Source of the DNA: Paramacrobiotus metropolitanus
Taxonomy: Eukaryota > Tardigrada > Eutardigrada > Parachela > Macrobiotidae
Direction of reading: 5' to 3'
NCBI RefSeq assembly: GCF_019649055.1
Contig: NW_026570291.1
Location: 434,001-498,000, forward strand
Length of the DNA stretch: 64,000 bases
Shown here: piece after piece, positions 1 to 64,000 of the stretch
Layout: every line of letters starts with the position of its first letter
Numbering within the stretch: the stretch's first letter is position 1
Notes under the pieces: generated by a model
Database searches by the model: none
Told to the model about the DNA's origin: nothing
Seen by the model: only the letters and a program-made list of their open reading frames with translations
Position numbers and translations under genes: made by a program

Positions 1-2842
1 TCATGATGCGATTACGCTAATGCAGGCGCATAGTGGAGAGGTTATTTCAGGTGATCCCAGACGTTTCCTCAATGACACTATCCGCCCGTAGCATCGGGCC
101 AAATTAGTTCCACTTCTGCCCAGATAGCTTTCTAAAAAGATCATATTGATGAAATTATAAAATATACATTGTCGTATTTTAAGAACCACAGCAGGAACTA
201 AACGCCAGCTTAAACGCACGCTTCCCTTAATCGGCAATTTTGTTAATAAAATAGCCACTTGTTTTACAGACTTTTAAATTTTCTAGTTCTTTCATTTAGC
301 AGAAAATTATAAAATATATTTTTATATATTAGCAGATGCTGTGAATTCAACTAATCACAAAAAGCCGTAATTTATATTAAAATTGTGTAGGTGTACAATT
401 CAGGTTAAAAGCTTGCATCTGACACTATTAGCATAATTAAGCTATTATGGCCGTGATTAAAACCGCAGACACAACAGCGAAAGAATGCTGGTCTTTGTTT
501 TGCAATGGCGTGACAAAAGCCATGTGTAAGCTGACCAGCTGCGAAGAATAAACGGTGTATGGGTTTAAGTAGGCATACCAAAATATAATAAAAATGTATT
601 GCGTGGCCTGGGCGCGCATATATACGAGTTGATGTGTATGTAGCGTACTGGCCATTTATGTCATTATTTCGTAGGCCGGCCACAGTTGTGTCCACTTAGC
701 AATTAATTATTGACGATTTCTCCGAGGTATAATTGATGTGCTTGAAGTGTTGGCATTGTTTGCATTGACGCGCTCTAACAAATTCCAAGCTGCGTCCGTA
801 CAACATAATCAGCTCCATTAATAATGGCCCACGCAGTACGTGCGCAGCGGTTCGTTACACTTCTTAAAATTCTTCACAGCCACTTCATTCATCAGAACTG
901 TTTCCACGACATTGGTGTATAATATACAGTTACCTGGCTAATCTTATCGCTCTGCACTTTATGCACTTTTCCAACCGGAACAGTTTATTAGCAAATAAAT
1001 ATGAGCGATGCCCAAGTGCAGCTATCTGGGCAAATACATTACGCCATGTAATTTCAGGAAATTAAATGGTAATTTATTTGCATTGCCTGGGAGATGACCA
1101 GTCTTATCGCAGCCATGGCTCTTCGGTCCAAAACAAACAAGCAAATAATTTTACCATGTTTACAACATTGATTATTATAATTTTATATTTCCGTTGTTAA
1201 AAAATTTAAAGATTTAATGGGCTGATTTATAAATACATTTTCTCGCTTTTGAAATACTGGATTAACAAATTTTAAAAACGTATACTTGTGAGTGCTTTCT
1301 AGAGTTATTTTGTGATCAGATTCGTAATTGTGTTTGATGATTTGTTTATGGATGTCGGAGCCGGGTTGCAGGGAAAGCGGCTCGTAAAATGGTCAAAAGG
1401 GAATTACGAGCATGTCCTACATAAGCCGCCATTAATTCGGTACTAGAAAGCTCGTTGGCCAGGGCGTAGGATATTGCTCATTAATTGCGGGTTCCTGTGG
1501 GAGGAAGGAGCCGGATAGATTGGCGCGCAGGAAATGTGCACTGACTGCATATCGCAAATCGGCGCCCCGGTACTTGTTTCGTACCGGCACTCGCGGCACA
1601 TCCATCGTCAAACTGCCATGGCGCGCTTTTTTTCTCAAGATCCGCTCCGGCCTGCCATATACAGTCCAAAATGTGTACTCCACATTTGGCAGTGTTTTTT
1701 CGCACACACTTTATGTTTTCTTACATGTCAGTAGCCCGATACTTAATGGGTTGAGTTGATTGAGGTTGCGCATCGTAAAGGTCCACTTTACACATTCTCA
1801 CACAGCGACACAGTCACACACTACGCTCTTCTGTTTGAACTGCCCCAACGCCGGCGCACATAACAAACACACACGCGCACGCCAGATTTACGGCTTGTTT
1901 ATTTATTTGAAAATGTTTTTTATTGGTGTGCCTACATCACGAAGTTGTGTGCGCTGCGGAGTGGGAAGATGTTGCACTGCAATGTGAAAAAAATTAGCAC
2001 AATGTTTATCATCGTGGTAGGAATACGGTGCGTGACGTCAGTGCAGCGAATTTATTGCGCCGCGACAAAAAAAATTTAAGATTTTTTAACCGCGAATTTT
2101 GGCGGTAGTTGTGGTGGTCATAAATGTACCGGCAATAGCACATTTGTGAGAAATAATATGGCAACAGCGATAAATAAAAATTACGATAACGTTGGCCACT
2201 CACGGTGTATTAATGCTGCTGATGCGACTACTTTTACGTAACAAAAAAATAAGTACTATGCAATGTATGCATTATTAGTTTTTATGGATGCGCCGTATAA
2301 TTGCAGATTTGAACTTTAGGCAATAAATGCGGTAAATGTGGTAAATACACGCAGCGCAAGGATGCATGCAGTGCTGATGGATAATTCCACAGCTTGCTCA
2401 ATATTTTGTAATTAGAAGTTTGTGTATATGCCGTGAATTTAGCCCGAAATTGTGTTCCGCCGTGAGATAATAAAATTCTCTTGCATGGAGCACCACATCA
2501 TAAATATGTACCTAAAAATATTTATAAAATTTGTAAAGGAAAATTTGTATTCCTTTGTTGGTCATCTGAGTGAAAGGCCGGTATTTGCGTAATGCGCATG
2601 CGTCGCTCTATGCTAGAACAAAGCCCGGGAAGAATTCTAATAAAAAAATCATAAATTAACCCGTTGTGTTTAAATTATAAATTTGAAAAAGCATTGTTTT
2701 GTTAATATTCAAAGCCGAAAGCTAATTCGTTTTGTGCTAAAAGGTAGATTAAGTAAATATAGAAGTATTTGTGTTTGAAAACGCCGTTTACGTTTCCGTT
2801 GTGTTTAATGTTCAGTATTCATGAAACCCATTTGTTTTCCAG
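1..2842. other. slit upstream intron, no exon seen
   Basis: I see no coding exon here. The first slit exon in the window starts at 2843 in the middle of the first LRR domain, so the signal peptide and first LRRNT must lie in an exon before base 1, and this stretch is probably intron. It is AT-rich with short homopolymer runs. The short open frames on both strands (for example around 405-695 and 1432-1759) show no family motif and look accidental. Confidence 0.5.
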
Positions 2843-5800
2843 AGATCTGCAAGGAAACAATTTGACCTTTGTCGGAAAGGACGAATTCCGCGGACTGAAA
2901 AATCTCAAAATTTTGTGAGCAGACAAGATGAAATTAAAATTCTAAAATCATTTGTAAACTGCTAACACGACGCTCTCCTTCCAAAACGTAGGGACTTTTG
3001 ATAGAGCATGCATATGCTGTAGCCGGAAATAATGAGATTTGAAAATGCAATAATGAAATGCATTTCAACAGGCAACTTCAAGAGAATCAAATTCACAGCG
3101 TGGAAAAGGGAGCCTTCGATGATCTGCGGTCCTTGGAGCGCCTGTAAGTGATAATAATAATAAGTAATGATATGCACACTGGCGAGTACAGTATCCTTTT
3201 GAAGGAGGCCAGTACTGGCCATTATGTATGGGCATTTTTGATGCCGTGAACAAAGCTTGATGGGAATGTTGCCGTATGCATTGCATGCATAACTCCCAGC
3301 GCATACATAATTTCCCCCTCATCCTTCCCGCGGTTGCCGACCATGAGCCGTTTGTTCCGCTAACTGCATTACAAGCAGTCTAAGCACGCCATCGGCCAGA
3401 TGGTTATGTCGCAATACATATACGTATCCATAATACAGTGTGGAGTATTGAGTAGTGTTATGAATATAGGCGGACGAAAATATTTGACAATTTGCACGAG
3501 GTAATGCAATGCTACTGACCGCATAATGACATTACCGCGGCACTTACACTGATACGTCGGCGGCATGCACAACGATTTCCTGTAACTGGCAAAATTTCGA
3601 TGAAATAAAACATTCCTTGGATTTCGAATTATTTTGTGATGTAGCAAATTTTATTATCCAGATGCGGTATTAATTTTATAAAATAGTGACTATATATTGT
3701 ATGGATTTTTATATAGAAACATAAAGCATTTAAAATCAATCTTTTCATTTTCATTTACAGATTACGCTCATAATGGGACGGAATTATTCAGTTGTTAACA
3801 AATTTTCACAGAATAAGCTTTTATAAAAATATCTTGCTAATAAAACATTTAAAGAGAATTAATTATTATATTATTCCAGTGTGTATCCTTTGATTTATTT
3901 CGCGGATAGCCGATACTTTATGTAACATTCTCCCGGGAGACATTATCACAATATTTATGATACAGATGGCCATGGTAAATCGTCAGGACGTATAAACTTG
4001 CCACTTGAACTCTGCAGAAGACGATCATCATCTACAAAATCATAACTACATAAAACAGATGCAGTGCAGCGTATTTGTATGCAATTTAAGTGCATGTTTT
4101 CATACATAATTTTCTGGGGGAAATTTAAATATGATCATTCAGTGCAGCTGGGATATCTGCACTATGTCAAGGCAATCGGAGGGGTCAGTCTGTACACTAT
4201 GCAATTAAAATTATATGCGCACTGGTTCGTTTCTTCTACGTATTTGTACGTTGTCTGTAGCCTTAATAGCTGGTGGATGTGGAGTAAATCACTTGAGAAT
4301 GGATAGTGACCACAAACATTATACACATATATTTATTCCATTAAATGAATTCACCATCCAATTTGAATTGGATCACGTTTCCTGTGGCAACCGGGAAACG
4401 GACGGACAGTGCTTCACTTGTCGAGAGGGAAGATGTGATGGGCGATTTAAGCTGCAAACCATGATTTCTTCGGAATCGTGGGAAATCTTCGATCGATCTG
4501 CGCAGTTTAAGGGATGTCGCTAAATGGACAGTGCAGCTGAAAACAACAAATATTACAAAACATAATTAGGCTAAAAACTGGGACATCGTGTTGAAAATTT
4601 AAAGTACAAGTACATACCGGGTGCTAAAGTTTCTTGCGCAGAATTATAAATATTCTTACATTTAATTTTGAAAAATTGAGCTTTTGTAAAATTTTTTATA
4701 GATTATCCGTTGCGTTTGCAGTAAATCACTTCGTTTGACTGCATTTTATCGATTTTGGGGTGAAGGATATCGAGCAAATTTTTTACGATTAGCTTTTTGC
4801 GGTCAGAATTTGCCACAGTTAATTGAATTAGTCGGTGGTATTCAGCCTACTGCTCGTGTGCACTCATATTTTCCGTTATGGCTCATATATCCGGCGGTGA
4901 AGCGGGACCGATACAAAATCTTATGGATTTTGTCGAAAACTTTTTGATCAATCATAAACGATCCAAACTATGAGAAATCACATAGATCTATTCAATAAAA
5001 TATCAAAAGCCAGCTCGGCACATCGACTATTACTCGGTGTATGTATAACCGGCTGCAATGAATCGATTCATATTTCCGACTTGTCATTTCGCTCACTTAA
5101 ATTACATCCACAAGGAGCGCCGGCAAAAATAAAGAGATTATTCCGCTAAAGTGCAGATGCCGGTACAAAAAAATAACTCTCCATATATTTCCTGAATAAT
5201 GCCGGCTTCGCTTTTCAGGGAGGAAAAAATCAATATATCCCTAATCGAATAAACGGTTATTTTGATCTTTTATTGTACGGTTTAAATTCAATCCACTAGA
5301 TGGAAAGCGGTTCCTATTGATCCGCTAATTTTTCCTCATTTTTCATTAATAAACACGGGACAAAGCCGTCTGCAGCGGGTAACAAAATAAACAGGAAGTC
5401 GGGTGGAGGGAATATGTGGGACACACGCGCGCGGCAGCGTGGTGGGGTTTGTTTTTACCTTTGGCGCTATGGCAGATAATGCCGGCATATTTCATTGTCT
5501 GTCACGAAAGGATTTGCAAGCCTCTCCATACAGCTAAACAGCAGGTGGCCGGCGATTAGAGCGGCAATTATTGTAGCTAGCCGGCTGGAAGGGATCATCA
5601 CGTTTTCCTTTTAGCTGCGCCAGCGCTTAGTCTTTTTTATGTTCGGGGCTTTAATCGTTCTGTTGTGGATAGAATAACGAAGGGCACACCCTCCTATTTG
5701 TCGCCCATATGTACAGTGTACATTGTACACCATCAACGCTTTATTAGCAGTAATAATATATTACCAATGAGATTGATTATCTAGAAATTATTTGTGCTTT

Positions 5801-8800
5801 GTAGGATATTTGAAAACGCAGCAATAAATTAAAACTGATTAAGTGGAAATCGTAGCACTTAATTCCTTGTAATAAAAATTATTTCTCCAGCGTTGCGAGT
5901 AATAAATAAAGGGTGAGACTATAGGCACCCCTTTCACCCCCGTTTGCTAAAGGCACCCCCTTTTGCACCCTGTTTTACTATAGGCACCCCTTTTTGTTAG
6001 ATAATTCTCACACCCCGTCTTTTCCGCGGACTATAGGTACCCATTTTTATTTTTTTACCAAAGCACTGACTGATTTTTTTGAAAGTTTTTTGGTTGACAT
6101 AGATTTTTTGACGATTTGAAGGCATCACATAAAAAGGTGTACTAAAAACTCCATCCGACAATGGGCCGCTTTCAGATCGTCTGACTATGAATGTTTAGAA
6201 GCCTTGAAGGCAGATTCGAATGTGGAAAAAGCCGAATAACTGTCCTGAAAGTGGTTTCCTACTTTTCTTGGATAGCGGTTGGATAGACCAGGTCACTGTC
6301 AGATCGTGATTATCTTCGGATGGGCTACTTATTACAGACTGTCAGACATTATCACTACAGAGCAGTTTTTGCTGCTTTATTATTACAAATTTTGACAGAA
6401 ATTGCACCGTTATTATTACAATGCAGTTCATATTACAAGAGAAAAAATTCTGGAGCCGGTAGTGCAACGACTTTCTGTATTCTAAGGTCAAGAAATTCGA
6501 CCTTAAAAATAGCATTAACGGATAAAATAAGGGTGCCTATAGCTTTCGCACGCAACGGGGTGCAGAGATTGATTAATCGAAAAGGGGTGCCTATAGTCTG
6601 CGGGGGTGCGAAAGGGGGTGCCTATAGATAACGGGGGTGAAAGGGGGTGCCTATAGCCATTTCCATAAATAAAAGCTGAGTTACAGTAAAATCAAAACGC
6701 GATGAAGCACCATCCAGATAAGCCACATTTAAAAATTATTGTTTCGACTTTATAAAAATTTACACGCACAAACTGCGAAGCCAGTGCCACTGCATTTACA
6801 AAATACACACCGGTGTTTTCGTGGAAATTTTATTTCACAGAAACGCAAAGAAACAGCGAAGTAGAATATTTAGAATTATTTGTTAATGATTACGGAAAAG
6901 TCGGAAAATATTTAAACTGTTTCGCCTAACGGCTGAAGTTGCTTGAAACCGATTAGGTCTTTCTTTTGTGGTGTGATTAAGATCGCATAGAGAGGGGATA
7001 AATTGCTTAAACCGGCATCTTGATTCCCTCACAAGTAGGGGGAAACGTTGGCCGGTTGAATTTGTAAATTTTACTGGAATAGAGAACGCAATTAGAGTAA
7101 ATTGTCTTTTTGGCTTGCAGGCGCTTGAACAGGAACAATTTACGGACACTGCCCGATCTCCTATTGAGCAGTCTGGGTCAGCTCAATCGATTGTAAGTGT
7201 GCAAATACATTTCTGTAACCGTTCGGCACAGCTAGCGCTATCTGCCGGCATATACGGATAGAATATTCGCTTATATAGAAAAAGCGCAATAAAAATGGTC
7301 AAGTTTTTAAAAAGGTGTCAGGTATGTGCGCGCCGGTGTTGACTGGTCAGTTGTATGCGGCCGGTCAATTGTTGACTCTTCCCACGGGCTGCATGAATAA
7401 GAAATATTGGCAACATGTGACTGGACAATGGGGCCCTGCGGATGGTGAATGGGCCGCACACTGAATCGCTGTATATATAGAGGAACGGGATAGGAAATTC
7501 GTGCAGGGACTATACCGGCTTACATCTTCTACAGTTATTAATCGATACATCTTATGCACAGGATCTTTTGTATCCATTTCCAGCCTGGCGGAGATCTCTG
7601 CAGCCAGTAGAACAGGTTTATCGGCGGTGAAAACTATATTTTGAGAGAAAGTGTTTATGCGGACATTACAGTGGAACATTCTTTCCCCTTGACAAAACTA
7701 AATCCATAATGAGCATAATTATTGCTCAGTTATCTAACTTTTATAACAGCTTTTCGCTCTAGAAATATGTATTAAAAATTAATCAAATTTATTTTTTCAA
7801 CAGCCTACAAATAATATGTAAAATGCTCAAGAAGTAAAGATAAATAAAAAAAACTTGAATGAAAAAAATTGTTTTATTTCATTCCATTTAATTCAAATAA
7901 ACTAAAGTTTGGTAGTCGTACTAATACATCTATACTGATATTGCATATGGTTGGGTATATCCGAATACCGTCCATCCATGGTTATTTATTCAAGCAGTTT
8001 CAGTGCATAGAGTATAATTGTGTTGGGCATTTTATCAGTTCGGTGCGCTGTTGTATGGCACTTTAATGGGTCAGCAGTGCATCTCACGGGGCTCCGCACA
8101 CAAAAACACTGGAGAGCATTTTATTGTTGCGCCCTTGTGAATAGGCGTAATAACAATGATAAATGCTTCCGTTTTTATATCGATACAGTACGTCCAGCGG
8201 TGGTCCGAGCGGAAAAATAGTTTGATTGCCATTCAACAGCGCATATTATACATATTTATACATGCATAAATAGCGCTAACCCGGCGCTGTTGAGCAGCAT
8301 CTTCAGACCGCACTTGACCGGCGTTGGACTAACACAAGGTTGCCGTGTGGTGCGGTGTGGCACACAGCGCCGGAATCGGCAAAAATAACGCTCCCGTTAT
8401 ATTCATCATAACGATAAAGCGGCAATTCGACCAAGTGGTACTGCACCATAAAGGTCAAGTAAAGAACACTTAACCCTTATCCTGTTAGGCGCTTATATGT
8501 TTTTTCTTTCGATTTATACCAAAATTTTGTGCGATCAACAATGTTTTCTGTCTTTGATCTGAATCCCTATAGGTTATGGAATAATTAATTCTAATTTTAT
8601 TCACAAATTAAGACGCCTAATTGATGTTGTATTTCTCACAACAAATAGCTGACACCCTGCGCTTTCTCTTAAACCTAATAGTAAATGCTCGTATTTTTTT
8701 AGATATCTGGTCACATTTTTTCTTTTGAAATAAGTGACATGTTTATTGAACTTTGTGAATAGCTAATTTTAATAAATAATGTGCACTTAAAGGTTTCATC

Positions 8801-11800
8801 TAAACAGTAATTTTTTTCGGGCAGTGACGTATGCCAAAATATAATAAATGGTCGTATGTGGCTGTTGAAAAATTGTTCAGCAAAGAAAAATGGCTGGAAA
8901 ATATTCGACGACAGCGCTGAAGGTTAGCCGTTGGAGTATAACCAAACAAACCATTATTTCTGGTTTTAGCGGTCAGTTGCGGCGGTGTATGTTGCGTAGC
9001 CGGCTTGATATTCTCGGCAGGTAGCTATTTATCAGTCGACATATTTGAGAGTTTAATTGACGGACAAGGATGGAGCATAATCTGACAGATGGATGGCTTT
9101 CCACGCTTTTGATACTAAACACTGCCTATTATTAAGTCATCGGCGAGAAAATACCACATATAACCAGCAGCCGGTTTTTGTAACTACCATGCAGCTACTA
9201 CTGTAAATCGTCGCTCGGCTTTTTCTCCCTCCATCTCTACACTTAATTCCGCTGGAAAGGATTTTTTCAACTTCCGCACTGCAGCGAAACAACACACTTA
9301 GCGATAACCACAGGGTTGGGCTTGGCTGAATAAAGATTTGGTCTTTTGTGATGAAAGACAGGAGCCCGGGCGGAAATGGTCGGAAGAACTCGGTGACCAC
9401 AATAATAGCGCTTCGTAAACAGTGCGGGTGAAGAAAGAAACCGCGATTCACATTCGTTGACTCGTGTAAAAATAACCAAACTGTGATTATTATAGTCTAC
9501 ATGTACACTATTCGTATAGGAGAAAGCATGCCCGGTGTGTACTTAAACGCAGATTGGTACCAGCGCTTATAATAACAAATAAAGCTGTCGAACATTGACC
9601 TTTATTTGTCAGTTTGAAATACGTCGCTTTCCGAATAGAATTTTTCCCGAAGTGCAAATTCCGTGAAAATATAGTGCAAAAATATTACGAAGAGCGATAC
9701 ATTGCAAGAAATTTGAGTTTAAAACCGGCTGGCACAATCTAATAATAACATTACATAAATCGCGTAGTATATAATTGTTTTGTTCCACATGCAGTAAAAC
9801 TCATAAACCAGATAGTGCTAAAATGTATTAAAAATTTTTTGGTGATGTTCTTTTGCGTGAGCTAAAATGGAATAATATTTATTTATACTCTTTCAGAGAT
9901 TTGAGCGACAATCGGCTGCAGTATATAACACGATCAGCATTTGAAGGGGCCCCCAGACTGCGGAATCTACAGTTGGATAACAACCGTATACGATGCCTCG
10001 ACGGGGAAGCTGTTCGAAAGCTGAAAGAGCTGCAGATTTTGTAAAGTTTTTGTTTTTTTCTGATTAAAAATTACTGAATGCTTTATTTTGTGCTTATTTT
10101 ATTAGAACGCTGAACTACAACAACCTTACGACACTGGCCAAGGACATTTTCACCGATATGAGAAATTTAAGGATTTTGTAAGAATGCCAGTAACATTCGT
10201 GCTTTAAGAAAACCTGCAATGTCTTCGTGATTTATTTAGACGAATCTCAGAAAATCGCTTGACATGTGATTGCAATTTGCAATGGCTGGCGTTATGGTTG
10301 CGCCGGAACCCTCGACTGGCTCTGTTCACCAAATGTTTCGCGCCGCGGGAGCTGCGCAATCGGAATATCGCCGAACTGGAAGCGCGTGATCTCAAGTGCG
10401 CCAATATGCACGGTTTCACCACCAACCACGGCATGGCCTACTATGCCCTCCCGCAAAGGTCAGCGGATGTGGTGTGTAACGATGTCAAGCCCAATTGTCC
10501 GGATAGCTGTTGGTGTACGGATGAGGGACTGGTCGATTGTCGGGAGAGAGGATTGAAGAAGATACCCACTGATATCCCGCACGATGTCACCGAATTGTGA
10601 GTTCAAATAAATTATATAACAATTGTTGAAGAAAAATAATAATCGGCCGAATTTAAATTTTTAGTCTCGCAGTGAAATAAATTTTTGGTTTTTATTTGTC
10701 ACTATTATGGTCAACTGATTTTAACTGGAATATGATCTGCATAATCAAATGAATATTACATTCTTAAAAGTGTAAATGTGAAATTGAATGTTTTCGTTAT
10801 TTCTCTTGTATTGTAATAGCCTATTGAAGGTTGTCACGATAACTGCAAAAGTCATGCGCGTTATTTAAGCTACAGTTTTATTGATTTTTTGTCGATAAAT
10901 GTAATTATGAAAGTAGACAACTCTACTCAAATTACGGCCTTATAGTTCTGAAATTTTCCTCTATAAAAGCGGGTTAGTTTGCATAAAAAATTGGGCCAGA
11001 ATATTCCAGTTGAATGGAGGAAATCCCGCAACGCCCTGCTTTTACAAATCTATATAGATAAATGTTTAAACCGGCGTTTTGTCTATTGAATTTTGACAGG
11101 CATCTGGAAGACAACAATATCACCACCATCCCCAGTCTGGCGTTTGCCTCCTTCAAATATTTGAAGATAATGTAATAAAAGGCAACAACTGCAGTGCTGA
11201 ATGCTGTCCCACTATGTGGTCTGTCGAATTAATATCTGTATACACGATTCTCTATGTTGCAGAAATATCAGTAATAACGGTATTACGGACGTCGCACCGG
11301 ATGCCTTTAATGGTCTTGTTTCGCTCACTTCACTGTAAGTCCGAACTGCATTATGCATCCAGCCAATATGCCGGTCAAGGTCGAGCGCGTTGATGTGCCG
11401 GTTTGTGTTGGAATTAATGCAGGCTGTCGGTATCTTCGTGCCCGAGCATTCTTAAAATGTATTTCGATATAAAATAAATTCTTTTGCTTTAGATGGCTTT
11501 ACGAATTGCCGTATTACCGTAATTCTAATGTCACTGATTCGCTTTTTATTTGTGTTCATTTTAATGTATAATGAGCGCTGCCGTAGAGACATAGAAAAAT
11601 TTTGAAGAATGTTTTAATAAATAATTGCTTCAGTGCACGGTAATCAGAGCGTTCGATGTTACGTAAATCGCATCAAGTTCACAAACTGTTTAAGTCCTTC
11701 ATTCATGATTTCTTCAACTCTGTTGTAGGATATTGGCCGGAAATCAAATTACAGAACTAATACCGGGTGTCTTCCGTGGACTCAAATCCTTGCAACTCCT

Positions 11801-14800
11801 GTATGTAACGCTGCGCACAACGTACGTACCGGATTCAAAAACAGAATAACCGCGATTACTTGCTGCAGGTTACTAAATTCCAACAAAATTACTTGCCTCC
11901 GTGTGGATACATTTTCGGATTTGAACAACTTAAATTTATTGTATGTATTCGAAAAGTTAGTACTTAATAAAAACGGCTGGTGCAGTTTATTAACATTTAT
12001 GTGCGCAGGTCATTATACGACAACAAACTGGCATCCTTCTCCAATGGAACGTTTGCTCCTCTTCGCAATCTGCAGACGCTGTAAGTCGGTAGATACGAGT
12101 ATGGTGTGGCCTTTTTTACTTTTTTGTGTTTGAAAAATTTTAATCGCAAAAAATACCCGATCAGCATTAACTGGTCTTGGGTACTAAGTGTTTATTTCTA
12201 GATAAATGAGGCAATGAAGTAAAAATTAAACCAATAAAATCAAAAGTTTTGAAATACTTCTACATAAAATGTTTCGGATAGTGTTAATAACGCAGCTTGA
12301 ACGAACTCGATGACCACCTGCGAGCCAATGTTCTACGTTTTCGGACTAGAACTCAGTCTTACACTTTGCGTAGGTGCCTATAGTACCTACATATAAATTA
12401 GGTAGTTACTAGTTACTGTATATGAAATCACGGTGTTCGTAAACTGCAGACATTTGGTTCGGAATCCATTTGTATGCGACTGCAACCTACGTTGGCTCAA
12501 GGAATTCTTGTCGGCCAATCCGCTGCTGGACCAGACCGTCCCCCGCTGTGAGGGCGGCCCCATGCGCCTGGACCGGCAACGTATTGACCGTGTCTCTGCC
12601 GAGAAGTTCAAGTGCAAAGATGGTGAATACAGCAAAACGGAAGCCTTGGCATCTGGAACCTGTATCCTGGATGCGGATCCAGCGCAGCGTTCACTATGTC
12701 CGGAAGAGTGCTTCTGTCAAGGAACACTGGTCAACTGCTCCGCACGCAAGCTGGAATATATTCCGCGACGACTGCCGAAATTTACAACACAGCTGTAATG
12801 CCGAACATACCGCTACAATAGTTTTCAGTATTCGGAGAATACAATTAACTCTCTTTTTTTTCGGGAACAGACTGCTGAACGACAATCGCATCAGCAAGTT
12901 GGAACGACTGGGAATTTTTAAAGGGGTGCCGCAGCTCTTCCGAATGTAAGATTCAAGCGTGATTTATGTATTCACAATTTTTCAAAGGATTTTTCAATAT
13001 TTTTGCAGTGATTTGTCCAATAATATGGTTTCGTCAATTGCCGAGAACGCGTTCGAAGGAGCAACGTCACTCGTTGATCTGTAAGCTGTATTTTTGTACA
13101 TGGTAAATATGAAGGGATATCTTTCAGTAAAAAGTAAAAGAATTATTAAATTTCGATAAACCTATTGCTGAGGTAACTACTGTACTTAAATTTTTGTTGT
13201 GCTAATGGAGTCGTGGTCATCATACAACCGCCACTGCCCTACAACAATCTATAATCTACAGCCCACCAGTTTACCTACTTCTGCAAATCTAAAATTAGAA
13301 TGGCAGGCGGGCGGCAGTTCGTTCAAATACTTGACGCACGTAATCGATTTTAAAAAACAGTAATCATCATTATCATCGCATTTCCTTAAATAAGTTTCGT
13401 TCACCGCGTCCCGTTTTTTTTGTCACCAGAAACTTGGCCAGCAACGACCTGCGTCATCTGAACGCGTCCATGTTCAGCGGCCAGTTGGACAATCTGCGCA
13501 GTCTGTCGTTCTATGACAACCAGATCGCCTGCATCAGCAGCGGCACATTCGACATGCTGCCCCAGTTGCACAGCCTGTGGGTCGTTTATCACAACCTCTC
13601 CACTGCAACAGCCACATGCTCAATGTCATTCTGGTTGTAGGAACCTATTAAACAACCCATTACACTGCAACTGTCATCTCAGTTGGTTCCCGGAATGGCT
13701 GCACCAGAAGCGCAAAGATGCGGCATTCCAACTAACCGGGCGGCCGCGCTGTGCCTCACCGCTGAACGTCAAGGACACGCCCATCCAGGATCTGGTGGGG
13801 AAAGAGCTGCGCTGTGCGGCGGAAGATCTGATCTGTGCGGCCGGTGTGCACGGTGAACGGCCCACTCCGTGTCCGGATAAGTGTACGTGTACGGGAACTG
13901 TGGTGCGGTGTTCGCGGCAGAAGCTGAAGGCGGTGCCGAAGGGAATCCCGTTGCGAACTACAGAACTGTGAGTGCCTCGTCTTCGTGTGATTGGCTGAAA
14001 ACGCAGCCAAACAGAAAAACATGGAGTATGGTCAAATTTGTCCAAAACTAGATTATAGACATATTGTATACGCATACTTCTTGAATAAAATATAGGTAGG
14101 TCTTAAACACCTACATTTGATTTAAAAAAATTTTAGCGATACTTGAAGAATGGCGGGTTATTTGCTTAAATTAGGGCGAAGCTTATAACAATTAGTCAAA
14201 AAAACGTCGATACGAAACTTCAAAGCTCGTACCGTTTGAGAAAAAATTTTGCGATAAAGTTCTAAATCAACGTTAAATATTGAAATCGTAGTTCATTTTG
14301 AATGGATAGCCAGCCTTGACCATAAACCGTTACTCTACAATAACGCTTACATGAACGCTGTTGGAAATTTTAGTGGGTTACTTTATTACACGTGTTCTGT
14401 ATGTGCGACATGGCATGAAGATTCTAAACTGGTGCCCCTTTCAGATATCTGGATGTCAATGAAATCGAGGAAATTCCCGTGGAAATTAACCAGCTAACCG
14501 AATTGGTGCGGTTGGACTTGTCCAACAACCTGGTTCCTTTTATCCCCGATTACGCCTTCGCCAATCTGACCAAATTAGCGACATTAATCATGAGCTACAA
14601 CAAACTGCAGTGTATTCCACGACACAGCTTCCGCGGTTTAACAGCGCTCCGCTTACTGTCGCTGCACGGGAATGATCTTTCGACGATACCGGAAGGAACC
14701 TTTGATGACCTAGTTGCAATGTCACACATGTAGGTCTTGCGGCGAACCTCTTGGTTTCTAGATGACGATACTTAATGGCTGCATAAAATTTTGCAGAGCC

Positions 14801-17477
14801 CTTGGAAGTAATCCGTTCCATTGCGATTGTGAGCTGAAGTGGTTGTCGGAGCTGTTTAAGAAAAGCTATATCGAGCCCGGCATTGCGACATGCGCCACGC
14901 CCACCGAACTGCGAGATAAACTGGTGCTTAGTGCATCTTCCGATCGGTTTATTTGCAATGGTAACAATAAGTTATATTCTCAAGCAACAATTAAACAGCA
15001 GGGTAAATAATTTTCCACATTTTAGAGCGTCCTCCTGAACGTGTATTGGTTAAATGTGACACATGTTACACATATCCGTGTAAAAATGGAGCCGCTTGTG
15101 CGAAGCGCAATGTACTGGATTACGAATGCCGCTGTCAGCCGGGATATCACGGGAAGAACTGCGAATACGAGATTGACTCGTGCTACGGAAATCCTTGTGA
15201 GAATGGTGGATCCTGTAAGGTTATTGACCACGGTCGCTTCAGGTTAGAAAAAGGTCACCATTTGGGATCAACCGTAATATCAATACATTTTCCTAATTTT
15301 CAGTTGTGTTTGTCCGCTGGGATACGAAGGAGACCGTTGCGAAACGAATATCGATGACTGCGTCGGAAATTTATGCCAGAACAACGCCACCTGTGTCGAT
15401 CAGATACAAGCGTACACGTGTTCGTGTCCTAAAGGTTATACGGGAACATACTGCGATAAAAAGATCGACTACTGCTCTCCGGCATTAAACCCGTGTAAAA
15501 ATGGAGCCACCTGTATTGATCGCTTTACCGATTACGCCTGTGCTTGCCCACCTGGATTCCGTGGTCGGAACTGTACAGAAAATATCGACGATTGCGAAGT
15601 ATTTTACCTGTCATATTTCATATTTCAGTTTACGATAACAGTTGTGTTTTTAGCGTTTTGTGAAAACAAATACCTGGCTGTAATAGGACAAATATGGGAG
15701 ATAATACATTTCACTGTATTTCATTAGTTTTTGAATAAGTAAAATTATGTAATGATTTGGTTTTTTAATGTTTTTCTGCTGCAGACTGATAATGGATGAA
15801 TTCTGCAGTTTGTGTAACCAGTGAGTTTTTTGCAGGTTCATCTGTGTCAAAATATGGGGACGTGCGTTGATGGTATCAGCAATTACACTTGTAAGTGCCC
15901 CGAAGGTTTCCAAGGGCGTTACTGCGAAATGGCTCCGATGGTGAACATGCTAATGTATCCCGCCGCAACATCGCCCTGCGAAGCCAGCGACTGCAAGAAC
16001 GGCATCTGCTACCAACCGCCCGGCATGCAGTTGGACGAATACATGTGTAAATGCTATCCTGGCTTCACCGGCAAGTACTGTGAACAATGGGTCGGTGTGA
16101 CCTTTACCGAACCCGATTCCTATGTTCAACTCAAGAAGTTCCCAGTCAAAGCCGAAGTCAATCTGACCTTTACCTTAGCCACGACCGAGCAGTTTGGTGT
16201 AGTGTTCTACTATGGACAGAGCGTCAAAGATGTTCATGTATCGACGGCGCATTTATCCATGGAGCTGTTCAGAGGACGGTTGAAGGTCAGTTTTGATGTG
16301 GGCAATTATCCGGTGTCGACCATCTTTTCCTATGAACTGCTGGATGATGGGGAATTCCATCGGTTGGAGTTTTTGATTAAGGGTAAAAATTTGACGATGA
16401 AGATTGACTCCAATCGGAGTCGTTACGTGATCAATGAGGGACCAAGAGATTACTTGCCGAGTGATGGGAGGATATTTTTCGGGGGATTGGAACAGAATGT
16501 TAAAAAGGAAGCAATTAAGCAGTGGCATTTCCGCAACGCATCTAGCCTGAAAGGTAAATTTTTTTATTTTTAACCGCGAATTGTATAATAGTCAGTGGGC
16601 TCAGTGGCATACTTTTAACGCAAGGGCGCCTACGCAACTCAGCCTTAACACTACGATTGATTGCGATTATTGATTGCTGTAAAACATGCATACGGTGATA
16701 ATTTCTGGCGCATCAATAAAAGCGCGCACTCGTGAGTACTTTGCGAAGATATTTGCAAGACCATATGTTAATTAACAAGGCAGTTTTTTAATATTATTTA
16801 TTGTATTTGGCTAGGTTGCATTAGCGATATTCGTATTAACAACGAGCAAATGGACATCAGTCAGACCATGCAGCAGCACAAAGTAACTTCCGGTTGTTTG
16901 ACGTTCGCCAAAAATGAAGATCATGTCTGCACTAAAGATCCGAAACGGTGTCTTCATGGAGGAAAATGCAACGCCCTGGACATGGTCAACTACGAATGCC
17001 AGTGTCCTATTGGGTATGGAGCTGCACACTGCGAACAAGGTATAGAAAAAAATTTTTATTTTATTCTTCGATTTATGTAGGTAGATTTTAATGTACCAGC
17101 ATGTACGCATTTCGGTAACGAAACAGGATTTCATAGGCGATATGCCGTTGCTCTACACTTTTCCTCACATTTTTACTGTGATCTTAACGAAGCATGTGTA
17201 ACGATGCTTTCTTTACTCTTTAGAACCAACTTGCGAGAAACGCTCACGAAGGGAATACCTTCAAGACGCTAACGGGTGCCGGTCACGGAAGCCGGTGAAG
17301 ATTTCGGAATGCAGCGGGACATGTTATCCCAGCGGTGCGGCGAATCCCGTCTCGACATGTTGTCGCGCCAACAAGATGAAGCAGCGACGGATCAAGATGA
17401 TCTGTCCACTGGCCAAGAAGACTTATTATAAACACTACGAAGTAGTGCGCAAGTGCTCTTGTACCATTCAGTGCTGA
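2843..17477 (+). CDS. slit: Slit axon-guidance ligand, 3' part (all but the first exon or exons)
   Basis: Slit is a secreted ligand for Robo receptors in midline repulsion. Exons: 2843-2914, 3072-3143, 7121-7192, 9897-10040, 10106-10177, 10240-10596, 11100-11171, 11263-11334, 11729-11800, 11869-11940, 12009-12080, 12450-12794, 12871-12945, 13009-13080, 13430-13576, 13641-13967, 14445-14729, 14797-14960, 15026-15242, 15304-15598, 15836-16553, 16815-17039, 17224-17477; together 1,423 residues plus stop. Order: D1 LRRs and LRRCT ([11 protein letters not shown]), D2 with LRRNT (CPDSCWC) and LRRCT, D3, D4, six EGF repeats, a laminin G domain (from [18 protein letters not shown]), a seventh EGF, and a C-terminal cystine knot ending KCSCTIQC. 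The repulsive Robo-binding D2 has the usual five LRRs. Missing: signal peptide and first LRRNT, outside the window. D3 has four LRRs rather than the usual five. Most LRRs sit on 72-base exons of one phase. Identification is very secure; a few donors (13577, GTGGGT) are weaker. Confidence 0.96.
3144..7120 (+). other. Large slit intron
   Basis: A 4-kb intron separates two 72-base LRR exons of D1. It holds the TIR-bounded element at 5919-6656. I see no further LRR exon: the flanking LRRs join directly in phase and match the second and third repeats of slit D1. A 102-codon frame at 4215-4523 starts with a hydrophobic segment but has no supporting motif. Confidence 0.75.
5919..6656. mobile_element. 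Non-autonomous DNA transposon-like element with GGCACCCC terminal inverted repeats
   Basis: The left end starts CTATAGGCACCCC and the right end is its reverse complement (GGGGTGCCTATAG). The inverted match runs through the CTTTCACCCCCGTT stretch. Inside each end the GGCACCCC unit recurs at about 25-base spacing (left: about 5921, 5952, 5985; right: about 6532, 6586, 6618, 6645). If the element is TAGGCACC..GGTGCCTA, it is flanked by TA on both sides, which would fit a TA target-site duplication. The interior, about 550 bases, has no transposase-like frame, so it is probably a MITE-like derivative. Superfamily not assigned. Confidence 0.7.
7193..9896 (+). other. Slit intron without visible features
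   Basis: AT-rich intron between the third D1 LRR exon and the double-LRR exon. Small frames at 7365-7679 and 9137-9451 on the minus strand have no recognisable domain. No LRR-like segment is missing here, because the flanking LRRs match consecutive repeats of slit D1. Confidence 0.75.
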
Positions 17478-18492
17478 CCTTTGTTTTGTGGAGGAGAGGA
17501 GAATTTTTTCTAAAAGCGGTTCACTCAAATCTGACGTTTATATAATTATGCTGTATGCGGAATAATCCTCGGTAAAGTTTTTATGTGTTGAATGAGAGAT
17601 TTTTTTGTATTTGTACATCTTTGAATTTAGCGTTAGTTTAAAATTTCGTCGTTGTCGTAATTGGATTATCAGTTTTAGAGTACTGGTTGGTGCCTTTTTA
17701 ATGGTGTTTCTTGTACCTGTCAAGTTGGGTTACGCATTTTTTATTTTCGTTGTCTTGTTCCTTGATAATTTTTCGTTTTGTTTTATACACAAGCGATTTT
17801 ACAACCGATAGCTGTCAAACAATTAACACAGAAAGTGGCGGCAATTTGCAGTTTGATTTAACACGATAGAAAAAAAAGTTTTTTTAAAGCGCATATTGAT
17901 GACCGCCTGCGGACGTATGTACAACAGTATAAAAAGCGATCGCCACAAAAATAAATAAAATTTCGTTTAAGATTTTGCGAATTGATCAGAACAAACCGAA
18001 GGGCAGCTACGAGTTCTGCCACTGTAGTGACTGTACTACAGCTACGTCACTGCCACCGATCACTGCAAAGGCGACGCTTGCCTTTTCCAACGAATAAACA
18101 AAAAGTGATGCTTGCAAATTCAAGGTACTTGCAAATATACTGTATACTTCTATATGTACATCAGCACTATTTGAAAACCGGTACAATGAATCCAGTCTTC
18201 ACACGGTTATCTAATCGACCACGGAAACTACTTATTTGTAAAGGTCCGCTGTGATAAGACATACAACAACTGGTCTGTTTGTTTATTTGGTGAAAGGTTA
18301 GGACATCTTATCGAGCACTTTGAATTACAGCATTAAGTTAGTCAGTCGACAATCGTGCATTGTTTTCACACATGATTTGGCCGTCAAACCTGATAAGCGT
18401 TTCCCTCACTGTAGTTATAGTCATTTGGTTCGGTGGAACGAAGTATCTGTTTTAAACCTAATTTTTCGCTGTGTTACAAATAACACACAGAA
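17478..18492 (+). other. Slit 3' UTR and scramblase upstream region
   Basis: Noncoding. The slit stop ends at 17477; overlapping AATAAA signals at 17950-17955 and 17954-17959 are the best poly(A) candidates. From about 18000 on is the likely promoter and 5' UTR of the scramblase gene. I see no clear TATA box. Confidence 0.5.
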
Positions 18493-20343
18493 ATGCCGGG
18501 ATCCAAATCTTCACACTCCTCCGATTCCGACTCCGATCATGACAAGAAGCAACGTAAGACCATCCAACCGGATGAACCGGCACCGGTAGCCACAACGCAG
18601 CCGACGGTGCCGGTGCAGCCACCGCCCTACCCTTCCGGAGGGCCAGCGCCGTATCCGGCGGGAGCACCCGCTCCTTATCCAGCGGGAGCACCTGCGCCGT
18701 ATCCCGCCCATTTTCAGCAGCCCATAATGGAGCAGCCCAACATGGGCATTCCCATGCAGCCCATGTACAGTAACCATATGGGCGGACCCGGATTGCCGCA
18801 CGCAGCGCCACAGCAGCAGATTATGCAGGCCCCGGCGCAAATCCCCGTCGGATGCCCGCCGGGATTGGAATACTTGACGATGGTGGATCAGCTGTTGGTT
18901 AAACAGAAAGTGGAGCTTTTTGAGTGTAAGGCTGTTGTACTGTGCGGTTTATCATACTACCTGAAAGATTACGACTCTAACCTATTACACGGTATTTAGA
19001 CTGAACGTTTATGTATTCTTTACGCGTTTCAACAGAAGTTATAGATTTTGTTGTATAAGTCTACAGATAGTGTAAAAAAAGGTTACGTACATACTTTAAC
19101 TGAAAATCTGCGTATTTTAAAGTGTTATGTATTTAGACGAAACGTTTACGTATTTCTTTAAGTGTTTGTTTTTTACGTATACATTTTTTCCTACTGTACA
19201 TTTAACAGAAAGCAGAGAGTTTTGAATGGAAGCCTATTGTAAAGTTGTCAAGTACGTGTTTCATATGCGGCCTGGTATTTTAATATGTAAATACAACAGT
19301 AACGAAATACAGTAAAATTTCAATTGATTACATACAGTATTGGTTTTTGATTAGTATTGACTGGATGGGAAACCAACAATAAATACGACATCCTGAACAG
19401 TATGGGTCAACAAGTGTATTACGCAGCGGAAGACAATGACTGTTGTACACGTAATTACTGTGGTCCGATTCGGCCGTTCGATATGCGAATTTTCGATAAT
19501 GCCAAGAATGAGGTGATGCACCTCTTCCGGCCGCTGAAGTGTACCGGATGTTGTTGGCCTTGTTGCCTTCAAGTAAGCATATTCTGCATCACTGTCAATC
19601 ATACGAATATTTTAACACTGTATGTAAACCTTTATTTTTATGTTTTAGGAACTGGAAGTTATGTCGCCTCCAGGAACGCCGATCGGTTATATTGTGGAAG
19701 AATGGTCATTCCTTGTACCGAAATTCCGCATTGAAAATGCTAACCGGCAGACGGTACTGCGACTGACTGGGCCAATCTGCAAAATTTCTTGCTGTAACGA
19801 TGTCGAGTTTCCGGTAATTAATTTTGCCTTTGCGACGTTACGTGATTGTTTGCAAATAAACGAATAGTAAAACTAACATGTTTAGGATTAATCACTTCAA
19901 ATGTATTTTAGTTATTTGCTTAATGTATTTTAACAAGAACAGTTAATATTATTTAATGTAATTTGCTGTATGCATTTAAGTGTTTTCAGCTACAGTAAGG
20001 TGCACCTAATGTGCACCTCTAATTTATTATTTAATTTTTATCATTCTAATGTTTTTTTTACCTAATGTAGGTACTCAGTGCCGATGGAACAAAGGTTGTC
20101 GGCAAGATATCTAAGCAGTGGACGGGAATTCTTAAGGAAGCCTATACCGACGCCGACAACTTCGGCATACAGTTTCCCATGGATTTGGATGTGCAGACAA
20201 AAGCCACTCTATTGGGAGCGTTGTTCTTAATTGTACGTACATAGCAAAACCCGAAATTTACTATGGCCTTCGTTTAAGCGCTGGCATTATTTCTGTTGCA
20301 GGACTTCCTCTACTTCGAGACGCAAAATCATAACAACCGTTAA
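18493..20343 (+). CDS. PLSCR: Phospholipid scramblase, PLSCR1 type
   Basis: Calcium-activated scramblase that moves phospholipids between membrane leaflets. Five exons: 18493-18925, 19355-19572, 19649-19813, 20071-20232, 20302-20343; 339 residues. Residues 1-130 are Pro-rich with repeated APYPAGAP units, as in the proline-rich N-termini of PLSCR proteins. Then come [23 protein letters not shown], the [10 protein letters not shown] strand, a palmitoylation-type cysteine cluster (GCCWPCC, about 210-216), IGYIVEEW, the calcium-binding [12 protein letters not shown] (299-310) and a C-terminal membrane helix ([17 protein letters not shown]). Length is close to human PLSCR1 (318). The start ATG opens the only frame that fits. 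All key motifs are intact, so it should be functional. A divergent relative lies at 31063-32020. Confidence 0.95.
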
Positions 20344-21088
20344 CAAAGCTTCAGCCTTCTTGAGTTGACCGTAAATTCGGGGTTTTGCAAAATCTGTAAG
20401 ATGTTACCTGTATATGTATGTCAATGGAAACGAAATAGGAAAGTGGAAACTGATGCAACCCGCTGTGATTTGCAGTGATGTGTTTGAAATTTTAAGGAAA
20501 TGTTTGTTTATCGAATTATACGTATCTGGTATGTCTTCCAAAAAGCCTTTTGCGATACGAGTGTCAAACTGCAACTGTTGACTCTGTGCGATGTTGTTGT
20601 TGTAACATCGAAGCCTATCGTATACCATACTTTAACTTACCCACGAAGAATTTAAATTACAGGCCTACAGCTACTGTACTCGATAATAAAGGTAGATAAT
20701 ATAAATGTTTTATTTCGCACTTTACTCGTATTCCTTCAAGTACCCAAATATTCCAAACAGGTCCGTAACAACAACCAAAATTTATTCTACAACTGAAAAT
20801 GAAATCGACACAAGAAGGTCAATCGATGGATTCTCTTTTACGAACGGTTATTTTAAAATTAATTTAAAAACTTAAAAAAAAGAGTAACGGTTAATTTAAA
20901 AATTAAAATCTAATGCAACCATATAAGTACAATTCAACGATTTAACCTAAAGCAGATCCGTGATAACAGAAATAAACGTCCCATTACTAATATTATTAGC
21001 AAAGACTACCCTAGTATTTTCAGATAGTGAGCATGCATCCTATGCCGGCATATTATTCCAGCTGGGTTAGAGAGTGTTAAAAACAGAG
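20344..21088. other. Scramblase 3' UTR and intergenic DNA
   Basis: Noncoding. An AATAAA at 20686-20691, about 345 bases after the scramblase stop, is a plausible poly(A) signal. The rest is AT-rich with no feature that I can support. The convergent minus-strand F-box pseudogene begins to be recognisable at about 21089. Confidence 0.5.
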
Positions 21089-22156
21089 TTATGGACGACC
21101 AGATGGCGACAGCCAGTGTGCTCCTTTCAAGACATTCCACAAGGCCACCGCGGCCAATTTGGTCAGATTCTTCACATCCAGATCGTGAATAGCCAAACGC
21201 GTCCACTGGCAGCCGCGATAATGCGTTGAGCAGCGCGGATCCGCGCTCTGATAATGTTGTAAACCCTGCACATTTCAACTTTTATCAAATCTTATCCGCT
21301 AATGACGCCATCAGAACACCAAAAAACTGCACTTACACCCGTTAACAGATGGATTTCCTCGGATTCGATCGAGTCGATCCATGCCCCAAAACCGTCAAAT
21401 CGACCGGCGTCTCCAGGACGAGATGCTTCTCCAACATATCCCACAACTGCATTTCCAGCTGCGCTGGCGACTGATAAACCACTATGTGCTGCGGCACGAC
21501 GGCGGTCAGATGCCGTTCGACGATGCGGCACTGTCTCCACATTGTCCGCTCCGATACGCCGCCCATTCGCTGCAGACAGTGCATAACAGCCGTGAATTCC
21601 TTCGGCTTTACATCCCAGCCGGTGTAGTCCAAGGAACACCCAAGGAAAACCAGCGTTCCAAGGCGACGATCTTGGGCGAGCAGGTAGCGGAGCATGGAGA
21701 GAGCGTCATTGCACTGGCTACGGGACATGTGCGCAAGCACCACCCGCTTCGTCCTGCTGCTGATGCAGTGGAGCAAGGTGTTCAGCGCCCAGCACAGGGG
21801 CGGGATGAGGCCGGACGGGTAGTCTTCTGTTCGACCAGAGACCCGCACATCGGGGAAGCGGTCTTCCCGATGACCGTGGAGAGAACAGTGTTCCATAGGG
21901 CGCAGGTACGCCGACACCGAACACGGTCGACGCTGTCCTGGGACTGGAAGATCTCCACCAGCAGCTCAGTGGGTACATGCTGAAACACCACGCAAATTAC
22001 ACCGCGCTCTTCCCGCGGGGAGTTGACTGAATATCGATCGAACGATTCTCCGGAGATGCCGTTGTCACCATGGTTCTCCTCCATCCCCAGTCGTACATAC
22101 CGTTTTTCCTTCAAAAATTGACGTGACTCCGTTACATAGTGCTTCTCACTGTACAC
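21089..22156 (-). pseudogene. F-box family gene broken by frame changes
   Basis: F-box proteins are substrate adaptors of SCF ubiquitin ligases. The segment at about 21980-21870 reads VPTELLVEIFQSQDSVDRV then RCRRTCALWNTVLST, a good F-box. The continuation moves to a second frame (EDRFPDVRVSGRTEDYP and on, to about 21410), then a third (FDGFGAWIDSIESEEIHLL). A GT at about 21335 and an AG near 21260 then lead to LQHYQSADPRCSTHYRG, ending at a stop at 21089. No intron can explain the first two frame changes, since the frames abut within a few bases. I infer a decayed member of a multicopy family that I associate, from memory, with tardigrades. Two assembly indels could also explain it. The upstream start is uncertain. 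Confidence 0.55.
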
Positions 22157-22294
22157 CGTATACTAAAACGGCTTTAGACAAGACGGTATTTTTGCACGCC
22201 AAGTGAGACAATTTTCCATTTGATTCTGAGTGTATTCTATTAGCGATGCTCGTCTATGTATACTCGTACACACTGAGAATAAATGATGAAGTCT

Positions 22295-22936
22295 TTATTT
22301 ATTGAAACGCACCAGTTCCTGTAACTGCAGCGGACGTTCAGAGCAACGCTGCATGTATAGCAGTGTATCACTGAGCACCTTCGTGCACACGACTTCCCGT
22401 TCTTGAAATATGCTCTCCTTTAAAATCTCGAAGGGCACACGAGACTCGCCTGAGCAGACCCGTGGCAACTGCCACGTATAACAATCTTTGTCCCGAACGC
22501 GGAACCCGCCAAGTCTTCGTCCGAGGGCGGTCGGCGCACTTGATTTCTCAACAACAGCTCGTTGACGACGCCGTGGGCCGTGGGGCAGCTGTGCCTCCAC
22601 GATGTACACATCGTCCAGGTAGCTCTCAGTCCCACAGGACATGATCCTCCCGGGGACGGGGTACCATGTCCAGGGGCAGTCGGGGCCAGCTCGCAGCAGT
22701 GCCTGCACATCGGGGGTCTTAAATGCATCGACAGATTCCAAGGGTCTCCACGAGCTGAAGACGCGGCCGTATTCGACGAACTCCGAACGCTGGCCAGCAG
22801 AGCCGAAATCAATGAACAGACCGTTCTTCGCCACGTTGATGATCTTGCCCGGCTGCAGCAGGCCATCAACGAGAACATCCACGGCGTTCCACGCGTGCAT
22901 GGACTGCGAGCGGTCGTCTTCGTCGTAAACAAGCAT
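22295..22936 (-). CDS. Uncharacterised protein, 213 residues, single exon
   Basis: I do not recognise a named family. The intact frame starts at the ATG at 22936 and has no intron. The N-terminal 45 residues (HAWNAVDVLVDGLLQ, GKIINVAKNGLFIDF, then FVEYGRVF) are rich in short beta-prone stretches and could form a small SH3/Tudor-like barrel; that is a guess. The middle has WTWYPVPGRIMSCG and an Arg-rich loop; the C-terminus (EREVVCTKVLSDTLLYMQ) is probably helical. I have a memory of similar sequences, often with F-boxes, from tardigrades; here a broken F-box gene lies just downstream on the same strand, so the two may once have been one gene. The stop codon sits inside an overlapping AATAAATAAA, which would put the poly(A) signal on the stop codon itself. 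Confidence 0.6.
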   Translation of the reverse strand: MLVYDEDDRSQSMHAWNAVDVLVDGLLQPGKIINVAKNGLFIDFGSAGQRSEFVEYGRVFSSWRPLESVDAFKTPDVQALLRAGPDCPWTWYPVPGRIMSCGTESYLDDVYIVEAQLPHGPRRRQRAVVEKSSAPTALGRRLGGFRVRDKDCYTWQLPRVCSGESRVPFEILKESIFQEREVVCTKVLSDTLLYMQRCSERPLQLQELVRFNK

Positions 22937-23289
22937 TGCTACAATTTGGTGTTTGCCTGATTAGGAAACCTCTGCTGCTTTTCGCACTGAGAATGGGATA
23001 ATGGATGCAACATTGATTCTAAGCGAAAGCATAAGTGAAACGACTGTCCACTATAACAAAAACACAATACTGCAAATTAGTCTGCAATCCTTAACAGCTT
23101 GTGTCGGCTTGACAAAATAGTAAATCCTTAAATCAAGAATTAAGACTCAGTTACGTGGGGGATTACATCATTACAGTACCACTTTCGCTTCGTGTACAGC
23201 GAAGCCACTGTAAATAATTAAAGTTTTAATTGTTTGATAGAAAAAACGCTTTTAAAAGTGAGTGGTCTTTTAAGCAGCAAAGGTTGTAA
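22937..23289. other. Intergenic, upstream of the 22.3-22.9 kb gene
   Basis: No coding signal. It should contain the promoter of the minus-strand gene starting at 22936. I see no clear core promoter motif. It ends where the palindrome arm starts. Confidence 0.4.
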
Positions 23290-26104
23290 TCACTATATAA
23301 TAATCGCGGAAGCCTTAACGAAATTCCCACTCTGTCGAGTTCGTCAGCCAGATCCACTGAATCAAACTTCCGTGTCTACATATCATTCAGTAGCCATTAG
23401 TGGGTAGATTTGCCATCGCAACTCAGTTTACAGAGAAAAACAAAGGTGTTAAAGAAAACTTCAAAAAACTTTAACACTGGAGGCCAATGAGAAAAGTTGA
23501 GAATCCACCACTGCAGAACTGACCACCGCACCCCTGTTTCGACAGCTAAAACGCGTTTTGGCCAGCTTTGCTGGGAAGTTCTTGAACCATGAGATTCATG
23601 ACCAGTGACCACGTACGACTCCGTAGTCATGGTTCTTGAATTAAATTACAAATTTTTCATCCAGAAATGGCTTCAGAAAAAGTATGAATACAAAGCAACA
23701 GAAAACCAAAATTTTTGATAATGTGACTGTCAAGGGAGTGTTTGATTCAGTCAGTATTTCTAGGCTTCAAGTCTGCAACTGCAAGGCTAATGGTAATTGC
23801 ATTGAAATTCGAAACAGCGCGGCTGAGCGCGTGAATCGCGGTGGTAAAAATGACCAGGTAGCATCAGTTGTGCTGAAATTACAGAGATATTATGTTGCAG
23901 CTGGGCAAATAAAATTTTGAGTGATATTAAATCAGTTATTTACTGTTATGGTGCGAAGGATTCGTTAACTAAACCGAAAGCCGGCCCATTCACGGGAAGA
24001 AAATTCGAAACCTTTTATATGCAAATGTCTACAACACTAAAATAGGGTTGTCCTGGCAGTCCAGTGACATTACAATAACATGAATTCTTCATAAACCTAC
24101 TTAGATCTATTTCTAGAAGCAGCTGAAAACAATTATTTTTTGCATTGAATTACGAGTATTCTTCTTTTAATTATTCCGCGCAATTTGCGCGGGGTCTACT
24201 AGTAAATTATAAAAACCTAACTATGCCAAAAATATTGAAAGATGCCGTCGGTCTTGTATTCCATTACCGCATTGGAATTGGCTGTTTTTGGTACTGCTGG
24301 AAAAAAAAATTATTTCACACTGGATTTCGGATTCGACCCCTCCAACGCTCACCGGTTTTCCCGACTGACGGAAATTGCCAAATTTTTAGAATTTATGTCT
24401 CTACTAGTTGACCCCGCGCAAATTGCGCGGAATAAAAAAGAGAAGAATAATTTATGGCAAAAAATAATAGTTATTTTTATAAATCTAAGTAGTTTCATCA
24501 GGAAATTATAGAATTGCAACTTGTTGTTATCATTGGCAAAGACGTCGGCTACAGACTATGCGTAGTCAACAATAACCTTTTTAAAAACTGATGATAGTAT
24601 GCTGTCACTACTTGTTTTTTTTTCAACCCGCCGACTGCTGGGACAACCTTAGATATGACTAAATGAATTTTTTCAAGTTTCTTTCCGAATACGGGACCGG
24701 CTTTCATTTCAGTTCCAGAACGAATCCTTCACACCATAACTGTAAATCAATCACTCAAATTTTTCGACCAACTGTAAAATAGTAGCTGTTTAATTTAAGT
24801 AAAACTATGTTCCCCGCTCATTTTTACCATCGTGCTGTAACAAAATTAATTTCAGCGTACCGTTAGCCTTGCAGTCCGGAAATACTGATTGTTATTGATT
24901 CAATCAATCAATCAAAAACTCCCGTTTTACAATCACAGTATGCATCAAAACGCATTTCGATTTTCAGTTGGTTCCTTATTGCTTTTTGTTCTCAGCGCAG
25001 CTAATGGTAAATTAGTTTGCATAAAAAATAAATAGTGATTTCAAAATATTGTTATAGTAAGGCAGTTTTGCCTCGTTTGCTGGTCCGCGACTCTTGGTAA
25101 GTAAATTACTTTTTTCAAAAAACAAATAGCGATTTCAGACTACTGTAATACAGTAAATATTTTGTTCAGGCTCGTTATGCCGGAAATGTAAAGCAGCGTG
25201 CCTCGCTTGCTGCTCCGCGAGCTCCGCTCGCGCCGCAGCTCGGCGTCGCCTGCGGCTCCGCCTTCTATGAAAAACTAACGAATTTTTTTCGAGTTTCGCA
25301 AAATTTCTCGTTCTCAACGCTCACGTTCTTAACAACCATTTTGGATAACGCTCCTAACGACCGTTAAGCAACCACTCAAATAAAAAAACTTATTATCTAT
25401 ACGCTCGTAGGTCTGCTGCAGTTGCTTTCCCTAAAACCTGAAGTACCAAACATGCAATTTGACACCAACACTAAACATGCAATACCATCTTTCCCGGACA
25501 TTATTTTCCACAGAAAGCAAATTAACTCGCAACTTGCGAGTCGCAAGTCGTCGCAAATTTTTGTCTTCAGCGGCATATCAGTACCAATGGCAACCGCCCG
25601 TGGAAACGCTGCAACCTTAAACTGGTCAAACCCTGCGAACGACAGCTTCTTGAGAAACAGTTTTGAACACTTCCCTGCTCGCAGAATTTGTTAGGTCTTC
25701 AGTCTTCTTTCCTAAAACTTACTTTTTCTGAAGCCATTTGTTAACGAAAAATTTATAATTTCATTCAAGAACCAAGACTACCGAATAGTACGTGGTTACG
25801 ACTCGAGATCTCTCCCAGTGCCAGCAAAGCTGGTCAAACGCGGTTTAGCTGTCGAGACAGTGGTGGGGTGGTCAGTTCTGCAGTGGTGGATTTTCAACTT
25901 TTTCTGTAGGCTTTCCATGTTAAAGTTTTTTGAAATTTTCTTTCAAATCTCTGTTTTTCTCTGAAAACTGACTTGTGATGGCAAATCTACACACTAAGGG
26001 CTATCGAATGATACGTAGAGATGGAAGTTTGATTCAGTGGATCGGGCTGACGAACTCGACAGAGTGGGAATTTCGTTAAGGCTTACGCGATTATTATATA
26101 GTGA
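23290..26104. repeat. 2.8-kb imperfect palindrome (terminal arms about 390 bases)
   Basis: Bases 23290-23684 reappear in reverse complement at 25720-26104 with roughly 80-85% identity by eye; for example CTATATAATAATCGCG and CAGTTCTGCAGTGGTGG occur in both. Inside, 23745-24010 pairs more weakly with about 24690-24910, and 24176-24240 pairs with 24375-24436. The right half has about 0.7 kb extra (about 25000-25700), so the centre is displaced. No transposase is recognisable; a 78-codon frame at 23684-23920 has no known motif. It may be a fold-back transposon or an old inverted duplication. Both arms carry ATGGCTTCAGAAAAAGT at the inner edge, perhaps a relic of a start codon. Confidence 0.8.
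24176..24436. repeat. Inner inverted repeat with CCGCGCAATTTGCGCGG hairpins
   Basis: The 17-base sequence CCGCGCAATTTGCGCGG at about 24176 is itself nearly self-complementary. Its inverted copy CCGCGCAAATTGCGCGG lies at about 24414. The flanks CTACTAGT and TGCCAAAAAT are also inverted between the two copies. This is the core of the larger palindrome. Confidence 0.75.
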
Positions 26105-26825
26105 TGGTTTTTTCGGTAAAGGTAAAGAACCGTACCAGTACAGTGCAGATGACAATACTAATAGCGACGACGACAAGTCAGTTGCTTGCACCAGCTGGGA
26201 TTGCAATGTGAAGCTGTATCTAGTATTGCATGCTAGATACTATACTATCCAGCTGGCTGGATATTACATTGCATACTACATAGATACTGTACTTGCTGTC
26301 AATAATACACAGTAAGACACCACGATACAATCGTGTGTGTACCGGTACAGTATCAATCTGCGGCTTATATAGATATAATGAGTTGTCGTCGTCGCTGCAC
26401 TATAATGCACCACGATGAAAACGTGCCTGTATTATTTTCCAACTGTTGCTACTGTATCACACGCCCACCACCTGTATTGTGTAGATTTGTTATTTAAATG
26501 CAATACGGTTAATAATTCTTTGCACCACAGTGCAAACTATGTTTTCATTAGTACTGCAATCTTCAGTATCTCTAGTGACACTGTGCATTATAATGCACCG
26601 TACTTTACCATGACGCAACCGTTTTTGTATCAGTACGGTGCAGATCTGCAAAGCAGACAAGAATTGAAAAGCTGTCGTCGTCGCATGTTTACCATAATGC
26701 AATGCATTTTTAAAAAATGTAAAAATGAGAAATCTCCACTAATTAGTCCTTTGTTATGCTAAGATCAGTCCACTAACACCGATTACCTAGCCGGTGCCGC
26801 GTCAGGGGTTGGGGTTCTGGGAGGG
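26105..26825. other. Intergenic, short direct repeats
   Basis: No gene seen. Short motifs recur (ATAATGCACC, GTCGTCG, CACCACGAT) and there are small hairpins such as the TAGTATTGCATGCTAGATACTA area near 26220. Open frames here (26415-26762) are low-complexity and unsupported. Confidence 0.4.
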
Positions 26826-27388
26826 TTAGGTTTGGGCACCCAGATTAACAGCAGGATTGCTGCTTGTACGGACACTATGTTGCGGCACCCATACTATTTC
26901 ACCAGGAAGGGCTGCTGCTGCATTGGCAACCAGCACTGTGGTGTGGTTTGATCGGCCACTGGATGGTGTCGACTCGGGAACTATGTTGTCAATATGAAGC
27001 GGGAGCGATCTCATAGTGTGGAAGGAACTGGAAGCTGAAAGTCCGGTGCCGGTATACCCATAGGCTCTTTGGGATCGGCGACTGCGACTGGAGAAATATT
27101 CTGGACACGAATTGGTTCGACGGGTCGGTAGTGGTCTTTGCGCTCACTACTTGGAGCGATTTGTATGGATTGCCCATTCGATACCGGCAAGTAATTAATC
27201 AGCGGGGTGAAAGCGTGGGTTGGGTGTGGCCCTGCAAATCGTTCTGGTGGTGGTGCATTTGCTGAATTCATTGGTAAGCGGCCATGAGATGAATTACTTG
27301 ACGGTATGACGGCATGCATCAAGCATTTCAAAGTCTGATCCATTCTCATCATATGACTAAAGACAATATAATCGAAGCTATTTGACAA
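26826..27388 (-). other. Possible Pro/Ser-rich coding fragments, unassigned
   Basis: Two overlapping minus-strand frames, 27388-27011 (125 codons, NSANAPPPERFAGPHP, PLINYLPVSNGQSIQ) and 27014-26826 (62 codons, VANAAAALPGEIVWV), have a residue make-up more like disordered protein than random frames. They lie in different frames, with the stop of the first next to the start of the second. No domain is recognised. This could be a broken gene or a retroelement fragment; chance is also possible. Confidence 0.2.
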
Positions 27389-27540
27389 CGTAAAACATAC
27401 TCTTTCGGGTTATGTATACGTATACCATACATTTAAACTGCAAAAGATAAAGTACTGCTTTAAAGTACAAAGTACTGCTTTTTAAAGTACTGCTTTATCT
27501 ACAAATTAATGCAATACTTTGCAGGTCAAAATGTGAATGA

Positions 27541-28470
27541 AAAAATGTACTGCTATACTTTCAAATGCCCCAGCACTTAATCGTCAGTTTCGGCCTGTTC
27601 GGGGATGTTCGGGAAGCTGACCTTGTTACTGAAAGTAATACAATACTTTCACAAAGTATTGCATTACTTTCGAAGTACTGCCATACTTTCAAATGCCTCA
27701 GCAATTAATCGTCAGTTTCGGCGTGTTCGGGAATGTTCGGGAAAGTCACCATGGTACTGAAAGTAATGCAGTAATTTCAAAGTATTGCATTACTTTCGAA
27801 GTACTGCCATGCTTTCAAATGCCCTAGCACTTAATCGTCAGTTTCGGCCTGTTCGGGGATGTTCGGGAAGGTCACCTTGGTACTGAAAGTAATGCAGTAC
27901 TTTAAAGTATTGCTCTACTTTCGAAGTACTGCCGTACTTTCGAATGCCTCACCAATTAATCGTCAGTTTCGGCGTGTTCGGGGATGTTCGGGAAGGTCAC
28001 ATTGGTACTGAAAGTAATGCAGTACTTTTAAAGTATTGCATTACTTTCGACGTACTGCCGTAATTTCAAATGCCCCAGCACTTAATCGTCAGTTTCGGCC
28101 TGTTCGGGGATGTTCGGGAAGGTCACCTTGGTACTGAAAGTAATGCAGTACTTTAAAAGTATTGCTCTACTTTCGAAGTACTGCCGTACTTTCAAATGCC
28201 CCAGCACTTAATCGTCAGTTTCGGCCTGTTCGGGGATGTTCGGGAAGCTGACCTTGTTACTGAAAGTAATACAATACTTTCAAAGTATTGCATTACTTTC
28301 GAAGTACTGCCATACTTTCAAATGCCTCAGCAATTAATCGTCAGTTTCGGCGTGTTCGGGAATGTTCGGGAAAGTCACCTTGGTACTGAAAGTAATGCAA
28401 TACTTTCAAAGTATTGCATTACTTTCGAAGTACTGCCATACGTTCAAATGCCCTAGCACTTAGTCGTCAG
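27541..28470. repeat. 126-bp tandem satellite, about 7.5 units
   Basis: The anchor CAGCACTTAATCGTCAGTTT recurs at 27571, 27699, 27825, 27950, 28076, 28202, 28328 and 28454, spacings 128, 126, 125, 126, 126, 126, 126. Each unit has a TCAGTTTCGGCCTGTTCGGG half and an AT-rich half built of AGTACT and AAGTATTGC palindromic bits. Two unit types partly alternate (CACTTAATC with CGGCCTG, and CAATTAATC with CGGCGTG). Since 126 is divisible by 3, open frames with a 42-residue period appear (28196-28456), probably by chance. Confidence 0.9.
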
Positions 28471-29400
28471 TTTAAAAGTATTCCTGTACTTTTAAAGTAT
28501 TGCAGTACTTTTAAATTACAGCAATACTTTTAAAGTATTATTTTTATAGCATTGCAGTACTTAAAACGCCTCAGCGCTTGATCTTCTGTTTCGGCTTGTT
28601 CGGCGTTGTTCGGGAAGGTCACTTGGCACAGCAGTATAATACTTTGAAAGTTGTACTTTAGAAGTATTGCTGTACTTTCAAGTGCTGCAATAATTTAAAA
28701 TGCCTCAAGGCTTTATCGTTTGTTTCGGCTTGTCAAGTGCAACAGTAACTTTAAAGTGCTGCTGTAACAATGTGACCTTCGAACAACGCCGAACAAGCCG
28801 AACAGACGATCAAGCGCTGAGGGTTTTAAGTACTGCTATACTTTAAAGTATTGTTGTACTTTAAAAGTATTGCAATACTTTAAAAGTACAGGATAACTTT
28901 CAGAGTATTGCTGTACTTTCAAAGTACTGCAATACTTTAAAATGCCCCAGCGCTAGATCGTCTGTTTCGGCTTGTTCGGCGTTGTTCGGGAAGGTCACTT
29001 TGGCACAGCAATACTTTGAAAGTACTGTTGTACTTTAAAGGTATGGCTGTAGTTCAAAGTGCTGCAATACTAAAAGTATTGCTGCACTTTCAAACTACTG
29101 CAATACTTTAAAAGTGCAGGAATACTTTAAAAGTATTGCTGTAGTTTCAAAGTATTGCAATACTTTAAAAGTACAGGAATACTTTAAAAGTATTGCTGTA
29201 GTTTCAAAGTATTGCAATACTTTAAAAGTACAGGAATACTTTAAAAGTATTGCTGTACTTTCAAAGTGCTGCAATACTTTTAAAATGCCTCAGCACTTGA
29301 TCGTCCGTTTCGGCTTGTTCGGCGTTGTCCGGAAAGGTCACTTGGCGCAGCAGTACTTTGAAAGAACGGGTGCACTTTAGAAGTATTGCTGAACAGAAAG
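28471..29400. repeat. Degenerate satellite extension with an inverted unit
   Basis: Units related to the 126-bp satellite continue but are diverged. TTTCGGCTTGTTCGGCGTTG occurs at about 28588, 28966 and 29308. One copy is inverted, at about 28770-28825 (AACGCCGAACAAGCCGAACA). Between them are runs of AAAGTATTGC and AGTACTTT words. Confidence 0.8.
29100..29272. repeat. 57-bp tandem subrepeat, 3 copies
   Basis: CAATACTTTAAAAGT(G/A)CAGGAATAC starts at about 29100, 29157 and 29215, each followed by TTTAAAAGTATTGCTGTA. The copies are nearly identical, so this expansion is younger than the surrounding satellite. The period of 19 codons gives an open frame (QEYFKSIAVVSKYCNTLKV repeated) with no sign of being a real gene. 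Confidence 0.85.
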
Positions 29401-31062
29401 CCAGCAGTACTGTCTCCAGGCAACACAGTATGCAAAGCAATATGTAAAGCACTTCGATTAACAAGCTGTACCTTATAGACAACAACAACTAAATTAATAT
29501 AGTACTTAACAGTACAGTAACTACTATAGTACAGTGCCTACGTTAGCGCTCTGCAAAGGTTAACATATTGCAAAATTACTAATGGGAGTGTATATTTAAT
29601 TAGATAGTATTTGCACGACACAGTATGTGACGTACAAAATTTGGTGTGTAAATGCCAGTATAGTACTTAGCGTTCAGAACGACGACCTCTACACAATAAC
29701 TGCAAGTTTTGCAACATTAAATTTTGCTGTCAATGACGTGTCAATCGCTGTCAATGGTACCTGCATTCCTGATCACTGTCCACTGCTGTTACCCAGGGGC
29801 TTGGGTATTACACGCTTGTGCAATCAATACCCAATATCGACCGCACGATGAGAAAGTACCAGTGAACTGCACCAGGGCGCACAGCGAGATGGGGAATTAT
29901 AAACAATAGGGTAACAATTACAGCACTGCCATAAATAATTAATATTGCACCAATACGGACGGTGCGACGGCAGCGATCAGTCAACAGTGCATTACACGGT
30001 ACGTCGATAAACAAAGCAATTGGTACTTGACCATAGTACTACAAGTCGGCGACGAGAAAATTGTATGATTTATTAGCACCTAAGTAAGTACACAAACAAT
30101 GGTACATGCAGCAAAAGTGCACATGCATGCACCAATGGTGCAATTGAATGCACCATTGGTACGGATCTTTACTGGTGCCGTTTTTTCACTCAGAATTTTT
30201 TCGCTCACTTTCTCACAAACATTCAGTGTGCGAAAGAATTATTTATTTCATTTAAACACTGTTTAGTGCATGACTGGGATTTTTTATGGCCTTTACAGGG
30301 TGAAAATTCCATCGCGTTTGCTCCTTTAAACCTGATTTTGAAAACTGTTCTGATAAAAAAGTGTAGTTTCTGAGCTTTAGAACGAATCTGTACACTTTGA
30401 AAATAAACCAGTTCAAGGCGCACGATATATTACTTCCAGAATCGTCATAAAATTGTGCAGGCTGTAAACAGGTAATCCCGCTAACCGGCGGTTAGCGACT
30501 ATGGTAACCGCTAACGGTTTAAAACTTTGAATGATAAAATTTTTGAAAAAGAGACCCATCAGAAAAACCTAGCGGAACCAAGACGAAAAAAGTGGTGGTC
30601 GTTATGGGCATGTTAGTTGTCGTAGCCTTGCATATATTGCATTTGCTACCTTTTAAGGTCAATCTTTGAGTACGGCTCACTTCCGACTCCGAGTATGTGC
30701 GAGTACAAACTGTGTATTAAGTATAATCGCGCTGTCTTATCAGGAAGGTCAATACAGCCACTTCTGTTACAAGACAAGTGTTATAACTTCAAGGCCGGTT
30801 GTACAGATACATAGGTGATCATACTACGCACAGCTGGCTCGACATGAATATAAATAACAATCTTATTTATTCGCACATCCATAAATGCGCACAACCATAC
30901 AACTGTTATCTCCCAAATAAGCAAAGTAAAAAGATAACACCACACGCTCACAGCCACGTGCTTCTGACACTGGCCAAAGCCGCTTACGCTAACGAGACTC
31001 TTCTCTAGCTGTATAGTGGCAGTGTTGACAAACAGCCGTCTGCACACGTTGGAGTAAACAGC
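29401..31062. other. Intergenic
   Basis: No gene that I can support. Repeated GTACAGT and GTACCA words continue in 29480-30180. A minus-strand frame at 30781-31140 overlaps the start of the next gene and is a shadow. The last few hundred bases should contain the promoter of the gene at 31063. Confidence 0.4.
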
Positions 31063-32020
31063 ATGGGTGATCGCACTGTCTTTCCGCCAATCGGTGATGC
31101 AGTGACCGATTACCAGCGGAGTCTGCACACCATCCGTCATCCAGCGTACTGGCCGTCCAAAAAACCCTTGGACGGGGATACCCTCCCGACAGAATGGGTA
31201 CCCAAACTGCTACCATCACCGCGATGCCTTTCCGGATTGCAGTATCTCAGCGGTGTTAATCATTACGTCCTCACTGCAGAAAAGCACCCCACAGATGCGG
31301 GTATTAAGGAAAAACTTTCAAAGCGTTTATTGACCAGTTAGGCTAGTTTGCATGCTCTGATTTGGCTGTGAGTTTCATTGTAGAAACGACTGGAATAATA
31401 CCGCGAGCTGATCACTACAACATCCGCGATCGGACGGGATGCAGTATGTACACCTGTCTTGTCGTCAGCGCGTTTTCGAGTCGTGGTCCTCTGAAGCGAA
31501 AGCGACCCATCCAGGTGAAGATCTGCGACCGGCTGGACGAAGTGCTTTTGCATGGAAACATTGAGAAGAGTCTATTGTTAGAGAGAGTTGTCATTCGAGC
31601 GTCTGACGAACAGACACCCATTGGGCATATCTGTATCCGCTCTGGCTTGCTTTTGGGAAAGACCGTCATCCAAGACTCGAGGGAAAGACGAATTTTAGAG
31701 ATTAAGCGTAGAAATATTTTCCAGCAAGGAAAATTGGCACTTGAGGTAAGAACTGCTTTACAATACTCGTACAAGAGCTAATTTGCTAAGTTATATGACT
31801 GTTGGATAGTAGATAATCTGGGTTAATTTAGATTAAGAATTCTGTAACCGGAAAATCCTGTGGACGGTTTATGCTGCTGTTGTCGGCGCTGGCAGAGAAC
31901 GGCACAGCTAGTATATCGGGGACTGATCTACTGCTGACCGTGGAACTACCGGCGCAGTACAAAGCCATGTTGCTGGTTAGCGCAGTTTTGCTGCTTCATA
32001 ATTCTTCTCTTAAAGAATGA
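31063..32020 (+). CDS. Highly divergent scramblase-like protein
   Basis: Three exons, 31063-31300, 31384-31745 and 31832-32020, give 262 residues. Order of similarity to the scramblase at 18493: PRCLSGLQYLSGVNHYVL (cf. [15 protein letters not shown]), ETTGIIPRADHYNIRDRTG (cf. [17 protein letters not shown]), TPIGHICIRSGLLLGKTVI (cf. [19 protein letters not shown]), and VELPAQYKAMLLVSAVLLL (cf. [18 protein letters not shown]). Both introns sit at the same alignment positions and phases (1 and 0) as introns 1 and 3 of that gene, which supports common descent. Lost: the Pro-rich N-terminus, the CCxxCC cluster and the acidic calcium loop (SISGTDLLL replaces DADNFGIQF). Frames are clean, so it is probably expressed, but calcium-activated scrambling is doubtful. 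AATAAA at 32250 may end the transcript. It converges on the guanylate cyclase gene. Confidence 0.75.
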
Positions 32021-32391
32021 AACACTGCCTGAAGTCCTGCACGGTGGCTGCATTTTGGAACAAATCAATCGCTGTGTACCTTGCCACCTTCGGTTTTTCA
32101 TATATATATTTCCTGCACATACTTTGTAATTTGTATCTTGAATCTGTAATTAAAAGTGTACACAACAAATATTAACTTCTAAGACCGTAGTTAAGGTACA
32201 AGTATTCGCAAAACTAACAGACAACGCATGCGCATTCATGGCAGTTCAGAATAAAACCACAATTATACTGTTTTCTTTTGGACTCTTTTGATGGACATCT
32301 CGAATCCCGTAAGGCCTGATATACAGTAATTATTAAGTTTGGTCATCTCCGACCTTAGTCCAAATTGACCATGCGATCCATAAAATGGCTT
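32021..32391. other. Convergent 3' ends
   Basis: The 3' UTRs of the scramblase-like gene (+) and the guanylate cyclase gene (-) face each other here. AATAAA at 32250-32255 suits the plus-strand gene. No clear AATAAA for the minus strand was seen. Confidence 0.5.
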
Positions 32392-35300
32392 TCAGATGAC
32401 TAGCCAAAACGTTTCCATGTCGCCCTTCCCCTGGGAATAGAGAACAGTCTATTAAACTCGGAAGTATGTTTACAGTTTACACTGGAGCATTTAAGCAACA
32501 TCATAGCATGTAGTAGCTATGGACAAAGCTGTGTAGCGGGAAAAACTGGATTCCACTAACGGTAAAAGAGGACAGTTCAAGGAACTGGTCAAACAAATCA
32601 CTAAGATCGGGTCATCGGACCATAGCTGTAAATTACCTTCACACGAATAACCCCCCGCCTCTCGCACTGGAACACGTTTTTGATCCTCAATAACGCGACG
32701 GTACTGGACGTCATTTGGATCCTGCCAGATTCTCCACTGCTTTCCATGCGAGCCGCTGTGTTTACAGTATCCCCAAATCTACGAGTACGAGCATATTTGT
32801 CATGCGATACCTTGTCACGATTATATGGAGGCGTATTTTACTTTCCGACTTACAGACAGTATCTGGGCACTTTCTTCCCGATGACCCCAGCAACGCACGA
32901 ACCTGTGCATATTCAAGTCATTTATTTAAGTCTTTTAGCATAGGTAGGAACAAAATATCCTTTACCGGAATTAATGCCAGCCCGTAATTTTAAATGGAAA
33001 TTTGTATAGTTGCCAGCGATACACGAGTCGAAGTCTTTAAAAAGGGCACTTGCCATACGGCACACTTCCAGGGCGTGATCACTGTGGGCGGATGGGACGC
33101 CACACGCAACCTGTGAAACATATCGTTTTCGTGTGATTATTAAGTACACCATCGGATGTAATTATTGTAAATTGTGCTGCAGCAAAACAATTTTTATCAT
33201 AGCTGCAGTTTGTGCCTACCATATAAACGTCACCAATTGTCTCAATCTTCTGCACGGGAAATCGAGAAATTTTTCTGTCAAACTCCGAGTACACGTCACT
33301 TAATAATACAATAACAGCACGCGGGGGCATTGACTGCACCCATTCAGGAAATCCCGGAAGACTGGAGAAGTAGATGGATGCATCGTCGAACTGCTGCGCT
33401 TCCACACCGACCCCATTGCGAAGAGCCCGCACAACTGCTCTGTGCAGCAAAAAATTTATTTGTAAAGGCTTTTTTGATGAAATCCAATTGGATCTACATT
33501 TAACGATTAAAGCAAGCCGCACACAAAAAGTACTTAATTTATTACGGAAGTCAAGATAAATTGCGCGATAGAAAGTACAGTAGATGAGCTTTCGTTAAGT
33601 AATTTCTTTTGCTCACTCTGGTAAAATTTCTCGTAATAAGGATTCGCATTTGGCGCGCTCCGTTTTCAGTTCTTCCGTTCTAGCTCCGACCGCTTCTTCC
33701 AAAGACTCGGTGTATTTTTCTAGGCGCATAATAGTTATTCTCGTGTAATTATTAAATCGCCGACCCTGAAGCTTTCGTAGCGAATTTTTGACAAACACCA
33801 TTGACGGTCTGCGCTCAGGCTCAGTTTCCGAGCACGATTCGAACAACGCCTTGCACCGAGCGGGAATGTTTTGTTTATCACTTTTTGCTTTCGCCATGGT
33901 GAGCGACATGGCATCTTCCATAGTAAATTCTTGAACAATTTTTCCAAAGGCGAATACATCGGCCTTCATCATTGCTTTCGCAGCTGGATGACCTTTAATG
34001 GTGGATAATTCCGGTGCAGTGTATCGTTTGTCGGGTTTGATTTTCTCCTGATCGTTGACCATGCGGCGAAGAATATCACCGTATCCTAGTTCGGAAATCT
34101 TAAGGACAAAACGGGAGTTGACTAAGCAACATGATGGACGAAGCCTCCCATGGAAGCGAAATTTTGATGTATGAATAAAGGATAAACCCTGACAAAGAAA
34201 TAATAATTTGTAGAAATAAGACTTCAGTGCGCTTTTCTTCTACCTCCGCGAATCCTCCAATCAATGACATAACAAGGTCACTGTCTATCCGCATGCGCTC
34301 GGCTAACGTACGCAGGGAACCATGCTTGGCGAATTCCGTAACGAACCGAAATTCCCTTGCTAATACAACGATGCCGAACAATTTGGCGATGTTATCGTGG
34401 TTAACGTGGACAAGCTGGAAATAATTATGATAGATGTTGCTAACAGTTTACTATCTAACTGTAAAGTCACAATGAAAACTGGAAGCAATGCAGAACTGAC
34501 CTTTCTCAGAGCGCTGACTTTGTTCAGAATTTTAACTGACAATTCTCTGCTGTGATTAGAAGGGTGCGTGTAAATCCAAACGGGGTTACCGCGGAACTCA
34601 GATTTGTAATTCGTCGGATGATCGTTAAATGTCACGGTACGACCGCGGAACTCGGATTTATAATTGGCCGGATTATTGTTGAATGTCACAGTTCGACGGG
34701 GAATACTGTCCTCCGTAATTAGCCACCATAACTCTCTTTTATGCCGCACGATCCTGTAGAAAGTGATTAATATCGTATGTTCTTTACTGAATGTTTGTGC
34801 GTCACTCTATCACTTTGTACGCGTACGTCGTTCCGTCGTAGTTGTGTGCAATACTTACAATTTGGTTGCAAGCACGCTGGTGGTCAAACTGAATACGACA
34901 ATCACAACTGCTAGAATAACCATTGTCGTTTTGTCCATTGTCCCTATAAACGGGCCAGTAATTAAAATCTAAAAGGGACAACACGTGATTGGCATTTATG
35001 GTAGTCCTGTGTTATCGTTTATCCTGAAATATCGTTTCATTAACACCTTGCGCACAGGCTGCATCTGTTCCCAAAAATCCGCAGGCGGGAATATCCCGAA
35101 CCGGATTCAGCAGCGGATTGGAAAAATTTTCCTGGTGTGTTTGTGGCTTAGTCCAGATTAGCCTATCCGCTGCTGAATCGTACCACATGAACAGCTAATC
35201 GAAAACAATAAAACCGGCTAATGAGTTGCAATTCATAACATCCGCCTCGGTGCTGGTTACCACACGCATGATTGGTTTACGCTCTTTACCGTTAACTCCC

Positions 35301-37447
35301 GCGCCTTCCCATCGTACACGTAAATATCCATATCCAACAATCGAGTGGCATCCGGCCGGATAAATGTTAAGCCAGTTTCCAGATCGAACAGATGATTTTT
35401 AATTTTGCTCGCCAACGAAATACCGTCGCATGACGAAGAGCGATTTACAGCCGCTGTCCACAAGCTCACAGCATCGTAAGCTCCTCGGGTGCCATACAAA
35501 TCCAGTGGCTAAATTAAGAAAAATTTGGTCAAGGCCTTGCAGAAAATAAGTATAGCAAGAAAATATTAATTTTCCAATCTAAGATTACAGAGTCTGTGGT
35601 TTGCAGTGCAAGACCAAGGTCACAGTTACAGTGTTTGTACTGACCGGTGCATCGGTCGTGAAGGAAATATTATATTCTTCCAGTGTGCGGTTGGCAATGC
35701 GCTGGTTAAGGTCATCAAGCAGAGACCCTCCAGTGTGATGAGTCGTCAGATAAATAAAATTTGTAAATGTTTGAGACATCTATAAGATATGATGTAAACA
35801 AGTAAACGGGGAAATGCGCAGTAACGAGATCATTATAATTACCGATGCAGGAGGGCTAGAAAACAGATTAAGCTTTCCATAAATGTCCACTTGGGACGGT
35901 TGGAGCATCAGATATACCTAAAGATTTTACACCAAATTTAATTTATTTACCATTTGGCGTTCATATATACTGTATGAATGTCTAGTTTGTTGTCAGAGAC
36001 AAGTAGTACTTCAAAGTACCGAATATTAACGTACTCGCACATTATGTGCCTAAAAAGCACAAGCTTTGTGTTTGCGCTTACATATTCCTTGTTGACCATT
36101 TGAAACGACTCTGCCAGTCTCTAAAAGGGAAAAAGATGAATATTATCTTTGTATAAGTACTCGCATTGTAAAGTTATTGCAGTCTTTTGCTTTTTTATAC
36201 TACAGTAGTAGTTTATCCATATGCGCATACTCAGTAATTGGGTGCAGGATGTCGTTGCGAACTGGATAATCGAAATTCGTCATAGAAATCGACTGCACAT
36301 TAAGACTCACCAAAATCTCAATTCCAATTTTTGCATGGCAAAAAAGAATAATAACTGCAATACAGAAAATAATCGTAACTGGAGATTGTACAAACAAGGA
36401 GAAACAATTTCTATGCCGAAAATGACAGCAGGCAGGCAGATGCTTGCCGTACAATGATCTCTGGGAAAAATATACAATCGGTTCAGAAGAGGGGGGTGGG
36501 GGGCACCTACATCGATAACTTACTTCTGCTTCTCGTTCTAGCAACGTCAAGTACCGGCTGCACGCTGTCAAATCGGGTCGCATTAAACCGCAGAATCTGA
36601 AACTGAAAACTTTTGGACGCATCAGCTTTTGTTTGCCGTTGAAGGGTATTGGCCGTGTTGACGTAAATGACATTGGTGGCCGCAGTATCGAGAAGAGCGG
36701 TAACATGGTACCAACGGTTCATACGGAAGAGCTGCATAAATACCGTAGCAAAACCTTCGTAAGTGCCGCTTAAAGCGATAGCGGATGGAAACTGTATGGG
36801 ATTAACTTCGATTTGCTGCATTACTCCGCTAAAAGACAACAGGATAAGCTCCGATAAAGACTAAAGTAACCGCAAGCCAATTAACACTTACGTAGAAAAT
36901 ATAGGAACATTCCATTCTACAACCGAAAATGTCGAAGTTATTTTGGAAGAAACATAATATCAGATTCAGCATGGAGCGATACATGCGTACCTTTTGCAAG
37001 GTAGGCCGGATTAATAAAACCCCCACATCCTTAAAAATTTAGAAGAAAGCTTTGGTTAGACTTTATCGAATGAACTAACAATAATGCATGGCTCGCAAAA
37101 TCTTTACCTACGGCAACGACGGCTGTACACTCGTTACTTCGAATTTTATGGTCAAGACGTTTGTTCATGTATTCCGCCAACATCCAGGCGGTATTAGCAG
37201 CTGTGTCATCACATGTCCGGTAACTGTCATCATAAAGCAGTTTCAAAGAGATGTTCATCGACTCCCTATACGTCTCCGCAGCAGCTTCGACCGACATTCG
37301 TAAAGCCGAGCCGGAATATAGTAGTGCCGGTCCAACTGGGACATTTTTTGGTAAGATACTAATCATCTCCAGTTGTTGTAGGCATGAACCGAATTCCAAA
37401 AGTAAAGCAAAAGCAAGAATTATCATGATACAGATAATGCCGCGCAT
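32392..37447 (-). CDS. Receptor-type (membrane) guanylate cyclase
   Basis: Nineteen exons (high to low): 37447-37108, 37029-36991, 36916-36892, 36828-36524, 36354-36311, 36120-36082, 35917-35843, 35779-35645, 35508-35290, 35194-35047, 34943-34859, 34753-34501, 34414-34244, 34188-33617, 33439-33220, 33110-32966, 32902-32854, 32778-32637, 32430-32392; 1,014 residues, usual for NPR-type receptors. Layout: signal peptide (1-22), ANF-receptor ligand domain to about 455 (EWNVPIFSTGVMQQ; IPACGFLG near its end), one membrane helix (about 463-482), kinase homology domain with degenerate catalytic loops (HGRLRPSCC, ISELGYG), signalling helix, cyclase domain 818-1000. Cyclase residues E883, D887, C954, N961 and R965 are present (IETIGD, RYCLFGDTVNTAARMES). 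The first metal-binding Asp is Ser843 (YFSSLPGF). Residues 505-540 are a tandem 18-residue duplication. Ligand unknown; catalytic activity doubtful on its own. The exon 8 donor (GTCAGT) and exon 11 acceptor are my choices by phase. Confidence 0.92.
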
Positions 37448-38690
37448 AAGGAAACATGAAAACGATTTACTGTGAAGATTCTGTGGTCATAGTGACGCAA
37501 GCCAGATAATGTAACGAGAATCTCAGTAATTTTGACCAGTATGTACTGTATTTATATACAGCAGCTCAGAAGACATTTTCTGTACGCTTGGCTTTTCACA
37601 CACGTGGGTGTGGAATCAGGAGTATAGCAAAGCACCAGTGCACCGGCACACAAGCGACTGCCTTTATGATTCTGCGGATGGAAGATTGCTCAATACTCTG
37701 GAGAAATACGAGTGTTGTCGTTGGAAGCGTTGGCCGATTACTATTCTGTAAAGGTACTTGTACACAATGTGATGTATGTGTTGCAGACGTATAGTCAGCA
37801 TGAAGCCACCGGCGGTGTGGTCATGTGGGAGACTCAGCTTTTTGGCCATCTACTGCGACGCCACGTCACAAAATTATTTTACTGGAATAAATTTTAATGT
37901 AAATAATGAGTGTTGGCATAAGCAGTCGAACGTTGTTCAGTACTGGATCTGGTCTTCGCCATTAATTAAGTGGGTGCATGCAGTCGGTAATCTAATTCTG
38001 GTCCGCTGGGGTTTTCGATTATATGTAAATATGTACTGTATGTAATACTAAATGCCGCCGCAAAATGGTTTGGGTTCGCAGTTTTATTGTAAATGTTTTG
38101 ATTATTTAATATAAATTTGTTATTTTGGTTAATTTGTTATTTGTTGTTATTTGTAAATTTGTTTTTTCTGTTGCAAAATTAATTACTGAACTTATTATTT
38201 TGACAAGGGCCAAATGGTTTCAGCGCTTGTCATCAGAGCAACGGAATTAATGTTTGCAACAGCACAAGAAGAAAGGGTTTTTAGTTTTTACATAGCTTTC
38301 GCGGATCATGTTATCACGTATGCAATGCGGTAATTGTCAAACGTCACGTGCTGTTTTGTTTGATTGCGGGGTATAATCTTTAGTCTAATAATACGATCAA
38401 ATTACTGTCTTACAGTTGTTAATATTTTTTGCTCCACCAAGTACGACAGATCAGGACACATTGACAAACAATTTATGCACTGAATAGAACAGCTGACGTC
38501 ACTGCTGCATAAGAGAAACATCCGCTCTTCCGGTTTTTCTATTTTGCGGCAGGTTCATTTGAACCGTGACAGGTTCTTATATGCGGTATACGACTAGAAT
38601 CAGTCGTAGCATATATGAAACTGTAGTTTCGGTTTTTGGTCTTCGATATCCGTGTGTAAACAAAAGTAATTTCTGGCGCCCGTAGAGTAC
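37448..38690. other. Intergenic, guanylate cyclase upstream region
   Basis: No gene that I can support. Short plus-strand frames at 37588-38045 lack motifs. AT-rich runs at 38090-38200 (TTTGTTATT repeats). Confidence 0.4.
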
Positions 38691-38705
38691 GGAAGGGTCC
38701 GCGTG

Positions 38706-38750
38706 ACACGAGTCATGTGACATGAGTCATGTGACATGAGTCGAGTAACG
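38706..38750. repeat. Short tandem repeat of CATGAGTCATGTGA
   Basis: The 14-base word CATGAGTCATGTGA, or a close variant, repeats about three times (CACGAGTCATGTGA, CATGAGTCATGTGA, CATGAGTCGAG). It contains the self-complementary TCATGTGA and ATGAGTCAT (AP-1-like) motifs. Confidence 0.6.
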
Positions 38751-38799
38751 ATGCGTGAAAGTTATAGATGGCGTTGTTAGCTCGGCATCTTTTTAGTTT

Positions 38800-39025
38800 A
38801 CATTATGTGATCCTACATTATGTAGGAGCACATTGCATCTGGAGAAAAACGGAATTGTAGTATCCAAACAAACGTAATCCAATATGCTCCTGCAATGTAC
38901 ATATGTGCTCCTACATGTATGTATACCACATATGTAGCACCTACCTATATAGAGCATTGCAATGTGCTCCATATATGTGCTACATATAGAATTGTATATA
39001 TATGCAGTATTACATTGCATGTGGA
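38800..39025. repeat. Self-complementary TACAT/GGAGCAC repeat cluster
   Basis: Words such as TGTGCTCCTACAT, TGTAGGAGCACATTGCA and TACATTGCATGTGGAG recur in both orientations, so the single strand could fold extensively. The cluster lies just upstream of the Helitron fold-back element. Confidence 0.6.
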
Positions 39026-39312
39026 GATGATAAGGGGTAGGAATATAAAGTGCTGAATATATTAAATTATATTAAAGGTGATATGTTTGACGAAAAGTGA
39101 TAATGAAGAAAGGGTGTACTAATCCAGTGTAAGGAAGAAAGAGTCTACATTGAATTAGGGTGAAGGTAGTGGGAGTTTTACTGTAATATGGTATAAATAT
39201 ATTCGACTTTCTGGTTGTTCGTATTTGAGTGTTTAATGAAGTGTTACAGGAAGTGGAGTGTGTTGCGGGTTGTAGATGGTGATGGATTGTTGTGGAATAT
39301 TCAAGAAATTTC

Positions 39313-41509
39313 GAGAAAGTTGATTGCTTAATGGAGCAGACTATTATGTTTTGCTCTGATAGTGTTGGATGTGTAGGAACAGGTGGTTTGTATATGGGAA
39401 GTAGGTTGGTAGGTACATTAAAAGGTTGTACGAGAAAACGTATAGCTTAATTGGTTTGTTGACTGGATTTTTTGAGTTCGGTGCGTATATAAGAAGTTGA
39501 GGAATCTTGTGTTGAAGTTATTATGGAGTGGACGAAGCATATGGAGTGAGCAAAATGTTTTTCTTGTTGGTTATTTTTGGTGGCCGGTGTGGATTTGTGG
39601 ATACTTACTGATTCAGGCTGCTGTCTTTTGTTTGGCTTTAGTAAGTCTTTTTTGGTTGAGTATGGTTTAGTAAGTTTTCTTTCATACATTGTTTTCGTTT
39701 AAGAATTCTTTTTTTAATAAAATAATAGAAGGTGGTTGTGATCGTAAGAAATACATGCGCGAGTTTATGCGTGGTTATAGAAAGAAACGCAAAATAGAAA
39801 CTGATGGTAATTGTAGCAGGGAGGATAATGTAGGAAGTGGTGGTGATGGTAGATATGAGAATGTAAAAGTTAAAAAGCAAAACTGTAATCGGAATACTAA
39901 AGGTGGTGCGTTTTCTGGTATGTTTGGAAAAAAATATTGGAGAAAGGTCATTGTTGCTTATGTGCCGTGCGATTGTTGCAATATTTTAGTTGCATCTGAT
40001 TTGATTGGTGACAATTCAGGAATGTTACATAGTGATTTAAAAGCTGATGCTAGAATATGTGCAGGATGTATGACTTTACATAAGCATAAAACTTTTAATC
40101 TTTGTGTTTACGATTTACGGCGAAATTGTTTAGATATTGGTAGAGAAAATTGGTTGAATAATCTTGGTTACATGGAAGTCCAGGCAGTGCGTTTGTTACA
40201 GCCTTTTTCGACAATATTGCATTTGAAAAATAGCTTAACAAAACGTGTAGGGCAATTATTTCATGTAACTAGTGATCCTAGTGAAAATTTCGAATGTTTG
40301 CTACCACGTCCGGCTACAGATTGTTTATTAGCTGTATATCAAGCTAAAAAAAGATTTTGATAATTCTAGTCGAAAAGTCATTTATTCTGTTGATTTTAAC
40401 ATTGTTTATAAGGCGCTTGATTTTTTGATTTCTAATAACGGGTTTTTTGATTTTTAAATTAATCTGGGACTGGAAATCAAAAACTGGATTAAAAGAAAAA
40501 GCGTATCCTAATCTATTTCCGTTTGGTTATGGTGGTTTAACTAATGATCGGCCTTAAATTATTCACCTGAAAAATATTTTGAATTGCGTTTTTGAAGTGC
40601 AGAAAATAGGTTTCAAAAAGATTGCTCATACGTTTTCGAGCTCTAAACCTTTATCAACGGGATCAGGTAGAACGGACGATTAATTATGTTCTTAAAAATG
40701 ACAGTTTTTGTACAGAGAAATGACATTCTTTGTAAAGGAAAAGATTTAGGTAATAAAAGTGTTGTTAAGTTTTTATATCCAAAAATTGGAAAGGTTACAC
40801 GAGGTAGTCAAGCATATTACAACGGTGCTAAACGACATTTGCGGAGTATGGTAATGTGTAATGGTTGTCCGGATCTTTTCTAAGCATTACTTTACGATTT
40901 TGTCCTGAATTGTTGTGTTTTGCTGACCCTGTTGAGTTTACATTTTTGTTTTTTAACTTTACATTTTCATGTCTAACATCATCACTGCTTCATTATCTTC
41001 CTTGCTACAATTACCATCAGTTTCCATTTTGCGTTTTTTTTTCTATAATCACACACATACTCACGCATGTATTTCTTGCGATCACAACCAGTTTCCATTA
41101 TTTTATTAAAAAAAACAATACTTAAAAGAAACTATCTATGAAAGAAAACTTACTAAACTATACTCAACCTAAAAAGACCAAAGCCAAACAAAACGCAACA
41201 ACCTAAATCAGTACGCTTCCGAAATTCTGAATCGGCCATCAGAAAATAACCAACAAGAAAAACATTTTCCTCACTGCATATGCTTCGTCAAATCCATAAA
41301 ACTCAAACACAACGTTCCTCAACTTCTAATATACCCACCAAACTCAAAAAAATCCAGTCAACAAACCAGTTAAACCAAACATTTTCTCGAACAACCTTTT
41401 AATGTACGTCCCAGCCTACATCCCATATACAAACCACCCGTTACTACATATCCAAGACTATCAGTGCAAAAAATAATAGTTCGCTCCATTAAGCAATCAA
41501 CTTTCTTGA
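39313..41509. mobile_element. Fold-back element: Helitron fragment between about 0.58-kb inverted arms
   Basis: Bases 39313-39889 match the reverse complement of 40936-41509 at about 80% by eye. Shared words include AAGTTGATTGCTTAATGGAG, TTTTTCTTGTTGGTTATTTT and GATGGTAATTGTAGCA. The unique middle (about 1.05 kb) holds broken Helitron N-terminal coding sequence. The arms include the first 67 codons of that frame, so the start of a Helitron gene has been duplicated head to head. Identity well below 100% means the duplication is old. No helicase, terminal CTRR or target duplication was recognised. Confidence 0.75.
39689..40960 (+). pseudogene. Helitron-like N-terminal (replicase-associated) domain, degraded
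   Basis: Helitrons are rolling-circle DNA transposons whose protein carries an N-terminal helitron-like domain before Rep and helicase parts. The first frame (39689-40360, 223 codons) has an N-terminal YMREFMRGYRKKRK, like the basic start of Helitron proteins, and WLNNLGYMEVQAVRLLQPFS. A shifted frame at about 40480 reads KAYPNLFPFGYGGLTNDRP, the family's diagnostic LFPFGxGGL motif, followed by a stop. A third fragment (from 40686) has VTRGSQAYYNGAKRHLRSM, and a fourth frame continues FLSITLRFCPE. At least three frame changes or stops make it nonfunctional. Rep HUH motif and helicase are absent. Confidence 0.75.
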
Positions 41510-42228
41510 CTACACAAATTACCTACCAAAATGACTGTGTAAACCTATGGAAAGTTACTGACTAAACGCGCAATTTTCAAGTTCTCAACTGTAGTAAAGG
41601 AACACCCACAACCTCTCATGTTTTTCATGCACTCACAAAATTCTTTCCCTACTATTATTATTCTTTTTATATACACAAATCCGAAATTATTTTAAATCCC
41701 AGTATTCCTCTTTCTTATACCGAAGCTGCCGCTACACAATCGAGAGATTGTCCACGCAGTGTATTATGGTGTCAGTCTTGCAGTCAAAATGGTCCGGACG
41801 CGTGCAGGTACTGACGTATTATGTTAATCTGTTTCTGAATATTATGTGGAACATGCAATATGTTCATATGCTATACCATTGGCAGTTCTGGGCTGTTCAT
41901 AAGAAATCTAATTCGAAAATCAAAATAAAAACGTATATCATGGTATGTGCAACATTGTGTGATACTTTTTCCTTGCAAAAGATTTCTACTTTTTTATAGG
42001 TACAAATCCAAGAATCAATATATGGGCTCAACAGTAAGACGATCGATAAAAGGTGGAGTTCTAATAGTTATATTTTTTGTTATGTGCCTGCACACTGGAA
42101 TGCCGATAACCATTGATTAGTACCAATAAATTTGCGGCCGCCATTATTCTGAAATTAAGTTAATGTTCAAATTCTCCTGCGCTAGCATGACACAACAGAA
42201 TCGTACTTTGTGTTCAAGAAGCATACGA
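41510..42228. other. Intergenic, downstream of the USP2-like gene
   Basis: No gene seen. The frame at 41748-41999 is short and without motif. The 3' UTR of the minus-strand deubiquitinase gene lies in the upper part. Confidence 0.4.
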
Positions 42229-45200
42229 TTAGTGACCCATCTCGTAAAACAGAACGTAAGCATCTGGAGTGATGGCGTCCTTCGCTGACGCATTGCTAAC
42301 CCTGCAACATAAAGTTGAGCAGTAATTTTATCTGGTTTTAATTCTGTCCAACATTTAGCGAACCCATGCAATTACTGAAACACAGAAAACGTACCGAGAA
42401 TCATTGTATTCGCTCCAGTTTCCAGTGCCGGGTTGTTTGCAATACGCCGTATAATGGCCGCAGTGTGTACTGCCAGCATGACAGGATACTGCGTACAAGC
42501 TAAACGACGGCCTCGGACCCGCGTAGGAATCAGCTGCAAACGGAGAAAGATCCAGGCCATCAACAGGATACTCGACCAAACTGGATATCTTGGCTCGGTA
42601 GCGCTCCTGGGAGAAGCGTTTCAGATGGATCACAAGGTATTTGGGAAAGCGTTGAATCGTGAAGAATTTGGTGCAGCGCTGCCGGGATTTGCATCGTTCG
42701 CAGTTCTGTAAAGTGAAGCTGTTTGTATTAATTGGATCATGTGCAGCTGATTGCGGTGCATCTTACCGGTCGCTCGTCGCCATCCAGTATCTCCTTCTTA
42801 GTAAACAACTTTAGACAGTCGTATACGTTACTGTCGCCCAATGCTGAACTGCGGTAATCCGGTATGGGAAGCGCCAGATCCCAGAAGGGATCAAAGGTCA
42901 CCGAGCAGTGCCCGCATGTATCACAAACCAAGGAGCTTTTCAGTTGGCCCACAAATAAATCTAAGAACATCCAAACAGATCTGAACGGATAATTCGCACA
43001 GGGTAGTGGTGACATTCGTACCAACTAATTTACTGTTGTCCCGTCGTAGATACCGTTTCCATGCTTCCGCGTATTTCTGCACATCGGTGTAATGATCCGG
43101 GATATCCTGAGTCTCAGGTTTGGGTTTACCGGTAACACGGTTTACATCTTCGTGGAGGCCTTCCAGAAGATATCTTAAAAACTCTTGGGCATCTTGTTGC
43201 CTGTTTCAGCACGAAAGGGTGGAGGTCAATACAAACGAATTTACTGGTGAAAGCAATCGTGTAGTAAACCTAATAATGGCTTACAAGTAGCCGGCAAAGC
43301 GCGGTGCGTATTGCTGGATTTTTCTGTGGAAACGATCGGGATCATAAGCGTTGACACTTGAATAACTCGAGCCTTTCTTCCAAAGGGCCTCCATTACAGT
43401 TGCGAAAGCTAAAAACACGTAGCTCAGTAATCGTGTAAACGACTCAATTAAAAGCTGCTTACCAGAAATAAGCGGGCTTTCTTTATGCGTGGATGTCGAG
43501 CATAGTTCGGACTGGAATTCTCCAGACATACAGTAGTCCCTTAGATCTTTAGTGTTGCTTAAGCACTGCAGGATGGAGTTCATGAAACACTACAAGAAAA
43601 CAAACACGCTATTATTACATAGATTCCGTTTGCTGCTTAATCAAGCTAACGCACAGTGTTGCCAATATTTTTCAGACCAATTAGTCCGGCTCGATCCGAT
43701 TCATCGACCGTGATGCTCTTGCGTGCCGACTGCAGTCTTCTGGATAAAGGTGATCGGGAGCGGGTGTAAGAGTAAGCATTGCTTCGATATCCACGGTCTT
43801 CGTTATCCCCCGTTTCTCCACCATTTTCACTCGCGTTCAATGGCGCATCGGTGTTCCGTGAAAGTTCTGTCAACCTTCCTCTACTATCACGACGATAGGA
43901 GGAATACAGAGACGGTGAAGTGTAATCGCGCGAGTAGGCAGAGTAACCGCCACTGTGCTCGCCATTTAGTACTGAAGACCGATCACTGTATATTGAGCTC
44001 CGTAGCGGTGTGCGGTATTTTCGGCTTGTGTCGCTTAGATTGCTGTCGATGATATTTTCTTTGTTTTCCACGGAGTCGCTGGCTGACTTTTTGGAATCTC
44101 CAGGAATTTCAGAATCTGCTGGTATGTCTGGCGTCTTTTCTCGATGCATTCCTAGAACACGTGCAGAAATTAATGAAATTATGGTTTGTGTGTTAAGTAA
44201 CACAAAACCGGGTTTTGATTAATAATTTAACACTAGAGGTATCAAATAATACATAACTGAATTTTTTTTCTTTAAGTTCTTGTTTACGAACGAGCTGCTG
44301 ATGTAAGCGAATTATTTGCTAAAACGGTTTTCTTGCAAGCCAAATAATTATGTTGTGTTTACCGTATGGTATTAACTCGGGCGTTCGGGCACCACGAACA
44401 GGCGATACATCGCGTGACGACAGCTGACTCGCATAAGCAGATGTTACGCCATCCAAGCGTCGGCTGTGCGATGACCCCGTCGAAATTCCGGACAGACTGC
44501 TGGAGCGATCATAACTAGATGTCCTTGAAGACGCTAACGACTCAATGCCGCTGTCACGGTCCTGTTGGTTCAGGTGAACGGGCGGCGCAGATGACTCCCG
44601 CCTGGGTCGCAAGCCGCTGGCTGAAAGCGATACCGGCGGCGCGGTTATCGTGGTCAGCCTACTCTCGGTTTCTTTTTTATATGGCTGTCCAGAGCTTTTG
44701 GCCAAGATTTCTATTAAAAAACCTGGTGATCAGCCGTGACGTGCATAACAAATAAAACAAGTTAACCAATGACGGCTTTAGTGTGGATCTCACCTCGTGC
44801 TCGATCGAGAGATTCTTCCCGTGTATACGTTCTCCGCTTTGGCAGTGTTCCGTAAGCGGATATCGAATTCACATCCGAGGATCGGCTGTACGATGAAGTG
44901 GAGATGCGTGATGGCAAATCCTTACCGCTTGCTGATTCACCTGCGGAGCTGTCGGTGAGGTCGAGTAGGGAAGCGCGCCATGACTGTCGTTTCTCTGCCA
45001 GAGAGGGTGAAGTATACGTAGCCGTGCTACTGGTGCTGAGGCTGCTTCGAGCACGTGGGACATAACTGGATCGCAGTGAAGAAGATGAATAGGAAGGGGG
45101 TGTTGAGCCAATACTTATACTGTTGCGCGGCGCAAGACTGGATGACCGCAGACTGTCGCGACGGGCCGTTTCGGGAGAATCCTGAAATGATCCAGTAGTG

Positions 45201-45786
45201 TCAGCTGAAACTGACCTTACTAACGCACCTTACTATTAACTGTGCTACCGATACTACCTAATTTTTGCTTGATGATACACAACTCTTGATGATATAATAT
45301 ATTATAGCAGTTATAGAAGTGATTCACAATATTTTGTGTTTCGGCCAGTTTTCACCTTTATTTTCTTGCTGGCTAGAAATGGACCTACGCAATGGCATGG
45401 AGTTTTAATGCATGCAACAACCACAATATCACAAAACAATATGACGACAGAATACTACGAAGCTCACTATCCTGTAACAGCGAGTGTGAATTTTAATGTT
45501 TATAATGCCACATATGACGGAAAATGTGTAGGCAATAAACGCATTTTAGTTTTTACTGTATTTTTTACTGCATTTTAAGTTTTAATTTATTTTATTGTAC
45601 TCTGACACCGTCTATGTAAGTATGATTTCCAATCGCGTGTCAACATATAGGAAAACAGAGCTGAAAAGTACTGTGACTGTTAACTACCTGAATGGAACTC
45701 CGACGTGACCGCAGGCGCTCTACAGTTGCGGTGTATTCAGCAATAGCATTTGAATAACTTCTGTAGGATGACGTTTTTGCAGCCAT
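42229..45786 (-). CDS. USP2: USP2-like ubiquitin carboxyl-terminal hydrolase
   Basis: Cysteine protease that removes ubiquitin from proteins. Ten exons: 45786-45688, 45181-44794, 44710-44363, 44151-43655, 43589-43463, 43408-43285, 43200-43022, 42960-42767, 42705-42395, 42301-42229; 779 residues, all phases consistent. Residues 1-430 are Ser/Arg-rich and probably disordered. The USP domain follows: GLKNIGNT then the catalytic Cys445 ([13 protein letters not shown]), which is the first codon of exon 5; [18 protein letters not shown]; two CxxC zinc-binding pairs (CDTC, CERC); catalytic His in HCGHYTAYC (about 736); YNDSR (about 753); and the terminal AYVLFYEM. The order and wording match USP2 better than USP8 or USP21. 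The N-terminus is longer than in human USP2 (605 residues). Likely active. The start ATG at 45786 is the first in-frame ATG of a good first exon (33 codons). Confidence 0.93.
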
Positions 45787-48409
45787 ATTGCGAAAGATTT
45801 CTGAATTAGCAACGCTGTTTGCGCAAAGCTCCAAGAATATCCAGGCAAAGCTTCCATAAAACAATCAGAGTATCTTATGCAACAGCAGAAGGGGCCATTT
45901 TGCCTTGTATTGCTTGTACAAAACTTGCCAACAATAATGTGTTACACAAAAGAAGGAAAAATTAAGCATCTCCTAGCGCCACAGAATCCAGTTCTACGTC
46001 TTGCGCTCGCCTCTAAACAAACCCCAACTGGTACATTCTTGCTGTTTCGGCAAATTACTGCAGATCGCAGCAGTGCCGATCAACAGCTGCGTGGCTGTCT
46101 AAACTGGGTTGTCTCTTGCGTTTCTTGACTCATGATCAAGCTCTTCCGGTCAGAAAACAGTTCCAGCCGTCTGCGGAACGCAGATTTGGTGGAGTGTGAA
46201 GAGCGCGCTCTGTATAGTTGCATAAAACGGCGGTTAAGGAGTTGGCAATGGCAGATTTCGGCTTGGTGGACCGGTCTATTTATAGGCGATGCCGGCTTGA
46301 TTCATGTTGCAGCGCACGCAGGCTCAAGGCTGCCGTTTGGCTACGTTATAAATAATCATTAGAACAAATAAGATTTAGTTATTTTCATCTTTGTATTTTG
46401 ATCCATGTGGAGTGTACACCACTAACATGAGTAAAAAAGTAGGAGTAGTTTTGTGAAAACTGGAGCGGGACTCGCTTTGGAAAATGACGTACTATCTTTT
46501 ACGAAGTTACAAACACGCAAAAAACTAGTACGGCATAATTATTGCCGTTTGCTGTATATCGCAGTAACGACGGTAGTTCTAGCGTAGATCTTTTCTTCGC
46601 ATGGAGCGAAATTTGCAGCGGCGTAAACCAGCGAAAAGCATCCTGATCTGTGAACACGACATGCCTGTAAATTACTAGAGGGAGCTTGTTTTAGTATTGT
46701 ACTCGTATACCAGAAGGTCAAGGATAGTCTATTTAGTTTTGAATCATAGTAAAATACGGTGATTAAACCGTCCGCATTAGTTATCGGTTCCTCTACGTCC
46801 AAGCAGCTAATGTCGAATGATGGCAATGGGCACGTATAGTCGTATACTACAGCATGCATACGGTATTTATTGTATTGTACATACAACGCGCTCGATTATA
46901 CGACAGTGAATTCACTATCATTATTTTTGTTCATCAAAAGTGTGTAGTTTGTACAAAAGTGTACACGTTGCACCTTGTTTTGGTTGGAAGTCACCTACCT
47001 CTACAGCTAGCATGTGCTCAATTTGTTTTGTTAATTAAATGCGGTACGGATCCGGCGCTTTCGTCATGCAACCAGCGCTGTGCATTATCAAGGTTGTTAA
47101 TGTTATTCAAAGTGCACGAAATTTACTGCTGAAATATGAGCGTTTTATGTGCAAAATACAAACATTCATCAAGTCTGACGACAGATAATTGCGTTGGAGG
47201 CCAAAACCTTAGGTATAGATGTCATAAATTTTCTACATTGTATTGAACAGGTAGGATTAATTCCTTCACTATACTGTACTACAATGTCATCTGCATGTTG
47301 TTTGCACGTACAAGTACAAATAATTAACGCAAACCGGTTGGAATTTCCATTGCTACTCTAGCATTTTTACTCATAATTCCTGGTATACTATCGCAACGAT
47401 GTTTGTAAACAGTTACGGATTCCAGAAATCCTAAAGACATCGAAGCAATTACCTATTTTAACATTGCCATAAAAACGCGAGAAATAAAAACAAGCAATAA
47501 CCATCAATACTCCGAAGTTGGACTTTGAATAGATTTGGCTGTCTACCAGCGTTTGCATTTTGGAGTTTTGCACATAGTAAAACAGTAAGATGATTGGTGA
47601 AATTTTGCACACACGTACATTGTATAACGATAAAATTATTATTTATTCATTCGTGTTATAACTTTCGAAGTGCAACATCACTGGGTGAAGTACACTGTAC
47701 TGATACATATATAATAAAAAGTTAGCGACTTCAGCAACGTGCATGCCGAACAAAAACAATTTTAAATAAGAAATGCTCTACTTACGCACGAACTTCTTTC
47801 CGTAATTCGTTTACCGGTTCGACATTTTTTTAAAGTTACACATTTAATTTATGAAAGACTAAGCATAAGCAGAAAACGATAAAAGTTAATAGAATTTATT
47901 GTGAATCATCGGGACATGCATATTAAACTTTTTGATGCAGACAAATGTTACGGTGCAATTTTTTTCGTATAACGCGTAGGTGCCTCGATAAACATGTCGA
48001 ATACTTTTTTGGTAGCAGCACGCTGTACTAATCAGTCATCCATCAATAATTAGCGGAGCTTTAATCCGATTCGGCAACACATAAGCTTATTGTAAGCAAT
48101 ACATTCCCAATGCACTAACTCCGCCAGGTTAACAGTAATGTTTACCATGCACCGTACCACTACGTGTATCAGTTTGCGCACTTGTTTGAGCGGCCGGACC
48201 TTATGTATGCCATGCTGCCGAAAATATTATTTACCGCATTACTAATGATTAGAGCATAAATCTTTCGCATGACCGAATAAGTACCAGACTGATAATGGCG
48301 TGGCTTTTCATCTTCAATGTTTGTCTCGAGTATGTAGAATGTTGTTACAGTCCTGCTTTGCAGCAGTTGACTGCGACCATTCCAGTCCAACAGATTTTTC
48401 TCGAAACGC
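45787..48409. other. Intergenic between USP2-like and MIF genes
   Basis: No gene seen. Frames at 45877-46128, 46539-46886 and 46854-47132 overlap on both strands and lack family motifs. The first few hundred bases should hold the USP2-like promoter. Confidence 0.4.
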
Positions 48410-48417
48410 TATATAAG
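48410..48417 (+). promoter_or_regulatory. TATA box of the first MIF gene
   Basis: TATATAAG followed by AGACAG lies 116 bases before the ATG at 48533. The second MIF gene has TTTATAAGAGACCG at the equivalent place, so the TATAAGAGAC core is conserved between copies. Confidence 0.5.
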
Positions 48418-48532
48418 AGACAGCGTGGTGTGCACGTTGTTTGTAACTTCCAAAGGTGTACCGTTGGCGAAACTACCTGTACTTGCTTCTTGTGCGCCCG
48501 AGTTGGTCCAAACTTCTTATCCCACCGGCACC

Positions 48533-49146
48533 ATGCCGCTCTTTCAACTGAGCACCAACATCTCTAAATCTGATTTCCCAGAACATTTCCATGAGGACTT
48601 GACCCAGATGCTTGGGCAACTGCTGAAAAAGAACCCCGAAGTAAGCGTGTGAGGCAGCTTACCGGACGCCAGCTTCATCGGCACTTGCACTATTTCCTTA
48701 AATATGTATGACCTTTTCCTTTGCAGCATATTACGATATGCGTTAGCGCCGACCAGTTTCTAACGTGTGGCGGCACAGCCGAAGCTTGCGCTTTCGGCAA
48801 TCTGGCGTCCGTTGGAAGCTTTTATGGAAAGAACAACGATGGCTATGTCAGAGCTGTGTTCGAATTTATAAAGGAAAAGTTGGGAATCGAGAGCAAACGG
48901 TGAGGAGAGATGCTATTCTTTTCTTATCGAGGCAACAAATTCAGGCCCTCTTCTTTAATCATTATTTTATACCCGGTTGTGCAGACGTTTACTCAACTTT
49001 AATTGGTCAAGATTATGAAGCTTCTGGCTAACGTGACCTTCTGTAGGTTTACCCTGTTTCTCAGCGATTATCCACCAAACGATGTGGGATTTAACGGCAT
49101 GACAATTGATAGCTTCAGACGGTCTCTTCCCGCACCCGGTGGCTAA
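48533..49146 (+). CDS. MIF: Macrophage migration inhibitory factor, copy 1
   Basis: MIF is a small trimeric cytokine and tautomerase. Three exons, 48533-48640, 48727-48899 and 49047-49146; 126 residues (human MIF has 115 after Met removal plus one). MPLFQLSTNI keeps the catalytic Pro2 that is exposed after Met removal; LLKKNPE supplies Lys near position 33; then VSADQFLTCGGTAEACAF and LSDYPPNDVGFNGMTIDSF. The CxxC redox pair of vertebrate MIF is reduced to a single Cys (CAFG). A C-terminal extension RRSLPAPGG goes beyond the usual end. The exon pattern and phases (0, 2) equal those of copy 2. A TATA box lies upstream. Likely functional. Confidence 0.92.
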
Positions 49147-51139
49147 CTGGTATCGTGGCCTTAGCCGCCTTTGCTGTTTGTAACATGTTGCTAAACATTG
49201 TCCTGTCGATGTGAGCATTGGCATGGTTCTATTACATTCCACATTTTACCTGCTTATACTGCGGTTTGCTGCTCCGACTTCAGACATAGTGGTTACTCTG
49301 TCAGGCACAAGCGATGGGGAAGCCGAATACCGAGGACAATAAGGAATGCGGCTTTTGAAGTACAGTAGTTCAATAGTTTATTCGTAGTAGTAATTATTGT
49401 TAAACGAGAGCCTTTCTGTGATTTGCTTTGCCTTTTGAACTTTGCTGTGCAAAGACACTTTGGCCAGTGTTTGTATCAAACACTAGAAAACTTGAAAAAT
49501 AATTTCTATAGAAGCAGTGACAATAATTACTTGGTGTCGGTGCTTAGGCATTTCAGCTGGCTGTGTGTCCAGGACTATGGGTTATAATTATATGTGCAGA
49601 ATGCTTCTTGCCGTTAGTTTCAAAAAGTTTTTAATTGCTCATCCGCGCAGTTGACGAGCGGCCTAGGAAAATTTTTGATTTTCGATTTGCGTACGTATAC
49701 CACAAAAACGTGGACGCGAAACCGAAGCTGTTTTCTGTAATTCTCATCACAAGTAACACAAGCACCGCATAAAAAGCCGATTTTTTCATACACATTTACG
49801 GTAAGTATTTACATTCTACATGTGCGGTTCTACATTCTACATGTACGGTTCTACATTTATGGTTCCGCGTGGACATTATCGAAATCTGCAATGCCCCAAT
49901 GTTCCGATTCTGCGCCGTCTCGATCTCTTACACTCTTACACTAGAAAGGTCATTGGTTTCTTAGGTAAAGCAAAAGCAAAAAGCAAAGCAAAATTAAAAA
50001 GCAAAAAAGTACTTTACTTAGGTAAAGCAAAAGAAATTTTTAGGAACGTAAAACATCACGCAGATCACTGCATTCAAACGTAGCCTTATGGTTAGCCAAA
50101 CAGTCTAACACCCAGTTTTGGTGACAACTGATCACCATACAAATGTACTTCGAACTGGGAATTAAATTTTTAAGTGCACCAATTTGTACGTTGATGTTGA
50201 AAGACAAGAAAACAAAGGGGCACCTGCATCAGGAACAATCAAGATTCCATGGTCCGACGTGATGTATGGCACCCACAGTCTAATTCATTCGAAGGATGCT
50301 TTTCTGTTATTGAGAAAAAAGGTCAATAATATCTGCGGCCTCTCCACAGTCTGCAGATCTCTCTAAGCAAAACTTTTACAAAGACCTGACACCACAGTCA
50401 GTCAGGGTTTTCCAGTGAAAGTTTACCATTTGGTACTTGAACTCGTATTTGGGCGAATGTTGTATGTGCAGATTGTTGTAGAAACTGAGGTCCCATTGTA
50501 CATTGCTTATCTTCTTGTGTTGGGTTTGGGTTAGGTTGGGTGGGGATATTTGCAACTTGAATGGGTGCGGTTCATTAAAACTCTTAAACTCGATATCTAC
50601 AGTACATTTGGGTTTCTGGAATGTATATGCACGATTCGGGACGGGCTCACATCGTAAGTGGGTGGATTCCTGATCATTACTGTATTGTGCTCTTTGCGAA
50701 ACTGAAAGAATAACTGCTGCGAGACCACGCCAGAGCCCGATCCATAAGTACCGTCCGTACTTGATTGAACTACAGTATAACGCTCGTTCGCTTATGATTT
50801 ATCTTTCAGTGTCTCACCATTTTATGATACAAACGTTAACCCTGCAATGCTTTTTAAAGGGCACACTTGAGAGTAATAATAAGAAATCACAGAAGGGTTC
50901 AAGCAAAGCTTGCCCATAATTATTTATAAAATAATGTAGAAAGTCGCTTTTTATGCTGTTTTCGGTACTCAGTTTGCAGATCGCAGCCATAACAATAATC
51001 GCCATCCTTGGAGCCGGGAGCGAAGCAGCAATATCAGTATCCCGAATTCGATTTGCTGGTAATTCGCAACCGGCTACACAGAGTCCATATCAGAATTTAG
51101 AAAGGGACAGTAAGGTCACGAAAACAGTACGTAACTGTT
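49147..51139. other. Intergenic
   Basis: No gene that I can support. A purine-rich AAAGCAAAAGC stretch at 49964-50035 gives a Lys-rich frame (49820-50083) that is low complexity. TTCTACATTCTACATGT direct repeats occur near 49809-49850. Confidence 0.4.
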
Positions 51140-51724
51140 AGGCAGAAAGACTCTGTCAGGGACCGTTTCCTGAAGCTATCGATCGTCATGCCGTGGAAAC
51201 CCACTTCGTTTGCTGGATAATCGCTGAGAAACAAGGTAAACTTGTGAAAAAGTCGGGTTATACAGATATTCAACGAAAGAAACTAAGCCGGTGCTAGTAA
51301 ACCGTATATTTCCCACTATAACGGACGAAATCGTTATTCGCAGCCGCGATTACTCTGTAAGTTAAACGTCTTTTCTTACCGGGAGTCGTCGATTCCTAGC
51401 GTCTCGAGTATGAATTCAGACAAAACTTTGACAAATCCTCGTTATCCTTCCCAACGACGTTTCCAATGGACGATAAGTTGCCAAACGCGCAGGCGTCCGT
51501 TGTGCCTCCGCTTGTAAGGAACTGATCGGTGTTGATGCATACCGAGATGTGCTGCAAAAGGTCACACTCTGAGCAAAGGTTCGAAGGATAAATTCTGTCT
51601 AGCAACTTGCTTACCTTGGGATTCTTTTTAACAGCTGCCCCGGCCCAGCATCGTTGTCAAGTCCTCGTGGAAATGATGAGGGAGATCAGATTCAGAAAGG
51701 TTGGTGCTCAGTTGAAAGAGGCAT
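51140..51724 (-). pseudogene. MIF pseudogene
   Basis: Third MIF copy, in reverse orientation, retaining the three-exon layout: exon 1 51724-51615, exon 2 51551-51380, exon 3 from 51240. Lesions: a 2-base deletion right after the start codon region (frame lost before FQLSTNL), an extra GGGC stretch in the LGQLL region, a 1-base deletion late in exon 2 (before SEFI), and loss of the G at the exon 3 border. Protein-like pieces remain: SVCINTDQFLTSGGTTDACA, FGNLSSIGNVVGKDN and FTLFLSDYPANEVGF. It is closer to copy 2 than to copy 1 in wording. Its upstream TATA equivalent is also damaged. Confidence 0.88.
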
Positions 51725-52049
51725 GATGTCGAATCGTCGACAGACGTTGAGTGCCGATGGAAAGACGTGGAATTTCCGAGGAACATTCACTTTCTGTTCC
51801 AAGAATTAATCGATTCGCAGAATGATCTGGTGGTACACGATTTCATTGCTTATGAAGCTTTTACGAACGATTTGGTGGACTCAGAAAGGGACAAACAAAC
51901 TGCCGGGAGACACGAATCACATGACTGTCAGCACCCTACAATCGCCTTTAACCGGACAAACTTGGAAATCTTACTCTTGAAAGTCATCCCACTTATGGTT
52001 TAGTCTGTAATCGGCCGCGCTCATGATTTATGCAGGAAATTAACAGTAA

Positions 52050-53480
52050 TGTAACCGAGCGGTTCTCTATTTAGAGCGGTTTTTACGAAACCCGAAAAAC
52101 GTTCCGATCGTCGAAAACCACTGCATTGACCAGTGCACGAGATAGTGCCTAACATGCTCAACCTTTTGACCTGTAGAATTAGTGTAATTTTCCCGCATCA
52201 AATCTGTTACTAACGTGCATGAGCTCATAATCAGTTAATTATCGGTAAATGGTTGATTAACTCTCCTCCGATGGTATTCTCGATAGTTCTCGATCAAATT
52301 GCAGTATACCTGCTGCGAGGAAAAATCGTACCGTAAACGTTAACCGTTTGGCTAATTAAATAACATTTTGGATGGACTTCCTCCATCCCTTATTGCTTGT
52401 TTGTTTAACTGAAAGTGAAGGACTTTTATGTGATTATTATAAATTAGTCTCCCTTAATTTGTTTTGCAATAAATTATACCTACATATATATGGCTTGACT
52501 ATGACCGTCTGCACCACAGCAGCATTACCACTTGACAGAAAACACTGGCTCTCATACGCACTCGTTCAACAACGAACTTGTTCTGTACAGCTTTTCTTAA
52601 AAGTTAAATGCATTAAAACAATGAATTACCTAACGATCGCATTTAAAAATTTGCATTGGCAGGCAAACTTGTACAGCATATACGAGTATTATCTGTATTG
52701 TTGCTGCAGCCTGCTGGTATACAATGTACTGGTGCGATATTCACAAACAGTTTTACATGCTGTAAACTTCTGCGAAATGTAGGAGTGATCAGTGGTGTGC
52801 AGTATGAGCGATACTATATCTTTTTAATGGTAAGCAGTCTAAAAAAATTTGCGCTAAGTATTCATGTAAAAGTTTCTTAGATGCGGCAACGTGTCGAAAA
52901 CCGTTTGAGGTTAATAAGTAATCATCTGAAAGCAGCGAACCTTTCGACAACCCTGCATCGGCTTTGTTGAATTTGCTCCAGTCGGTCAAAACTCGCAGAA
53001 GTACTGTACATGTTTCTAAAAATTCTGTTAATTATATCAAGTTAATACGTCATTAGGAATTCATCAGATGGGTGTTAATTGTTATATCGTATAATATGTG
53101 ATGTTTTACAGCAGTTAAGTTATGGTAATAAAGTTTATTTCAATTAATAAAAAAAACCATACGGAAGATCTTTATTATCTAGTCGCACTTGAAAAACAGC
53201 CCGTGCTTCGTTACTCAAGTCAGGCATAGCGAGACATAATTTATTGTGGGAGGAAGCGAAAGTTTGGCCGTCTTTGTACTTTAATTAGCAAGGTATGAAT
53301 ATTTATGATTCAAATTATCCTCGCAGCATATGTACATAAAATTTGGTCGCAGACCATCTCAGATAGCTGCGCTCAGCAATAATCAGTCATAAGTCCACAA
53401 TACCGAGTTTTAATCCAACAAAACCCCATAGTTCATAATTTGCTTTTCGCACATTTGGTCAGTGCTTACTCGAAACAGCA
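52050..53480. other. Spacer of the MIF inverted duplication
   Basis: No gene seen. The 136-codon plus frame at 52372-52782 is rich in Cys, Leu and Tyr with no motif and looks like chance in AT-rich DNA. Confidence 0.4.
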
Positions 53481-53682
53481 ACGATTACTGCAGTAATTAA
53501 CCTTGTGCGCGGCCGATTGCACCCTAATAATGGCATCCTAATAATAGATTTTTAAGACCTTTCCGCAAGAATGACCTTCCAAGTTTGTCTTTTAATGGCA
53601 CTTCTAGGGTACTGTCGGTTGTTTCTCGCGGCAGTTTGTCTGGGCACTTCCATTCCGAGAAAAACAGATTATTCGCAAAAGC

Positions 53683-53690
53683 TTTATAAG
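53683..53690 (+). promoter_or_regulatory. TATA box of MIF copy 2
   Basis: TTTATAAG followed by AGACCG, 161 bases before the ATG at 53851. It matches the copy 1 element in the TATAAGAGAC core. The pseudogene has CATAAGCAAT at the equivalent place. Confidence 0.45.
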
Positions 53691-53850
53691 AGACCGAATA
53701 TGTGTAGTACCACATAATTCGGCGAATCGATGAAAAACGTATACTTCTGGTTCTTGATAACTACAACTGTTGCAATCCGTGTGACCTTTGCTTCATCAAG
53801 CGCAAACCTTGTTAGAATTTGCTTTACGCCTTTCCTCCATCCATTTCATC

Positions 53851-54443
53851 ATGCCGCTTTTTCAACTGAGCACCAACCTTTCCAGAGCTGATTTTCCCCA
53901 GCATTTTCACGAGGACTTGACACTTATTCTGGGGAAGCTGCTGAACAAGAATCCCAGGGTAAGCAAGTTGCCGAGTGAAATATTGCCCACAAACGTTTGC
54001 TCAGAGCTTGACCTTTCGCAGCATATCTTGGTATGCATCTGCACCGACCAGTTCCTGACGTGCGGAGGCACAACGGAAGCCTGCGCGTTCGGCAACCTGG
54101 CATCCATTGGAAATTTTGCTGGAAAAGACAACGATGCCTACGTCCAAGTTGTGTCCGAATTCATACATGAGAAACTAGGAATCCAGGACTCGCGGTAAGC
54201 AAAGATACCGTATTTTAATTAACGATAAATGACTTGATTGGGAAAGTGCGTTTTTAGTATGATTTAAAAGCTTAAGAGTTCTTTGACTGGAAATCAGATT
54301 TTTCTGGAAATCCGATCATTGAATTCGTGCATTTTCCCAGGTTTACACTGTTTCTCAGCGATTATCCATCGAACGAAGTGGGCTTCCACGGCATGACGAT
54401 TGATAGCTTCAGGAGGAAGTCACAGACAGCACCTGCTGCCTGA
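53851..54443 (+). CDS. MIF: Macrophage migration inhibitory factor, copy 2
   Basis: Three exons, 53851-53958, 54022-54194 and 54341-54443; 127 residues. MPLFQLSTNLSRADF keeps Pro2; then HILVCICTDQFLTCGGTTEA, CAFGNLASIG, and FTLFLSDYPSNEVGFHGMT. Exon lengths 108 and 173 are identical to copy 1, so the pair arose by duplication. Intron 1 is only 63 bases, a multiple of three without a stop, so retention would insert 21 residues (VSKLPSEILPT and on) between beta elements of the fold. The strong GTAAGC donor and TTTCGCAG acceptor, and the equivalent intron in copy 1, favour splicing. C-terminal tail RRKSQTAPAA is extended compared with vertebrate MIF. Confidence 0.92.
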
Positions 54444-55559
54444 TTGGCTTCGTGACCTTTCTGCCTTCGCTGATTGTCGACAATGGACATAAGTGTTCTG
54501 TTATTTTGAGCATCTGGCAAATCTTGTCCGCATTTCTGTACTCCCGGCTTCCAGGCATTGCAAGTCTGCAACTGTGTAACTATTGTTTTGTGACCGAAAT
54601 CTGTGATTCGTTTTTGGCTTTAAACTTGGTTGTTGAAAGAGCATTTTGTTGATGTTTGTATCAGACAGTACGACAGGATGTTCAAGCATTATAAGAGAAA
54701 TCGTCCGGTACATGACACCAAATTTGGGGGTTTTTTTTGGTAGTAAGGGAACTTTCACGTTAATACAAAACACACAGTACGAACGTGCGCTACGCATTCT
54801 CGAATTGTGCTTACTACTTACAACGTACAACGGTGGTGACCCGATATATAAGTAGTGCGTGGTATTAATCTACCTCACGAAAGAACCATACTTTCGTTTT
54901 ACCAAAAATAATAAAAGAAGCGTTTTACTGGGTTTAGTGGGTTACTGTTACAGCAAGTTTTAAAACAGATTTCGTACACCAGAACTGCGGGTGTTTGTTT
55001 GTCAAGAAAATTAATACACGGCATCCAGCAACACGAATAAACGCAATTTAACGATTGCAGTACTAGTATTCAGAAGTCGAGAGACTCGAGACACAACGGA
55101 AAGTTACATGTCACCTCCAAACCGATAATATACGGTAGAACTTGCTTGCTTGCTACGGCAAATACTCTTGGTCGGGTTTGGTTTTTAATTGACCAATTTT
55201 TGGTGCGCACAAACACGCAAAGACCACGCAGTTTCCACAGCAGCTGGCTACCCACAACTACAACATACGTCGTACTAGTCCAAATCCAAAACAACGTAAC
55301 AAAATATTCGTGTGTAAGCAATAAAGGAAACAACAGCTAGATTCACAAAAACGCCTACAACCCGTAAAGGATTATTCCCCCAAAACGCAAGAATGCACCA
55401 AGGCCCCTCCGAAGAAAAAAACACAATAAAACCCCATCTGCACACACCGCGGGGGGAAAACAAAGAGCCACGGATACAACTTTGACAAAGGAACCTGTCT
55501 CACCGCAAACTGCTCACAAGGTGACGCACTACACACACGCCCAACAACACCCGCATCTT
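54444..55559. other. Intergenic between MIF copy 2 and the ataxin-2-like gene
   Basis: 3' ends of two convergent genes. AATAAA near 54909 could serve the MIF transcript but is about 465 bases past the stop. No other feature is supported. Confidence 0.4.
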
Positions 55560-58500
55560 TCATTCGGAGAGGCTGACGGATTTCTCCATCTGTCCGTCCT
55601 CCGTCGGGGACGGTCCCGCCCGTTCACTGCGCTCACTAACGCAAGTGGCATATCCACCAAAATACCCGCCCTGCTCCGGCTTATCGCTCCAAATCCCGCT
55701 CAAATCCGTCGAACTAAGCACGCGCATTTTGCCGCCGGATTCTTTCCCGTCGTCACTGTTCACCGTCATCGGCATGGAGGGCGGCCGGCTCAGATGCTGA
55801 CGCTGCAGATCGTCGCTCAGCTGCTCCACGAAACCTGTCTCCATCGGCTGCGGTGGGGGTGGTGCGACGAAGTGGGCGTTCATCGTCGGTGGCATGCCGT
55901 CCGGCGGCACCGGAAATACGCCTTGCTGTTCGAATGACGCCGGTTGCATTTGCGCTGCATACTGATTGTACGCGTGCAGCGACGCGTAATATTCATCCAA
56001 CGGTGGCAATGTGACCGGCACTAAACAGAAACAATAGAACAAAATAAATAAAATAAGTGTCGCTAAACAAAATCTGTGAACCACAAGAAAAAAGGATAAA
56101 AAACTGTTTTTAAAATTCTGAAAAGCGGTGTACTCATTGTTTCAGCTTTTTACAATTAATTGTATTAAAATTATCGCAGCTGAAAATTAAAAATGTCGAA
56201 TTTCCTGCGTTCAATGATCAACCAAAATTTCTGAATATGTTACTATTATTAATTTTGCAGTTCAACTTCTGCCAACAAAGCGTACGATAGTATCCCTGTC
56301 CGTTTCCAGTGGGCAAAAACGCGTGCACCACAATCGGAGAATTCGGTGACTGAATCATGACTGGCAGCGGAGAAACTGGGAACGCAATAGGTAGAGCCAC
56401 TGGCCGCGATGGAATTGGTTCTTCCGTCTGTTCAACGTGGGCTGCAGTTTCCTGTACTCCGATCTGCCCACAAACAAAGCCTTACTGACAATTTTCAAGT
56501 CCATAAGATGTTCGCATCTACTCACGTTAGATGGAACAAATCGATTCTGGTAATTATTGCCATTCCAGTTCTGCCGCTTACGCGAATCGTACGTCGGTCT
56601 CGAAAAGCCCTGAAGAAAAACCATTGTTGCTATTTATTGAGTTTTAATTTAAAAAAGTTTCACACTACCGGAACGAATTCCTCAGCCAAAGGGTTCAAGC
56701 GAAATTCAAACGACGAATTTTTATCATTTGGGCCTAAAACACAAAATTTTCAAAATCAGTATCACTCATAATTTCTGTATGGAGAAGGACTAACCTGATT
56801 TATGGGCTGCCTTCGTACCGCCATTCTTAGCTTGCTCACGCCGATGCCAGACATTGGCACTCGTCCATGGATTCTCTCCTGGAGCCAAAACTGGCTTCGT
56901 CTCCTCCACTTTCTGCTCTTTGAGCTGAATATCGTTCTTTCTTGCGTCCTGCACCGCCTCACGAGATTCACAGTGATTTTTCTTCTCTCCGTTTTTTGGT
57001 TTAGCGTCTTCTTTGGGATTAACAATGGGCTGTGGCGCAGTTTTATCCACTCCCTTCGCACCATAATTAGCACGGCTCTTGGCTACCGCACGGTTCATCG
57101 GCTGATTCCGCGCGAAACGTGGCTGCTGCTGCGCGTAGCAATTGTCACAGCGATCGGGATCGTTTGATGGTACGCGCGACAGTGATGGCTCGTACTGATG
57201 ATGCGATTTCTTCCCATCAGGGTAGCGCCGGTGCGGCGCATAGGATGGACGTCCATGTGACATGGACTGTTCCGGCTGATTTTTCTTATTCACGGGAGCA
57301 ATCCTACAAATAAGATAATGTGACAGGACTCACAGGAGTAATAACGATCCGACAAATGCTCACCCAAAAACATGATCGAAAAAAACATACTGTATGATCG
57401 AAAATTGTACACGTAATACGGGAAAACATTATCCCGGGATATATTTTCCACACAAACCACTGAACAAATGTGCTAAGAATGAGTGGAATAACAAAGCTAA
57501 AATAAGTCACCGCTGGAAAAAGAATAGGGATATCTTGACGGTGAAATACAGTATGTAGTATGTACTGTACGCGTTCACTTACTTTTGCTCCTCCTGCTTC
57601 GGTAAATCATCCGAAAGATTCGAATCCTGTGTGTTAAGAGACGGGCTTGTCGAGTAAGACTCGCATTTCCCTTCATCCAGGACATTTTCAATACTGGCGG
57701 TTAATATACTATCCATTTCCGATACCAAGGACGCATCTTCCGCGTTATCTACAATTCCAAATCATAGGAAAAAATCTGAAGGCATGCGAAAAGATACTTT
57801 CTAAAGATGCCCAAAATCCCAACAAAGCCAAAACAGTTAAAGAAACTTCCATATTCATAACCTCTCCATATTCGAAAACTTTCTCATGCTGATGAAAGCA
57901 TTTCCCATAAAAAGAATATGTGCAACAAATTTCAAATAATTTTTTGCTTGCTTAATTTTGTTACAGCTATGTAATAGTTTTACTGATTCCATTTACAAAT
58001 TAAAAAAACTGAAAAAATAATATTCACCAGTAGACAAAAAATACTTTAATTGTTCAGAACAAATAGAAAAGTGAACAGTAATCATCAGAAAATATTTTCT
58101 CGCGGAAAATGTAACCAAAGTGCCTAACTTACCGGAAGGCGCGTGCACAGCACGCTCATCATCGCTGGCGCTGGGCACATAGGCTGATGCAAAAGTGTTG
58201 CGCACTTGCATATCCACAGTGTCTGCTTTCTTCAGACAGATATACTCATACGATTCCTTAACTAGCCCGCTCAGAGTGGACTTCTCGATTACGGCATCCC
58301 GTAGAACCACTTCGCCCTGGAAACATGGGAGGAAAATCAGTAAGTTTTTAACTTCAAATGCTACTATGTAGGAAAACAACGAACCGTCGCTGTAAAGGCA
58401 CACATCAGCCCAACAATATGAAATCCATTGACAGTCCACGCTTCCGCTTCCATTCCCTGCAAATTCCGTTCGTAATGAATAATTAAAACTCAAAACAATT

Positions 58501-59178
58501 TTTTTTATTTTTTAAAAAAATTATTTGAAAAATTGTGACAGAACTGATAATTAAAACAAAGGCATAGCAACAGGTGATTTTTTAACTGAGAGAAAATCCG
58601 AAAAAAATAATTTCAGAAAATGCTTGAATTTCTGCTCTGGTTTCTTCGAAACTGTTCCATTTCAATAAAATATTTTTTTGGGGTGATATTTTAAAATTTT
58701 ACGACAAAATCAGTATGAGAATCCACTCACCACACTGCAGGAAATGGCATGGGCAACGCGATCGTTCTGCAGGAAGCCGTCCTGACAAAAACAATATCTT
58801 CATTTTATCCGATCGCCTGAACAACAAATCAGTTATGTTTACCATCTGAGGCATCTCACTGCCGAAGGGAATCCCCAAATGAGGCCGCGACTCCTTATGA
58901 TGCGCCTTGGCAGCATCCGCAGGGTTCCTGGAGTTCGTGCTGGCTTTACTGCAAGAAAAAGTTTCCTGTCGCACATTCCACGACCCGCAGCGGCAAGATG
59001 GATACCTTAACGTGAATTTTCGCGGATCATGCAGCTCCCCATCGGAGGTGCTGACACTCTCCGACCCCTCGGGAGCACCGAGGGAATGACCAGTTTCCAA
59101 CCGGTCAGTCGCCTTCTTCGCGCCTTTGCCCATGGCCCCAGTTGCGTGCTTCTGGCTCAGAACACGAAGATTGACCAT
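55560..59178 (-). CDS. ATXN2: Ataxin-2-like RNA-binding protein
   Basis: Ataxin-2 binds mRNA and poly(A)-binding protein and promotes translation and stress-granule assembly. Ten exons: 59178-58843, 58781-58731, 58456-58385, 58316-58133, 57748-57583, 57303-56795, 56733-56669, 56609-56526, 56463-56286, 56020-55560; 701 residues, phases consistent. LSm domain about 113-185 (NDRVAHAISCSV, GFHIVGLMCAFTATG, EVVLRDAVIEKSTLSG, SYEYICLKKADTVDMQ). The PAM2 motif for PABP is FRLNPLAEEFVP (about 450-461, exon 7). LSm plus PAM2 is diagnostic for ataxin-2. The LSMAD domain normally after LSm is not seen, and the protein is about half the human length (1,313). The tail is Pro/Met-rich. In exon 1, GTATCC..CTTGCAG (about 58951-59007) is an in-frame 57-base stretch that may be spliced as an intron, giving 682 residues. 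Confidence 0.9.
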
Positions 59179-61458
59179 TTCTAAACCTCAGCCCGGGACA
59201 ATGGGACTCAGTTCATGGCGTGCAAAACATACACAATCATAAAGACGAGAATTCGAACAGCGAAAGCAAAATAAATATGGAATGTCTGCACGCTTCCATT
59301 TGCACGATTTTCACTGTCTTCTCCTTACAGAGCCAAGTTTCGATGTGGGAAAATAGAGCACTGAGCGCTCACTGTGGGCTCGTCTGATGCAATGCTATTG
59401 CTCATCGGCTGTACCGGATAAATTAGGAGGTGCGCCTGAAAAACGTACCGAGAGACTGCTGGTTTCGCCGCGTTTGTGTGTGACTTCCGGTCAATTCTAA
59501 AATTCTGCTGTGTTCATTGTTCAGTACGGAAACATGATTCGCATTTTTCGAGACCGCATCTAATGCCATAAATAATAACATTTACTGACGTTAAATGGAT
59601 CGACAGATTAAATTACGTATATTAAACCAACATTTTTGGAATACGCTTGTACAATTATTACGATTTTAGCGCACGAGAATACTTTTTAAATAAAAGTTAA
59701 ACTGCAATTTTTTATTACAGTAAATGTTTGCATGTTCTTGTGCGTACTGTACTGCGTAGTAAAATGACGGTGTTGCCGGTGTGACAAGTGCACTCGTATG
59801 TTGTAAGCAGTGAATTATTTTGTGACCGTTTAATATATGCGGCCATGAAATGATTCATAACAAAAATAATATTCTTGTTCGCCGATGTGAAGCTGGAAGG
59901 TATTTTCAGATTTTCGCTTCGCCGTGATTGCGAGCAGCCTGCTAGCAGTTGCTGCTAAGTGCTAACTTGTTTTCAAAATACTACGGTAGCATATTCTAAA
60001 GGCTTGTACTTGTAGAGTGTAGTACCGCTTTTACACAGGCTTCCGGTTAAAAAGTGCATTAATACTGAAGCTAGGACTCCAAAAATGCGCTTTCTAGATT
60101 TATTTTAATTACTTCATGAAATTTAGAAACTTTCGTTAAGCCGACCATCTTATGCTCTTATTATCAGTGCAGGTAAACTGCTTCTACAAACGTGTTGTGC
60201 AGGTGTTTGATCTACTTTAATCGTTTATCCATCGTGCCAACTCATCCATCGTATGTACGGTATATAGATACATGACGTTAGCTGATAAGAGATTAAAAAT
60301 TGTTTAAATGATTCTACATGTTATCATCAGAAGAACCGTCGCGTGAGCCGGTCATATAGCCTTCGATAGCACATTGTTCCTTATCAGTTAATTTGGAAAA
60401 TGCGCACAAATTTACGACTTAATGCCATGTCCTAGAAATTCGTCACGATCGGGACGATATGGCCGACCAGAAGTTCCATGGTTCGACAGCCGGTAGGATA
60501 ACGGATATGACTGACGGTCAACTGCATTCATCACTCTTCCGGGTTCATGATGACGACTTAGATTCGTTGTTGTATTTATTGTAAGTGCGAAAAATTTAGA
60601 AATGTAACTTAAACAAACAAGCGGCAGTCAGCAAGCAGACTTATGCATCTAGATCTTATACACTTTATAATATGTACTTACTTTCCCACCCTGCTGCTAT
60701 CACTTTTTTAATTTCTGCATTAACGCAATCAGACACCGAAATAACTGGAAAACTGCTCAGGGCCGTATGTAAGTAAACGATTTCCATGAAAAAATTTTTT
60801 AATTTACGTTTATAGTCAGGCATGCTGATAAAAAATAAACAAGTGAAATTTTGCAAAAGCCAGCTTGCAATAGTATGATTTTGGCAAGCCGTTTGAACAT
60901 TTTGCTGCCTTCCTGCGTGCCCCTGTCTCAGTCTGTCTGTCGCAGTCTGTCACTGCTCTCGTATGGGTATGCTGCTTTCTTTTTTTGTCTGCTTTCCTCT
61001 CTCTGTGAGTATGAACGCCGTACGCGGCCACTGTAATGACTGTACGTAGATCTTCGTCCCTGCTTTTCTCCCACGGATCGTGTTTCTGAACTCTGTAATT
61101 GTCATCCGCCGGATTACGATATCTAAAGGATAACTCTGCAGTCCAACCGTATTAACTGCAGAACGGAAGTTGCAGTGGATAATCATCAATCGCGTTAGCC
61201 TCTCCTCGGCATCGATTGCAGGCTTTGCAACTCTCAGCTGCTGTGCTGCAGGCGTATGTATCAGTATCGCTCAATTTAACCAGCAACGGCTGCGTTTTGT
61301 CCAGATTAACTATTTCCTTTCTATTCCCTTACGCAATCGCTAGCCTTTGCCATCCTTCTAAGAAGCACATGAGCGGCGCTCTTTGCAGCTATTAAAGTAT
61401 CAATCTCATCCGCAGGGATAATCTGGCCATTGAGTCGCCCCTGGATGCATCCTCGACC
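59179..61458. other. Divergent intergenic region (shared upstream)
   Basis: Lies between the start of the ataxin-2-like gene (-) and the lipid phosphatase gene (+), so it should hold both promoters. The last 550 bases are C/T-rich (CTGTCTCAGTCTGTCTGTCG near 60922), typical of a 5' UTR or initiator area. No exon can be assigned; upstream noncoding exons are possible. Confidence 0.45.
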
Positions 61459-64000
61459 ATGGACTCCCGCGGCAGCCCCTACAACAACTACCAGTCCAGC
61501 CCCCTCCGTCCCCTGCCGTTCCCTGAGGCCAGTCGGGAAGTAGGCAGGGAAGGCGGCGGTGCTCCCTACTCGTCGGGTGTGACCATCCCCATGGGACACT
61601 ATCCCGCCACCCGCGTCAGCCCCCTGGAAAAGTCCCCCGTGGACACCCCGGATGGTCGGGGCTCCATGAAGATTGTGATTCCGCATGGGCAGGTGCCCAT
61701 TGCCAGCCCGGAGGATGAAGGGGATCATCATGTTATTATTACGCAGTCCAAAGAGGATCCGGAGTTTCGGGGGGTGCGTCCGGGTAGTGTGGTGCTGCCG
61801 GAGGAAGATACCCAGACACGCCATTTTATCAGTTGGAGGACTGTCATCGAGTTGTTGTCCATCCTTGCCGGTACGTGAGCTTTTTTCGGCAATTTTTGTT
61901 TTTTAAATTCAAAGTCTTAGGTTGTTTGTTAATTATTTCTTAATTAATTTATCATTAGGATGTGTAGGATTACCCATTTACCCTGGGGCCTGGTTGATAT
62001 TTTATTTATTGTATTGCATTTGCAACTTTGCATGTCTTGACTTTAACTGCTGAGCGCTTTGTTTAAAATCATGGTACATAAGCTTTGTTTTAATTTTTTT
62101 CAAGTTCCCAGTTTAATTCTATGTTGCTCCGTTTCTGTCCGAAATTTAGCGAAAAGCCTGCATGATTTAGTGCGATAAATTTGGTTTATCTTAACAGACC
62201 TGTAACAAGCAGAAGTATACAACTGCGTTTTAATTTTGTTATGTACAACATAGTTTTGTTATGTTGCAGCTGTTATTAGGATTATGCATTCTGTAACTAA
62301 TTTTAGTTTTGTTTTCCAGTATTTTTTCCGCTTTTAATGATAGTAGGTGTTTTGAATTTAGAGAAAAGAAATTTCGCAAAAATTATTTAAAATTATTAAA
62401 CATGACTTGCTGGAAGCGGACTGCGTATGCATTTGCCAGGGTAATATCATTTTTACGTTTTACTGCTTTACTCTCGGTTTCCATAAAACTGTTTACGTCC
62501 GGTGATGACTGCAAGAGTTTGATGTTTTGTAACTATTTCGAATTATGTTCTGTGTATTGTTGTTTGCAGGATTTGCTTATTTACATGCCTCGTAAGCTCG
62601 TATTATTGTTTTACTCGTACGATGTGGTGTATTTGCGCTGTCGAACGTGATGCGTATCAGCATGTTGTGCATGACTTGTGTAATCTGATTTGCAATTTGC
62701 ATTTTATTTTGCAGCCATGATTCCAATGGTTGTCGCACCACATTTGGGGGCATACGAACGCGGCCTATATTGCAACGATCCGGATATTAGGTACGTTTGG
62801 TCTGACAACTTCCCCATCGATTGGTCGGTAGACTCGGTAGTAAGCGCTTTCGGGATTGCTTTTGATGCCGTTTGTCGCTACGTTTAGCAAGTTCTCCTTG
62901 AATTACTTGAATAAAACTCAATGGAATAATTTATCAGCTGGTTGCTTGACAGCCGATTGGAATTTTTTCGCTGACGGCATGGCATGCCCAGGGGTTTTGT
63001 TTATGTCGATGGGCAAGACTGTTTGACAGCGTGACGAAAATTGTCGTGTACTGGTAGCAGCCGTATGCCGACAAAAGCGGGCAGATTGTTACTAAATCTT
63101 TTATAGCCGTGTTGATTTTATTAATCATGAAGTATACGAGTTACCGAAAAACGATTGTATTTTGTCTTTTTGGTTGTTTAGTTAACTCTCGTCTAATTTA
63201 TTCTGTTATTTTCTGTTCTTTACGAGTAGACATTGCAGTATCGGATTTGCAAAAAATAAAAAAATTGTTACGATTATTCTCAGTAAGATGATTAATTCAA
63301 GTTGGAACTGAAAGTGGAAGCATTCATTCAGTTCGCGGATTAGGTTTTTAGACGCTCTTTACAAGTTTACAGTATTCGAGAAAAAGTCTGATAGATCGGA
63401 ATGACGAGTATGTGGTTGATATGACTCAATGCTCATATCAATCATATACACAACATTCCGATTCTTTTTTATTGTATGCTGCAGTGATGTTAAATTTATT
63501 TACAACAATTCTGCTCCGCAGGTATCCATTTCGGGAAGGAACGGTTAAGCCCTGGTTACTGTATCTCATCTGTCTGCTGCTTCCGTTCGTCGTGGTATGC
63601 ACCAGATTTACAGTTCGTAACTCTACCTGGGCGTATGCTCATTTCTCATGGTTATTGTTTATCGTTGTTGACTTTTGCATAATATATATTGCACGCAAGT
63701 GGCAAGCATGCATAACTGCCATAACAGACGTAGGAGGCGTGCGAAGGCTTTGGCAGTTTGGCAAAACGACAACTTTAAAAACTGCTAATAATATTTGCTA
63801 CTTTCATTAACATTATGATAAAAATATTTTAAATTTTTCGATTAGTCGGTTTTTGATGTTCTTGTCCGAAAAGTCTTTGTGAATGAGTTGGTATAATGCC
63901 ATAATTTTGACTATTGCAATAATGCGCAGTAACGCGGCTGGTACTCCTGGCATTGTCGGATGCTGCATTGATGAGATATTTTTCGTTTTCAGAAGTTAAT
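61459..64000 (+). CDS. Lipid phosphate phosphatase family protein (PLPP/PLPPR), 5' part
   Basis: The family dephosphorylates extracellular or lumenal lipid phosphates such as LPA at the plasma membrane. Exons: 61459-61870, 62715-62790, 63522-63594 and perhaps 63993 onward, where an AG acceptor sits at the window edge. The start GACCATGG has a good context. Residues 1-120 are a Pro/Ser-rich cytosolic tail. TM1 follows (SWRTVIELLSILAAMIPMVV), then the conserved extracellular loop YERGLYCNDPDIRYPFREGT, where RGxxCND and RYP are family signatures, and TM2 (WLLYLICLLLPFVVV). Phases 1, 2 and 0 join cleanly. The catalytic C1-C3 motifs lie beyond the window, so enzyme and phosphatase-dead (PLPPR) members cannot be told apart. 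The N-terminal tail is longer than in PLPP1-3. Confidence 0.85.
61871..62714 (+). other. Lipid phosphatase intron 1
   Basis: Intron between TM1 halves. It contains a second possible acceptor (TTTTGTTTTCCAG, ending about 62318) followed by a phase-compatible segment reading VFFPLLMIVGVLNLEKRNF before a stop; see the exon-relic finding. Nothing else is supported. Confidence 0.5.
62791..63521 (+). other. Lipid phosphatase intron 2
   Basis: AT-rich intron. No further exon: exon 2 ends in phase 2 (AG) and exon 3 supplies the G, giving the family RYP. Short frames at 62934-63128 and 63109-63291 are not supported. Confidence 0.6.

Follow-up and report, generated by a model that had tools for sequence, protein, structure and literature searches.

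The window, a 64,000-nucleotide stretch of DNA from Paramacrobiotus metropolitanus, contains a gene (gene B) that is probably an intact and expressed paralog of a canonical phospholipid scramblase (gene A), encoded about 10.7 kb upstream on the same strand. Gene duplication commonly yields diverged paralogs in which key residues are lost, and gene B belongs to a known family, not to a new kind of system. The account that best explains the sequence data as a whole, and that we judge about as apt to be right as wrong, is that gene B encodes a functional, fast-diverged barrel paralog, which would be cytosolic or nuclear and would not scramble lipids. A first-pass annotation of the same DNA had read gene B as a scramblase paralog without calcium loop and cysteine cluster; profile searches, BLASTP and shared introns support that reading. 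The literature searches made here returned no report of such a scramblase paralog.

Gene model

The features of both genes are as follows.

18493..20343, + strand: gene A, canonical phospholipid scramblase with five exons and 339 aa, PF03803 E 1.1e-87; the comparison gene
18493-18925, 19355-19572, 19649-19813, 20071-20232 and 20302-20343, + strand: exons of the gene A model
31063..31300, + strand: gene B exon 1, with the ATG, a 54-aa N-terminal part without PPxY and the start of the scramblase-like domain (as aligned to gene A); open frame
31301..31383, + strand: gene B intron 1, phase 1, GT..AG, at the alignment column of intron 1 in gene A
31384..31745, + strand: gene B exon 2, which covers the central part of the scramblase-like domain, with the TPIG turn but no cysteine cluster; PF03803 E 4.3e-4 by itself
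31746..31831, + strand: gene B intron 2, phase 0, GT..AG, at the alignment column of intron 3 in gene A
31832..32020, + strand: gene B exon 3 with the stop codon; other residues in place of the calcium loop and the conserved core, and a hydrophobic segment towards the C-terminus (residues 245-255)
32149..32255, + strand: polyadenylation-like signals downstream of gene B (ATTAAA at 32149, AATAAA at 32250), pattern matches only

The three exons of gene B join into a frame of 262 aa with 0 stops; here the coordinates, length, introns and open exons of the first-pass annotation were all reproduced. The start codon is preceded by A at -3 and followed by G at +4, and upstream the frame is closed by a stop at 31006. 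Among the splice alternatives, 32 in-frame combinations give more than 230 aa, and the later donors at 31325 or 31337, used with the same acceptor, would add 8 or 12 residues. We chose the model with the best-consensus splice sites at both introns and a register that agrees with gene A; for intron 1, the most likely donor is the one at 31301. Tandem arrays (27547-29288) end about 1.8 kb upstream of gene B; they begin with a 126-bp unit (27547-28473, 7.3 copies), which gives way to units of 19 bp and 57 bp.

Homology to scramblases, shared introns and proposed fold

Gene B is almost certainly homologous to scramblases, judging from several sequence comparisons. The first-pass annotation had suggested a search with the Scramblase profile PF03803, which matched residues 54-202 of the gene B product with E 1.4e-4, although at 21.7 bits the score is below the gathering cut-off of 25.4. 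Exon 2 by itself matched PF03803 (E 4.3e-4), and in a six-frame scan it matched a bacterial profile (E 1.6e-5). BLASTP of gene B against gene A gave E 4e-5 with 34/140 identical residues, and the alignment of the two proteins has 22% identity. As a test independent of Pfam's model, we used a bacteria-only profile of 51 dereplicated sequences out of 129; the underlying loci had been fetched via relatives of gene A and the Pfam model, not via gene B. It scored gene B at 18.2 bits, with 6.8 as the best of 5000 gene B shuffles. A narrower profile, restricted to the bacterial sequences nearest gene A, gave 11.6 bits versus 5.4 for the best of 5000 shuffles. In the weaker test of a plain Smith-Waterman comparison, 1/1000 shuffles reached the real score. 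An NCBIfam search of gene B returned 0 families, and the best E-values in PDB sequence searches were 0.34 for gene B and 0.076 for gene A.

Paralogy of the two genes appears to be best supported by their introns. Alignment A1 places those of gene B at column 25 (phase 1) and column 156 (phase 0), the positions of gene A introns 1 and 3, while gene A introns 2 and 4 have no counterpart in gene B. Both correspondences had been proposed by the first-pass annotation, and both agree in column and phase (2/2). The chance of both matches is about 3e-5 if the gene model and the alignment are taken as given and the choice among splice options is ignored. Since these introns are common to both genes, gene B would have been copied from an intron-bearing scramblase gene, probably either gene A or an older paralog. 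In a rough tree, gene B was basal to a clade (support 0.96) that joins 11 bacterial sequences with gene A, a placement that is unreliable and was left unused. The branch lengths in this tree were 4.97 substitutions per site for gene B and 1.72 for gene A. In the best reading, gene B would have been strongly accelerated after copying.

PF03803 is patchily distributed in bacteria, where we found it in 6/297, 53/294 and 9/288 genomes of three phyla, with best matches down to E 1e-52. Searches of genome contigs with alignment A3 gave 266 relatives, and the best 80 of the 266, which were kept, are all bacterial judging by their record titles. Among plasmids there was one relative, in Persicobacter. 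No relative came from phages, from genome contigs searched with alignment A1, or from viral contigs, for which alignment A3 and both genes served as queries.

PLSCRs have been described as members of the Tubby-like superfamily (PMC4725246). Our model of the bacterial homolog L003 (42 sequences, pLDDT 83.3, pTM 0.82) matched At5g01750 (1zxu, E 2.2e-4) and TULP1 with IP3 (3c5n, E 6.6e-3) best among PDB entries, and therefore the scramblase family has the Tubby / LURP-one fold, which gene B may share. For gene B, structure prediction, one of the checks suggested in the first-pass annotation, covered the contiguous exon 2 piece. It gave an all-beta model with nine strands at low confidence (pLDDT 59.7, pTM 0.42), but no match to this fold: none of the 50 structures listed is a Tubby / LURP-one entry, and the best E was 0.13. 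The structure models used 42 and 41 of the 80 loci L002-L081. Perhaps gene B keeps a Tubby / LURP-one-like beta-barrel with its C-terminal hydrophobic segment, which is among the four most hydrophobic 15-residue windows of the protein. Another possible consequence of losing otherwise near-invariant residues is that the barrel has become unable to fold.

Loss of the calcium site, the cysteine cluster and the conserved core

Opposite the acidic loop of gene A, gene B has SISGTDLLLTVE, with S, S and L where gene A has D, D and F (loop positions 1, 3 and 9). These positions are reported to be crucial in PLSCR1 (PMC8202325). Position 12 is still acidic (E), and the stretch contains one D and one E. 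It follows that the first-pass annotation was right about a replacement, at positions 1, 3 and 9, but not in calling the new stretch neutral. The bacterial loci L086-L129, too, often have another residue where the animal loop has its first and last Asp (D in 11/44 and 12/44).

The palmitoylation cluster is absent: CTGCCWPCC of gene A faces a gap and GNIEKSL in gene B, in line with the earlier claim that the CCxxCC cluster is missing. A Pro-rich tail, by comparison, was wrongly said to be gone, since the Pro-rich part is N-terminal and shortened from 120 residues in gene A to 54, with 9 Pro left and neither PPxY nor PxxP. The Pro-rich coding region of gene A holds a 24-bp tandem repeat (2.6 copies, 18643-18704). 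In gene B, the importin-type segment GKISKxWTG of gene A has been lost as well, and the gene B product is basic (pI 9.33), versus an acidic gene A protein (pI 5.27), with KRKR at residues 117-120. Bacterial homologs are basic at this site too (K in 40/51, R in 26/51), so that KRKR may mean little.

The loss in gene B was understated before, as the conserved core around the loop, GKISKxWTG included, is gone too. Around the loop, W, G, E, A and D each occur in 44/44 bacterial homologs, and the helix D in 43/44 (L086-L129). Gene A retains 6/6 of these residues and gene B 0/6, having L, A, N, I, S and N in their place. In exon 3, gene B keeps 1/10 of the columns that are shared with gene A and reach at least 90% conservation across 51 bacterial sequences, and 0/6 of those that reach at least 98%; for the conserved columns of exons 1-2, the same comparison gave 1/3. 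Some of the 51 sequences dereplicated from 129 come from loci that had been retrieved with patterns containing some of the core, and we therefore recounted on the 44 loci L086-L129, which were fetched by the Pfam model; these were also picked by score, and for one phylum they represent 30 of the 53 matching genomes.

The core pattern K-W-G--KE--T-AD plus helix D is absent from gene B, where the placement of these positions rests on the register anchored at the intron. No profile matches exon 3 by itself, hmmalign with the bacterial profile left it unaligned, and a gapped local alignment of the gene B tail with gene A was not significant (P 0.07). Ungapped and started at the shared intron, however, exon 3 scored 12 against gene A (shuffle mean -47.7, sd 15.5, P 3.5e-4), and all other offsets from -6 to +6 scored -8 or lower. 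Homology of exon 3 was assigned on the basis of this register.

Compared with known members of PF03803, gene B thus resembles animal PLSCRs and Drosophila Scramb1 and Scramb2 in its domain homology (residues 54-202), the G of the TPIG turn and the C-terminal hydrophobic segment, but it differs from the animal proteins by the missing cysteine cluster, acidic loop, GKISKxWTG and PPxY, and in being basic instead of acidic. Bacterial members likewise have no cysteine cluster, and their profile detects gene B; unlike gene B, the 44 sampled have retained the core residues, with helix D in 43/44.

Candidate roles of the gene B product

With the calcium site, the fatty-acid anchor and the conserved residues lost, gene B is probably no longer a calcium-driven scramblase. 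Its barrel would be neither anchored by palmitate nor switched by Ca2+, and we predict that the protein does not scramble lipids. Instead, it would act as a binding barrel in the cytosol or the nucleus, whose basic surface (pI 9.3, KRKR) would bind acidic lipid heads or protein partners. Given the missing Ca2+ and palmitoylation sites, the basic character and KRKR, an unanchored, Ca2+-independent barrel is the most economical reading of the sequence, and a non-scrambling barrel of this kind seems to us nearly, if not quite, an even call. The nuclear option is weakened by the loss of the importin-type segment.

Mutants of known scramblases point in a similar direction. In human PLSCR1, a five-Cys mutant and the Ca2+-site mutant F281A are both reported to leave Ca2+-induced PS exposure unrestored, and the former is also lost from the plasma membrane (PMC10371867). 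Palmitoylation-site mutants are described as moving to the cytosol and the nucleus (PMC12003403). For Drosophila Scramb1, both the putative Ca2+ site and the palmitoylation sites are reported as required for slit diaphragm formation (PMC11335299). The possibility of a calcium-independent role, raised by the first-pass annotation, hence fits the sequence and the PLSCR1 mutants, but the role itself is putative. Human PLSCR1 is reported to scramble weakly, with an antiviral action separable from scrambling (PMC10371867, PMC12003403).

Whether gene B is alive was judged from its coding pattern, and we hold it likely that the gene is functional. Nearly all core residues are lost and the branch of gene B is long (4.97 versus 1.72 substitutions per site for gene A), which would fit a dying or recently dead gene under relaxed selection, bound to become a pseudogene and without a function of its own. 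We consider this rather unlikely. Base shuffles of gene B contained 12.5 stops on average and 0/20,000 were stop-free, versus 262 open codons in the gene. Identity to gene A at codon positions 1, 2 and 3 is 0.38, 0.47 and 0.30 (composition expectation about 0.26), that is, positions 1 and 2 are better conserved than position 3; exons 1-2 gave 0.40, 0.49 and 0.30, and exon 3 showed a weaker pattern of 0.33, 0.43 and 0.30. The GT..AG sites are intact and in frame. Taken together, the open frame, the codon pattern and the splice sites speak against long neutral decay, which appears very unlikely, and would leave room for a recent loss. In its synonymous codon choice, gene B is described better by gene A usage than by flank composition, by 17.4 bits.

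If gene B still acted on membranes, it might move or rearrange lipids without Ca2+, held in place by the C-terminal hydrophobic segment and not by palmitate. The segment is retained and bacterial family members also do without the cysteine cluster, but helix D and the adjoining core are lost, and in PLSCR1 the helix was modelled within the barrel, which would be too short to span the bilayer (PMC10371867); such a lipid mover seems improbable to us. Less probable still is an error at the 3' end of the gene model, where another last exon, a sequencing error or alternative splicing would hide a normal core. It would explain the lack of a separate profile match for exon 3, and alternative in-frame splice choices do exist. 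However, the core motif occurred once in the six-frame scan of the window, in gene A, and exon 3 both begins at the shared intron position and fits the gene A register at offset 0 only.

A more specific version of the non-scrambling barrel, which we put forward tentatively and think somewhat doubtful, is that gene B is a selectively maintained pseudo-scramblase: a barrel freed of the shared core, with a Ca2+-independent, unanchored task in binding lipid heads or proteins, possibly in the nucleus. If true, it would be a natural test of what the core shared by bacterial and animal proteins does. The role of animal scramblases of this family is disputed, and a natural paralog of the gene B type would separate the function of the barrel from that of the switch. 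W, G, E, A and D, invariant in the bacterial homologs sampled, are the residues worth testing first.

As to the rest of the window, the six-frame scan with two bacterial profiles detected pieces of gene A and gene B and one extra minus-strand stretch within gene A (E 0.82), and no third scramblase copy. The window also contains EGF and laminin-G exons (15-16.6 kb), pieces of a guanylate cyclase and of a kinase-like gene (33-34 kb, minus strand), a piece of a ubiquitin hydrolase (42 kb) and one that is MIF-like (54 kb); with this content, it looks like animal DNA. A scan for bacterial promoters and terminators has no bearing on an animal gene, and Rfam gave 0 matches across the window. Long imperfect inverted arms at 39311-41509 (about 2.2 kb), with blocks of 163, 143, 57, 69 and 58 nt that are 74-93% complementary, enclose a 228-aa open frame (39674-40360, no Pfam match at 1e-3). 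GC skew is opposite at 39-40 kb and 41-42 kb, and the stretch as a whole looks like a mobile element.
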